Shown: positions 1-64,000 of the stretch, piece by piece
How positions within the stretch are numbered: the first letter of the stretch is position 1
Layout: each line of letters starts with the position of its first letter
Assembly: GCF_002878395.1 (NCBI RefSeq)
Contig: NC_061121.1
Span: 44,598,103 to 44,662,102 of the forward strand
Length of the DNA: 64,000 nt
Direction: 5' to 3'
From: Capsicum annuum
Taxonomy: Eukaryota; Streptophyta; Magnoliopsida; Solanales; Solanaceae
Position numbers and translations under genes: made by a program
The notes under the pieces: generated by a model
Databases searched by the model: none
What the model saw: the letters and a program-made list of their open reading frames with translations, nothing else
Told to the model about the DNA's origin: nothing

Positions 1-452
1 TGGATGGAAAGTTTTACGTGATAGGAGGCATTGGAGGAGCCGACTCAAAGCTGTTGACATGAGCAGAGGAGTATGATCTGGCAACGGGAACGTGGACTGA
101 AATCCCGAACAAGTCTCCTGTGCGACCTAAACTTAGGAATGGCATACCTGCTACATCTGCAGCGCCTCCATTGGTAGCTGCTGTACATAATCAATTTACG
201 CTGCTGACTATGCTGAAATGTAAGTTAGGAAGTATGAAAAGCATTACAAAGAATGGATTTATTGAGGTGAATTCACGGTACATAGTGAAGGACCTCAAGA
301 ATGGAACTTGCTTGGCCAAAAGCAATCAGGTAGCTTTGTGTACAACTGTTCTGTCATGGGATGCTGAAGAGATGGAATGTGGCTGGTATTGTAGAGTTGA
401 CGGGTGTCAATCAATACGTAATTGGTTTCTGGGGCAACAGGTTTCTTGCTAA
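1..452 (+). pseudogene. F-box/kelch (SKIP11-like) pseudogene, 3' part, copy A plus
   Basis: Translation from base 2 reads DGKFYVIGGIGGADSKLLT, then a TGA where the family has Cys (TGT), then AEEYDLATGTWTEIPN. These are kelch repeats of the SKIP11 / At1g74510-type F-box/kelch substrate adaptors of SCF ubiquitin ligases. After the RKYEKHYK stretch (about 232-250) the frame jumps to GFIEVNS: about 110-120 bp that the family carries there are missing. The native C-terminus (SFVYNCSVMGC) can still be read in another frame and ends at TGA 365-367. The open frame at 120-452 is a frame-shifted reading, not a real protein. The 5' part lies outside the window. The Cys-to-stop and the deletion recur in the plus copies at 15289 and 59424. 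Confidence 0.85.
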
Positions 453-640
453 TGTGTAATTTATCCCAGCTTTTTTCTCTTATCTGTTGATTGATTTCGA
501 TTAGTGTTTAAAGCTTCTCTAGGTAAGTCATAGAAGTACTTAATCTTTTTCTTTTTTCTGGTTTTGCCATCTTTATTTTCTTGACCTTGTCGAGGAGAGA
601 AATAAGGGTTTGCAATGTTGGTTGTTTGTTGGCATCTTGT
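453..640. other. Spacer between inverted kelch copies (old 3' flank)
   Basis: This is non-coding sequence that also follows the kelch pseudogenes at 16630-16800 and 62890-63045, so it is the ancestral 3' flank of the plus-strand gene. Here it forms part of the loop between the plus remnant and the inverted copy. It is T-rich, with no gene. Confidence 0.6.
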
Positions 641-1560
641 CTTGTGTAACCCATGTAACCCATGCTTTGTTATGCTTTTCATACTTCCTAACCGGCTTTT
701 CAGCATAGTCAATAGCGTAAAATCGATTATTTACAACAGCTACTGCTGGAGACGTTGCAGATGTAGCAGGTATGTCATTCCTAAGGTTAGGTCGCACAGG
801 AGACATGTTCGAGATTTCAGTTCATGTTCCCGTTACCAGATCATACTCCTCCGCACATGGCAACAGCTTTGAGTTGGCTCCTCCAATGCCTCCTATCACA
901 TAAAACTTTCCATCCATGAATACACCAGAACACATCTTACGTTGCTTATTCATGCTTTGCAAAGTCCTCCACGTGCCTGTCTCCGAATTGTAAAGTTCAG
1001 CAGAGCAAAGGATTTTACCTTCTGAGTCACAACTACCAGAAAAAATGGCAATTTCCCCAAGGCTTGCTTTACCAAACAAACATCATGGCACATTCATCTG
1101 CATCCTTGACCATGTATTTTGTCAGTAACCTGTACCAATAAATGACATGGGCCACACATCCTTTCCATAAACAAGAAGCTCCATACCAATCCCTATTGAT
1201 TCTTTGTCGGAGAACTGCACGAAACAATCATTGGGAGTCATTGTTGGCAGAAGCATCCTATGCAGTCTAACAGGGTCAAAAGGTTCCCACTCAGGCTGCT
1301 GGCAGGAGAAATACACCCAATGCTCCACCACACCAATTCGTCGCCGCGCTGTATATAGTTCACCACTCCGAATTAATGAGCGGAAGTTGTGGTTCAAAGA
1401 TGCTATGGTGTCATACTCTGACCTAGAGCAACAAATGAGATTATTGATGGAGTTGTCACGGACAATGGCAGGAAAAAGTGTGCTCCTATCAGAATTTTCC
1501 CCAGCATGATCCTTATTGTCGGCTTCCTAATCAGGGGATGCTGAAGAACTCCCTAAGGAT
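641..1560 (-). pseudogene. F-box/kelch (SKIP11-like) pseudogene, inverted copy A minus
   Basis: Read on the minus strand from about 1560 down, it begins in the linker before the F-box (ending GENSDR), then NHNFRSLIRSGELYTARRR (F-box end), VEHWVYFSCQQPEWEPFDP, then FGKASLGEIAIFSGSCDSEGK and the kelch motifs AELYNSETGTWRTL and MDGKFYVIGGIGGANSK, to VRKYEKHNKAW near 650. There are frame breaks near 1100-1130 and 810-820, and the C-terminal third is missing, so it is a pseudogene. It lacks the F-box and kelch stop codons of the plus-strand copies: the Cys in LLPCAEEYD and the Ser in NFRSLIRS are present. It therefore comes from a different, less damaged paralogue. It lies tail-to-tail with the plus remnant at 1-452. 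Confidence 0.85.
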
Positions 1561-1570
1561 AGAGTCACTC

Positions 1571-1985
1571 TGTTACACCCCACATATTTGGGCTAGAATT
1601 TGAACCGTTCATCTAACGTGTGTAGACCTGAACCCAATGGTTTCTATTTACATACAAGTATGAATAACAATTCTTTAGGGTGGGAACATCTTTGGAGATG
1701 GACTGAAGTAATAAATATTTCCTAGCTCAAAGTTGAGTTGAGAACTTTCCTACCTATTGAGTTTTAGTATCTGATTTTACTTGGGTCAACTTCCAACGAT
1801 CATTTCTCTTAGAATATAACAATTTATATGGCCTACTATATATCAAATTAAAACCCTTCGAGTCTTATTTCCAACACCACTTTCCGTTAGTCAATACGAG
1901 TTTGGAGTAAGAGGTTGCGGGCATTTTAGTGAGACACTGTCCAGGACGTGCGATGGCCGCGCAACAAAATGTTTATGCCTCGTGA
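1571..1985 (+). mobile_element. Truncated Ty3/gypsy LTR, 5' part
   Basis: It begins TGTTACACCCC, the usual 5' end of gypsy LTRs in this window (TGTAACACCC at 18301, 34780 and 60440). It carries the same kind of U3 text: 'ccaacaccac' followed by a gcatttt...gagacactgtcc...cgcgcaac stretch. The 3' half is absent; SAUR upstream sequence follows at about 1986. No target duplication can be seen. It replaces whatever originally lay upstream of the SAUR gene. Confidence 0.6.
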
Positions 1986-2010
1986 TTGGGTATGAAACTT
2001 GCCATTAACT

Positions 2011-2018
2011 TATATATA
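2011..2018 (+). promoter_or_regulatory. Candidate TATA box of SAUR gene
   Basis: TATATATA lies 136 bases before the ATG at 2154, giving an inferred 5' leader of about 110 nt. A GAGACA (reverse of the auxin-response core TGTCTC) lies at 1931-1936, inside the LTR remnant. Promoter role is inferred from position only. Confidence 0.4.
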
Positions 2019-2153
2019 CTCGGACGCGAAGGATTGAGCAAAACACAAGTACTAGATGTTAATATGAAATCCATTTTCTGTGCAATTCTCCAAATTCTTG
2101 TTTTTGTTTTCTTTCCGAGACCATTTAGAGTTTACCAAATATACCTTGTGATA

Positions 2154-2399
2154 ATGGGAATCCTAAGGAGGTATTCAACATCAGGAGGTGTTCCAAAAGG
2201 TCATTGTGTAGTATACATAGGAAAGAGTCAAAAGAAGAGACTTGTCGTTCCAGTATCATACTTGAACCAACCATCATTTAAAAACTTGTTAGCTTATGCT
2301 GAAGAAGAGTTTGGCTTTGATCATCCGAGCGGCGGTCTTACAATACTTTGCAAAGAGGATGTATTCATTGATCTTACTTCCCGCTTGAGGAGATTATAA
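2154..2399 (+). CDS. SAUR-family auxin-responsive protein
   Basis: An 81-residue protein beginning [12 protein letters not shown]. The SAUR core is complete: [12 protein letters not shown], then [36 protein letters not shown] and a C-terminal [14 protein letters not shown]. This is the short clade (about 80-100 residues) of SAURs, which in plants promote acid growth by inhibiting PP2C.D phosphatases. The frame is open upstream to 1986, but the extra 56 residues look nothing like a SAUR, and the ATG at 2154 gives the family's normal start, so I chose it. The gene has no intron, as usual for SAURs. The 3' flank has GGA, ATTTTGTA and ATAGGATTA pieces that loosely recall the DST mRNA-instability element. 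It is the only gene in the window without an obvious lesion. Expression is unknown. Confidence 0.8.
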
Positions 2400-3107
2400 G
2401 AAGGACCATGAAATTTTGTAAAGCAATAGGATTAGAAACGAAAAAGATGAGATATAGTAAATAGGTCACTTCCATATGAGTTGGACTTGACAAAGAAAGA
2501 AATCAATTCCTTGTTTTTTCTTAACCATTTTGCATAGAAGAAGGAAAGAAGGATTTTCTGCTAATAAAGATATAGCAAATAATTATTTAAGCAATTATTT
2601 TATAGTCAGCTTATTAGAAGACTCAAACCTTTTACCCTTTCATGTTTCCTCATTCAGTAGTCAGTTGATTTTTTTCCCGGCTACGCAGCTGGCTTTATTG
2701 ACACCAGCAATTTATTGCAACGATCACTACTTACTGATCTTCGATCCTTCTTTATGTGACTGTATGTTAGAATTCCTAATTCTACCAACTCCAAATCTCC
2801 AGATAAAAAGAAAATTTGAACATGCATCTGTGCAGGTAAACTCCTTATCGTGTCTAATAGAAGAGAAAAAAGAATTTTGAAATCACATGATTGTGAGTTC
2901 AGTTTAGTTTCTTCACCTGAATATCTGGAATTAGGGAATTGCAGAATTTGATACTTTCTTTTGCTTTTTCTTCCGTCTTAATTTCTAAACTTAAGCTACC
3001 ATTGATTCTAGAAGAGAAGCAAGAGAAAGGTATTTTTCTCTACAAATATACCAAATTTGGTTTCCTTGACATAATACACCGTAGTGAAGGCTCTTCATAA
3101 CTGGCTT
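2400..3107 (+). other. Duplicated flank with exon-like scrap; no intact gene
   Basis: An open stretch (2530-2880) has a central part resembling the C-terminal end of plant F-box-associated proteins (NDHYLLIFDPSLCDCMLEF, then KRKFEHASVQVNSL), but there is no F-box and no good start. The part from about 2790 to 3100 is homologous to 52780-53070 (shared text 'acatgattgtgagttca'). So it belongs to a duplicated segment later cut by copia A at 3108. I see nothing functional here. Confidence 0.35.
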
Positions 3108-3370
3108 TGTTGAAGTATGAAGAGAAGAATGGGGAAGTGCTGAAATGTTGTTAAATATTAAGAGGAAACAGAACTGAGAAAAGACTAAAAATAGACTAGT
3201 TCAAAAATCTATTATAACGGTCTAGTAGGTAGTTACTCTAACGGCTAGTTAGTTAGTTAGTTGGTAAATTCACAAGCCTATAAATGTAGATGCCTGTGTA
3301 CATTTCTGAATAATAAAAAATACAACAAAGTTACTCCTTCTCTAATGATCTCTCTTTCTTCCTTATTACC

Positions 3371-3403
3371 TTCTTCTTCTTCTTCTTCTTCTTCTTCTTC
3401 TTC
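3371..3403 (+). repeat. (TTC)n microsatellite in copia A 5' LTR
   Basis: About eleven CTT/TTC units. The 3' LTR at 8930-8941 has only about four, so the array expanded or shrank after insertion. Confidence 0.85.
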
Positions 3404-3499
3404 ATTTTAATCTGTTATTCATTCTCCATTACTTCTGGTGTATTAGTTGCTTTATAGTAAAATCAATAAGTCTTGAATCAAGAACTGCTTGTCTTCAAC

Positions 3500-6400
3500 A
3501 ATGGTGAATGAAAATTTTGTTGTAGATTCTGTTGAAGCTTCCAGGGTTACTCCAAGCACATTGGATTACAATCATCCTCTCTTCCTTAGTCCCACTGATG
3601 TGAGTGGCATTCAAATCATATTCTTCTAGTTAACAGGTGTTGAGAATTTCTCAATTTTGTTTAGATCAATGCGAATAACTTACTAGGGAAGAATAAGTTG
3701 GGCATGGTGGATGAAACATGCTCTAAAGACAAGTTCTCTACTGAACTTAGCAATCACTGGAGAGAGTAAATGCAATTATTCTGTCATGGTCCATGAACTC
3801 TGTTTCTAAAGATTTGCTTGGTAGAATTATGTATGCATCTGTGGCTAGTGTTGTTTAGAATGAATTGTTTGAAAGCTTTAACAACATGGATGGAGCCAGA
3901 ACATTCAATCTGCACAAGGAAATTGCTACATTATCTCAAGATACAGCTTCAGTGTCTGTGTACTTCTCTAAACTTAAAGATTTATGGGAACAGTTTGAAG
4001 CTCTTGTACCAGCACGTGGATGTGATTGTGATAAATCAAAGGACTATGTCTTACATCTGCAAAAACTAAAGTTGTTCCAGTTTCTTATGGGTCTGAATAA
4101 GTCTTACACACAAACAAGGATCCAAATCTTGCTTATGGCCCTCCTCCCAAGTGTTAAGCAAGCGTATGCAATGTTAATGAGTGATGAAAGCCACAAATCC
4201 ATTGCAAGTTAGGCAGAAATTCTAGGCATAAATGGAGTAGGTGGAAGCCAAGGTCACAAATTCAAGAGTAATGTGCAGGTGAAATGTGACTTCTGTAAAC
4301 TCAAGGGACATACCAAAGAAAATTGTTGGAATTTGGTTAGTTATCCTCAATATTATAAGGCTAAGAAGAAGACCAAGCATGAAGGATCTAACACAGCTTA
4401 TAATGTAGCCTTGGGTTCTCATGAGTATCAAGTGGATCAACTGGGATGTTATACTAAAGATGCAGGTCAATCAGTAAGTCCAAGCAATCAATTGACTCAA
4501 CTAAGTCAAATTGGAAATGTAGTATTCACCAAGGATCAATATGAGCAAATCTTGCAACTGATAAACAAGAACAACTCTGTCAACTCAGCTAGACACAGGT
4601 ACTTCTGCTTGCTTAGCTTATTTTGGTTCACAAAAATGGATTATAGATACAGGTACTACAAATCACATGGTTAGCAATTCAGAGTTGTTACTTAACAAGA
4701 CAGTTACAGAATTACAAAATCCAAAGAAAGTATATCTTCCAAATGGTGATACTACCAAGGTTACACATGTGGGAACCAGTTGTCTATCAGTAGGAAATAC
4801 CATAACAAATGTCTATCATATCCCATAGTTTTCATGTAGTCTCCTATCAGTATCACAAGTGACTAAGGAATAGCCTTGTTTAGTGAACTTCTTCCCTGAA
4901 GGATCTTTGTACTGGAAAGGTGAAGGGGATTAGGAAGCTTGATGGAATCTTATATCTACTTAAAGATCAATCAACGAACGGATTTGTAGTACTAAATAAA
5001 GAAAATACTAAAATAACTATGGAAAAGACACAAGCTGAAGTAGATCTGTGGCACCAAAGGTTGGCACATGCTTCAACAAGAGTGTTAAGGAGGATTGTAG
5101 GTTGAGGCGCACAAGGGATAGAAGATAGAATAAAGTAGTGTAGCAACTTTCCTAGTGCTAAACAGACTAGATTACCATTTCTGTCAACTAATATTTAAAG
5201 TACTTGTTGTTTTGATCTTGTGCACATGGATTTGTAGGGACCATACAAAGTACCAACTATGAATGACAACAACTATTTTCTAACAGTTGTTGATAATTTC
5301 TCAAGATTTATTTGGGTGTTTCTGATCAAGCTTAAGTCAGATGTTTTCTTTCAAATAAAACAGTTTCTTATTTATGTCAAGACATAGTTTGAGAAGACAG
5401 TTAAGGTGATCAGAACTGATAATGGAAGGGAGTTTGTTAACTCATTATGCCAGAAGCTGTTTCAAGATAGTGGTATAATCCATCAAATAAGATGCCCATA
5501 TTCTCCTCATCAGAATGGTTTGGCTGGGAGAAAACATAGACACATCTTAAAGGTAACAAGAGCTCTAAGGCTTCATGATGAAATTCCAATAAGGTTCTTG
5601 GGATATTGTGTTTTAACTGCAGTGTATCTCATCAATAAAATGCCTAGCTCAGTTATTAAGTTCTTAACTCCTTATGAGAAATTGTACGTTAAGAGACCAA
5701 ACCATGATCATCTAAGTGTAATGGGGTGTCTATGCTATGTCAAGGTACTAAATAAGCATGATAAACTCATTACTAGAGAAAAAACAAGTGTCATGATGGG
5801 ATACTCTAGCACTCAAAAGGGATACTTGGTATATGATATATCAACTAACATCTTCTCTATGAGTAGAGATGTGTCTTTCAGAGAAGATGTATTTCCATTC
5901 AAACTTCTCAAACATCAAACTCAATCACCACACAATATCTTCCCCTTGGAAGAAAAATACCAAATACTAGTTGGTGAAGCGACAGTTATATAGATCCCAG
6001 TAACCATGGCATCACAAGGGGTGCCAGTCAAGTGAGCCAACAAGAACAGCTACAGCAGGATACTCCTAGTCCTGCACAGTCCATAACTAAAGTATATCAA
6101 AAATGGTCAACTAGAGCTCCTTCTATCTACAGGTACTATGGAGCAAAGAAATTAAACTAGAGGTAGAAATACACCAGTATGGATGAATGATTTTGTTACC
6201 AAGACAGCAAAGAAGTTACCTCATGCTCTTGCTAATCATGTGTCATATGATAAACTCTTCTCTGCATATAAAGACTATGTGTTGAAAACCTCTTGTGTCA
6301 CTGATCCTACAAATTACAATGAGGCCTGTAAAGATCCTAGATGGGTGGAAGCAATGAAAAATGAGATAGATGCACTGAATTCCAATAACACTTGGGAGAT

Positions 6401-7850
6401 TGTTCTTTTACCTAAAGGAAAGAAAGCTATTGGTTACATATGGATCTACAAAGTGAAGTATAAGGCTATAGGTGATGTTGAAAGATTTAAGGCTAGGCTT
6501 GTAGCAAAAGGTTATGGACAAAGAGAAGGAATTAATTATAAAGAGACCCTTTCTCTTGTTATAAAGATGAGACAGTAAGGACTGTACTTGCTGCTGTAGC
6601 TAGGAAGCAATGGTTTATACATTAAATGAAAGTCTATAATGCATTCTTGAATGGTGATCTCAATGATGAAGTCTACATGGACCTACCTCAGGGATTTACT
6701 AGTAAGGTAGAGAATGTAGTATGCAGACTACTAAAATCCCTATATGGACTAAAGCAAGAACCAAGGATGAAGAATACAAAGCTATCAGAAGTGTTGTTAA
6801 GGTATCAATTCACTCAAATTCAATATGATCCATCATTATACATCAAGAAGACAATACAAGGAGTCACATTGGTACTGGTATATATTGATAACATACAGAT
6901 CACTGGAGATAGTCTAAAATTGATAGAAGAAACCAAGGAAATCCTACATCAGAACTTCAAGATGAAAGATCTAGGTGAGCTGAGATTCTTCCTTGGAATA
7001 AAATATTTCAAGATCTAACAAAAAGATTCTGATGCACCGGTGAAAGTATTCATTCGAACTACTATATCAGCTAGTTTTAACAGCAGCCAAACCTGCAACC
7101 ACTCCTATGGATTACAATATCAAACTGACATCTAAATAGTTTGATGAGCATGTCAAGCAAAGGAAGTCTCCTGATGATCCACCAGCAGATCAAATTTCTT
7201 GCCAGAAACTAATTGGTAAACTGTTGTACCTAACCATGACAAGGCAGACATAGCCTTTTGTGTTCAAACATTGAGCCAGTTCCTTCAAGATCCTAAGAAG
7301 TCTCACATAGAAGCGGCACTCAAAGTTGTTAAATATGTTAAAAACAAACCAGGCCAAGGTGTACTATTTTCTAGCAATGCAAATGACAGATTAAGTGTTT
7401 ATTATGATACAGACTGGGCACCATGTGCTCAAACTAGAAGGTCTATAACAGGCTAATTTGTGAAGGTTCGAGAATCAATATTTTAATGGAAATCAAAGAA
7501 GCAAACTATTGTTTCCAAGAGTTCAGCTGAAGCTGAGTTAGAAGTCTTGCAGCAGTAACTGTAGAGTTAGTATGGATCCTAGGATTAATGAAGAAATTTG
7601 GGAATATGGTGGTTCTACCTGTGGATGTATTTAGTGATAGCAAATCTACTTTGTAAATAGAAGCAAATCCAATATACCATGAGAGAACAAAACATATTGA
7701 CATTGACTGATTCTTTATCAGGTAAAAGATTGTTCGAAGGATGATCAGAACTCATTACGTTGCAAATCAAGATCAGCCCACAGACATGTTAACTAAGGGG
7801 CTGATAATAGCACAACAAGTTCGTATTAATGCCAAGCTGGGTATCTATGA
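3500..7850 (+). pseudogene. copia A gag-pol, multiply broken
   Basis: Recognisable pieces in order: gag start MVNENFVVDSVEAS (3500); UBN2-type gag (3818-4212); CCHC zinc knuckle CDFCKLKGHTKENC (4285-4326); protease WIIDTGTTNHMV (about 4637); GAG-pre-integrase DLWHQRLAHAS (about 5045); integrase, with [13 protein letters not shown] and IRTDNGREF then PYSPHQNGLAGRKHRHIL (5280-5560); reverse transcriptase NNTWEIV...FKARLVAKGYGQ (6390-6530), then FLNGDLNDEVYMDLPQGF and the catalytic box as LVYIDNIQITGD (YVDD changed to YIDN, near 6880); RNase H end (7380-7720) and TDMLTKGL near 7785. More than ten stops or frameshifts make it non-autonomous and dead. Confidence 0.9.
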
Positions 7851-8666
7851 CATCTTCACACCTTCTGATATGAGTATGATCATGTAGATAGACTTATGAG
7901 GGTGTACGTTAGACCCGAGGCTTGGTGTGTGCAATGAAGTGAAAATGATCACCTAAATGGAAACCAAAATAGTCCACTACATACACTAAAAGGGACAAAT
8001 CAGTCCACTACATATACTAGAGGGGTGCCCCTTCACTAAGGGACGTTTTGGTCATTTTACCTATTATTTGTAAAACACTATGAATAGAATAATGTAGGGT
8101 TTAGTTCGAGAGATTTTGATGAATATTATGAGTTTATAACACCTAAAAATTTCCTCTCTAAGGAGAGAAGACCACCAACCCAAAATTGTAACTAGGGAAA
8201 TCAACTTGAGTGTGGAATCGCTCGTATTGGATTCAAGCTTGGAAATATTGGATGCTTAGGAGATCGGGGTCACTCTTGTACCAACATAAGATTTAGGTAT
8301 TTGATGTGTGTTATGTTAAAGGTCCAAGAGTGTAATAGGCTTTTGGGTTGTTAATATTATACCTTCAAGTTTTCTAACTATCTATCCTTTTGTTTCTTTG
8401 TAATCGTGTAGTAGTGTTGATGTTGTAACCGTGTGTTTGTGTTGTTAATTTGGAATTCGAAATTAGTCTATTTTTCATCTTGTTCTTGTTTTGTTGCTAC
8501 TTTTTTGGTGCTATTATGCCATTGTGCCTTGTATTCTTCTTGTTGGTAGCGAATCCAAGAGTGGTCACCGAAAGAGGTCCTCGGTTTCTTGGCTAGTTGA
8601 CTGATTTTGGTGTTTGTTTCGTGTTTCCTTGTCTTTATTGTATCACCTTCCTAGCTTGAGAGGGAG
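7851..8666 (+). other. copia A 3' non-coding tail (about 0.8 kb)
   Basis: This stretch between the end of pol and the 3' LTR is unusually long for a copia element. It holds two near-identical pieces around 7968 and 8006 (each with 'agtccactacata'). No coding frame was recognised; an old insertion or captured non-coding sequence is possible. Confidence 0.45.
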
Positions 8667-8967
8667 TGTTGAAGTATGACGAGAATAATGGAGAAGTGCT
8701 GAAATGTTGTGAAATATGAAGAGGAAGCAGAACTAAGAAAAGACTAAAAATAGACTAGTTCAAAAATCAGTTATAACTGTCTAGTAGGTAGTTACTCTAA
8801 CGGCTAGTTAGTTAGTTGGTACATTCACAAGCCTCTAAATGTAGATGCTTGTGTACATTTCTGAATAATGAAAAATACAACAAAGTTACTCCTCTAATGA
8901 TCTCTCTTTTTTCCTTATAACTTACTACTTCTTCTTCTTCTTAATCTGGTATTCATTCTCCATTACT

Positions 8968-9358
8968 GTGATCAAGAAGTATAGCACTGCTTGATTAATG
9001 ACAAGTTTAAAATTAATGCTACTTTACTCTTCATTCCACTAAGCATATTATAGACCATGGTGCTGTCACTCTATATAAATGCACTACTGAAAATCTTCAT
9101 GATTCATTATAACTTGCTAAACCACTTTATTTTAACAGCTGGTTCATCTTGATATATGACTTTTTTACATCCTAGTCATAGTCTAATTGAAATAAATACT
9201 TGTAAATATCTTGATATTTTTTTGAATATGGCGAGTCTATCGAAAATAGCCTCTCTAACTTTGAGGTAGAGGTAATGTCTGCGGGTTCTCAACCCTCTTG
9301 ACCCTCCCTATTGCTGAGATAAGAAAGTTGGTTATCAAGTTGATGGGAGTTGAGGCTT
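8968..9358. other. Duplicated intergenic sequence with SINE-like scrap
   Basis: 8968-9220 resembles 53040-53250 (shared 'aacttgctaaaccactt'). 9226-9310 (gagtctatcgaaaatagcctctctaa... then 'gaggtagaggtaatgtctgcg') resembles the body of a Solanaceae SINE-like repeat that normally ends in TTG units, which are not seen here. No gene. Confidence 0.4.
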
Positions 9359-10097
9359 GTTAGTGCACACTATAAGCATGCGTTGTTTGTTAGTAAGAGG
9401 TTAGTTGGAAGTGACAGTTGTCATAGTACAGCTGTCACAAGGAGCCAAATTAGTCTAAAAATAGCATGTCGTGGCAGCTCATTTTACCAAAACTTGTCAA
9501 GTTACTGAAATAGCTCCCTTCTAGATTCTTCTTTTCCGTTGGTTTTCTTAGCTCATTTAGAAGTTTTAACATGGTATCCGAGCCAACAACCACTTATTCA
9601 AGGTTGTGATTGGTGCTTGAGATCATTGATAACACGCAATGAGTAGAGAACTCTGCAATGGTTTAGCTCATCTCACCTTGAAGGCTACAACCATGGTGAT
9701 CACATGTAATTCTATTGCAGAACCTACACAAACAGTAGCTACACCTGCAAATGTTTTTGCACGATCTAGTATAATTGAAATTGACCATAATCCATCCCTT
9801 ATATTTGTACTATGATGACACTCAAGGTAGCTCCCTGATATCTATTCCTCTTACCGATAATTATGCCCTGTGGAGTCGATCTATGACTTTTAGTCTTATA
9901 GGGTAGAATAAGGTTGGGATTGTTGATGGACGTTATCCTAAATCTCACTTTGATGAGTCCATGCATGATCAAGGGGATAGAGTGAATGTTGTGGTGTTGT
10001 CATGGATCATGCATTCAGTACGAAATGATCTTTTGAGCAACATTATCTATGCTTCTAATGCTCATAGTGTGTGCATAGATTTGAAGGAGAGATTTCA
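9359..10097 (+). mobile_element. Truncated Ty1/copia element B (5' LTR and gag start)
   Basis: The LTR runs 9359-9571 (TGTTAGTGCAC...TTTTAACA, 213 bp), followed at once by the primer site TGGTATCCGAGC (9572-9583; canonical TGGTATCAGAGC). The gag after it reads NYALWSRSMTFSLIG, then NKVGIVDGRYPKS and VLSWIMHSVRNDLLSNIIYA, typical copia gag, with a stop after SLIG. It breaks off at 10097, where gypsy G1 begins; no 3' LTR is seen. Confidence 0.75.
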
Positions 10098-10862
10098 TGT
10101 CACAACTCATTTTTTCAAGTCGTGATGGCAACTATATTATTCCCTAGTAGACAAGCCAAATCATAGCCCAGAATATTCGGTAAAGGGCTAATAGGCAGGA
10201 ATCAGAAAAGATCGCTTATAATGTTAGCAATAATAATAAAGAGTAACAAAATGAAACTAAACATTTCTCATATACTAAAATGAGGGAATGGAAAGGACCA
10301 AATATACAAAAGAATACCTCTTAAGAGCTGGTAAGTTTGGTAAGAGAGCCACAACTAAAATATACCCAGAGTACTAGACAGAATCCAAAATATACCCAAT
10401 ATACACAAGTTGTCTCGAGTACAAAAGACTAAAAAAAACTAAACCAGAGTAGGTAGAGGAGGATCAGCCTAGAACGACAGTAAGCTCACTCTTCTCAGAA
10501 TCAGTACTGGAAGGTAGGAATCATGCCAATGTCGGCTGCAATGACTCGGATCTGCATCCAGAAAAAGTTGCAAAAGTGTAGTATGAGTTCCATAGCAACA
10601 GGAATTCAGTAGGCATCATCGGTCGACTGAGCTCAACTCAATAAATCAAACATAATGGAATACTGACAAACAACTGGACCCCATAAACAACTGCCAAGCT
10701 ATGCCAATAAGATAAAGGAATAAATACAAGCGGTATAGAAAATAAATAACGCAGTAATTACTGACAAATCAAACATAACCTAACCTGTACCCCATAAGCC
10801 CGCAAGGCATACAAACATAACCTAACTGGACCCCCACATATATAGTATACAACAGAACTCAT

Positions 10863-11090
10863 AATCAGATGTCGGACTCGAACCGAAACTCAAAGGAACC
10901 ACAATTATAATCAGATGCCGGACTCCAACCGAAACTCAAAGGAACCACAACCATAATCGGAAGCCGGACTTGAACCGAAACTCAGAGGAACCACAACCAT
11001 AGTCAGATGTCGGGCTCAACTCGGATTTCAAAGGAACCACAACCATAATCAGATGCTGAACTCGAACTAGATCTCATAGTAACCATACCC
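10863..11090. repeat. 46-bp tandem repeat, five units, in G1 LTR
   Basis: Units start at 10863, 10909, 10955, 11001 and 11047. Each has the pattern aatcagatg-cggactcgaa-ccgaaactca-aaggaaccac with a few changes. The paralogous LTR at 17888-18023 has three units. Confidence 0.85.
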
Positions 11091-11584
11091 TAATGTAATA
11101 TTAAAATTCATATCATACCATAACAATGTCAACATGGTAAATAACTTCACAATCAATGATAGAAATAAAGTATTTACTGAACCTGAACAGAAGCTAAAAT
11201 ACGTCTAATTACCGTACGCATGTCTTAATTCTAAAAGGACAGATTCAAGGTTTGCTATTTAATTTCACATCCTAAAGTGATAGATGTTATATTATATTGA
11301 AAGAAAAAATACCAAAATATACTAAAACGGGGTAATAATGTGGATAAATAAGCTATGCTACATATGTATAATGGTATGCAACTACAAGTAATTATCTAGA
11401 ACTAGCATAATAGTCCACAATTTCAGTAAATAATCTCAATCTAAAGGTAGGGTAAGCCTAGCCTACTTGGATGCCAAAGATAAAATATCTCTTTATGAAG
11501 CCGCTGGGTAGTGCCATACTAGAATTCAGGCCTAAATAACTTGATGCAGATAATAAATTTTTTCCTTAAATTCTTTCACTACTC

Positions 11585-11585
<1 letters not shown>

Positions 11586-11615
<30 letters not shown>

Positions 11616-11626
11616 GAGAGAGAGAA
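11586..11626. repeat. (AT)n and (GA)n microsatellite
   Basis: About 12 AT units followed by GA units. The homologous position in copy 2 (37622-37640) keeps the GA part, and another AT run lies at 37740-37772. Confidence 0.85.
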
Positions 11627-12357
11627 GTAGTAAGAGCGACAATAATGGTAGATATGGTCTTATAACAAAAATTATAGGCAGGTTCATATGTGAGTAAAAA
11701 CAAAGGAAATAAAGCTGCAATACAACACATACATATATATAGATATGTACATACATACATATTTATTATCATTCGTTCATGCCAGCACATTCTTTAAATT
11801 GTAATATTTGTTAGCTTAGGTGGTAACTTAAATTTGAAGTGGCAGCATGCCTTAGCTATATCCTGCCTACCCTATTCGACTTCCACGTGGTGGGTGACAA
11901 CCATATTCACAAATTTAATTCCATTACTTATATACTCGGATATTGCTTAGACGCATGCTAAAATAATTATAATATTTTGAATATACCATAATTAATACAA
12001 AATTATTTCTAACAAAATCTCTATTGTATAATAATATTATTTTTATATTTCTAGATTTACTATCTCCACTTAAAATGTTAATAGACTATAAAAGCCACTA
12101 TAAAGTCATATAAATATAATATAACTAAAAGAATTTAGTGAATATCAAAAATATCTTAGCATGCAATAAATTATATATCTACCAAATGTCAATTTAAATT
12201 AAATGTTCCACAATATTCTTGATATTACTAAAATTAACCAAAAGAACCGCCTACTATCAGTCCCAAAAAGTCATAAATAACTTAGGACAGTTATAGAAAA
12301 TCCCTGGATACTGAAAATGTATGGAAATATAGACAAATGTCCGTGAGGGTCATTACA

Positions 12358-13420
12358 ACATCCATTACTAAAAGGAATTTCGTCCGCGAAAGTAAAGCAT
12401 AAGGACGTACCAGAGGACTTAAACAGGTAGGGATACTAGCTGCACATATCATGCTAGGGAGCGAGGTCAGGTAGGCCAGTCAAAAGCACATCAGGAAACT
12501 CTTGAACCACAGGAATGGAGTCAAGCGATGAACTCTCAGCAATAACATCCCATACATACGCAAGACATGACTCACAACCCCTCAATATCAGTCTACTAGC
12601 CCGAATATAAGAAATAATCCCCATTATCACGTACCTAATAGAAACTTGCCATACAACCAGGGGTACGCCAGGCAAGGCTAAAGAAACGGTCTTAGAAAAA
12701 TAATACAAGACTACATGGTCAGGAGATAGCCAATCTATTCGTAGAATTACATCAAAATGTATCATATCTAGGACAATGAGATAAATTTGAGTATTAAACT
12801 CTCGAACAGTCACCAAACAAGTCATATAACCAATCCACTACTAAAGAATCACCCACGGGGGTAGCTATACGCAATGGCACAGATAAAGACTCAAAACATA
12901 AACCCAACCACGATGCAAAATAAGTAAAAACACAACAAAATATGTAATTAGGATCAAACAAAGTAGAAGTTGGTTGATGGCATATGGAAACCTTACCTGT
13001 GATCAAAGCATACGAAGCCTCAACCTCAGATCTACGTAATATAGCATACAAATGACCCTGAATCATCAGGACCATCCCTGCGACTCTGTGCATCACCCCT
13101 ACATTATGGAGGAACTAACCTAATCGGTTGTACAGTCAAAACTGAAGGCTTAACCATCCTATGTTAAGGACACTTACGGGTAAAGTAACTAACCACCCTT
13201 CAGCCATAACATGCCTCGGGCACCAACTTTGTCTAGATGATCCAGTGAATCTGGAATGGTTACCCTGACTCAATGATCCTGACTGAATACCTCTGCCGCT
13301 GGCTGCTACTCCAACCACTAGAACTACTAAAACCAGGATAACCCCTATCTGATATCTGAAGCGATGCTTATACTGGCTAACTAGGCTGATGCTGATGTTG
13401 ACAGGATAACCTCTTAATTC
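12358..13420 (-). pseudogene. Gypsy G1 copy 1 gag-protease remnant joined to pol end
   Basis: Read on the minus strand: gag C-terminal scrap (13136-13438, zinc-knuckle region damaged), then the aspartic-protease-like domain (ALITGKVSICH, then DPNYIFCCVFTYFASWLGL and VPLRIATPVGDSLVV; VREFNTQIYLIVLDMIHFDVILRIDWLSP in pieces) and the linker SIPVVQEFPDVLLTGLPD near 12470. In complete gypsy elements reverse transcriptase, RNase H and integrase follow. Here the text jumps directly to what looks like the last residues of pol (YPYLFKSSGTSLCFTFADE) and the LTR. Several stops are present, and the gag start is missing at about 13420. Confidence 0.8.
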
Positions 13421-14303
13421 ATTTTTCAAAATTTCCATAACATATATACATATATACTAACAAATCAATTTCAAGGGGAAGGCCTAAAGACCAAAGAAAT
13501 CTTATCAAAAGGTTTCAAGATTCATAATTGTAATTGTGAATTCAAACCCCTTTGTGAAAACATGATTTCTAAATCTTCAACATAATTAATAAGAGTTTAC
13601 TATGCCCATGTAGTTTTAGGAAAACCCTACGTACCTTAGATTATAAGATTTGAAAGATAAAACCCGGATCTTGATCCTTTTCATGAAATCTTGAACATAA
13701 GATCTTGATTCTTTATCTTGAGGGAAAGGATTAGGGTTTTGTTCTTGGGGATGGATGATTTCAATTTTGGAGAGAACGTGAATTTGGGTGTCTAAAGTGC
13801 TGTTTTGGGGTTAAAATTCGGTGTTTAGGCTGAATTAATATAGGTGGAATTGACCCAAATGCCCCTGGAAAACGTGGAGTTGACTACAGAAAAATACACG
13901 GGCCAGAATGGCCAGGGGGCCGCTGACTTATCGCCTCGGCTTACTGCCTTTTCACAAAAATGACTATAACTTTTTGCTCGAGTATCGGATTTTGGCGAAA
14001 TTGGTATCGTTGGAAAGCTAATTAGATTATCTACAATTTAGTGGGTCTTCATATGCAAAATTCAATATATACAAAAACTTATACTCATTCAAAGATGACT
14101 CTTGTAGAATCGAATATCAAAGTTTGGATGAATGACGGGTTATTAGCTCAACTTTGCTATAGGCCATTTACACGAGCATTTTTCACCTCATAATCACTTC
14201 ATATACTTGGAGAGAGATCATGACACATGAATTTAAATAAAAACCATGGAATTAGATCTTACGACGGTTCGATTTCTAGCTCGAAAATGTGGGATGTTAC
14301 AGA
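13421..14303 (-). mobile_element. Truncated gypsy LTR (5' half, minus)
   Basis: On the minus strand it starts TGTAACATCCCAC at 14303 and runs through the U3/R-type text (gaaattggtatcgttggaaagctaa shared in kind with 46180-46215; 'accctacgtacctta' is the common R/U5 splice-like region). The 3' half is gone and G1 gag follows. It cuts the F-box gene whose tail begins at 14304. Confidence 0.65.
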
Positions 14304-14489
14304 TACAAGTTGCTATTCAAAAAATCTTGGTTTCTCTGCTCATTTCTCTATCACTTACAACCCAAAAGACGAGATTTTTAGGGTGATATTGCACCTGTAG
14401 CGACTAGATATCTTCCAAATTTTTACTCACTTAAAACTCCTGTGGGGGGCAACTTTCAAGACTCAAATGTCTATCTGAATAAAAGCTGA
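14304..14489 (+). pseudogene. F-box protein gene, 3' tail only (block B)
   Basis: Homologous to the end of the F-box gene at 55110-55285: the text 'acaacccaaaagacgagatt' is shared. In one frame the end reads APVATRYLPNFYSLKTPVGG, then NFQDSNVYLNKS, stop at 14487-14489. Everything upstream has been replaced by a gypsy LTR. The 3' flank (14490-14690) also matches 55290-55500. Confidence 0.75.
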
Positions 14490-14695
14490 GATAGTTAAGA
14501 TATTTAGTTTGTCTTATTTCCTCCAGGTATTATGCTTTGCTAGTTTGTCTATGTGGTAATTTGGTTTAGAACAACTTTTACTGTTGTGGATGTTTTTGAA
14601 TTGTGGTGGAACAACTCTGTATGTATATGTTGTCCATTTCATATTCTAAGTTATTTGCATTGCAAAAGTCTCTAAAACTGCATTTTCTTTATTCA
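14490..14695. other. Duplicated 3' flank between F-box tail and SAUR
   Basis: Non-coding. It matches 55286-55490 closely ('tagtttgtctta', 'ttactgttgtggatg') and so confirms that blocks B and C are copies of one segment. Confidence 0.7.
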
Positions 14696-15055
14696 TTACA
14701 TTTGGAACTTGTCTGAAGAACAGCAACATGAAGGAATTGAGATAATGAACGCCTTGTGAAGATCTCCTGCGGCTAAACCCTTCTTGAAGGATGAATCGCA
14801 GAGTACTATAATGGGGCCAGCACTTGGCAGGCCAAACTCTTCTTCAGATAAGATTAAAAGTTGTATGATGATCTCATTTTCCAGATAATCCAAGGGAATC
14901 ACGAAGTGCGTTTGATCAGTTGTATACATTACAAAATGACCTTTTCTGACTATTGAGGGTAAAGATGTACTACAACTATCTGCATCACTACCATTTCTTG
15001 TAAGTGACATTCTCTTCCCCTGCATGGCTGCAAACTTCTGCCATCTCCTAGCCAT
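14696..15055 (-). CDS. SAUR-like protein (block B), possibly damaged
   Basis: A 119-residue reading frame of the larger SAUR clade (SAUR61-68 / X10A-like): MARRWQKFAAMQGKRMSL, then GHFVMYTTDQTHFVIPLDYL, LSEEEFGLPSAGPI and a Cys/Ser-rich end IPSCCCSSDKFQM. Compared with the copy at 59230 it has lost 24 bp in frame (MDYIILLI after DSSF). It also has a 2-bp deletion upstream: the family start (MISTKKLIKM) is out of frame, leaving the internal Met as the first usable start. The SAUR core is otherwise open. It could be a shortened protein or an early pseudogene. It is divergent from the kelch remnant that starts at 15289. Confidence 0.6.
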   Translation of the reverse strand: MARRWQKFAAMQGKRMSLTRNGSDADSCSTSLPSIVRKGHFVMYTTDQTHFVIPLDYLENEIIIQLLILSEEEFGLPSAGPIIVLCDSSFKKGLAAGDLHKAFIISIPSCCCSSDKFQM

Positions 15056-15288
15056 TTTGATAAGTTTTGGTACTGATCATTATTTTTCTTTCCATTTTTT
15101 CTTGAAAGTTTTGAAGCAAGAAAGTAGACTATTTAGAACCTTTTGATTACTAAAACGATAAGCAAGAAAAATGTGTGTGGAGAACCCCAAACAAATTATG
15201 TTCACTTAAATCAGTCTTATCAGGAAGACACAGGGTTTAGGATCCATATCAGAGCAAGACAGCGGAACTGGTGTTTATTTTAGGGTTC

Positions 15289-16533
15289 AATCTGGAAGAT
15301 TTGTCAGAAGAATCGTCCTGTATTGTTACAAGGGATTGTCGGACAGAAAGTAACTGGACAGCTTGAATGAGTTATCGATCGATAGGATTGAAGTCCAGTA
15401 TGGCAAAAGGCCATTGGAAAATGACCAGGAGGTTGAAAATGTGCAATGCAGGTTGCAAAAGCAGTCTGATGGTTCCAACCTAGTGGAAGTGGATATTTCC
15501 TTGTGGAGTTCTTCAGCATACCCTGATGAGCATGCTGACAGTCAGGACCATGATGAGCAAGATGACAACCAGAATCATGCTGGGGATAATTCTGATAGGG
15601 GCATGCTTTTTCCGGCCATTAACCGTGACAGCTGCATCAATTCTCTCATTTGTTGCACTAGGTCACATTATGGTGCCATAGCATCTTTGAACCGTAACTT
15701 CCGCTAATTAATTAGGAGCGGTGAACTTTATACAACACGGTGACGAAATGGTGTTGTGGAGCACTGGGTGTATTTCTCCTGCCAACAGCCTGAGTGGGAA
15801 GCTTTTGACCCTGCTAGGCTGTGTTGGATGCATCTTCCGAGAATGACTCGCAATAATTGTTTCGTGTTCTCCGATAAGGAATCTTTGGCCGTTGGTATGG
15901 AGCTTCTTGTTTTCAGAAAGGATGTGTTTGCCCATGTCATTTATGAGTACAGCTTACTGACAAATACGTGGTCAACTGGGATGCAGATGAATGTGCCACG
16001 ATGTTTGTTTGGTAAAGAAAGTCTTGGGGAAATTGCCATTTTTGCTGGTGGTTGTGACTCACAAGGTAAAATCCTTAGCTCCGCTGAACTTTACAATTCG
16101 GAGACACGCACGTGGAGGACTTGAGAAGCATGAATAAGCCACGTAAGATGTGTTCTGGTATATTCAAAGATTGAAAGTTTTACGTGATAGGAGGCATTGG
16201 AGGAGCTGGCTCAAAGCTGTTGACATGAGCAGAGGAGCATGATCTGGCAATGGGGAACGTGAACTGAAATCCAGAACATGTCTCCTGTGCGTCCTAACCT
16301 TAGGAATGGCATACCTGCTACATCTGCAGTGCCTCCATTGGTAGCTGTTGTAAATAAATAATTTACACTGCTGACTATGCTGAAATGTCGGTTAGGAAGT
16401 ATGAAAAGCATAACAAAGAATGGATTTATTGAGGTGAATTCGTGGTACCTAGTGAAGGACCTCAAGAATGGAACTTGCTCGACCGAATGCAATCAGGTAG
16501 CTTTGTGTATACTGTTCTGTCATGGTATGCTGA
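15289..16533 (+). pseudogene. F-box/kelch (SKIP11-like) pseudogene, copy B plus
   Basis: Nearly full-length by homology: N-terminal region (LEDLSEESSCIVTRDCRTES, then KRPLENDQEVENVQCRLQKQ), acidic linker (SQDHDEQDDNQNHAGDNSDR), F-box (SHYGAIASLNRNFR), then HWVYFSCQQPEWEAFDPARL, the kelch domain (FGKESLGEIAIFAGGCDSQG, AELYNSETRTWRT), and the end (native stop 16531-16533). Lesions: the expected ATG before LEDL is lost (caatctgg), TAA occurs in the F-box (Ser to stop near 15706), frameshifts near 15365, 16120 and 16170, the kelch Cys-to-TGA near 16226, and the 110-120-bp deletion near 16410. The same start loss and stops occur in copy C at 59424-62810, and the TGA and deletion occur in all three plus copies. 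Confidence 0.85.
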
Positions 16534-16800
16534 AGAGATGGAATATCGCTGGTTGTACTGTAGAGGTGGTGGCAGTCAATCAATACATAATTGGTTTCTG
16601 GGGCAACAGGTTTCTTGATAATGCGTAATTTATCCCAACGTTTTTCTCTTATCAGTTGATAGTTTTCGATTAGTGTTTAAAGATTCTCTAGAAAGTCATA
16701 GAAGTACTTAATCTTTTTCTTTTTTCTGGTTTTGCCATCTTTATTTTCTTGACTTTGTCGAGGAGAGAAATAAGGGTCTGCAATGTTGGTTGTTTGTTGG
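16534..16800. other. Loop between inverted kelch copies (block B)
   Basis: Old 3' flank of the kelch gene, homologous to 453-640 and 62811-63045. Short open frames on either strand are meaningless readings of this flank. Confidence 0.6.
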
Positions 16801-17690
16801 CATCTTGGCTTGCGTAACCCATCTAACCCTTGTTTTGTTATGCTTTTCATACTTCCTAACCGGCATTTCAGCATAGTCAGCAGCGTAAAATCGATTATTT
16901 ACAATAGCTACTGCTGTAGACGCTGCAGATGTAGCAGGTATGTCATTCCTCAGGTTAGGTCGCACAGGAGAATGTTCGAGATATTTCAGTTCATGTTCCC
17001 ATTTCCAGATCATACTCCTCCGCACATGTCAACAACTTTGAGTCGGCTCCTCCAATGCCTCCTATCACATAAAACTTTCCATCCATGAATTCTCCAGAAC
17101 ACATCTTACATTGCTTATTCATGCTTCGCAAAGTCCTCCACGTGCATGTCTCCGAATTGTAAAGTTCAGCAGAGCTAAGGATTTCACATTGTGAGTCACA
17201 ACTATCAGAAAAAATGGCAATTTCCCCAATGCTTGCTTTACCAATCAAACATCATGACGTATTCATCTGCATCCCAGTTGACTACGATTTTTGTCAGTAA
17301 GTTGTACCGATAAATGACATAGGCCACACATCCTTTCCACAAACAAGAAGCTCCATACCAATCCCCAATGATTCCTTCTCGGAGAACTGCACGAAACAAT
17401 TATTGGGAGTCATTCTCGGCAGAAGAATCCAATGCAGTTTAGCAGGGTCAAAAGCTTCCAACTTAGGTTGCTAGCTGGAGAAATACACCCAGTGCTCCAC
17501 CACACCATTTCGTCACCGCGCTGTATAAAGTTCACCACTCCTAATTAATGAGCGGAAGTTGCAGTTAAAAGGTGCTATAGTGCCATAATCTGACCTAGAG
17601 CAACAAATGAGAGTATTGATGGAGTTGTCACGGTCAATGGCAGGAAAAAGTAAGCTCCTGAATTATCTCCAGCATGATCCTATAACTGAA
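16801..17690 (-). pseudogene. F-box/kelch pseudogene, inverted copy B minus
   Basis: On the minus strand it starts near 17690 in the acidic linker (ending in the GEN region), runs through the F-box (NFRSLIRSGEL, intact Ser), HWVYFS, the kelch repeats IGKASIGEIAIFSDSCDSQC, AELYNSETCTWRTLRSMNKQ and GKFYVIGGIGGADSKLLTCA, and ends with VRKYEKHNK near 16836. The same 3' breakpoint as copy A minus (650) shows the inverted arrangement was duplicated as a unit. Stops and frameshifts near 17260-17300, 17480 and 16975 make it non-coding. It pairs with the plus copy over about 850 bp. Confidence 0.85.
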
Positions 17691-17699
17691 CCAATCCCA

Positions 17700-18300
17700 T
17701 GAAATCGTAGTAGTCCTCTAGATGTGCACCGGACTTGAACCGGCACCAATGGGTAGAAACGAGAGGCCAAAAACCGGACTCAAACCGGTAGTGATGGATA
17801 ATATATCAAGAGGATACGTGACGGATTCAAACGGGACATAGTGGGTAATAATGAGTGGCCACTTATATAATATACAACAGAACTCATAATCCGATGTCGG
17901 ACTCGAACCGGAACTCAGTCGAACTACAACCATAATCAGATACCGAACTCGAACTGGAACTCAAAGAAACCACAATCATAATCAGATGTCGGACTCGAAC
18001 CAGAACTCATAATAACCATACCCCATATTAAAATTCATACCATACCACAACAAAGTCAACGTGGTACAAAATTTCACAATCAATGCTAGAAATAAAGTAT
18101 TTATTAAACCTGAACAGAAGCTAAAACACCTCTAATTACCATATGCATGTCTTAATTTTAAAGGGGCAGATTCAAGGTTTGCTATTTAATTTCAGATCCT
18201 AAAACGATAAATTAATATATTGAAAGACAAAATACCAAAATCTACTAAAACGGGGTACTAATCCGGATAAATAAGGCATGTTATATATGTATATGGTACG
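17700..18300 (-). mobile_element. Gypsy G1 copy 2, LTR part 1 (cut by G2)
   Basis: From about 17830 it matches the G1 LTR of copy 1 at 10850-11390, including the 46-bp repeat family (three units) and the flanking 'cggggtactaat' region. The outer LTR end (10098-10850 in copy 1) is missing, and 17700-17830 is unrecognised sequence with several 'accggactcaaaccgg'-type repeats. At 18300 it is broken by G2 and resumes at 37415. Confidence 0.75.
17888..18023. repeat. 46-bp tandem repeat, three units, in G1 copy 2
   Basis: Units start at 17888, 17934 and 17980, with the same motif as at 10863-11090. Confidence 0.8.
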
Positions 18301-20868
18301 TGTAACACCCTGAACGTTCGAGCTAAAATAAAAATCAATTGGACCTCTCTTCATATGTACTTTGACCAGAATCTAGAAATTTTATAGTATCTAGGTGCAA
18401 AGGTCAAGTCTTAAGTTTCGTAGGGGTATTAGGTATGAATTGAGGGCATAAGAAATCTCTACAACAAATTTGAGTGAAAAGTCCTTTAATGATTAAGTAT
18501 TCATATAGGTTCACACAAGGACCAAATTTAAACAAGCATTTCTCCTAGAATATTTAGAGTTACGTGACCCATTACATATCAAATTAAATATTTTTGAGTC
18601 TTCTTTCCAACGCCACCAACAACTCATTAATCCGAGACCTGAGTAAAAAGTTACGTATGTTTTACTAAGAACTACACCAAACGAAAATTTTATTTTTTTT
18701 TCTTTTCTTTTCATATTCTTGGAGGGTAATTTTGTCCTTTCCTTTTTACACTAACCCCAAGTTATTAAAACTTATTTCTCCATTAATTTTATACGTTAAG
18801 ACTCCTAGACTTACTATCCATCAGTTACACGTTACAATACAAACCTCCCTGCCTTCTTCAAGTTTCACAGGATAAAACCTCACTTTTCCCCATCTGTTTT
18901 TCATACGATATCCATAAATAAACATCCGTATTCCTCCTATAAAACTCAAATCTCAAGAATCTGATGAAATTCATTCAAGAAAACAAGTCTAATCCCTTCT
19001 CCAGATCTCAAGTTCTTCAAACGTTTTGAGGTACATAGAACCATCTTTTGCTCACGTTTCATTATGTTTTCTTATTCACCAAATCTGTTCTGTAATCTCC
19101 TTTCCAAACAGATGGTGTCTAGGTGTTTGTATTCAGCAGTTAGAGTAACATCTCAAGTTCTATTTCCTCTTGACGTCTTAACAAGTGCTTATGTATTCAT
19201 AATGTAAGGACTAGTTTTTCCTAAATCTAGAACCTGAACCTTGTCCAGTCAATAATATGGTGGTCTAAATAATCTTCAACAAGTATTTTCTATTTCTAAA
19301 TTTCTTGAAAGTTGTTAGGATTAATTAACATAAAGAACATCCCTTTTATCTCTTAAATTAATGTCCGATCCCGTTTGAGTATATGCTAGCATGCTAAAAT
19401 TCTTTAAGTTTAACAAGTAGGAAGGACTACTTTGTCTTCTACTGGGATCTCATGTTAATCTGTTTTCCAAAATCTCTGGTTGTAGATGATTTGTAATACA
19501 ATATCTAGCCAACCCTCCATGTCAAAATTTCAGTCATGCCATCATGTGAATGTTTCTATTAAAGTTATCAGATAAAATTTTATGAAACTCTTAAAGTATG
19601 ATTCCAATTCCATAATCCATAAGAAAGTCACCTTCTCTCAACATGCCTAAAAGTCTTTGCACTATGAACTATACATTATGAAATTGCAAGCCCTAGTATA
19701 ATAATACCAATTTCTAAGGAATTTTCCCATTGACCTAGTTAATAGATACTTAATAATATTAATATGAATATTTTTACAAGAATGGTTCCAATCATGTTAA
19801 TGAATTATATCATGTTGAACCATGAAATTACCTATCATGACTCTCCAATATTGATAGTGTTAACTCATGAATATGAACCTATTACGGTTAACTCTCAATA
19901 TAAGCCTAAAGTGGTTATACATAATTATGAGCCTAAAGAGGCTAAACCATGAGCCTAAAAAGGCTAAACTATGAGCATGAACGTAACAAGACTAACATTT
20001 TTGGTCAAGAACTAATAAGATAAATAAGATAACGTGATGAGCATAAGGGAGTTAGTTAGCTGACCGTGAAGGCATAGGTTGAAAAGACAAATGCCCAAAA
20101 CTATGTTTGCCAACATAGGATATAGATTATTTTGCAAGTCGGATGACTCTTTTTTTATGTGTCCTGAAAAGGGACTAACCATGGATGTCACGTCCTATGC
20201 CCGGCAAGGCATAGGACGGCTAAGCTGATCGAGCCGAGATCAGACTCCATGCGCTCACATGGTGGTTTTGACGGTTCACTACTTTCTCCCATAACTAATC
20301 AAAGGAATTAAATCTACTTTACTTGGTCAATTATAAATTTAGCTTATCTTCTTGTTCCTTTCCAGTAGTCTTCTTTTACGTTTGAATTTTATTGTCATTT
20401 CTAATCTCTTGATGTACTACCCTCCTGAAATGATTTTCCATACCAATACATTCCACGTATTGACCACCTTTGGTGCTACATCATTTCATGATGTAGGTTT
20501 TGGCTCTCATATCCTTGGTCAGGCGCCTCATTAGGATCTCTATCTTCAGTTGGATGGGATATGTTGACTTTATTATATTTTCTTTCCTTTTAGTATTGGT
20601 ACTTATTAGAGGCTTCACAGACTAATTTAGTTGCCAGACAGGTCTTGTAATTTTTAGTATTACTTGTTATGACTATTGTATCTTCAGACGTTAAGTGATA
20701 TTAGTGAACATTGATGAAAGACTATCCTTTAAGAAATCTTATTCTATTTTGTTTCCTCTCTATGCATTATGTTAGCTGTATGCTCATGTGATATGCCAAA
20801 ACATTCGCTCGTACTAGCAATAGTATCGGGTGTGTGCCACGTATAGGGCCTCGACTCGGTGCGTGACA
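18301..20868 (+). repeat. G2 5' LTR (2568 bp)
   Basis: TGTAACACCC...GCGTGACA. It includes a short direct-repeat patch near 19928-19980 (gagcctaaagaggctaaa repeated with small changes). A short open frame (19764-19952) recurs at 36253-36441 in the other LTR and is not a gene. Confidence 0.85.
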
Positions 20869-21823
20869 AACTTGGAATTAGAACGCATAATTAAAGTGTC
20901 CTAGGGTGTCTGTGAAGCCATGTCTAGTAGAGTTCTAATTATGGGTGTGAAGTTCACCATACTTATAATTTAGAGGCTGCAGGACATTTAGGAAATGTCT
21001 CTTTTCTTTTATATTCTAGATCGTGCCACAGAGCTGCCTTAAGAATCTTATGTGAATTTGTGTGATGTTCCAATTCCTCTTACTATGCCTCACCTTTGAG
21101 GTGGTAAAAACATTATAGGTCAGATTCCTATCGATGTAGTTCTCTCAGATAGAGCGAACAAAAAAAATAGGAGACTTCACGAGAGATTAAGCAGAGATTA
21201 TTAGTGCATTTAAGCCCATTGATTCATAAGAATGCACACTTTTTCATTTTAATCGTGCGTCTATGCCAAACTAAGATGTACTCTCAGATTTTCTTTACTT
21301 TTTTTAAACCTTGTTACAAATGACACCTTTAGCCAGAAGTTATGTATTTCAGTTCTGATAGTATTATCACCTGAGAGATAGTGTAGCTTGGGTTGTTGTA
21401 AGTCATAAGCAGTAGAACAAATTCGAGAGCTAGACATATGAAGTCAAAGTGTAGTGGCCTAAGAGTGAAGTTAGTAAATTGATCGAAGTATATAGCTAGA
21501 GTCATGTACCTATTAAGTGACTGATGGGGTGATATGTCTTTAGGTGTTATCTAAGGTGTGATAAGTTTGGTATAGATTCTATGGTTGCAAGTAGAACAAG
21601 GATTGTTGGATACAATGACTTAGAAGTATACTTGAACTAGGAAGCAAGTTAGGACGACATGCGTTGGTGTTAGTAAATATTAAGTCTATGATGTGAACAG
21701 GAGGATAGAGTGGTCAGGAATTGACAAATTTAAGCTACCCCTTGTGTTTTAAAGAGAGTACCCCCACTTGTTCTTTAGAGATATGAATGTAGTTTAAGAA
21801 ATTCATTGAATAAGTAGTAGCTA
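20869..21823 (+). pseudogene. G2 interior, left part: primer site and decayed leader
   Basis: The primer-binding site is at about 20873-20884 (TGGAATTAGAAC, 9 of 12 bases of TGGTATCAGAGC). It is followed by leader text typical of this gypsy lineage ('taaagtgtcctagggtgtct', 'tttaggaaatgtct'). Only scraps of gag can be guessed after 21000. No open frame of note. Confidence 0.6.
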
Positions 21824-22259
21824 TTAGCATGATGTAAATATTGTATATTAATGTAATCATATATTGTTGTATATTGGTGTAATTACATAGAATTGATTTA
21901 GTAGTTAAAGAGAATAATAGTGACTTTAGTAAGAGCAGATTTGGTGGGATAGAATAACGAATTTAGAGGGATAGAAAAGCTGATCTTTAGGAATAGGAAG
22001 ATGGATCTTTAAGGATGTAATCATTGAATATTTTCTATTTAATTACAAGACTCTCAATATTGAGAGGTATTCAGCAGAAAATTGACATGGTATCAGAGCC
22101 TTCTCTTGGTTGCCTCGTTTCATAAAGCTCATTTGTGGTTTCTTTCAATCTTTTTGGAAAATTTTCGTTTTTGTTGATTATTCCTCGGCAATTAACACCT
22201 TGGATTTCTATCTTGGTCTTTTTGGTTATTCTTTTTGAGTCAGTGTTTCTAGTTTTCAT

Positions 22260-25200
22260 AAAAATGACTTCATATCAGTTTGAATCACTCAGTGTTCGTT
22301 TCACTAGAAAGAATTTCTTGTCATGGGAGTTTCAATTTTAGTTATTTGTCACTGAAAAAGAACTATGGGGCCATATAGATGGAGCCGATCCTGCTCCTAC
22401 TGATCCTACAAAGTTAGGTGAATGGAAGATTAGAGATGCTTGGGTGATGACATGGCTTTTAGGGTCAATTGACCCTCTTATTATTCTTAATCTTAGGCCT
22501 TACAAGACAGCTAAAGCCATGTGGGATTATTTACAAAGGTTTTACAAAAAAAATAATAGTGCCCGACGCTGTCACTTAGAGTATGAAATTGCTAATTACT
22601 CTCAAGAAGATCTTTCTTTTCAGGATTATTTTTCTGGATTTTAGAACTTATGGGCTGAATTTACAGATATTTTTATGCCAAAATACCGGCCGAATCTCTC
22701 TCCGTAGTTCAACAAGTTCATAAGCAAAGCAAGCGAGATCAATTTTTGATGAAGTTACGCTCTGAGTTTGAGACTATTCTCTCCCACTTGATGAATCATG
22801 ACCCGTGTCCCTCCTTGGATGTTTGTTTAAGGAAATTACTTCTAGAAGAGCAGTGTTTTGTCACATAAAATGCTTTCAAGCAAGTTGATGATATTGTTGT
22901 TCCATTTTCTTCCAAGGTAAATAAAAGGGTAGGGATATGACTAGAACTCAATGCTATAGTTACAAAGGATATGGTCATATTGCTAGCAATTGTGGCAGGA
23001 AGTTTTGTAATTATTGCAAACAACAAGGACACATTATCATAGAGTGTCTCACACGCCCTCAAAACTGTAACGTTAATGCTTTTCAAGCTGGGACAAATGG
23101 TTTCACTACTGAGAACTCATCTTCGGGACAAGTTCTTACTCCTAAAATGGTAAGACAAATGATCATGTCATCTTTTTCAGCTTTAGGGCTACAAAGTAAT
23201 GATCTTGCATCTAATTTTTGTATTTTTGATTCTGGAGCTTCCAATAATATGACCAACTCATCTAGTATGCTAAAAAATGTTCGTAAGTATCATGGTGCAT
23301 CACAAATTCAAGTTGCCAGTGGTAGTAATTTACCCATTACCAAGGTTGGGGATATTACTAAAACTTTCAATAATATTTTTTTTGTCACCAAAGCTCTCCA
23401 CTAGTCTTATTTTAGTTGGACAATTGGTAGATAACAATTGTGATGTGAATTTTTCTTGTAATGGTTGTCTTGTGCAGGATCAGGTGTCGGGGACAATAAT
23501 TGCGAAGGGGCCTAAAGTTGGACGATTGTTTCCTATACACTTTTCCATTGCTCATGTTCTATCATTTTCTTGTACTTCTACACCTAGTAAGACTGAGGTA
23601 TGGCATAAGAACTTGGGACATCCAAATTCTATTGTGTTATCTAATTTATCAAATTTTGGGTTTTTTGGGGAAAAAAATCAATTTTCCAATTCTTCCTTTG
23701 ATTGTTCCACTTGTAAATTAGGCAAGAGTAAAATTCTTCCGTTTCCTAATTTTTGTAGTCGTGCTACAAAGTTCTTTGAAGTCATTCATAGTGATGTTTG
23801 GGGAATTTCACCAATTGTTTCTCATGCTCATTTCAAGTACTTTGTGACATTTATAGATGATTATAGTCAATTTCATTGGTATATTTTCTTCATTCCAAAT
23901 CTAAGGTATTTTCCATATTCAAGACATTTTTGGCCTATATTGAGACTCAATTTTCTACTTGCATCAAATTATTAAGATCTGATTCTGGTGGAGAATATAT
24001 GTCTTATGAGTTCAAAAAATTTTTGCTTGAAAAAGGAATTGTCTCACAATGCTCTTATCTATATACACCACAACAAAATGGGGTTGCTGAACGTAAAAAT
24101 CGTCATCTTTTAGATGTCACTCGTACTTTACTGATTGAGTCCTCTGTTTCAACTAAGTATTGTGTGGAAGCTTTGTCTACTGTTGTTTACTCAATTAATA
24201 GACTACCATCTAAAGTCTTAAATCTTGAATCTCCATATTTTCGTCTTTATCACAAAAATCCAAGCTATGATAATTTTCATACATTTGGTTGTATTTGTTT
24301 TGTGCATCTTCCTCCTTCTCATCTTAATAAACTTTCCGCTCAGTCTACTAAATGTGTTTTTATGGGTTATAGTACTTCACAGAAAAGTTTTCTCTGTTAT
24401 GATCGATGTTCTAATAAATTTTATGTTTCTAGAAATGTTGTTTTCTTTGAGAATCAGTATTTTTTTCCTACTCATGTTGAGTCATCTTCTGCTTCTCTTC
24501 TTCTTCCTACTTTTGAGGATTTTTTATCTTCTTCTAATAGGTTCAAACTTAGATTTATGTATGAACATCGGTGCCCAACTTTATCCCATCCTAATATTGA
24601 TCCACCACCTGAAACTGCTACACAACTAGAATCTGATAATTCTTCAAGGCCAGCTCCTCTTGAGCCCCCTCGGCGATCTACGAGAGTATCTTGTCATCCT
24701 AATTGGTATGGTTTTACATCTACATTATCTACCATTTCTGTTCCAGCTTATTACTCACAAGCTTCCAAGAATGAATGTTGGCAGAAGGCAATGGAGGAAG
24801 AACTTTTAGCTCTTAAAGAAAATGACACATGGGATATTTTTTCATGTCCTTTAAATGTCCATCCAATTGGATGTAAATGGGTTTATACAATTAAACTTCA
24901 TTATGATGGAACTCTTGATTGGTACAAATCTCGGTTGGTTGTTCTTGGTAACAAGCAGGAGTATGGTGTGAACTATAAAGAGACTTTTACACCGGTAGTA
25001 AAAATGACAATGGTGAGAACTATTATTGCCATTGCTGCTTCACAAAACTGGACGCTTCATCAAATGGATGTCAAGAATGCTTTTCTTCATGGTGATCTCA
25101 AAGAGGATATTTACATGAAACCTCCACCAGGTTTGTTCTCATTACCTACATCAGATGTATTCAAGTTGAACCGGTCTCTGTATGGATTAAAACAAGCTCC

Positions 25201-25694
25201 CAGAGCTTGGTTTGTCAAATTTTGGTCTACTTTGATACAATTCTCTTTTGAGCAGAGCAACTATGACTCATCTTTTCTTCTTCGGAAAACATCCACATGT
25301 TGTGTTCTTATTTTGGTATATGTCGATGACATTATTATTACAGGAATTGATTCTTCACTAATTACTAGCCTGCAACAACAACTTAAGGATTATTTTCATA
25401 TGAAAGATCTTGGTATTCTTACATATTTCTTGGGTTTGGAAGTTCATCGTAATTCATCCGGTGTGTTTCTAAATCAACACAAATATACCCAAAATTTGAT
25501 TTCTTTGGCAGGATTCCTCCTCTATGGATACTTCATTAGAATTGAATGTAAAGTATCGCTGAGTGGAAGGCTATCTTCTTCCTGATCCAACTATATTTCA
25601 GCAATTAGTTGGGAGCTTAAATTACCTTACTATTACCAGGCCTAGTATCTCTTTTGCATATCAACAAGTTAATCAGTTCATGCAAGCTCCCCAT
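22260..25694 (+). pseudogene. copia C gag-pol, first part
   Basis: Gag (22264-22900; stop at the end of the first 26 codons), zinc knuckles (a damaged CYSYKGYGHIASNC and an intact CNYCKQQGHIIIEC, 22949-23050), protease FDSGASNNMT (about 23227), GAG-pre-integrase VWHKNLGHPN (23600), integrase FVTFIDDYSQFHWY and LRSDSGGEYMSYEF (23840-24020), then TPQQNGVAERKNRHLLDVTR. Reverse transcriptase is open in one long frame (23876-25585): NDTWDIF, YKSRLVVLGNKQEYGVNYKE, QMDVKNAFLHGDLKEDIYMK, SLYGLKQAPRAW and an intact catalytic YVDD at 25319-25330. Frameshifts in gag and before integrase kill it, but pol is much better preserved than in copia A. It is cut in the RNase H region at 25694. Confidence 0.9.
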
Positions 25695-26659
25695 TGATAA
25701 CGCTCAACTTACACCTCAAATTAGTGTAAGGTGGTCGTCCTTAATATATTTATCCAACTTTGGAGTCGGGGTCGAATCCACAGGGAACAATGTGAGTGGC
25801 GATTAAACTAGTTTGAAATTATAGTTACAAGTTAAATTCAAACGAATGATACAAAAATATAAAATGGGGTTTTAGTATTAATGTTTATGATCAATATAAA
25901 TGGAAAACCAGAGTTATGATCACCAAAGGCTTTGGGTATTCACAGATACTAGGTAATGCTAGAGACCCTCGGAATAAGTAGAACAACAGAATATCCCTAA
26001 CTATGATACTATCTGACTTATCTCTCAAACTCACCAGACAATTTATTATCTAATTCTCTCGAACTTAGATAATTTATCTATATCCAAACGGATGTTATCT
26101 TAGGTAGATTAATCCAGTTACGGCATTAATCATTAAACAGAAGGTTGGTAGAGTCTGAGTCCCTGTTGATAATTATTGTCCTCTAGTCTATTTCTCCATT
26201 AGAAGCAAATAAAACCTAAGGCATAATCTAATGTTTACAACCACTAGATTTCAGTTAAAACCACAGAATTTCAAGATGTTCTACTACTCCTTGAATCCGT
26301 TAAACACCTAGCATCATATCAAACCCTAATCCTTGAATCCTATAACCCCGACTAATGGAATTAGCCGCTCATGATTTGATGAAAGAAATCATAAGTTGAA
26401 TTCATGATGATAATAATCAACTTACGTATAGATGGAAAAAAACAAGCAATTTCTTTAATTAAATCCCAAGTTAGAAACCCAAGAATAGTTGATAAGAAAG
26501 AAAACTAAGAATAATTGACGAAAGAGAACCATGTACGTGTTTCTCTCTCTAAAGTTCTTATTCTGAATAATGAAAACTTGATAATTTAAAAATCCTCAAA
26601 ATTGATATTTATACTAAAGCCTAATTAAGGTAATAAAATAACAAAATCACAGTTGGGCT

Positions 26660-27010
26660 CAGATTTAGGTGACGGCATATTGGTGTTCATCGTCAGGCTT
26701 CTAACGGTGTCTCAGATATGTCATCAGAAGTAGTGCCTTCTTAACCTGTTCTACCTCACTCTGACGATGTCCTCCGACGGCTTACCAGAGGAGTGACGGC
26801 GTGTAGCAAATATCATCAGACCTTCAGCTTACTTCACCATGTTCTGTCCCACTTGACGGCTTCTTCTGAAGGCTTACCGTACTTGTAATGACATATTGAG
26901 AATGTCGTCACCTTTATCCAACAACTCTTTTTCACTGTTCTTCCTGACGCCTTTTTCTGGTAGCTTACCACATCTCTGACGGCTTGCAAGAAATGCCGTC
27001 AGACTCATAT
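26660..27010. repeat. Interspersed GACGGC motifs in element D LTR
   Basis: GACGGC or GCCGTC occurs at least six times in about 350 bp (near 26672, 26774, 26798, 26855, 26978 and 26995), set in otherwise AT-rich sequence; the other LTR has a decayed version at 30866-31180. Confidence 0.6.
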
Positions 27011-28829
27011 CAGCTCACTTGTACCAGATTTTACATATTTTGTTCATCTTTCCTATGTTTTCCTCCCATCCTTGACTTTCCTACAAAATCTTAAGAAATA
27101 ACATCAAAAACACCAATAATTACTTAAGAACTTACAATTATTTCAAGTTAAAAAATCTTAAATGTGCTACAAAAATCTAGCACATTAACGCCCTCAACTT
27201 AAAACAATTGCTTGTCCTCAAGAAACTACATAACACCATACTATGATGCTTAACCAAGAGACACATAAGATACCTATCACAGTTGATTATCAAGTTTAGC
27301 TCAAAACTTATGCCACTCTCCACGTTCAATTACTTATAAATCCAATTGTGCATATCAATGATGATTAACAATGTGACCCTAAGGAATCAAGATATAGCAT
27401 CAATTTAGCAACAATAACAATGCATATGTACAAGTTAAACTACCCAAACAAGTAAATAGCTAGCGATGCAACCGATGTGCCCTTATAACAAAGAAGTCCC
27501 TCCTCACTCATATATGAACTCAAGCATGTCAATGTAGGGATGATCAAGAGACACTCACTCTCAATAAGAAATTCCAATCAATGCATGTCAAATACCATAT
27601 GCTTGCCCTTATTTTCATTACCAAGGTGTCCAGACAGGTAAGTTAGGATCACTATAGTTCTTTTCTTCAGCTTGAAATGTAGGCTAAAGGCTGGTATGAT
27701 ATTCAATGGCATTTAGAGTGACGAAGCCTCCTTGGCACTAACTTAAATTTTGGGGTTCACTTATTAATCTTTTTCTTCTTTTTCTCCATTTCTTGATCAC
27801 ACATTATTCAGGATAGATGTGGCTTTTCTTTTTCATTCTTTTTCTTTTCTTATTCTTCTTCCACACCACTCAACTTTTTATTCCTTTTCACTTATTCTTT
27901 TTCTTTTATTCTACCTTTCTTTCTACACACCCTCAACTTAGGTTATTTTCACAAGTCAAGGTACACAGTGTCCAAGGAGAACCAAGGCCAAAACAGGTTC
28001 ATTATGATCTAAACGGGAAGGTGATAGGTGTCATAGAAAGAAATGGTCAATTCAGGCTCAAAATAGGGATTAAGAGATATCATGCATACAGGGAAGGTCA
28101 TTTAGGCAAAAAAAAAGTGACCTAAAAATCAAAACAGCCTATGATCCTTTCCTATCTTTCAACCAAGGTAAGACTAACTGGGCAAGTTCTAGATTCAACA
28201 CACACAAGGAATTGAGTAAGATCTCTCCCACACATGGAACACAAGTATATTACCAGCTACTACTCATCCAATTCATATAATTGTTAGCATGATTATCATA
28301 TCCCCAGTACTACTGCCATAAAAAGATTCACAATATTCGCATATAGATGCACATCACACACTTAATAGATAAACAATTGGAGAAGTATTTATCGTTCCAA
28401 GAAATATCAACAAAAATATGTCAACTGCCGTAGATACTTATTTTTCTCCAAGTTAACCACAACACATTACAACACAAAAATAATACGCCTAAATATGTTG
28501 GCTCTACTAGGAACAAGACTACAGGGAAAAGAGGTATGACAACAAAAATCCCAGGAGGACATCACACCCATAAGTAGCCCCACCCTCAACTTAATATCAT
28601 GCAGTGTTCCCAACGCATCTATCCAAAACAAGAGAGTTAGAAACATACCTATGGCACCGAGGGTGCGAAGATCTGATGGCAATCACACAATACAAATAGA
28701 AACAACAAAATACCTTGGGTTGCCTCCCAAGAAGCACCTAATTTAGTATCGCAGCACGACTCAACTCATCTTTTTCCTCCATCTTGAGGATATGAACTTC
28801 ACCCCCAACTTAGAGTCCATCTTCTTGCC

Positions 28830-29312
28830 TCACTCATAAGGAGGTAGTACAAATATTAAGAAGCCTAGTAATGGTTGATGCATGGTAAACAAGTCAAGTT
28901 TAAAGTGAGGTATGTTTTTGTGTTGCTTATCAAGTGTAAAATAAAGAATATAAGATTCTTGTTCCTCATCTTCACAGTCTTCCACTATTTTAGATGATTC
29001 CACAGACAAGATATCATCCAAACATAATATGGAAAAATGCTTCGAGTGTGGCCCAACAAATCCTACTTCAAAATTTACACTATCCTCTACACACTCATTT
29101 TTATTCATCTTCTCAACATTTTTACTTTGAATTGGGCTAGAGTCTTCATAAGAGATTGGCTTGGCTTCTTCTTTTGCCTCTAGCATTATTTCCTCAATAT
29201 TGGCATCATCCCTTATGGTTGGCTTAGTTGGTTGGGAAATCTCCAAGGGTTGATCAACACCAAGATCATCATCAGTATAGGAATCTTGATCTTCATCGTC
29301 ACACTCTTCCAT
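28830..29312 (-). CDS. Element D small acidic open frame
   Basis: A 160-codon open frame, very acidic at its start (MEECDDEDQDSYTDDDLG), with a hydrophobic end (QPLLGFLIFVLPPYE). I recognise no enzymatic motif. It lies in the interior of a non-autonomous element, about 130 bp downstream of the zinc-knuckle-like frame on the same strand. It may be a leftover of the parent's gag/ORF region or simply a long chance frame. There is no evidence of expression. Confidence 0.35.
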   Translation of the reverse strand: MEECDDEDQDSYTDDDLGVDQPLEISQPTKPTIRDDANIEEIMLEAKEEAKPISYEDSSPIQSKNVEKMNKNECVEDSVNFEVGFVGPHSKHFSILCLDDILSVESSKIVEDCEDEEQESYILYFTLDKQHKNIPHFKLDLFTMHQPLLGFLIFVLPPYE

Positions 29313-29438
29313 TATTTTAAATTATTTCATAGACAAGATATCATCTAAACATAACATAGAAAAGTGTTTTGGATGATTGACCTCGATATCCATCTCTTCT
29401 ATCCTTTCTTCTTCCTAGTTAAATGCCCTAATGTCTTG

Positions 29439-29810
29439 TTATATGTCACATATTGTATCATTCATTATATCTATATGATCCAACATTAGTTGATTAATAG
29501 CTTCAATGTCACTCTTTCCAGTGCTGCGTTCTTTCTTTTCTTGACCATAAGACCTGTCATACTTATAAGAAGAACTAGAACTTGGGTTAGCACAATAGGG
29601 GGAGGGGACATTTGAGAAATCACTCCAATGTTTATCTTGACCACCACATAAATAACAATTATACTCCCGGTAGGATGGAGATAGTGCACACATCTCTCTC
29701 CGGGGAGCATATCTACAGTCATACCAAAAGTGGGGTCCATCACAATATGGACATGGATCATCCAGATAAAATTTACAACCATCAAACTCACATTCATTCC
29801 ATGATGCCAT
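29439..29810 (-). CDS. Element D zinc-knuckle-like small protein
   Basis: A 123-codon frame beginning MASWNECEFDGCKFYLDD, about 130 bp after the primer site, i.e. where gag should start. It has two Cys/His clusters: CPYCDGPHFWYDC (C-x2-C-x3-H-x4-C) and CYLCGGQDKHWSDF (C-x2-C-x5-H, last ligand replaced). Both resemble retroviral zinc knuckles with altered spacing. This suggests a reduced nucleic-acid-binding gag derivative. It is open from start to stop. A frame on the same strand at 29486-29797 is a shadow. Confidence 0.45.
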   Translation of the reverse strand: MASWNECEFDGCKFYLDDPCPYCDGPHFWYDCRYAPRREMCALSPSYREYNCYLCGGQDKHWSDFSNVPSPYCANPSSSSSYKYDRSYGQEKKERSTGKSDIEAINQLMLDHIDIMNDTICDI

Positions 29811-29942
29811 AGTAGGAAATAATCAAAAATAAAGAAAATCTACCTAACACACGAAATAAAGGAAATCACAAACAAGTATTTACAAGTTCGAATTCAAGCA
29901 AGTAAGGTAAAATTTCAAACCAACTCAATACACCAAATTGTT

Positions 29943-29961
29943 CCCCGGCAACGGCGCCATT
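29943..29961 (-). other. Element D primer-binding site
   Basis: On the minus strand TGGCGCCGTTGCCGGGGAA lies two bases inside the 5' LTR end at 29964. It is the characteristic site of TAT/Athila-type gypsy elements and fixes the element's orientation. Confidence 0.85.
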
Positions 29962-31383
29962 TTTGATAACGCTTAACTTACACCTCAAATTAGTGTAAGG
30001 CGGTCATCATCAATATATTTACCCAACTTTGGAGTTGGGGTCGAATCCACAGGGAACTATGTGAGTGGCAATTAAAATAGTTTGAAATTATAGCTACAAG
30101 TTAAATTCAAACAAATGATACAAAAATATAAAATAGGTTTTTAGCATTAGTGTTTGTAATCTATATAAATGGAAAACCAGAGTTATGATCACCAAAGGTT
30201 TTGGGTATTCACAGATACTAGGTAATACTAGAGACCCTCGGAATGAGTAGAATAACAGAATATCCCTGAATATGATACTATCTGACTTATCTCTCAGGTA
30301 GATTAATCTAGTACGGCATTAATCATTAAACAGAAGGTTGGTAGCTTCCGAGTCCCTATTGATAATTCTCATCCTCTAGTCTATTTCTCTGTTAGAAGCA
30401 AATAAAATCTAAGGCATAATCTAATGTTTGCAACCGCTAGATTTCAGTTAAAACCACAGAATTTCAAGATGTTCTACTACTCTTTGAATCCGTTAAACAC
30501 CTAGCATCATATCAAACCCTAATCCTTGGATCCCATAACCCCAGCTAAGGGAATTAGCTGCTCATGATTTGATGAAAGAAATCATAAGATGAATTCATGA
30601 TGATAATAATCAAATTACGTATAGATAGAAAAAAAAAACAAGCAATTTCTTCAATTAAATCCCAAGTTAGAAACCTAAGAATAGTTGATAAGAAAGAAAA
30701 CTAAGAATAATTGATGAAAGAGAACCATATACGTGTTTCTCTCTCCAAAGTTCTTGTTCTGAATAATGAAAACTTGATAATTTAAAAACCCTCAAAATTA
30801 CTATTTATACTAAATCATAATTAAGGTAATAAAATAATAAAATCACAGCTGGGCTTGGATTTAGGTGACGGCATATTGGTATTGATCGTCAGGATTCTGA
30901 CGGCGTCTCAGATATGTCGTGAGAAGCCGTACCTTCTTAACCTATTCTGCCTCACTCTGATGATGTCCTCCGACGGTTTACTAGATGAGTGACGGCGTGT
31001 AGCAAATGTCGTCAGACCTTCAGCTTATTTCACCATGGTCTATCCCACTTGATGGCATCTTCTGACGGCTTACCATACTTGTGACGACATATTGAGAATG
31101 TTGTCACCTTCATTCAGAAACTCTTCTTCACTATTCTTCCTAACACCTTTTTCTGGTAGCTTACCTCATCTCTGACGTCTTGCAAGAAATTCTATCCGAT
31201 TTATATCATCTCACTTGTACTAGATTTAACTTATTTTGTTCATCTTTCCTATGTTTTCCTCCAATCCTTGACTTTCCTACAAAATCTTAAGAAATAACAT
31301 CAAAAACACCAATAATTACTTAAGAACTTACAACTATTTCAAGTTAAAAAGTCTTAAATGTGCCACAAAAATCTAGCACATCA

Positions 31384-31966
31384 CCCATCATCTTCATTTG
31401 GTGGCTGTCCATCGCATCATTCAATACCTCTGAGGAACATCTAATCGTGAATTATTCTTTCCTAGTGGTTCACCTATTCATCTTAATGCTTTTAGTGATT
31501 CTGATTGGGCGGGATGCTCCGAAACTCATCGTTCGGTTACTGGTTGTGCATGCTTCTTGGAGAGTTTGATATCTTGGAATAGTAAAAAGCAAGAACGCGT
31601 GTCAAAATCTTCAACAGAGACTGAATATCGAGCAATGTCTACTGCTTTCTCTGAGATTGTGTGGCTTTGTGGATTATTGGCATAGATTGGATTTCCTCAA
31701 ACTAATCCTACTCCTCTCCATGATGACAATACAAGTGCTATTCAGATTGCTACTAATCCGGTTTATCATGAGCAGACCAAACACATCAAAGTAGACTGTC
31801 ATTATATACGAGAAGCTGTAGATAAAGGTGTCATTACTCTTCCGCACATGTCCAGTTATCTTTAAATATCTGATGCATTAACAAAATCAATGGTACGACA
31901 ACGACATCACTTTCTCATCGGCAAATTGATACTTCTTGATCTACCAGCATCAATTTGAGGGGGAGG
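31384..31966 (+). pseudogene. copia C pol, RNase H part after element D
   Basis: Continues copia C: HHLHLVAVHRIIQYL, stop, then HLNAFSDSDWAGCSETHRSV, TGCACFLESLISWNSKKQ, STETEYRAMSTAFSEIVWL and HIKVDCHYIREAV (the RNase H end), with stops near 31440 and 31685. The non-coding end runs to the purine tract at 31954-31966. Confidence 0.85.
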
Positions 31967-32230
31967 TTAGCATGATGTAAATATTGTAGATTAATGTAAT
32001 AATATATTATTGTATATTGGTGTAATTACATAGATTTGATTTGGTAGTTAAAGATAATAATAGTGACTTTAGTAAGAGCAGATTTGGTGGGATAGAATAG
32101 CGAATTTAGAGGAATAGAAAAGCTGATCTTGAGGGATAGGAAGACGGATCTTTAGGGATATAATCATTGAATATTTTCTATTTAATGAAAACACTCTCAA
32201 TATTGAGAGGTATTCAGCAGAAAATTGACA

Positions 32231-34779
32231 ATAGCGCTGTGCGATAAAATACACTGATAGATTTCAATTAGATAGGCTATGAGACTAGATTAAAAATTTA
32301 CTATTTTTTCATGAGCCCTCAATGACCTAGTGTTTCTTAATTATCTTTGGTAGCAATAATTCTAAGTAGAATAATTGGATGAGTGTTGCCATCTATGTTT
32401 AGTACTAGACCGTAAAGCTTAACCTTAGATGATCGTCATGGTAAGAAGAAGGATAGCATGAGAATGATAATGTTAGTCAGGATTAGATATAGTGGGATTG
32501 ACAAAACGTATGCGAGAAATAAAGATGTTAACTTATGAAAACTGTGAAAGTGTAAGTGTGATATATTTGGGCTCTAGATGAATAAGTGAATGAAGGGTAA
32601 AACATTTGATGATGAGGAAATCTTAAGAATTATAAGGAAAGATGTGTGCTCCAGAAGAGATACATATCGTAGATGAGATTCTAAGATCCTAAGTGTGGTG
32701 TGTTCCTAGATTATTATTCTTGATATTGTGTATGGTGGAGAGATTCTAAGTATGAATTATATGGTAATCCTTCGGTCTTAATCAGGGGATTATAAATAAG
32801 AAAGTATAATGTTAAGTCTCTTAATATAAGTTTTAATTCTATAATTTTGGGTGGATATAAATTTAGAGGTGTGATGATTGTAAACTAATAAGAAAAGACC
32901 AGCCTGTTAAGTTTTTGAGGAAGTGGGCATGTATACCAATAGGGGCATAAATTATAGAATGATGGTCGTAGAGGCAAGAAAAGGTTTAGAAAAGTATCTC
33001 AGAAAGAAGTCCTAGCAAAGATTAAGTATCTACAAATATAGTCTATTAAAAAGAGTTTAGCATTCATTTGTATAGTGATACCCCGACCATGCAGAGTAAA
33101 GTAATGATAGATCAGGTTTAGATAATAGGTCCACAATCTTAGGACACTAAATTATCTAAGGGGAAGATGATTGGGTGAAGAACAAAGTCATATCTTTGAA
33201 TACAAATAGTAATGTAATGAGTTCAAAAAAAGAGCTAGAATGAGAAAGTGATCCATGCTTATCCTAAAATATCCCTTGTACTTCAGTCACTATGACACTC
33301 AACTCATGTCCCCGATTAACATCATGCCCATGATCTATGTTTATGAACTTCATACTGAGTCACGTTCATGCTAAGTTCCTAGAATGAAAATAAGCTTAAC
33401 TCAATGATCCCAAACTTATTCCATGAATCCATGAATTTCAGTATGCCCAGTCCTATGAACTCACACTTTTTTATATGTTTCGAACTCATGTTATGTCATT
33501 ATCTATATCCAGAATGATTCTTCAGTTGTTCTTTATGTATTTGATATATGAAATATTCATGCCTATTATACATTATTCCCGGGACATATCTTTATTAGCA
33601 AGGTCATGACGATAAGTATTAGTAGTGATTGAGCAGTATCTCTTATATTCCTGATGCTCATATTCTAGTCCTTCGATGGTATTCTTTATGACATGACTGT
33701 GGTGTAATATTAGCTGAGTAATGGTTGGATAGAAGTGACTAGATGTTCCTAGTTATGATGGTGGCAGTGTACTATTTCATCTAAGATCATAAGCATGGAT
33801 GAAGTGCGAGATGAAAATTAGCTATATGCAATAGTTGGATGAATTCATATGAGGAGTCCCCTGGTAGGAGTACCTAAAATTACGGTTCATAGAGGTTCTA
33901 GGGTGGATGGAGAATATTTTTCTTATTAACTGGGAAGAAACCATGAAGTTGTTACAGTGATGAGCTTAGATATCATGTGGCTAAAATATACTATGAAATT
34001 TATGACTGCTTGATTAGAGTTCGAGGATGGATGTTTTCATGATAAGAAAAAATAGTGTCCCTGGGTATACCTATAGATCAAGGAGAGACCTTTTTGAGTT
34101 TTAGAACTAACCTAAGAACAAGTCAACAATAAAGATGAAGGTTCCTAAAGGGAAATAGAATATGGGATCCTAAAATTTAGATGGGCATGAGTATTTTAGG
34201 TGTGCCAACTTATACCTCTGAGTAGGCTTGAACATGGTAAAAGTGTGTTAGAATCAGACTAGTACTTGTGTGTGCCCATGTGAGAATTGGACTTTGGAAA
34301 TAATGAAATGTAATATTACGGGAAAAAGGTAGGTTCAAAAGGTGTTGCTAAGATCTAATGCTACCGGTATTAGAGGTGAAAATACATGTATTCCTATGTC
34401 TAATGCACCCCTATTTTATGTTATCTAACTTCAGATCAAATGAGACTTAAGTTCTAGTCTTCATCATTCCATTCATGCTCTATAATCCCTATTTAGATAA
34501 CAAAGATACCCCTATAGCTCATACCTAAATTCATATCTTACGTTGTTATGTTCATTTCCCACGAAACACATGTCCTATGAGATGCCTATGTTAAGTCTAA
34601 TGCATTGCATGACACGTGCTTCCATGTTTCTTCTATGGCTTGTTACGAAGCTTCACATGTTAGGAAAGTTCATGTCATTAAGAAATATTTCAAGAAAGAC
34701 TAGACTATTCAAGTATTCCAATGTAAGGTACTCATCCATGACCATCATTCGAGGATGAATAATCCCAAGGGGGAGATAT
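32231..34779 (+). pseudogene. G2 interior, right part, very decayed
   Basis: About 2.5 kb with no open frame longer than 70 codons. Only the end is clear: 'attcgaggatgaataatccc' followed by the purine tract before the 3' LTR, as in other gypsy chromovirus-type elements. Scraps like 'gaaagatgtgtgctccagaa' may be pol remains, but I cannot place domains. Confidence 0.5.
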
Positions 34780-37414
34780 TGTAACACCCTGAACGTTCAA
34801 GATAAAATAAAAATCAATTGGACCTCTCTTCATATGTACTTTGACCAGAATCTAGAAATTTTATTGTATCTAGGTGCAAAGATCCAGTCTTAAGTTTCGT
34901 AGGGGCATTGGGTATGAATTAAGGGCATAAGAAATCTCTAAAACAAATTTGAGTGAAAGGTCCTTTGATGATTAAGTATTCATATAGGTTCACACAAGAA
35001 CCAAATTTAAAGAAGCATTTCTCCTAGAATATTTAGGGTTTTGTGACCCATTACCTATCAAATTAAAGATTTTTGAGTCTTCTTTCCAACACCACCAGTA
35101 ACTCATTAACCTGATACTTGAGTAAAAAGTTACGTATGTTTTACAAAGAACTAAACCAGACGAAAATTTTATTTTTTTCTTTTCTTTTCATATTCTTGGA
35201 GGTCTAATTTCGTCCTTTCCTTTTTACATTAACCCCAAGTTATTAAAACCTACTCCTCTATTAATTTTATACATTAAGACTCCTAGAGTTACTATCCATC
35301 AATTACACGTTACAATACAAATCTCCCTGCCTTCTTCAAGTTTCACAGGATAAAACCTCACTTTTCCCCATCAGTTTTTCATACGATAAACATAAATAAA
35401 CATCCGTATTCCTCCTCTAAAACTCAAATCTCAAGAATCTGATGAAATTCATTCAATAAAACAAGTCTAATTCCTTCTCCAGATCTCAAGTTCTTCAAAT
35501 ATTTTGAGGTACATAGAACCATCTTTTTCTCATGTTTCATTATGTTTTCTTATTCTCCAAATCTGTTTTGTAATATCCTTTCCAAACAGATGGTGTCTAG
35601 GTGTTTGTATTCAGCAGTTAGATTAAAAACAAATCAACCTCACAAGTTTTATTTCCACTTGGAGTCTTAACAAGTGCTTATGTATTCATAATGTAAGGAC
35701 TTGTTTGGCCAAAATCTAGAACCTGAATCTTGTCCAGTCAATAATATGGTGTTCTAAATAGTCTTCAACAAGTATTTTCTATTTCTAAATTCCTTAAAAG
35801 ACATTAGGATTAACTAACATTAAGAACATCCCTTTTATCTCTTAAATTAATGTTCGATCCCATTTGAGTATATGCTAGCATGCTGAAATTCTTTAAGTTT
35901 AACAAGTAGGAAGGACTGCTTTATCTTCTACTGGGATCTCATGTTAATCTGTTTTGCAAAATCTATGGTTTTAGATGATTTGTAATACAATATCTAGCCA
36001 ACCCTCCATGTCAAAATCTCAGTCATGCCATTATGTGAATGTTTCTATTAAAGCTATACGATAAAATTTTATGAAACTCTTAAAGTATGATTCCAATTCC
36101 ATAATCCATAAGAACGTCACATTCTCGCAACATGCCTAAAACTCTTTGCACTATGAACTATACATTATGAAATTGCAAGCCCTAGTATAATAATACCAAT
36201 TTCTAAGGAATTTTTCCATTGACCTAGTTAATAGATAATTAATAATATTAATATGAATATTTTTACAAGAATGGTTCCAATCATGTTCATGAATTATATC
36301 ATATTGAACCATGAAATTACCAATCATGACTCTCAAATATTAATAGTGTCAAATCATGAATATGAATCTATAACGGTTAACTCTCAATATGAGCCTAAAT
36401 TGGTTATACATAATTTTGAGCCTAAAGAGGCTAAACCATGAGCATGAGCCTAAAAAGTTTAAACTATGAACATGAACACAACAAGACTAATATTTTTGGT
36501 CAAAACCTAATCAGATAAATAAGATAACGTGATGAGCATAAGGGAGTTAGTTAGCTGATCGTGAAGGCATAGGTTGAAATGACAAATGCCCGAAACTATG
36601 TTTGCCGATATAGGATAGAGTCTATTTCACAAGTTGGATGACTCTTTTTTTATGTGTCCCGAAAAGGGAATAACAATGCATACTTGCTAGAAAATTATGC
36701 CATGTCACGTCCTATGCTCGGTAAGGTATAGGATAACTTAGTTGATCCGGCCGAGATCAGACTCCATGCGCTTACATGGTGGTTTATCACCGTTCACTAC
36801 TTTCTCCCATAAATAATCAAAGAAATTAAATGTACTTTACCTGGTCAATTATAAATTTAGCTTATATTCTTGTTCCTTTCCAGTTGACTTCTTTTACGTT
36901 TGAATTTTATTGTCACTTCTAATCTCTTGATGTACTACCCTCCTAAAATGATTTTTCATACCAATACATTCTACATATTGACCGCCTTTGGAGCTACATC
37001 ATTTTATGATGTAGGTTCTGGCTCTCATATTTGTGGCTAGGCGCCTCATTAGGATCTCTATCTTCTTCTATTGGTGAGCCTCTTTTCTATCAGGAGGTTG
37101 TATGGGATATGATGACTTCGTTATATTTTCTTTCCTTTTAGTATTGGTACTTATGAGAGGCATCACAAACTGATTTTGTTGCTAGACAGGTCTTGTAATT
37201 TTTAGTATTATTTGTCATGACTATTGTATCTTCAGACGTTGTGATATTAGTGAACATTGATGAAAGACTATCCTTTAAGAACTCTTATTCTATTTTGTTT
37301 CCTCTCTATTCATTATGTTAGCTGTATCCTCATGTGATATGCCAAAACGTTCACTCGTACTAGCAATAGTATATGGTACGTGCCATGTCTAGGGCCTCGG
37401 CTCGGGGCGTAATA
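34780..37414 (+). repeat. G2 3' LTR (about 2635 bp)
   Basis: Matches 18301-20868 throughout, with small indels (for example an extra 'cttactagaaaattatgcc'-type stretch near 36685). The terminal GTGACA appears as GTAATA (two transitions). Confidence 0.8.
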
Positions 37415-37737
37415 ATAGTAATTGTCTTGAATTAGCATAATAGTCCATAATTTCAGTAAATAAGCTCAATCAAAAGGTAGGGTAAGCCTAACCTACTTAG
37501 ATGCAAAAGTTAAAATATCTCTTCGTAAAGCCTCAGGATAGTGCCTTAGTAGAATCAGACTTGAATAACTTGAGTAGATAATTAATTTTTCCCTTAAATT
37601 CATTCACAACTCACATACGTACATATATATAGAGAGAGAGAAGTAGTAAGAGCGAGAATAATGGTAGATATGGTCTTATGTAGAAAATTGTAGGCAGGTT
37701 CATATGTGAGAAAAAACAAAGGAAATAAAGCTCCAAT

Positions 37738-37776
<39 letters not shown>

Positions 37777-38373
37777 TATCATTAGTGCATGCCAACACAT
37801 TCTTAAAATTGTAACTGTTGTTACCTTAAGTGGTAACTTAAATTTGAAGTGGCAGCATGCCTTAGCTATATGCTGCCTACCCTATTCGTCTTCCACGTGG
37901 TGGGGTTACAACCATATTCACAAATTTAATTTCATTACTTATATAATCGGATATTGAGTAGGCTCGTGGTAAAATAATTATAATATTTTGAATATATCAT
38001 AATTAATAGAAAATTATTTCTAACAAAATCTCTATTATATAATAACATTTTAACATTTCTAGATTTACTATCTCCACTTAAAATGTTAATAGACTATAAA
38101 AGCTACTATAAAGTGATATAAATATAACATAACTTGAGGAATTTAGTGAATATCAAAAATATTTTCGAAGGCAATAAATTATATTTCTATCAAATTTCAA
38201 TTTAAATTAAATATTCCACAATATACTAATATTACTAAAATTAATCAGATGAACTGCCTGAAAAACAAACTATCAGTGCCAGAAAGTCATAAATATCTTG
38301 GTACAGTTATAGAAAATTCCTTAATACCAAAAATGTATGAAAATACAGACAAATAACCATGAGGATCATTACA
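37415..38373 (-). mobile_element. Gypsy G1 copy 2, LTR part 2
   Basis: Resumes the G1 LTR after G2: 'attagcataatagtcc' onward matches 11400-12357. On the minus strand it starts TGTAATGATCC at 38373. It includes an (AT)n run at 37740-37772. Confidence 0.75.
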
Positions 38374-40186
38374 AAATCCACTACTAAAAGGACTTTCGTC
38401 AGCGAAAGTAAAACATAAGGACATACTTAAGGACTTAAACAGGTAGGGATACTAGGTGCACATATCATGCCTGGGAGGGAGGCCGGGTAGGTTAGTCAAA
38501 ACCACATCAGGAAACTCAAGAACCAAAAGGATAGAGTCAAGAAATTGACTCTCATCAGTAACATCCCAAACATATGACAGACATAACTCACAACCCCTCA
38601 ATATCAATCTCCTAGCCTGAATATAAGAAATAATCCCCATCGCCGCGCAGCTAATAGAACCTTGCCATACAACCAGGGGTACGCAAGGAAAGGCTAAAGA
38701 AACGATCTTAGAAATCTACCGTATCTAGGACAATGAGATAAATCTGAGTATCAAACTCTCGAAAGGTTACCAAACAAGATATATAACCAATCCACTACTA
38801 AAGAATCACCCACAGAGATAGCGATACCTAATGGCACAGATAAAGACTCAAAACATAAACCCAACCATGACGTAAAAGAAGTAGAAACATATGAGAATAT
38901 GTAATTAGGATCAAAAAAAGAAGATGGCTTATGGCATACAAAAATCTTACCTGTGATCAAAGCGTCCGAAGCCTCAGTCTCAGATCTACCTAATACAACA
39001 CACAAATCACCCTGTCCCCTACTGCACTGGGTGTCTATTCGTCCATTTATAGAATCTTGAGGACCATCCCAACGACTTTGCATATCACCCCTACCTAATG
39101 GCGGCACTAACCTGATCGGTTATGCTATCAAAATTAAAGGCTCAACCATCCTACGCTGAGGACACTTACGAGCAATGTGACCAACCACCCCACATCTATA
39201 ACATACCCTGAGCACCCCTCTCTGTCTAGAAGATCCAGTGAATCTGAAATGGCTAGCTTAACTCGACTATCCAGACTAAACATGCCTCTATGGATGGATG
39301 CTTCTCTAACCACAAGAACTACTAAAATTAGGATGACCCCTATTTGATATCTGAAGCGATGCTTGGACTAGCTAACTAGGCTAATGCTGATACTGAGAAG
39401 GAAGTTATTAGGGATACCTATAGTGAAATCCTCCTGTGAACTGTTAATCATTGTAGTAGCCCTGGTAATGTGATCTCTTATCGCTGCCCCTTTAGGCCTC
39501 ACAATTCATCTTCTCTATAGGATAAGTATGCTCAGCTATCTCAGAAAAAGACTTTCCTGAAGTCACTAAACTCTGTGTAGCCCTAGAAGTGATAATCTCA
39601 ATCCCCTAAGGAAGCATCGAATTCACTCATACTCCGTAGGCAGAATAATTGTGGAAAGCCTGGCTAACTCATGGAATCTTTCCTTATACTCAGCCACAGA
39701 CATAGAACCCTGTCTCTATATTATAAACTCATCCCAAAGATGCTGATAGGTTCTGCGAGGCATATATTTCCCTAAGAAAGCCTCGGAGAACTAAGTCCAA
39801 GTCACCGGTGGAGATCCAAATAGCCTGGAATCAAAGATAACCCCCCTCCCCACCATCTCCTCAATGTTGTGTCTAATTGATAAGCAACAAAGTCCACTCC
39901 TCGAGCCTCAACCAACCCCAAATTTCACAATCTCTCCTCGAAACTGGATTGAAACTCATTATTATCCTCTCCTGGAGTCCCAACAAACCTGGGTGGTTTC
40001 AATCTCAAAAATTGGCCCAACATATTCTGCTCCACTGAAGACATTACTGGCTGCGCTACTACCGATTGTGGTACTACTAGTGCTGGTGAAGTATCTACCC
40101 TAGGCACCGCTGCCACTGGATGTGCTCCTAAATTATCTCCACTCTGTGTTGCTGGTTGATTTCTCTCATTTGATGGACCGCCAATT
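38374..40186 (-). pseudogene. Gypsy G1 copy 2 gag-protease joined to pol end
   Basis: On the minus strand: gag (39925-40186: MSSVEQNMLGQFLRLKPPRF, VGTPGEDNNEFQSSFEERL), zinc knuckle CYRCGVVGHIARKC (about 39165-39210), protease region (39107-38751: ALITGKIFVCHKPSS..., DPNYIFSYVSTSFTSWLGL, VPLGIAISVGDSLVVDWLY; the catalytic D-x-G is D-P-N here), then SILLVLEFPDVVLTNLPGL at about 38490. It then jumps to the pol-end text just as copy 1 does. Several stops. The 5' end of gag is cut at 40186 by another LTR. Confidence 0.8.
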
Positions 40187-42190
40187 TGTAACACCTCAAG
40201 TCTGTACCTCGAATGCTACACGGTGCTCATAATCGCAAAGGACCATAGGCTAACCCATGTCTGGTACCTGCTGTAGTAACTGAATAATAATACTATACTA
40301 ATTTGTAGAATATAGATGGAACATCTCCCATAAGGTTCAAAACTAAATAATCCTACTGAATATAGTATCAAAATACCAAAACTGAAGCATAAATACTAAA
40401 GGACTGGAATACTGTCTAAAAATACTCTAGTCTAGGAAGCCTTTGAACTGAGGAGTTGATTGGACAAACCCCCAACCAACTCTGACTACGAAAAAAAATT
40501 ATGTCCTCAAACTATGAGGACTCGCCACTACTCTAAATGTTGGGAATCTGATCTACTAAGGATGATATGCAGCTCATGAGTCTGAACCTATGATATAAGA
40601 CATCATAGCGCAAAAGAAAGAATGTGTTAGTACTTTGAATGTATTGGTATGCTCAGTGAGGTAGGATGGTATGCATGGGTTTATATGCATGAACAATACT
40701 AACTAAATAACATGAATATGACTAAATAAGAGTACATGCATGAATACATAAACTGTAACTGAGATTGTGATAATACTAAATACTGAGTTTAAGTACTAAT
40801 TGACTGATTACTAAGTTTACTGACACTATATTGCTGATATCTGAATTACTGTATTTGAAAGTCCTGACTTTTGTGGAACAATACTGAGTTCCATACTGAG
40901 CTGAGTGACTATATATGATATTCCTAAATCCGTAGAACTAGATTGAGTTCTATACTGAGATTGAATCTATAACTGAAACTGTGGTAGGAAATCATCTAAT
41001 CGACATGTCCCTTCTAGAACTGATTTGAGGTCAACCTGTAACCCCATTTGGAAGGGTGTCAATACCATGCCATAGGTAAGGACAAACTATGAGTTAACCC
41101 TTTTTGACAAGAATCTCTTATGCCAACCCTCACTGAGTGAGTGATATGTATTAACCCTTATAATATCTGGCAGGAAGATATCTCAAGCTATGCTAGCTAC
41201 GTAGTTCTATAATGCAGGAATTGCTACTAAGGGTCAAACCCTCTGCTGACTGGAATACCCTCATCCCTGAGTTAACTCAGTGCTGAATCCTACTCCCAAC
41301 TGAATAGACATAGAACAAATTTCTATTCTATACTAGGCTGGACTGAGTTATTACTGATATTATCGTTTAACTAAACTAAACTTAGTTTAGTGGATTCTGT
41401 AGACTGACAGAATACTACTGAATTTTATTAGCTGACTGAGCGTAGGGTGCTACTGAGTTTTGAGATAGTATTGAACTAGACTGGACTACTACTTAGTATA
41501 CTGAGTTTTCCTAAGTTTTGTAACTAACTGAGAGTACTACTGATTGTGGCGTGACTGACATTGTTATATGACTGACCATGGCTCTAGGTAAGCAGCTAAT
41601 TTGTCGAGACAAGTACCCCCAGGACTCGATAGCATAAAATAAGAGACATGGCACAACCTTGAAATATGTAGGCTAAGTACTTGATCATCATTCATTCATT
41701 GGGGCATTTTAACAAACACTTGCATGACATGAACTTGTACACATACTAATCATGATATAACTTCACTATTTAACTCACATGATTAGTTTAACAAACACTT
41801 GAAAGGCATGGAACATGCACATAATACTAATAAACATGTGAGCACACAACTTCATATACCAAATTCATAAATTTGAAAGCTTTATCATGATTTCACATGA
41901 TAACACATATAACTCAATTAACCCCGCATGAAACTTATCATAAAATATGGATTTGAACCCAATTAATCATTATTAACATGAATATTATCAAACCCAACAT
42001 GGAATTCATGAAATTCATACAATTTAATTTTAAAAATAGATTCTTGAACTCCAAGGGTGGAAGGTGCCCTTGGATGAAACTTCACATACCTTGATACTTG
42101 ATTTTCAGAAGATTAATAGTAAAATTTTTTATATTTGAATCTTGAATTGAAAACCCTAAAGATTGTTTTTGAGAGAAATTGTGAGAAAGT
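40187..42190 (-). mobile_element. Gypsy-type LTR fragment G4
   Basis: Begins TGTAACACCTC at 40187, next to broken G1 gag. The right part (42050-42185) has R/U5-like text on the minus strand (acactttctc...; 'aaggtatgtgaagtttcatc'), suggesting a minus-strand LTR whose upstream half is missing. There are many short 'actgag' and 'tactgaa' repeats in 40750-41580. At about 42190 it joins LTR G3. Orientation and type are uncertain. Confidence 0.4.
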
Positions 42191-43569
42191 GAGTCAAGCC
42201 CCCAACCCAAGTGGGTTGCAAGGGTCGGAATCTCTGAATCTACTATGCCACACTGTCGTCGCCAGCGTACAATAATAATCTACACGTATCAGTAAATATG
42301 GTTTTAGGCTAAGAGTTACTTGAACTATATCCCTTTTTGAGTAACCACCTAACCCTCTTTAAGCCCATTTTTAACTCTTTTAAAATCATGCATCTTCTGA
42401 AAACATTCTTTGAAATGTCTTATCTGCTATGGCATACATACTTATGGTATCATCATACCATTGACTTGCAAGTCACATCTCTGAGCCATTATTATCATAT
42501 TACAATCTCTGTTTTCAAAACATAAATTTGCGACCACCATATCAATAAATCATTTCAAAGAACTCTTTCTCTAAAACTCATCTAAACACATGTATTCAAC
42601 TCTCTTTGTCAAACTTTCAATGATGCAAGGTGGCCATGTCATAACACTTAATCTCATGCAAATCTTTCTCTTCTAAGAAAATATATTTACATCAAGAAAC
42701 TCCCCCTCTTAAGTCTCTAAATCATCTTTAAAATACTATGGTATTTGAGTAAACTATTTTCAAGCTATAAATCATGCATTTCAATCAATCACCATAAGAT
42801 CATAAACATAAGGTTATTACAAGAGAGAGATTTTCATTATTTGTGATCTCAAACAAATCTTCAATTTCAATTTTCGTACATTTACTTATATGTGTAAATA
42901 AATTTAAGGCGATAAGGATTAAAGGCCAAAACAACAATATCATTATCATGCATAAAGCATCATAAAATCATGGATTTCAAACCCCTTTAACAAATTCATG
43001 CTTGATAATCTTTAAATCATATTTGAGTATTTTAAACAAGCCCATTTAATTTTAGGATAAACCTTACGTACCTCAAATAGAAAATCAGAGACTGATTTTA
43101 GAAGCTCATGGTTTGGGGATTTCAAATCATCAATCAGTTTTAAAAATTCACGGTTGAATCTTGAGATTCTTGGAAGAGGTTTTGGGATGTTTAGGGTTTT
43201 TGGTTTGTAGAGAATGAAGATTTGGGCATAAAGTGCTTTTATTATGCCATTGATTGTATGTTTATAGACGGATTGGGGGTATGGTAATTTCTCAAAATAC
43301 CCCCCTTTTAACCTATAATGTAACCAGAAAAATATAACTGGGAGCCCAATTTTATGGGCCACCACGATGCGCCACTATCGCGGTGGCTCACTGGAAATTG
43401 ACGAATGGGATTTGTGGGGTCATCACGATGTGGAGCCATTGAATTTAGCTCGACGCACCACAATCGTGCTACGCTACTGGAATTTGACATTTCTAAATAG
43501 ACCACCTCCGTGATGCGCTAAGCATTAAAATAAGGGTTTTCGTTCTATCCCAAAATGCAGAGTGTTACA
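42191..43569 (-). mobile_element. Gypsy G3 3' LTR, truncated
   Basis: On the minus strand it starts TGTAACACTCTGC at 43569 and matches 50355-51733 closely for about 1.4 kb. The 3' part is cut off at 42190. A purine tract (gatcccaagggggagata on the minus strand) precedes it, so it is the 3' LTR of a minus-strand element. Confidence 0.8.
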
Positions 43570-44393
43570 TTATCTCCCCCTTGGGATCATTCATACCCGA
43601 ATGATAGGTAGGAACATTAAATATTAAAGGTATAGAATAACACAGCTATGATGCGTCTTCTAAGAAAGGATATAACTGATCTGAAACATTTAAACTTCTA
43701 TCATGAAACTAAATTCTTAGCTGACTTGCCCTTACTTGTTTTAAGAAGCTGATTCATGCTGAGAGTTTAGGATTCCCCCCTCTGTCTGAGCTAAAATAGC
43801 TGGAAAAAATTAAGATTATGTGTTAAACTCTTATGAACTGAGTCATGACTAAATAACTGAATCTGAAACATGATACTTGGACTGAACTGAATTCACAACT
43901 TACACGGATAGAATAGATTATCTTTTGGAATGGTCATACACATTGGACTTCAGATAGTACGACTGGGTGAAAAGGTTGAAAAACCACAGTAACTTGTCTA
44001 CCGGACTGTTAAACTGAATTACTGGCTACATAAAATGAATTATACTTAACACTTTTACTTAACTAGAGTATCTCTTCATCACTCTTTCTAAAAAAGTCCT
44101 GGTAGCATTAGGGATCAAGAAATCTTAGGCATGATTTATGCAAGACATCCAACTAAGGAATCACAACCTTGGCACTACTCTATTGCATGGAATATAGACA
44201 TTTAACTCATAAGCTAGGATAGAATTTCTGGGCCTTAGGCAATGCAACTTCTTACTTTCAAGGTTAGCCATATTTCTAAAATACTCTCTCAACTATATTT
44301 TTCCCTTAAACACTATGCTCATTAATTCTACATATTTTTCTCACATAGCCGCTGATATTTCCATCTACTAATGTCTAAAGGGAACTAAATCCT
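43570..44393 (-). pseudogene. G3 interior, 3' part, decayed
   Basis: Holds the purine tract and about 0.8 kb of AT-rich sequence without recognisable coding frames. It is continued at 46511 beyond the solo LTR. Confidence 0.5.
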
Positions 44394-46510
44394 TGTCACG
44401 ACCCGAACCAGGGCCTGGCCATGACAAGCATTTTGAACCATGAAGGCCCGAAACACCCCTATCTATATGGTCATCATGCACCTAATTCATATGATCAAAG
44501 TAATGCGGAAGAAAAACAATAATTCGGAAACCTGGTTATAAATATGAAAAGGAACATTAACGGGAAAATAAGGTTTCCCCCAACATCAATAAACCTCTAA
44601 ACAACTGTCTGTAAAAATCTCTAACAAATGAATGAGTCAAGTAATTGTATATGAACTGGGACAAGGCCCCCAGTAGACCCCAAAACTGAATATAAGATAA
44701 AAGGACTGCAGGACATAAGACCTTCCGAAACATAGAAGGATCACCACTTGTCTCTGCAACTCTGTCTGAATGATCTACTGATTCTCTTGACACCTAGACT
44801 GGGCCTCTGAACCTGAGAGGTTGGAAAGGGGAAGGGGTCAGCACAAAAGTACTGGCATGCAGAGATATCAAAACAAAACATAATATTTTTACAAAATATA
44901 GTTGAGAGCCATTATAAAGAAATTTCGTATCAAATCATTTGAAAACACATGGGCGTAATGCAATAGTTTCTCAACAACAATGAAATGCAACTGAGCTAGG
45001 TGGAATACCCTACATAATTTACACTAACTGTCTAACCTCGGTTACCACCGAGAATAGAGTATAAGTGAGGGAGAGACACACAAGATCACATAGCAGGGTG
45101 TCTCGAGCCAATGGTAGTGCCTAAGATCACTTAGCCCAGGATCCTACCTATATTCCCAATTTGGTAATGACATAAAGTCAAGTACACAAGATCAGTTAGT
45201 CTGGTACCAAATCTCCTTGTCGGCAAACACGTATTCTAGCGAGGAGCCCTTAGACTCAAACGCCTTCTTCGGGCATCCACCTATCTCATGTAAAATCAAT
45301 GCATTTGAATTTCATCTGATTCAATCACATATCATATTTTGTAGGTTATCGTCATACCTGACTTTCAAGTCATCAATATCACTTTCACATATCCATTATC
45401 ATTTAAAAACCAAGGTGCTTCATCATTTACAAGTGGTGAACAATAATTATTTCAAATTCATGCTCTCTTTTGTTGGTCACAATATGATATGGGGTATCAA
45501 GACATTATCATGGGAATTTGAAAGCAATTTATCATTCATATTTATCAAACATCCATGGAAAATCTCAAATCACATATGCAAGGTTTCAACCATTAAAGTA
45601 TATAGGCAAACAATTCCCATGACATAAAGAAAAATGACTTAGAAATCATATTGAAAGCAAGTTATTAGCATTTGATTGAAAACCCCCATTTAAAAGCATG
45701 CATGTTCATAAAAACTACACCCATGAGATTTTAGGATAACCCCACGTACCTCTATTTCCAAGGATAATAGATGTTTCTTGAAGCTTGCGGATTGGTGATT
45801 CCAAATATATAATTATCTTTGAAAACCTACGGTCGAATCTTGAACTATTTAGTTTTTTATTTTGAAACCCTAAGAAGAATATTTGAGCGCTTTTGATGAA
45901 TGGAGGTGTATTTTGGGGTCCTTGGAACTGAATTTCGTGTTTTAGGGCTAAGTAAGGGTGGAAAAGGACAACTTTGTCCCTAAAACGAAGTGTTTAAGTC
46001 ACTTGAATTCTTTACATAGGCGCCGCCCATCCCATTGCCTATGATTACATAGGCGCCGCCTAGGCTATCACCTATGTTTACATATACGCCGCCTAGGCTA
46101 TTGCCTATGCTTTCCAATGGCCATTGGCGATTGGTTAGGCGACACATATCACTTTGAAAGGCCATAACTTCTTGCTTAGGTTTCGAATTTTAGCAAAATT
46201 GGTATCATTGGAAAGCTAACTCGAATAACTATCATTTGACACATAGTAGGCTTTCTAATTCGACATATACAGAGAGTTATGGTCGATAGAAGCTGACACA
46301 CTTTACAACATCCACTAAAACTTAGTCGATAGAAATAGTTTCAAATCGTTCATGAGTTGAAGGACCTCTATGGTCTAAATTCAAACTTGAATGGATTCAC
46401 ATGCTACACAAATAATTAACATGTTGTATTGGCATAGGATTTTATGCTTCGGGATTATCAATGCATCGAAATCATGGTCTATATTGTAGCCTAAAATGCG
46501 GAGCGTTACA
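44394..46510 (-). mobile_element. Solo LTR G5 (minus)
   Basis: Minus-strand termini are TGTAACGCTCCGC at 46510 and GGGTCGTGACA at 44394, length 2117 bp. The flanking 5-mers are atcct (44389-44393) and atccc (46511-46515), a target duplication with one change. It sits inside the G3 interior with no internal region of its own, hence a solo LTR made by LTR-LTR recombination. Its downstream half is related to the LTR at 60440-62565. Confidence 0.75.
46012..46110. repeat. 33-bp GC-rich tandem repeat, three units, in LTR G5
   Basis: Units start at about 46012, 46045 and 46078 (core tacataggcgccgcctaggc, then tatcacctatgtt). GC-rich against an AT-rich background, and in the U3-side half of the LTR. 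Confidence 0.8.
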
Positions 46511-49500
46511 ATCCCCTCACCATCTTCAAGCCTAACTCAAAATCATAAGATGCACCACATAATACAGTAGTACTAGTCTGAATCATGAATTCAATACACC
46601 CTGCCTTTCATAATTCCTTATCTCATGCATAATTCTTATTGCCACTCCAGCAACCATCTTCAACTTCGTATTAGACATTTACAAACACTCAAGGCATCCA
46701 TCTATATGCACACAAACATGACATTCAACGCTACCTTCATACCGACATATGCACTTCTAAACAACCAATAAAGCATATTTCTCATATTCTCTAATACTTC
46801 TATCCATAACAACTTCCCTGCACTATTCAGATAATACACATAAAATATTCTCAATTAACTAGGCCATACAAGAAACATCACCTCAAAATTCTTTTAACTT
46901 AAGGACTTACATAAAACAAGCACACAACAATTTTTCCAAAATATAACACATAAAACTTCAACTAAATTTGACACGTATCAAAGACTCGGCCTCAAACTTA
47001 CTCCACAATTACCGTCTTAACTCAAATAAGCATATTACCATGTTTTATCAAAAATAAATGTTTACTCTTTCCCATCTAAACAACTATTCATCATCACTAT
47101 CTCGACCTAAGGGGAAAAGGTCACTGAAAAATTGGAATACCAGAATCCGGAACATGAGGAGAGTACTAAGCATAACTTGATACCCTATCGAGGCATGAGG
47201 AATAGAGCACTCATGGCATGGACTCATTAAAGAGATCTAATCTGAGGACGTACCTGATAAAAATCTAAATTTTCACTAATCGTTAAAAGTATCACATGTG
47301 CACAAGAGTCATGAACTGCTTTTGGAATTCATAACTTATGGAAAGTGATTCTGACTGCTGAACAAACTAGGAACTCATCATACTAGGAACTAGGAGAGGA
47401 CATGATTCCTTATCATATGCGTGAACACTAGCTATGATCATGAAGCTGAAACATAAAGTATGAGTATGTATCGGAATAACTGAAGTAAACTGCTCAAATA
47501 AGAATGGATTGAGCATTATTATTTCTCACAGCCAATTTTACAACTTACCAGCACATCTATTATCATCTGAAAACTTGACTTGGTTACTCGTTCTATTATC
47601 TCCCCCTTAGATTTAAGCCCCTACTCTAAGTCTGTGAACCACTATATACACTCTGGTATAAACTGAAATAACTTCACTCTAGAGTCAGGGATATAACAAT
47701 ACAAATAAAACTAAACTTACCCTATAAGATGATATCTTTATGTATAGCAACCAATGCTAATACCTCCTTCTAAGATTTAACCCTTAGGTTTCTATAGACC
47801 TAAAAGTCATCATATAACAGCTTAAACATTCACCAACTTAGGTTCTCCTAACACTAAACATAGATATCTATAAACCTTTAACGGACCATACCACTTCTAT
47901 CATAGTCTACCAGCATCATGCCTGCAAACTTATATTTCTAAACAATGAGAGTCAAGATTATATCAAAACGCTCAACATCATCAATCAAAACTCCTTAACA
48001 GGGCTATTTAGAACACCATATACCATCTAACTGGTCTTTCTCTACCTAGAAACTTAACGGCACCACTAGCCCCACACAACATGTAATAGCCTTATAAAAA
48101 TACCACAATCTCATATCACCTTGGCATACTTCTACTTCATAAATACAACATCATACTTCATTACAAATCAAATAAACTTAAGCTCTTGCATGCACTATTC
48201 AAGCCTATTAGATCTCTTTCATAAAACTAGCATCATTAACCAAGAAATAACTACATCCACCTTCATGACATCACTGCTATGCCGCAAAATATACTACATA
48301 CCTTTTCACAAGTAGTACTAGTTTACAACTACCAAAGAAAAGAAGGTCAAGGGGGTAGAGTCACATAATAGACATGGTCAAACTTAATCTTATATTATAA
48401 CCCCATACAATCTTATCTACTTATACGGCTTTCTCACATCACACTTACTTACCCAAGCGTACATTTAGACTACCTGTAAATTCTACAAATAGCCTTGTGT
48501 CTATAATTATAACTTACTGGCTAATCTAGCCATTTTCATACTTCGAGCAAACAACAACTCACCTTAGCTAATAACTCCTTCTCTACATTCTACTAAACTA
48601 ACACACAAGGATGTATCACTTTAATACCAACTCAATCTCATGCCAAAAGATTCGGCTATACATACATTCAATAAATCGCCCTTACCACTTTTCCTGCCAT
48701 TACATCTCTAAACTCCCAGTTCCAACCAACATAAGAAAAACAAGATGAACAACAAGTTGCTAGTGAATCAAAATAAGCCTCACATGACTTCACTAGACTT
48801 TGAGTTTCAACAACACAATGATAACAAGATTACAAGAGATAAAAACTTGATACACAATAATCAATGAAATAAGAATACGTATCTTACTTTGTATGAATAA
48901 AAATCTGACTCAAACACTTCCCCCACAGACTACCATACAATCCACATATGCTACTAGCTACCATATTAGTCTATCACTATAAAGGGGTAAATCATCCTCA
49001 AACATCGATTATTCAATTAAAATATTTATTTACATAAAAGTCACCCTTACTCTGACTTCTAACCTTGTGACTTCATATCACCAGCTTCTTGGTCTAATCT
49101 CACTACCAATAGGTTGTGACAACAATACATTAACTTATACTACTATCAGGTGGAAATACAGTTCCAAAATTTTGCTACACATCATTCCCCTTTTTAGGCA
49201 TGACATCTGCAACATAAATTTTGAAAAGAACTGAATACACTTAATACTGCAGGCTGAAAAGTACGATTTCATCAAGATCATGGTTCACACTAGAGTCAAT
49301 ACACTCTGAAGCACTAACAGACTCTTCTCAAGCCCTTGCACAATTTTAAAATCTTATTTGGCTCAATTAGAAAGGACCATACCAATTAAATTCTAAACTT
49401 CTGGACTTGACTTACCTCAATAATGAGACATATCTGAGCACATCAAAGTAAAGAAAGAATTGGGATAGCTTCACTTTCGTATGGGCAACACCATAGCATG

Positions 49501-49690
49501 AGTTCAAGTATGAAACAGGAACATTTTGACTCCATAGCACAAACTAGAACATGAAGAAATGGAAATATTCCTAAATGCCTAGTAGCCTCCTGCCTATAAG
49601 TGTGGCGCGCTACACACCCATAAACAAAACTCGACCCAATGAGATTTTATAGATACCCTAGGACCATGAACTGTGCTTTGATACAAAGTT
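46511..49690 (-). pseudogene. G3 interior, main part, decayed
   Basis: About 3.2 kb, AT-rich, no open frame above about 64 codons. At its right end (minus-strand 5' side) lie a primer-site-like TTTGTATCAAAGC (49675-49687, against TTGGTATCAGAGC) and leader text ('gtgtgtagcgcgccacactt' on the minus strand near 49600) shared with other gypsy elements. gag and pol cannot be recognised. Confidence 0.5.
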
Positions 49691-51733
49691 TGTCATGACC
49701 CGAACTAGGGCCTGGCCATGATGGACATCCTAAATCATGAAGTTTCGGGTGTTCGACTCTATTTGGTAATCATACACAATATTCATATGATAAAAGAAGA
49801 TGCAAAAATATAATCTGATACGGAAACATGGTCATACTTTTGATTTAGTTTAACAATAAGGAATGAAATCCAAAATCAACTAAACAATATTTAGAATAGT
49901 CTGTGAAATCTCTACTACATCTCAAAACTATTTTGAAAATTGGGACAAGTCCCTCAGCGGACCTAAACCAAAATAAAAAATATAATCTGAAAGACACAGG
50001 AATTCTAGAATTAAGAAGGCTCACTAACTTCACACTTCATTGATGTTTGAAAACTCTACTATTTAGCAGGACCTCTAAACTGATCTTTACACACTGAGAG
50101 GTAGGGGGTCAATACAAATGTACTGGTACACAGAGCAAATTCAAAATAATAATTTATATTCAACATATATGAGAGCAATTTAAAATAGTTCATAAACATA
50201 TCATATGATAAGAAATCATAAAGGAATTTTCAAAAGACTCTGTAAAACCATCTGAACTCTGAGACATTCTTTGTTTTACTTCTGCGCTAGGTGGTATACC
50301 CTATAACTCTGAAATTCTATAGGCTATATGGAAGCTGTCATTAACTTAGCATCCAAGGCCCCAACCTAAGTGTGCCACAAAGGTCAGAGTCTATGAATCT
50401 ACTATGCCACCCGATCGTCGCCAGCATACAATAATAATCTACCCTATCGGCAAATACGGTTTTAGGCTAAGAGTTACTTGAACTCAAGCCCTCTTTGAGT
50501 AACCACCTAACCCTCTTTAAGCCCATTTTTAACTCTTTTAAATTCATGCATCTTCTGAAAAAATACTCTAAAATATCTTATTTGTTATGGCATACATACT
50601 TATGGTATCGTCATACCATTGAGTCACATCTTTAAGCCATTATTATCATATTAAAATCTTTATTTTCAAAATATAAATTCGTAACCACCATATCAATAAA
50701 TCATTTCAAAGAACTCTTTCTCTAAAACTCATCTAAACACATATATGCAACTCTCTTTGTCAAACTTTCAATGATGCAAGGTGGCCATGTCAAAACTCTT
50801 AATCTCATACAAATCTTTCTCTTTTAACAAAATATATTTACATCAAGAAACTCCCTCTCTTAAATCTCTAAATCATGCTCAAAATACTATGATATTTGAG
50901 TAAACTATTTTCAAGCCATAAATTATGCATTTCAAGATCATAAATATAAGGTTATCACAAGAGAGAGATTTTCATTATTTGTGCTCTCAAACAAATCTTC
51001 AATTTCAAGTTTCATACATATACTTATATGTGTAAATCAATTTAAGAGGATAAGGCCTAAAGGCCAAAACAACAATATCATTAACATGCATAAAGCATAA
51101 TAAAATCATGGATTTCAAACCCCTTTACAAAATTGATGCTTGATATTTTAAAATCATATTTTAGTATTTTCAACAAGCTCATGTATTTTTAGGATAAACC
51201 CCATGTACCTCAAATAAGAAATCAGAGACTGATTCTTGAAGTCTACGGTTTAGGGATTCTAAATCTTCAATCAATTTTGAAAACCCACAGTTGAATCTTG
51301 AGATTCCTGGAAGAGGTTTTTGGATGCTTAGGGTTTTTGGTTTGTAGAGAATGAAGATTTGGGCATAAAGTGCTTTTATTATAGCATTGATTGAATATTT
51401 ATAGACGGATTGGGGATAGGGTAATTTTCCAAAATACTCTCTTTTTAACCCTTAACGTAACTGGAAAAATATAACTGGGAGCTCAATTGTATGAGCCACC
51501 GTGATGCGACACTATCGCGGTGGCTCACTGGAAATTGACGAATAGGATTCTTGGAGTCACCGCGACGTGGAGCAATCGCGTTGTCCCACTGGTTGGGACT
51601 TGGAACTTCAGTGCGATGCGCCACAATCATGATAGGCTACTATAATTTGACAATTGCTAAATAGACCCCCTCCACAACGCGCCAAGCACTAAACTGACGA
51701 TTTTCATTCTAGCCCAAAATGTGAGGTGTTACA
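49691..51733 (-). repeat. G3 5' LTR (2043 bp)
   Basis: Minus-strand start TGTAACACCTCAC at 51733, end GGGTCATGACA at 49691. The U3-side part contains GC-rich pieces such as 'cactatcgcggtggctcact' (about 51510). It matches the truncated LTR at 42191-43569. Confidence 0.8.
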
Positions 51734-53640
51734 TCTGAGTTGGAGAGTCCAACTGGAGATAGAAGATTAATGAAACAAAGGACTCTTTGAAGAGTGGTTG
51801 TTAAATAAAGAAGGTGACACTGACTTTTACGCACATACTTACAAAGATAAAATCCATCGACAAATTATCTCAGCAGTCCCAAAGCTTGAAGGAGTCATAG
51901 TTGGATTTGTTCCTATTACTAAAAGATAAGGAGTTCTGGATTTTATGTATTTGGTTGGTTCTTGAGTTGTACTTTTTATCTATTTCTAGCCTCAGTGAAG
52001 TATAAAATAATTGAGGAGTATTGTCTTCAAGTCAAATGGGCGTCAACGCTTTTGATCACACAACTTGAGGCAAACATAAGGAGGTCCAAGCCTTGATCTC
52101 CCTAAGGATCCAAGAATTTTCTTGAAGGCCCTTCTTCAAGCACCTAATAAAGCAATGTCATGTTTGGATGATATCTTGCAGCCGAGGAAAGCCAAGGTCC
52201 AGGAATAAAGAGAGCCCTTGTGGGTTATTTTCGAAATAGACACTTTTGGGCTATTTTTGTAATAGGCTAGTTGTGCAAAGGCAAGTACTATAAATACTTG
52301 TCTTAGTCATTTCATTAGTAAGTTTTTCTTGATTAAATTACATAATGTATTCATGAGAACTCCATGGGAGTGATGAGGGCTTCGAAAAGACGATGTTGAA
52401 CCTTTCTTAGAAACGTTGGTTGTAAGGGCGATCTAATCCCCATTGCAGTCACGTAAGAGTTAGGTGCTTATTGATTGTTATTAACGGAGGTTTTAGGGTT
52501 TGAAACACCCTTTGATCTCCCTTTCATTATCAATTTTGTATCTATGTTTCTATCATCGTTATCTTATCCTTCTATCTTTACTTTTCCGCATCTAGATTCG
52601 AGTCCTCGTGAGTCGATTCGTATCAGTTTTCCACATGAAAATTCACTATGTTATTTACTTACTGTTTTAGTTAGTTTGAAACATGTCAGTCAATCTATTT
52701 CATTGTTAGCCAACAGCTAGGCTAAAATAAAGTAATCTAACAACTAAAAACTCCATTCTTTGAAAATGATAAATCTGAAGGGCATGCTTCTATGCAGGTG
52801 AACTTCATACCGTGTCTTGTAGAATTGGAAAAGAGATGTGAAATTACATGATTGTGAGTTCAATTTGAGAAAATGGCATGTTCAGCTTAGTTTCTTTTGC
52901 TACATTTTCTGTCTGAATTTTTGAATTTAAGCATCCAATATCTCCTATCATAGAAGCAACCGAAATGTTTGTTGTTCTACAAAGATATCAAGTTCTCTTT
53001 CATTGGCAAGATAAGCTATTGTAAAGGCGCTCCACCATTCATTTAAACTTGAGGCTGCTTTGCTCCAGTTCCATCTAAGCATATTGTAGACCGTGGTTTT
53101 ATAAGTCTACAGATATGTGAAATATAAAGTTTTCCTAATTCATTAAAACTTGCTAAACCACTTGTTCTCTATAGGTAGTTTGTCTTGCAACATATCCTGA
53201 TATTATGACTTGTTTATATCTGAGTTATAAGCTAGTTGAAACTACAAATATAAATATCTTGACATATCTGTGATGGTGTCTCCATCTCTCAAGGCGAGCT
53301 CTGGTATTGTGGCCTGAGATAAACTTGTGGGATCCATTTGTACATTTGGACATGAATGACCTTTACCAGAAATATGAATCAAAGTGGAAGCCCGATTCGT
53401 GTGCCATAGGACTAACCACTGAGCTTTGTTACTACACTCTATATGGTTCTGTAATTTGAACATTTAGATATGAATAGCCTTTACCAGAAACTATATCATA
53501 TTTTCCTAAATTATTAAAGTATAGAACAATTTCGAGGTTCAACTATGGACTTCTGATTAATTAGTAGATAACAATATGTTGTACACGTTGAGTATCAAAT
53601 ATCTGTTGCAGAACTTATGACAGTTGATTCAACAAACTAG
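51734..53640. other. Intergenic; duplicated scrap, no clear gene
   Basis: 51783-51929 is a short open piece (EEWLLNKEGDTDFYAHTYKD, then KIHRQIISAVPKLEG, ends VPITKR at TAA) that I do not recognise. 52200-52480 has LTR-like text ('actataaatacttgtctt'). 52780-53250 is homologous to 2790-3100 plus 8968-9220, i.e. it is the version without copia A. Frames at 52475-52720 and 53242-53463 show no known motif. Confidence 0.4.
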
Positions 53641-53887
53641 TAGTGGCTCGTTTCAAAAAAGGACACTAAGTTAAAGTGATACCAAAATAGGCTATATTTT
53701 AAGCATCCCACAAGTTAACGGGTTAACTTTTAAAAAGGCAGCATAGCGCTTTATAAAATAGTGCGCTAAGCCCTTTTGGTATCACTTTAATTTAATGTCC
53801 TATTTCAGTCACTTTTAACTATTTGGGGTTCATTTAGGTTCCGGATCTAACTTTCATGGGGTCAAAAAATACAAAATGGAGGGAGTA
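53641..53887. mobile_element. Stowaway-like MITE with internal hairpin
   Basis: The right end TGGAGGGAGTA matches the Stowaway terminus (CTCCCTCCGT reversed) with TA at the outside. The left end (TAGTGGCTCGTTTCAAA) is a decayed partner. Inside, 53660-53690 (aggacactaagttaaagtga...) is an inverted repeat of 53771-53801 (...tcactttaatttaatgtcct). About 247 bp, non-coding, some 200 bp upstream of the F-box gene. Confidence 0.65.
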
Positions 53888-54087
53888 TATATTTTGTGTA
53901 TAAAGTTAAAGTACTTTGACTAAGAAGCTTATTTTCTTGCTTCTGTCGAACATATATCTTAGGAAAAAACGCTTGCTTGTACACAGAGAGAAATGAAGGC
54001 CAAGAACCCTAGACCTAGAAGCTCTAAGTTTTTAATTTTCTTTGATCCAATACTAAACTTCTTCAAGCCTAATCATAGAAAACCAGA

Positions 54088-55285
54088 TTTATAGATTTTC
54101 CAAGGGAGATTATGGTGCAAATACTCTCAAAATTGCCAATCGCGTCCATTTTAAGCTCTAGGCATGTTTGCAAACTCTGGTATAATCTTTTTTCTAATCT
54201 TTTATTTCTTACCATGTATAGATCAAGATCACCTCCTCCCTGCATTTTGTTTTCACGTGATCACGGTATAAGTCGGCTTCTTGAACTTGATCCGTGTTGC
54301 GATGATGATTCTTCTAAACTCCGTAACAGACCTATTTTATTGAGCTGCCCCGAGCTTAACACTCCAGTGAAACGGGGAATGGACATTCCAGTTGAGGATT
54401 ACCCAATGTCGAGATTAATTGGTTCACGTAATGGATTTATTGGTTTGATGACTAATATATATGATATAAATACTTCAGTTTACATTAGTAATGCTCTTTT
54501 GGGTGAGTATTTCAAACTTAAGTTGCCCCAATTAGAGAAAAGTGATTGCAGTGTTACTTACAGATTTTACTTTAGTGAAGTCTCTGGAAAGCATAAGCTA
54601 GTGAGATCAATGACTAGAAGGTTTAGGGATAATCATGAAGTATCAGAATTGGATATTTATACTCTTGGGTTTGATGAGAAATGGATAAATTTGGGTCAAG
54701 TTCCATATCCTGTATGGTATGATTTTTGCCAGGTTTCTGTGAATGGGGCTCTTCATTGGATGGATCCCGTCAATAAGGACAGCATTTACTCCTCGATATT
54801 GAGACTGAAAAGCTCAAGTTTCTGCCAGGTCCACCTGGTCTAGTATCTCCATTCAAGTATTTAACCCAAGCAAAGTTGCAGAGATCTACATGTCCACCCT
54901 TGTGTTTGACGCTAGTAGAGTTGGGGAATTGTCCATGTTTAACTGATGATAGTGGTAGCATTTTTGGGTATATTGATATATGGTGGATGAAAGAGTATGG
55001 AATAGCCAAAATTTGGACTAGAGAACACATTTTGACTTGCTTGGGGCCGGCTGGTCTTGGGCTTGATATTTGTTATCATAAATATTTACCAATCCTAATC
55101 TGGAAAGATGGAGAAATCTCGATGCAAGGAAAAAAAGGCTCACAGCTATTTTCTTACAACCCAAAAGACGAGATTTTTAAGATATCGCAACTGTAGCGAC
55201 TAGATATCTTCCAAGTTTTTACTCACTCAAAACTGTTGTGGGGGGCAACTTTCAAGTCTCAAATGTCTATCCGAATAAAAGCTGA
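54088..55285 (+). pseudogene. F-box protein gene (block C), frameshifted
   Basis: The F-box starts just before the first ATG: FPREI precedes MVQILSKLPIASIL (ATG at 54112), then SRHVCKLWYNLFSN. It continues as an F-box-associated domain (RLIGSRNGFIGLM, YTLGFDEKWINLGQVPYPVW, VNGALHWMDPVNKDSI). The frame breaks near 54785; the next frame gives LDIETEKLKFLPGPPGL, then GSIFGYIDIWWMKEYGIAKI, WTREHIL and NPKDEIFK. A second shift near 55180 leads to the tail TVATRYLPSFYSLKTVVGG and stop at 55283-55285. The native start codon is absent. Such proteins recruit substrates to SCF ubiquitin ligases. The second copy (14304-14489) keeps only the tail. Probably a young pseudogene. Confidence 0.75.
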
Positions 55286-55490
55286 GATAGTTTAGATATT
55301 TAGTTTGTCTTACTTCCTCGAGGTATTATGCTTTCCTCATATGTCTCTGCGATAATTTGGTTTAGAACAACTTTTACTGTTGTGGATGCTTTTGAATTGT
55401 AGTGGAACAACTGTCTATATGTATATGTGGTCCATTTCAATATTCCAAGTTATTTGCATTGCAAACGTCTCCAAAACTGATTTTCTTTAT
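55286..55490. other. 3' flank between F-box and SAUR (block C)
   Basis: Non-coding, matching 14490-14695. It shows that the F-box tail and the SAUR end were neighbours before the copia element arrived. Confidence 0.65.
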
Positions 55491-55564
55491 TTATTTCATT
55501 TGGCACTTCTCTGAAGAACAGTAACACGAAGGAATTGAGAGGAGCAACACCTTTTGAAGATCTC
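55491..55564 (-). pseudogene. SAUR (block C), separated 3' end
   Basis: On the minus strand: GDLQKVLLLSIPSCYCSS, then EKCQMK and TAA (55491-55493). It matches the end of the SAUR at 14696 and would join directly to AAGD at 58871 if the copia element were absent. The target duplication atctc is 55560-55564. Confidence 0.8.
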
Positions 55565-55889
55565 TGTTGAAAGTTGCTTTAAGAATGCAGCTATTTTTTT
55601 TCTTTTTTCTCCAGTTTTTTTACGTACAATCCTAGTTAAATTTGGAGTTCTATCTTTGGTAGGAAACTAATTAGTTATTTTAATTTTGGTAGAAATAGGT
55701 TGTTTCTTTTTCCTATGTTTAGTTGTAATAGCAACTATTTAAGTTGCTAAGTTGATAATCAATAATAGACGTTCAAAAACTAATATGTCTCTCTGCATAT
55801 TCTCTTCAAACTCCATCTCTGTTTCAGTGGCCAACTTTTGACTAAGTAAATTCCCGTTATTTCCCTTTAACAGTTTTAAACCAATAATT

Positions 55890-55901
55890 GGTATCAGAGC
55901 T
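55890..55901 (+). other. Primer-binding site of composite copia
   Basis: TGGTATCAGAGC, complementary to the initiator tRNA-Met 3' region, three bases after the 5' LTR. Confidence 0.85.
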
Positions 55902-55953
55902 TTAATCTTAAAAGACCTGTGAGTGTTTGCATCAACCTGATCCAGTGGATATC

Positions 55954-57903
55954 ATGAATGGAGAAACAAATTTTTCTTCAATGGCACCACCAACTTTCGA
56001 TGGAGAAATTTATCAATCTAGGCAATTAGAATGCGGATATATCTGCAAGCTTTGGATCTCTGGGAAGCTATTGAAGAAGAATATGAGATAGCTCCCTTTC
56101 CGACAATCCCGTGGTGTCACAAATTAAGACTCACAAGGAGAGGAAAACTAGGAAATAAAAGGAAATGGCATGCTTATTTACTACAATTTCATCTAATATC
56201 TTGACTCGTATCATGTCTCTACAATAAGAGAAAGAGGTATGGGATTATCTCAAGACTGAGTATGAAGGAGATGAAAGGATTTAAGGGATGCAAGTGATGA
56301 ATCTGGTACGTGATTTTGAGATGCAAAGAATGAAAGAAAGTGAAACCATAAAGGAGAACTTTGACAGACTTCTTAATTTAGCAAATCGTATCAGATTGTT
56401 GGGTTTCACTTTCATTATTCAAGGATCATTCAAAAAATCCTAGTAACGGTACCTGAAAGATTTGAGTCTACCATAACAACTTTAGAAAATACTAAGGACT
56501 TGTCTAAGATCACACTTGCAGAGCTCTTAAGTGCTTTTCAAGCGCAAGAGCAACGGCGTGTTATGAGACAAGAAGGAGCTGTCGAAGGTGCCTTACCAGC
56601 CAAGCATCACGATGATGGACATTCTATGAAGAAGAAGAAGAATAAGTACCAAACAACTGATAAAGAAGGTGCAGTGCACAACAACAAAAACAAAATAGGT
56701 GGTTTTAAAGGAAACTACCCTCCTTGTAAGCATTGCGGCAAGCTCGGACATACACCTTTCAAGTGTTGGAAGAGGTCTGATGCTAAGTGCACTAAGTGCA
56801 ATCAGCTTGGGCATGAAGCAATCATCTACAAGAAAAAAAATCAACAGCAAGATGCAGAGGATCGGGTTATTGATGAACAGGAAGAAGATCAACTCTTTGT
56901 CGCATCATATTTTACAAGCAGTGTCTCAAGCGAGTTGTGGCTGATCGATAGCGGATGCACATATTATATGACTTGTGATAAAGATAATTTTAAAGATTTG
57001 AGGCCTACTAAAGTTACAAAATTTATAATTGTCCATGGTGGTTATATTCCAGCAAAAGGAATGGGAACCATTACAATTGAAACACAATCAGGCACTAAAA
57101 CAATTTCTGATGTTCTTTATGTACCCGATTTTGACCAGAACTTATTGACTGGTGGTCAGTTATTAGAAAAAGGTTTCAAATTGTATTTCAAAGATAATCA
57201 CTGCTTGATCAAGGAAGCATCTGGACAAGACCCATTTAAAATCAAAATGAGAGGCAGAAGTTTCTCAGTAAATCCATTGGAAGAAGAGCGTAGATTTCAC
57301 CAGTTGTGTGTGGATTCACCTCTGCTAAAAAAAGACATTCGACCTGAAGATGAAGGATGGCTTTGTCTTGGTTACGATTGTAAATTTGACTGCATTGACT
57401 TGCTTAATAATCTTCAAGGAATAGACTTTTCTGCCACTGACAGCTGGGAGAAAGTATACTCCAAGGAAACTATTGTTGCGTCTGAGGAGAAGCTACATGA
57501 TATTTCTGGACTTCCATCGGATGGCTCAGAGGATGATGACTACAACACTGAAAATCCAGATGTAGAAAAAAATAATTTTGAAGCTGAGGCCAGTTATGAT
57601 GAATCTAATTTTTTCTCAATATCTGAAGACTTGGCAGAAGCCCCTCCTAAAGATGATGGGATCTTGGGGCTTTCTTCTGAAGACTCGGAAGATGATGACT
57701 TTAATCTTGATGATCTAGATAAGGATGAGTTGGTTAAAACAAAATGTTTAAGCTATAATTTTATATCCGACTCTGAGGATTTTAGTTTGATAGTTGATAC
57801 TAACAGGTTACGAGGTGATGAGCAAGGAGTTTTTAGTTCAGTAGATAAAATTATGCCTAATTCGGCTTCCCAAGAGGAAAAAGCTAAAGTTGGCAAAGGT
57901 TAA
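55954..57903 (+). pseudogene. Composite copia gag-protease fused to HAT3.1-like PHD fragment
   Basis: The gag start (MNGETNFSSMAPPTFDGE) and UBN2 region (55954-56490) have frameshifts and stops. From 56500 a 467-codon frame is fully open: gag C-terminus (ITLAELLSAFQAQEQRR), zinc knuckle CKHCGKLGHTPFKC, a second knuckle lacking its last Cys, and protease (LWLIDSGCTYYMT; VLYVPDFDQNLLTGGQLLEK) to NPLEEE at about 57290. Without a break it then reads RFHQLCVDSPLLKKDIRPED, EGWLCLGYDCKFDCIDLLNN, DSWEKVY and twice an acidic motif (GLPSDGSEDDDY; GLSSEDSEDDDF). These are the PHD-finger end and acidic region of HAT3.1/PRHA-type PHD-homeodomain proteins; one PHD zinc ligand is Tyr (WLCLGY). The homeodomain itself is not included. 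It ends at TAA 57901-57903. Confidence 0.85.
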
Positions 57904-57915
57904 AGGAATTTACTA

Positions 57916-58500
57916 AAGAATGAGTTGTCATATCTTATGCAGTATGTGAGCCCTCTTGTCTCTTCCAAAAGGCAATTTGAGAAGTTGTTAGTTATTGCCA
58001 TGCAGGGAGCGTTTTTCAATTTTTACTTTGTGCTTTACTTGTTGTCCCACAAGTTTGCACACAGAGTTGTTTGTTATCTGGAAGAGGAGGCTATACACTT
58101 ATATACTTTGTATCTTAATGATATTGATCTTAGTAAAATTGAAAATGTCCCTGCTCCTGCGATAGCAATTGACCACTGAAGACTGCCTAAGGATGTGATT
58201 CTAAAAGATGTTGTTACTGTCATCCGTACTGATGAAGCTCATCATAGAGACGTTAACCATTTCGCATCTCCATGTGAGACATATTAGGCTGACTTGTCGA
58301 TTGATCTAAGAAAGCACCATTTGCCGAAGACATTCCTTGATAAGGTTTCTTATTGAACAGTGAAACTTCTCAAGATTTTAACTGATTTATTTTTTAAGAA
58401 AAGATACGGTTATCGTGCAATGATGTTGGAAACACTGGCAAGTGTACCAGGAATGGTGGGAGCTATGCTGTTACATCTAAGGTCGTTATGCATGTTCGAG
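57916..58500 (+). pseudogene. Captured alternative oxidase fragment, circularly permuted exons
   Basis: A fragment of mitochondrial ubiquinol alternative oxidase (AOX1 type). 57916-58269 corresponds to the 3' part of exon 3: [33 protein letters not shown] (58078-58098 LEEEAIH), [10 protein letters not shown] and [13 protein letters not shown]. 58270-58398 is exon 2, exactly 129 bp: PCETY, stop, ADLSIDLRKHHLPKTFLDKV to TDLFFK. 58399-58500 is the start of exon 3: [30 protein letters not shown] to FE. No intron lies between exon 2 and 3. The iron-ligand motifs LET, EEEAIH and DEAHH are kept. Three codons became stops (the Trp after AID, the Lys after ETY, and one after VSY). About 13 codons around SGGWIKALLEEAE are absent. 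The junction HFAS/PCETY keeps the reading frame. Confidence 0.9.
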
Positions 58501-58870
58501 CTTCCAACGCAAAGAATTGGTGTTGGCATTTCATAAACCAAGGAGGAGTGTTGAAAGTTGCTTTAAGAATGTAGTTATTTTTTTCTTTTTTCTCCAATTT
58601 TTTACGTACAATCCTATTTAAATTAGGAGAGTCCTATCTTTGGTAGGAAACTAATTAGTTATTTAATTTTGGTAGAAATAGGTTGTTTCTTTATCCTATT
58701 TTTAGTTGTAATAGCAACTATTTAAGTTACTAAGTTGATGATCAATAACAGACGTTCAAGAAAATAATTTGTCTCTCTGCATATTCTCTTCAAACTCCAT
58801 CTTGGTTTCAGCAGTCAACTTTTGACTAATTAAATTCTTGTTATTTCCCTTTAACGGTTTTAAACCAACA

Positions 58871-59230
58871 ATCTCCTGCAGCTACACCCTTCTTGATAAG
58901 CAAAATAATATAGTCCATAAAGGATGAATCGCAAAGTACTATAATGGGGCCAGCACTTGACAGGCCAAATTCTTCTTCGGATAAGATTAAAAGTTGTCTG
59001 ATGACCTCATTTTCAAGATAATCCAAGGGAATCGTGCAGTGCGTCTGATCAATTGTATACATTACAAAATGACCTATTCTGATTATTGAGGGTGAAGACG
59101 TACTACAACTGTCTGCATCACTACCATTTCTTGTAAGTGACATTCTCTTCCTCTTCATGGTTGTAAACTTCTGCCATCTCCTAACCATTTTGATAAGTTT
59201 CTTGGTACTGATCACTGTTTTTCTTTCCAT
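58871..59230 (-). pseudogene. SAUR (block C), main part, 3' end displaced by copia
   Basis: Minus-strand frame starting MERKTVISTKKLIKMVRRW, then GHFVMYTIDQTHCTIPLDYL, LSEEEFGLSSAGPI and SSFMDYIILLIKKGVAAGD. This is the larger SAUR clade (SAUR61-68 type). ISTKKLIKM is the usual start of the family, so the true Met may be the internal one. At AAGD the copia LTR begins; reading on gives nine foreign residues (CWFKTVKGK) and a stop at 58841. The original 24-codon tail is at 55491-55564. The SAUR core is intact, so a protein with an altered tail is possible. Confidence 0.8.
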
Positions 59231-59423
59231 TTTTTCTTGAAAGTTTGAATCAAGAAAGTAGACTATTTAGAACCTTTTGATTGCTAAACCGATAAGCAAG
59301 AAAAAGTGTTTGTGTATAACCCCAAACGAATTTTGTTCAATTAAATCAGTCTAATCAGGAAGACACGGGGTTGTGGATCCATATCAGAGCAAGGCAGCGG
59401 AACTGGTGTTTATCTTAGGGTTC

Positions 59424-60439
59424 AATCTGGAAGATTTGTCAGAAGTACCGTCCTGTGTGGTTACAAAGGATTATCGTACAGAAAGTAACTGGACGGCTTG
59501 CATGAGTTATCAGTCAATAAGATTGAAATCCAGAATGGAAAAAGGCCATTGGAAGATGACCAGGAGGTTAAAAATGTGCAATGCAGGTTGCAAAAGCAGT
59601 CTGATGATTCCAACCTAGTGGAAGTGGATCTTTCCTTGGGGGTTCTTCAGCATCCCCTGATGAGCATGCTGACAGTCAGGTCCATGATGAGCAAGCTAAC
59701 AATCAGAATCATGCTGGGGATAATTCTGATAGGAGCACGTCTTTTCCTGCCATCAACTGTGACAGCTCCATCACTTTTCTCATTCATTGCTCTAGGTCTT
59801 CATTTCTCTAGGTCACATTATGGTGCCATAGCATCTTTGAACCGCAACTTCTTCTAAATAATTAGGAGCGGTGAACTTTATACAGTGCAGCAACGAAATG
59901 GTGTGATGGAGCACTGGGTGTATTTCTCCTGTCAACAGCCTGAGGGGAAGCTTTTGACCCTGCTAGGCTGAGTTGGATGCATCTGCCGAGAAAGACTCCC
60001 AATTATTGTTTCGTGTTCTCCAATAAGGAATCTTTGGCAATTGGTACGGAGCTTCTTGTTTTCAGAAAGGATGTGTTTGCCCACATCATTTCTCAGTACA
60101 GCTTACTGACAAATACGTGGTCAACTGGGATGCAGATGAATGTGCCACGATGTTTTTTTGGTAAAAGCCTTGGGGAAATTGCCATTTTTTCTGGCGGTTG
60201 TGACTTACAAGGTAAAATCCATAGCTCCGCTGAACTTTACGATTCGGAGACAGCCACATGGAGGACTTTGAGAAGCATGAATAAGCCACGTAAGATGTGT
60301 TCTAGTGTATTCATGGATGGAAAGTTTTACGTTCTAGGAGGCGTTGGAGGAGCCGACTCAAAGATGTTGACATGAGAAGGGGAGTATGATCTGGCAACGG
60401 GAACGTGGACTAAAATTCCGAACATGTCTCCTGTGCGAC
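59424..60439 (+). pseudogene. F-box/kelch (SKIP11-like) pseudogene, copy C, part 1
   Basis: N-terminus LEDLSEVPSCVVTKDYRTES, NWTACMSYQSI (the Met before LEDL is lost, as in copy B), then in another frame IEIQNGKRPLEDDQEVKN, LVEVDLSLG, SHYGAIASLNRNF and TAA in the F-box as in copy B. The kelch part reads LPRKTPNYCFVFSNKESLAI, GEIAIFSGGCDLQGKIHSSA, ELYDSETATWRTLRSMNKPR and MDGKFYVLGGVGGADSKMLT, then TGA at the Cys, as in copies A and B. It is cut at 60439 by a solo LTR and resumes at 62566. Multiple frameshifts; not functional. Confidence 0.88.
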
Positions 60440-62565
60440 TGTAACACCCCAAAGTTTTTCCTAGCTAAATTTCGTCCCTAAAATGCCAAGCCTTAGCTTC
60501 TAGAATGATTTATATCTAATTCCTATGGAATTACTTTGATTTCAACTTTTTATTTTGTAGAGACTGAATTAGCTTTCTAACGATGTAAGATTTGCCTAAA
60601 TCGGATGACCGGGCAAGAAGTTATGACTAATTTAAGTTCTAGTCGTAAATCACCGCCATTCTGGCTTTTGGCGCATCGCGGCGAGGGCTTAATTTATAAT
60701 TTTCAAATTCCAGTGGGACTCCGCAATAGTGGCACATCACGGAGAAGTTCCATGTCCCATCCAGTGGGACACGCAATGGCTCCACGTTGCGGAGGCCATC
60801 AAATTCCCATTCGTCTTTTTCCAGCAAGCCACCGCGATAGTGGCGCATCGTGGTGGCCCGTTAAATCGTCTTCCATTTTAATTTTTTTCAGCATCGTACA
60901 GAACTTAATAGGTGTATTCTTGACTTTTCCAAACCCCTTAAAATGTTCAAACAATAGATTTAGGGTATGTTTGAGAAACATAACCCTATTTTTCACCAAA
61001 AGTATCAAGAACTCTCTCTAGGGCTTCAAACAACAATCTCAAGTAACTCAATATTCAACCGTGGGAATTCGTAACAAATTGGAGATTTGGAATCCCCAGA
61101 TCGTAGGCTTCAAGAACCACCCGCTAATTTCATATATAAAGGTACGTGGGGTTGTCCTAAATTTCATGGGCATGTTTTGAAAATAATTTATGCAAGGCTT
61201 TAAACTTATACAAGCATATATATGTTTTTACAAGTGGGGTTTTCGTTTGATATGAATAACATGTTTTGAGATATGATTTTGAAAGAAATATTGAAATATC
61301 GGGGGGTTGTTTGTTTGAATGTATTCTAATGGTTGAATTGTGAACATGTGATCCAAACTTCAAAAGGGTGTGATGTGTATGAATTGTGATTTCTTTAAAT
61401 CCCCCATGATAATGTATTATACCCCATATTATACTTATGTTAAACTATTGAGAGCAGGAGTTTTACAATTGATATGATGTTACACATAAATGATAAAACT
61501 TCTTGAACTATTATATGTTGAGAAATCATTATGCATGTATTATTATGGGTGAAAGTCTTGTATATGTGCATGATGTAAATGACATGAGAAGTTGAAGAAT
61601 TGATGTGATACCGATGACTTGCAAGTCGGGTATGATGATACCCCACAGAGTATGATATGTGATTGATTTTAGGTGAGATAGGTGGTTACCTGAAGAAAGC
61701 ACAAGCCAAATGAATCTATGCTGGAAATCGTGGATTGCCGACACGGGAAACTTGGTACCATGTTGTGTGATCTTGTATGCCTAGTATTGTGTCTTCCCTA
61801 TTCGGGACAAGTGGTTAGGAGCCCTGCTTTGTGATTTTGAGCCCAACCCTGACACACGAATTTGATTTCGATGAAGGCACCCTGCTGTGTGACCTTGTTT
61901 TCTTCTCTCTTCACTGATACTCAAGTCTTGACGGCAATCGGGATTTGACAGTTGGTGAAAATTGTAGGGTGTACCACCTAGCTCAGCAATGTTGCATTAT
62001 TGTTGAAAATTCATTATACTATGCCTATGTCGCTTTGAACCATTTTGCAATAATATGTTTTATGACGGCTCTCATTTATTTTGTATAAAAATCACTATTT
62101 GTTTTTGGATTACTCTGCGTGCCAGCACATTTGTGTTGACCCCCCTCCTTTCAGGTTCTGAGGCACAGTCTAGGGTCCAGATACTCAGTAGAGTCTTCAG
62201 ACAAAGTTCGCAGAGTTCAGTTGGTAAGCCTTCTTTGCTTCGGAAGGCCTAGCCTCTTAGACATTCATTATTCAGTATGGTTTTGGTCTACTGGGGGCCT
62301 TGTCCCAGTTTTCAGACAGTTGATGCCTTAGTCATGTAGTAGAGATTTCGCAGACGGTTTCCAGGTGTTGATAGATGGAGTTGGATTTCCTTTTCCACTA
62401 TTGATTTATGTTAGACTGATGACCATGGTTCTGTTGTTACTTATATTTCCGCATTATCTTCTATTACATGAATGTTGTGCATGATTATCAGATAGAGAAG
62501 GGTGTTCCCGGCCTTCACGGTTCGGGATACTCATCACGGCCAGGGCCTCGGTTCGGGTCGTGACA
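60440..62565 (+). mobile_element. Solo gypsy LTR in kelch pseudogene
   Basis: TGTAACACCCC...CGGGTCGTGACA, 2126 bp. Left flank gcgac (60435-60439); right flank gcac, i.e. the same 5-mer with one base lost. The kelch text runs from cctgtgcgac directly to ctaaccttaag if the LTR is removed. The 5' part contains GC-rich pieces (tggcgcatcgcgg; gccaccgcgatagtggcgca) like LTR G3. The 3' part resembles solo LTR G5. Open frames inside (60605-61021 and others) are chance frames. Confidence 0.88.
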
Positions 62566-62810
62566 GCACCTAACCTTAAGAATGGCATACCTGCTACATC
62601 TGCAGCGCCTCCATTGGTAGCTGCTGTAAATAATCAATTTACGCTGCTGACTATGCAGAAATGCTGGTTAGGAAGTATGAAAAGCATAACAAAGAAAGGA
62701 TTTATTGAGGTGAATTCGTGGTAAATAGTGAAGGACCTCAAGAATGGAATTTGCTCGGCCAAAAGCAATCAGGTAGCTTTGCGTACAACTGTTCTGTCAT
62801 GGGATGCTGA
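62566..62810 (+). pseudogene. F-box/kelch pseudogene, copy C, part 2
   Basis: Continues copy C: NLKNGIPATSAAPPLVAA, then the reading of ENLVRKYEKHNKE, the shared deletion, and GFIEVNS. Native stop TGA at 62808-62810 after a copy of the VYNCSVMGC end. Confidence 0.85.
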
Positions 62811-63045
62811 CGAGATGGAATGTGGTTGGTACTGTAGAGGTGGCGGGTGTCAATCAATACATAATTGGTTTCTGGGGCAACAGGTTTCTTGCTAATGTGT
62901 AATTTATCCCAACTTTTTTTCTCTTATCAGTTGATTGATTTCGATTAGTGTTTAAAGCTTCTCTAGGAAAGTCATAGAAGTACTTAATCTTTTCTTTTTT
63001 TTGTGGTTTTGCCATATTTATTTTCTTGACTTTGTCAAGGAGAGA
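62811..63045. other. 3' flank of kelch copy C
   Basis: Matches 368-600 and 16534-16770 up to 'aaggagagagataa' at about 63045, where the similarity stops. This marks the right end of the duplicated block here; no inverted copy follows. Confidence 0.65.
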
Positions 63046-63230
63046 GATAACATGTGGTTACATAAGGAGGATAAGAACACTTATTTTAATATCAATCATC
63101 TTAGACATGCTAACAATGGTCTCTAGGCTCTCTTTCTCTCATAATTTGTCTGTAGGCTTTTTATGTGCTCTGGGTTTCCAGCTGTTGATATTCTGTACAT
63201 ATTTTGTACAATAGGATACTATCTCTAACG
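63046..63230. other. Unrecognised sequence at right end
   Basis: AT-rich, no gene seen; it leads into the CT-rich repeats. Confidence 0.3.
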
Positions 63231-63231
63231 G

Positions 63232-63276
63232 CTCTCTCTCTCACTAGACTCTCTCTCTCACTAGACTCTCTCTCTC
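63232..63276 (+). repeat. 17-bp CT-rich tandem repeat
   Basis: ctctctctctcactaga occurs at 63232 and 63249, with a partial third unit ending in tcggtc. Confidence 0.8.
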
Positions 63277-63279
63277 GGT

Positions 63280-63770
63280 CCACAGCCTTCGGCGCCGTCG
63301 CCGACCCGACCCGACCACCGGTCCCCGGCGTCGACCTCCGTCGCCGGTCTCCAGCTTCGTCGCGGGTCTCCGTCACTGTCGCCAGTCTTCGGCTCCGTCG
63401 TCGTCGTCGACCTACGGTGCCGACCCTACCGTCGGTCACCGACGTACCCTCTCTCTCTCCCGCGCCTCGGCCCTCCGGCCCCGTCGCCGTCGCCGACCTA
63501 CGGTGCCGACCCGACCGCTGGTCACCGACGCCGACCGCCGGACCTGACCGCCGGTCACCGACCCCCGTCGCCGAGATCTGGTTCCCTCCCTGCTGTACCC
63601 CCCACCCTCCCCCCTCCCCCCCCCTTCTCTGTCCAGACCACCCCCCCTCCTCCTTCGGCGCCGTTACAACAGTGCAGTAGCCATAGCTCGGTCTTCAGCC
63701 GCAACCGCCGTTCCATCGTCAGCAGCCGCGGATCCATCTCAGTAGTGATCCCCCGGCAGCAGGTCGACGC
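63280..63770 (+). other. GC-rich, CpG-rich low-complexity stretch
   Basis: About 490 bp dominated by imperfect repeats of cgccgacc, ccggtcaccgac and cgtcgtcg, in strong contrast to the AT-rich surroundings. It reads as an Arg/Pro/Ser-rich open stretch in one frame (to about 63680) without an ATG of good context, and as other open stretches on the opposite strand, as expected of simple GC-rich sequence. It is followed by 63771-64000, AT-rich and gene-free. It might be the leader of a gene or of an element that continues beyond the window. Confidence 0.5.
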
Positions 63771-64000
63771 AGGGCTTGGTTGCCGGCTTGGTGTACAAGT
63801 GAAATCTGGTGACTTCTAACCTTTGCTTATTTCATTCTTCATTCTGCATTCTTTCATTCTTCGTATTATACTAGTAATTGAGTATAGTTTGGTTGCTGGA
63901 ATATTTCCTTGAATTTGTGTGAGCCTTGTATTAATTGTTGCTGCTTTACTATTACCATCGTTTATGTCTTTATATCTTTATATTATCTTTATATTCTCTT

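Follow-up and report, generated by a model that had tools for sequence, protein, structure and literature searches.

A non-autonomous LTR retrotransposon of Capsicum annuum carries exons 2 and 3 of the host alternative oxidase gene AOX2 in circularly permuted order, and these were very probably acquired when a reverse transcriptase copied a circular RNA of that gene once around. The element lies in the window, that is, the whole stretch of 64,000 nucleotides that was analysed. This reading is based on exon borders, exon order, the loss of the intron, a redundant full circle, microhomologies, LTRs and TSD, the copies of the element and the identity of the paralogue, all of them features of genomic sequence. 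What we infer is that a circular RNA served as template and was co-packaged, in which direction the enzyme jumped, and why copying ended after a single turn.

The element is about 3.3 kb long (Table 1), and the permuted cargo is enclosed by paired LTRs with a TSD, a PBS, which we take to be of the initiator-tRNA type (TGGTATCAGAGC), and a PPT, in agreement with the original prediction of a capture inside a retrotransposon. The two LTRs align with 298 matches, 24 mismatches and 6 gap columns (325 nt each, 3 flanking bases included), corresponding to a K2P divergence of 0.076. Remnants of gag and Pol_BBD domains are present, and reverse transcriptase is absent by Pfam from the frames scanned (window, L016, L021 and L044). 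AOX homology, first read from the letters, was recovered by Pfam in three of the four frame pieces scanned, the fourth being too short at 22 codons. AOX sequence had been thought to begin at 57916; it starts instead at about 57978, and the preceding 62 bases belong to a captured homeobox mRNA piece. Elsewhere in the window, open frames that we presume, from their likeness, to be related to an F-box protein are found immediately upstream of the element (54079-55196), and a GC-rich 58-nt repeat occurs in two copies at 63387-63530, within overlapping long frames on both strands.

Table 1. Features of the retrotransposon in the window and map of its captured host sequence.
Feature	Position	Strand	Basis
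TSD ATCTC, left copy	55560..55564	.	sequence; identical 5 bases after 3' LTR
5' LTR	55565..55886	+	direct repeats, alignment to 3' LTR
PBS TGGTATCAGAGC	55889..55900	+	sequence
Open frame with gag and Pol_BBD remnants (56416..57177)	56377-57903	+	Pfam
Copia gag remnant, Retrotran_gag_2	56416-56571	+	Pfam, below curated cut-off in window
Pol_BBD remnant	56938-57177	+	Pfam
Captured PRHA/HAT3.1 homeobox mRNA piece	57286..57977	+	blastn against host gene L043; name from homologues
AOX2 exon 3, position 198 to 3' end	57978..58269	+	blastn against C8 exons
Exon 3/exon 2 back-splice-type junction	58269..58270	+	exact match to host donor and acceptor
AOX2 exon 2, complete, 129 nt	58270..58398	+	own-genome search, junction survey
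AOX2 exon 3, positions 1-103, fused to exon 2 without intron	58399..58501	+	blastn against C8 exons
Leftover 3' end of homeobox mRNA and pre-PPT element sequence	58502..58536	+	present in AOX-free sisters L044, L045
PPT ACCAAGGAGGAG	58537..58548	+	sequence
3' LTR	58549..58870	+	direct repeats, alignment
TSD ATCTC, right copy	58871..58875	.	sequence

The host gene lies on the minus strand of C8 and was matched exon by exon in a search of the species' own genome; it is identifiable as AOX2, sharing 99% identity with the C. chinense protein P0001, named 'Ubiquinol oxidase 2'. Its exon 2 match is exactly 129 bp (query 355-483) with the borders TAG/CCATGGG...TTTTTTAAG/GTTTGA, exon 3 begins after TTACAG and ends ..CATTTCGCATCT/GTAAGT (..GCATCT/GTAAGT), and exon 4 begins GATATCC. 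In the assembly, exon 3 measures 539 nt, or 484 without a 55-nt insert; adding 5 nt that the host exon lacks and that are found in 13 of 30 copies gives 489, the plant standard for AOX exon 3, and exons 2 and 3 together then make 129+489 = 618 nt. As assembled, host exon 3 (L010, C8:161683142-161683682) is broken, by the 55-nt insertion with its 13-nt duplicated target and by a small frame-shifting deletion. The insertion, presumably the 3' end of a SINE to judge by its resemblance, gave no match in the window by word search. The annotated AOX2 of C. chinense (P0001) is intact, and the C. annuum protein P0009 ends at the same place as the broken host gene.

In the cargo, the end of exon 3 is joined to the start of exon 2 (CATTTCGCATCT/CCATGTGAGACA) exactly at the host splice borders, exon 2 is present whole, and exon 2 runs on into exon 3 at TTATTTTTTAAG/AAAAGATACGGT (58398/58399), again on exact borders and without intron 2, which measures 5237 bp in this genome. 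All three features had been proposed for this stretch, and coincidence of the junction with exon borders had been posed beforehand as a test; the agreement with the host splice sites is to the base. In 30 of 30 loci the end of the downstream exon meets the start of the upstream exon at exact splice sites, as in a back-splice, with no base gained or lost. Since the join is common to all of these loci and both of its sides are host splice borders, chance is not a serious option. Exon 1 and exon 4 sequences were not found in the cargo by blastn against the C8 exons, nor was a poly(A) tail found on it; both cargo ends lie inside exon 3, and in full-length copies homeobox sequence adjoins the cargo on both sides. 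A linear processed retrocopy of the LINE type was ruled out by the permuted order and the absent tail.

The ancestral cargo can be read as one full turn of the 618-nt circle of exons 2 and 3 with a terminal redundancy of 1-10 nt. It begins at exon-3 position 94, continues to the end of that exon, takes in exon 2 and stops at exon-3 position 103, and the 10 nt AAGTTCGAGC are present at both ends. At the left border, the homeobox host gene reads ..GCAAAGGAG AAGTT GGGCAAAG, in which AAGTT is microhomology with AOX2. At the right border, the AOX-free sister element L045 reads ..CAACA GAGC TTCTAAGGCAAAG, in which GAGC is microhomology with AOX2 as judged from L045; L044 and the host homeobox gene differ at that place, so this microhomology hinges on the choice of ancestral sister copy. 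The bases of AAGTT and GAGC are assignable to either partner, AOX2 or homeobox. Between them lies exon-3 position 99, which only AOX2 can account for and which occurs at both cargo ends, so the AOX2 stretch comprises 619-628 nt. This position is C at both ends in 11 of the 17 full-length copies read and is substituted at one end in the other six (L017, L021, L023, L027, L028 and L030); other border bases are altered in L016, L017, L020, L023 and L028. A full-circle length with so short a redundancy suits a circle better than a linear template, which favours the circular RNA originally proposed. That RNA had been described as opened inside exon 3; the location in exon 3 stands, but the circle would rather have been copied once around, the enzyme entering and leaving inside that exon.

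In the window, the gap between the two exon-3 parts, estimated earlier at about 13 codons, takes in exon-3 positions 104-197 and is thus about 31 codons (94 nt) long. It is a later loss confined to a subclass of three copies (window, L014 and L015), and a second template switch was probably its cause. By its sequence, the subclass seems to have arisen by recombination, its left part resembling L044 and its right part the main class, and PRHA and AOX2 share the similarity GAGAGG at the recombination place.

An identical exon 3/exon 2 junction would be yielded by a linear AOX2 transcript, trans-spliced or with repeated exons (E2-E3-E2-E3), and trans-splicing is known in plants. We consider such a template unlikely: by simple arithmetic, independent points of entry and exit would lie one unit apart to within 10 nt with a chance of about 20/618 (3%), and no tandem exon array was seen by tblastn at AOX2 in a stretch of 37 kb. 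With regard to how a circle could form, pairing of the flanking introns as driver of circularisation was ruled out, none being found between introns 1 and 3. These introns have no perfectly complementary run longer than 9 nt, and in duplex energy they do no better than shuffled sequences, 52 of 100 shuffles giving an equal or lower value. The sole strong antisense match in the wider AOX2 flanks is 17 nt long and links exon 1 to a stretch lying downstream of the gene. The missing pairing would speak against a circular template in mammals, but according to the accessible part of one source, plant circular RNAs mostly do without it, complementary flanking introns accounting for 0.3-6.2% (PMC6454147).

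Searching the genome with the window stretch gave 43 matches, comprising the window itself, near full-length copies, fragments and the host C8 gene. Counted from the table, 30 of the 43 span the junction, which sets a lower bound of at least 30 loci; they are the window, 20 further copies retrieved with flanks of about 3 kb, and nine retrieved with short flanks. The cargo starts at exon-3 position 94/97 in 24 of these 30 loci (97 in L016 alone), at 198 in the window, L014 and L015, at 234 in L022, at 371 in L041 and at 374 in L042. It ends at positions 101-104 in 28 of them, at 91 in L037 and at 50 in L040. Divergence (K2P) across 14 LTR pairs ranges from 0.037 to 0.078, which at substitution rates of 6.96e-9 and 1.3e-8 per site per year dates the insertions to roughly 1.4-5.6 million years ago. 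Exact 5-bp TSDs, at different sites, accompany six of the 14 pairs; among the eight that are without one, two have 4/5 bases in agreement and two have a cut 3' LTR. In a tree of 26 of the 30 copies (the four with least cargo were omitted), host AOX2 stands outside a single clade that unites the copies (support 0.87). With at least 30 loci, one clade and differing TSDs, the cargo transposes together with the element. Four AOX2-bearing copies lie within 76 kb on C9 (218242330-218318347), perhaps through local duplication.

The permuted cargo might also be a functional and selected part of the element, giving a fused Gag-PRHA-AOX protein. The 618-nt circle is divisible by three and has no stop in the host codons examined, and in L032 a 549-aa open frame runs across all joins and is annotated as LOC107873755 (P0243). 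We regard such a function as very unlikely, because in-frame stops occur in 25 of 30 copies and are lacking in five (codons examined), and private substitutions fit the neutral expectation. Among the 266 of 277 private substitutions that are classifiable, 188 are nonsynonymous, 57 synonymous and 21 stops, against 191.4, 59.2 and 15.4 expected. Raw dN/dS (0.52 for cargo against host, 0.74 between copies) says little, because the two wrong frames give 0.45-1.08. Selection on the fused frame was rejected on the strength of these neutral substitutions: the AOX2 cargo evolves neutrally, with no sign of retention for function.

Read-through of tandem AOX genes, the upstream exon 3 being spliced to the downstream exon 2, could have supplied a linear chimera for capture, and such an arrangement does occur in this genome as a pair on C1 (24244422 and 24250845). 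Other AOX loci with both exons are C1:250392013, C2:49684458, C9:63350599, C9:153807337 and C12:208756636. A permuted or tandem host paralogue was sought as the original prediction had suggested. Exon 2 precedes exon 3 in 8/8 AOX loci outside the element family, C8 included (own-genome protein search, counting loci with matches to both exons as read from the table by eye), and the sole tandem pair, on C1, is the wrong paralogue. The cargo parts match AOX2 and not AOX1, the source first named. When the parts were compared with C8 AOX2 and with one C1 gene, whose exon 3 slice is 3 bases off the true borders, 21 of 21 copies were closest to AOX2. Their identity to AOX2 is 92.7-98.4% for E3a, 83.7-95.3% for E2 and 88.3-95.1% for E3b, against 65.7-75.3%, 70.4-77.2% and 75.8-88.2% for the C1 gene, with L015 a near tie in E3b, the shortest part (88.3 for AOX2 and 88.2 for C1 AOX1). 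Moreover, AOX2 is the sole AOX gene found by tblastn in the 37 kb around it, and read-through does not predict a cargo length of one unit. Because the cargo parts are AOX2, tandem-gene read-through drops out and is given only the slightest chance. Template switching is plainly common in the element family, but a jump between two linear AOX2 mRNAs or a later DNA rearrangement, with a merely coincidental border match, is in practice refuted and its probability close to nil, since the join sits exactly on both exon borders in 30/30 loci and has no microhomology on linear mRNAs (GCATCT/GATATC at exon 3/exon 4 versus TTCATG/CCATGG at exon 1/exon 2), whereas the three other AOX2 joins seen in this family are internal to exons and have 4-6 nt in common with their partners.

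A circular template is thus preferred because its join sits on splice borders where the other AOX2 joins lie within exons at microhomologies, because linear mRNAs offer no microhomology at that join, because exons 1 and 4 are absent, and because the points of entry and exit, one unit apart, agree to within 10 nt. In the mechanism that we propose, an enzyme in a Copia virus-like particle would have been copying the RNA of a non-autonomous element already bearing the PRHA homeobox mRNA piece. At the GAGC microhomology it would have switched to a 618-nt circular RNA that consisted of AOX2 exons 2 and 3 and was packaged in the same particle, copied this circle once and run 1 to 10 nt past the place where it had entered. 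With free template exhausted, a return jump at AAGTT would have led to the PRHA part of the element or of a host RNA, and the product, once integrated, would have been the founder that multiplied to at least 30 loci. The RNase H of LTR retrotransposons degrades the template behind the reverse transcriptase, and the stop after one turn could mean either that RNase H had removed the template or that the enzyme met its own product; a one-turn copy is expected if either blocks the second turn, which again favours a circle. We think it likely that a Copia reverse transcriptase copied a co-packaged circle exactly once, leaving no more than 10 nt from its entry because RNase H or its own product left no template for a second turn, and that permuted cargo of unit length, with a short terminal redundancy, is the form in which LTR retrotransposons preserve a record of circular RNAs. 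The once-around length hints at how the enzyme leaves a circle, and exon-border permutation combined with unit length and short terminal redundancy provides a signature with which genomes can be searched for circular RNAs of the past. At the genomic level, the evidence suggests that a plant LTR reverse transcriptase can use as template circular RNAs that have entered virus-like particles.

AOX2 is accompanied by other host sequences in this family. Homologues of the homeobox piece are named pathogenesis-related homeodomain protein or HAT3.1, and its source exons lie at C8:165086500-165092500 (L043); in the element they are joined, two host introns being missing. Captured host sequence is therefore spliced for PRHA and AOX2 alike, and the spliced PRHA piece beside AOX2 speaks for an RNA route. 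In L021, a member of the main class, a third host piece (L021:2303-2825) lies inside PRHA and is colinear with its source, a C12 gene (L046) with a 960-aa frame and Myb/SANT-like domains, which we take to be POWERDRESS-like. The sisters L044 (1480-2130) and L045 have no AOX2 and contain a GH17 (glucan endo-1,3-beta-glucosidase) mRNA piece inside the homeobox cargo; the C. chinense protein P0145 is, going by its name, a possible annotated copy of such a GH17-bearing element. Permuted order was not found in the PRHA, Myb/SANT and GH17 pieces examined, the first two being colinear with their sources and GH17 with one stretch of the Pfam profile. Altogether, the element family took up four host RNAs, three of them linear and one, AOX2, that we infer to have been circular.

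Copies had also been suggested for related genomes, and the permuted AOX2 is indeed found in C. chinense and C. baccatum. The best 120 of 1116 matches were examined in the protein search, and the permuted-join pattern had 12 matches among 288 proteins (those listed in three protein searches together with the L032 frame), namely the L032 frame and 11 public proteins; a twelfth public protein, P0247 (HFISPWETN), was spotted by eye. Among the matches listed, all 12 public permuted proteins (P0243-P0254) are from Capsicum (annuum, chinense and baccatum), and P0243 is 100% identical to the L032 frame, a C6 copy, over residues 300-549. The top-scoring Centaurea protein P0242 contains two AOX copies in normal order and hence is not a case. 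The homeobox/AOX2 border is identical in C. baccatum P0244 and C. chinense P0246 and P0249, and because it is common to all, a single capture before the split of C. annuum, C. chinense and C. baccatum is likely. P0243-P0254 are mostly named 'Ubiquinol oxidase 2, mitochondrial', and several are fused to gag or Pol_BBD domains. Judged by these sequences, they are retrotransposon frames with permuted AOX2 and their annotation is mistaken. Such misannotation would inflate the AOX family in pepper, and AOX2 back-splice reads in pepper could stem from element loci and be misread as a sign of circular RNA.

Gene capture by plant LTR elements is exemplified by maize Bs1, and to our knowledge the known captures are colinear pieces of linear mRNAs, whereas the pepper AOX2 piece is circularly permuted at exon borders. 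Plant LTR retrotransposons capture host genes by abnormal template switching, and as far as the accessible text of a review describes them, these captures resemble that in pepper in their non-autonomous Copia-type elements, spliced host mRNA pieces, TSDs, microhomology at joins and amplification (PMC13317346). That text has no mention of circRNAs or back-splicing, and a literature search covering mostly papers outside subscription found no published case in which a plant LTR element had captured a circular RNA. For circular RNA from alternative oxidase in C. annuum, the literature listing gave one paper, which deals with ethylene signalling. Circular RNA-derived pseudogenes are known in mouse and human (circRFWD2 and circSATB1; Dong et al. 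2016, as reviewed in PMC5345220 and PMC5408686). In the portions of these sources available, they share with the pepper cargo a back-splice junction retained in genomic DNA and consist of the exons of the circle, mostly without poly(A) (PMC5345220), and for mouse LTR sequences are noted in the flanks of some (PMC5408686). Complementary flanking introns are usual in mammals and, according to the part of the source available, rare in plants (PMC6454147). The pepper case differs from the mammalian pseudogenes in deriving from a plant gene, in lying inside a defined LTR element between a piece of a second host mRNA and the PPT, and in comprising one full turn with terminal redundancy that was multiplied through transposition of the element. 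Circular RNA-derived pseudogenes in mammals and template-switch capture by plant LTR elements are thus known, and what seems to be new is the probable capture of a circular RNA by a plant LTR element.
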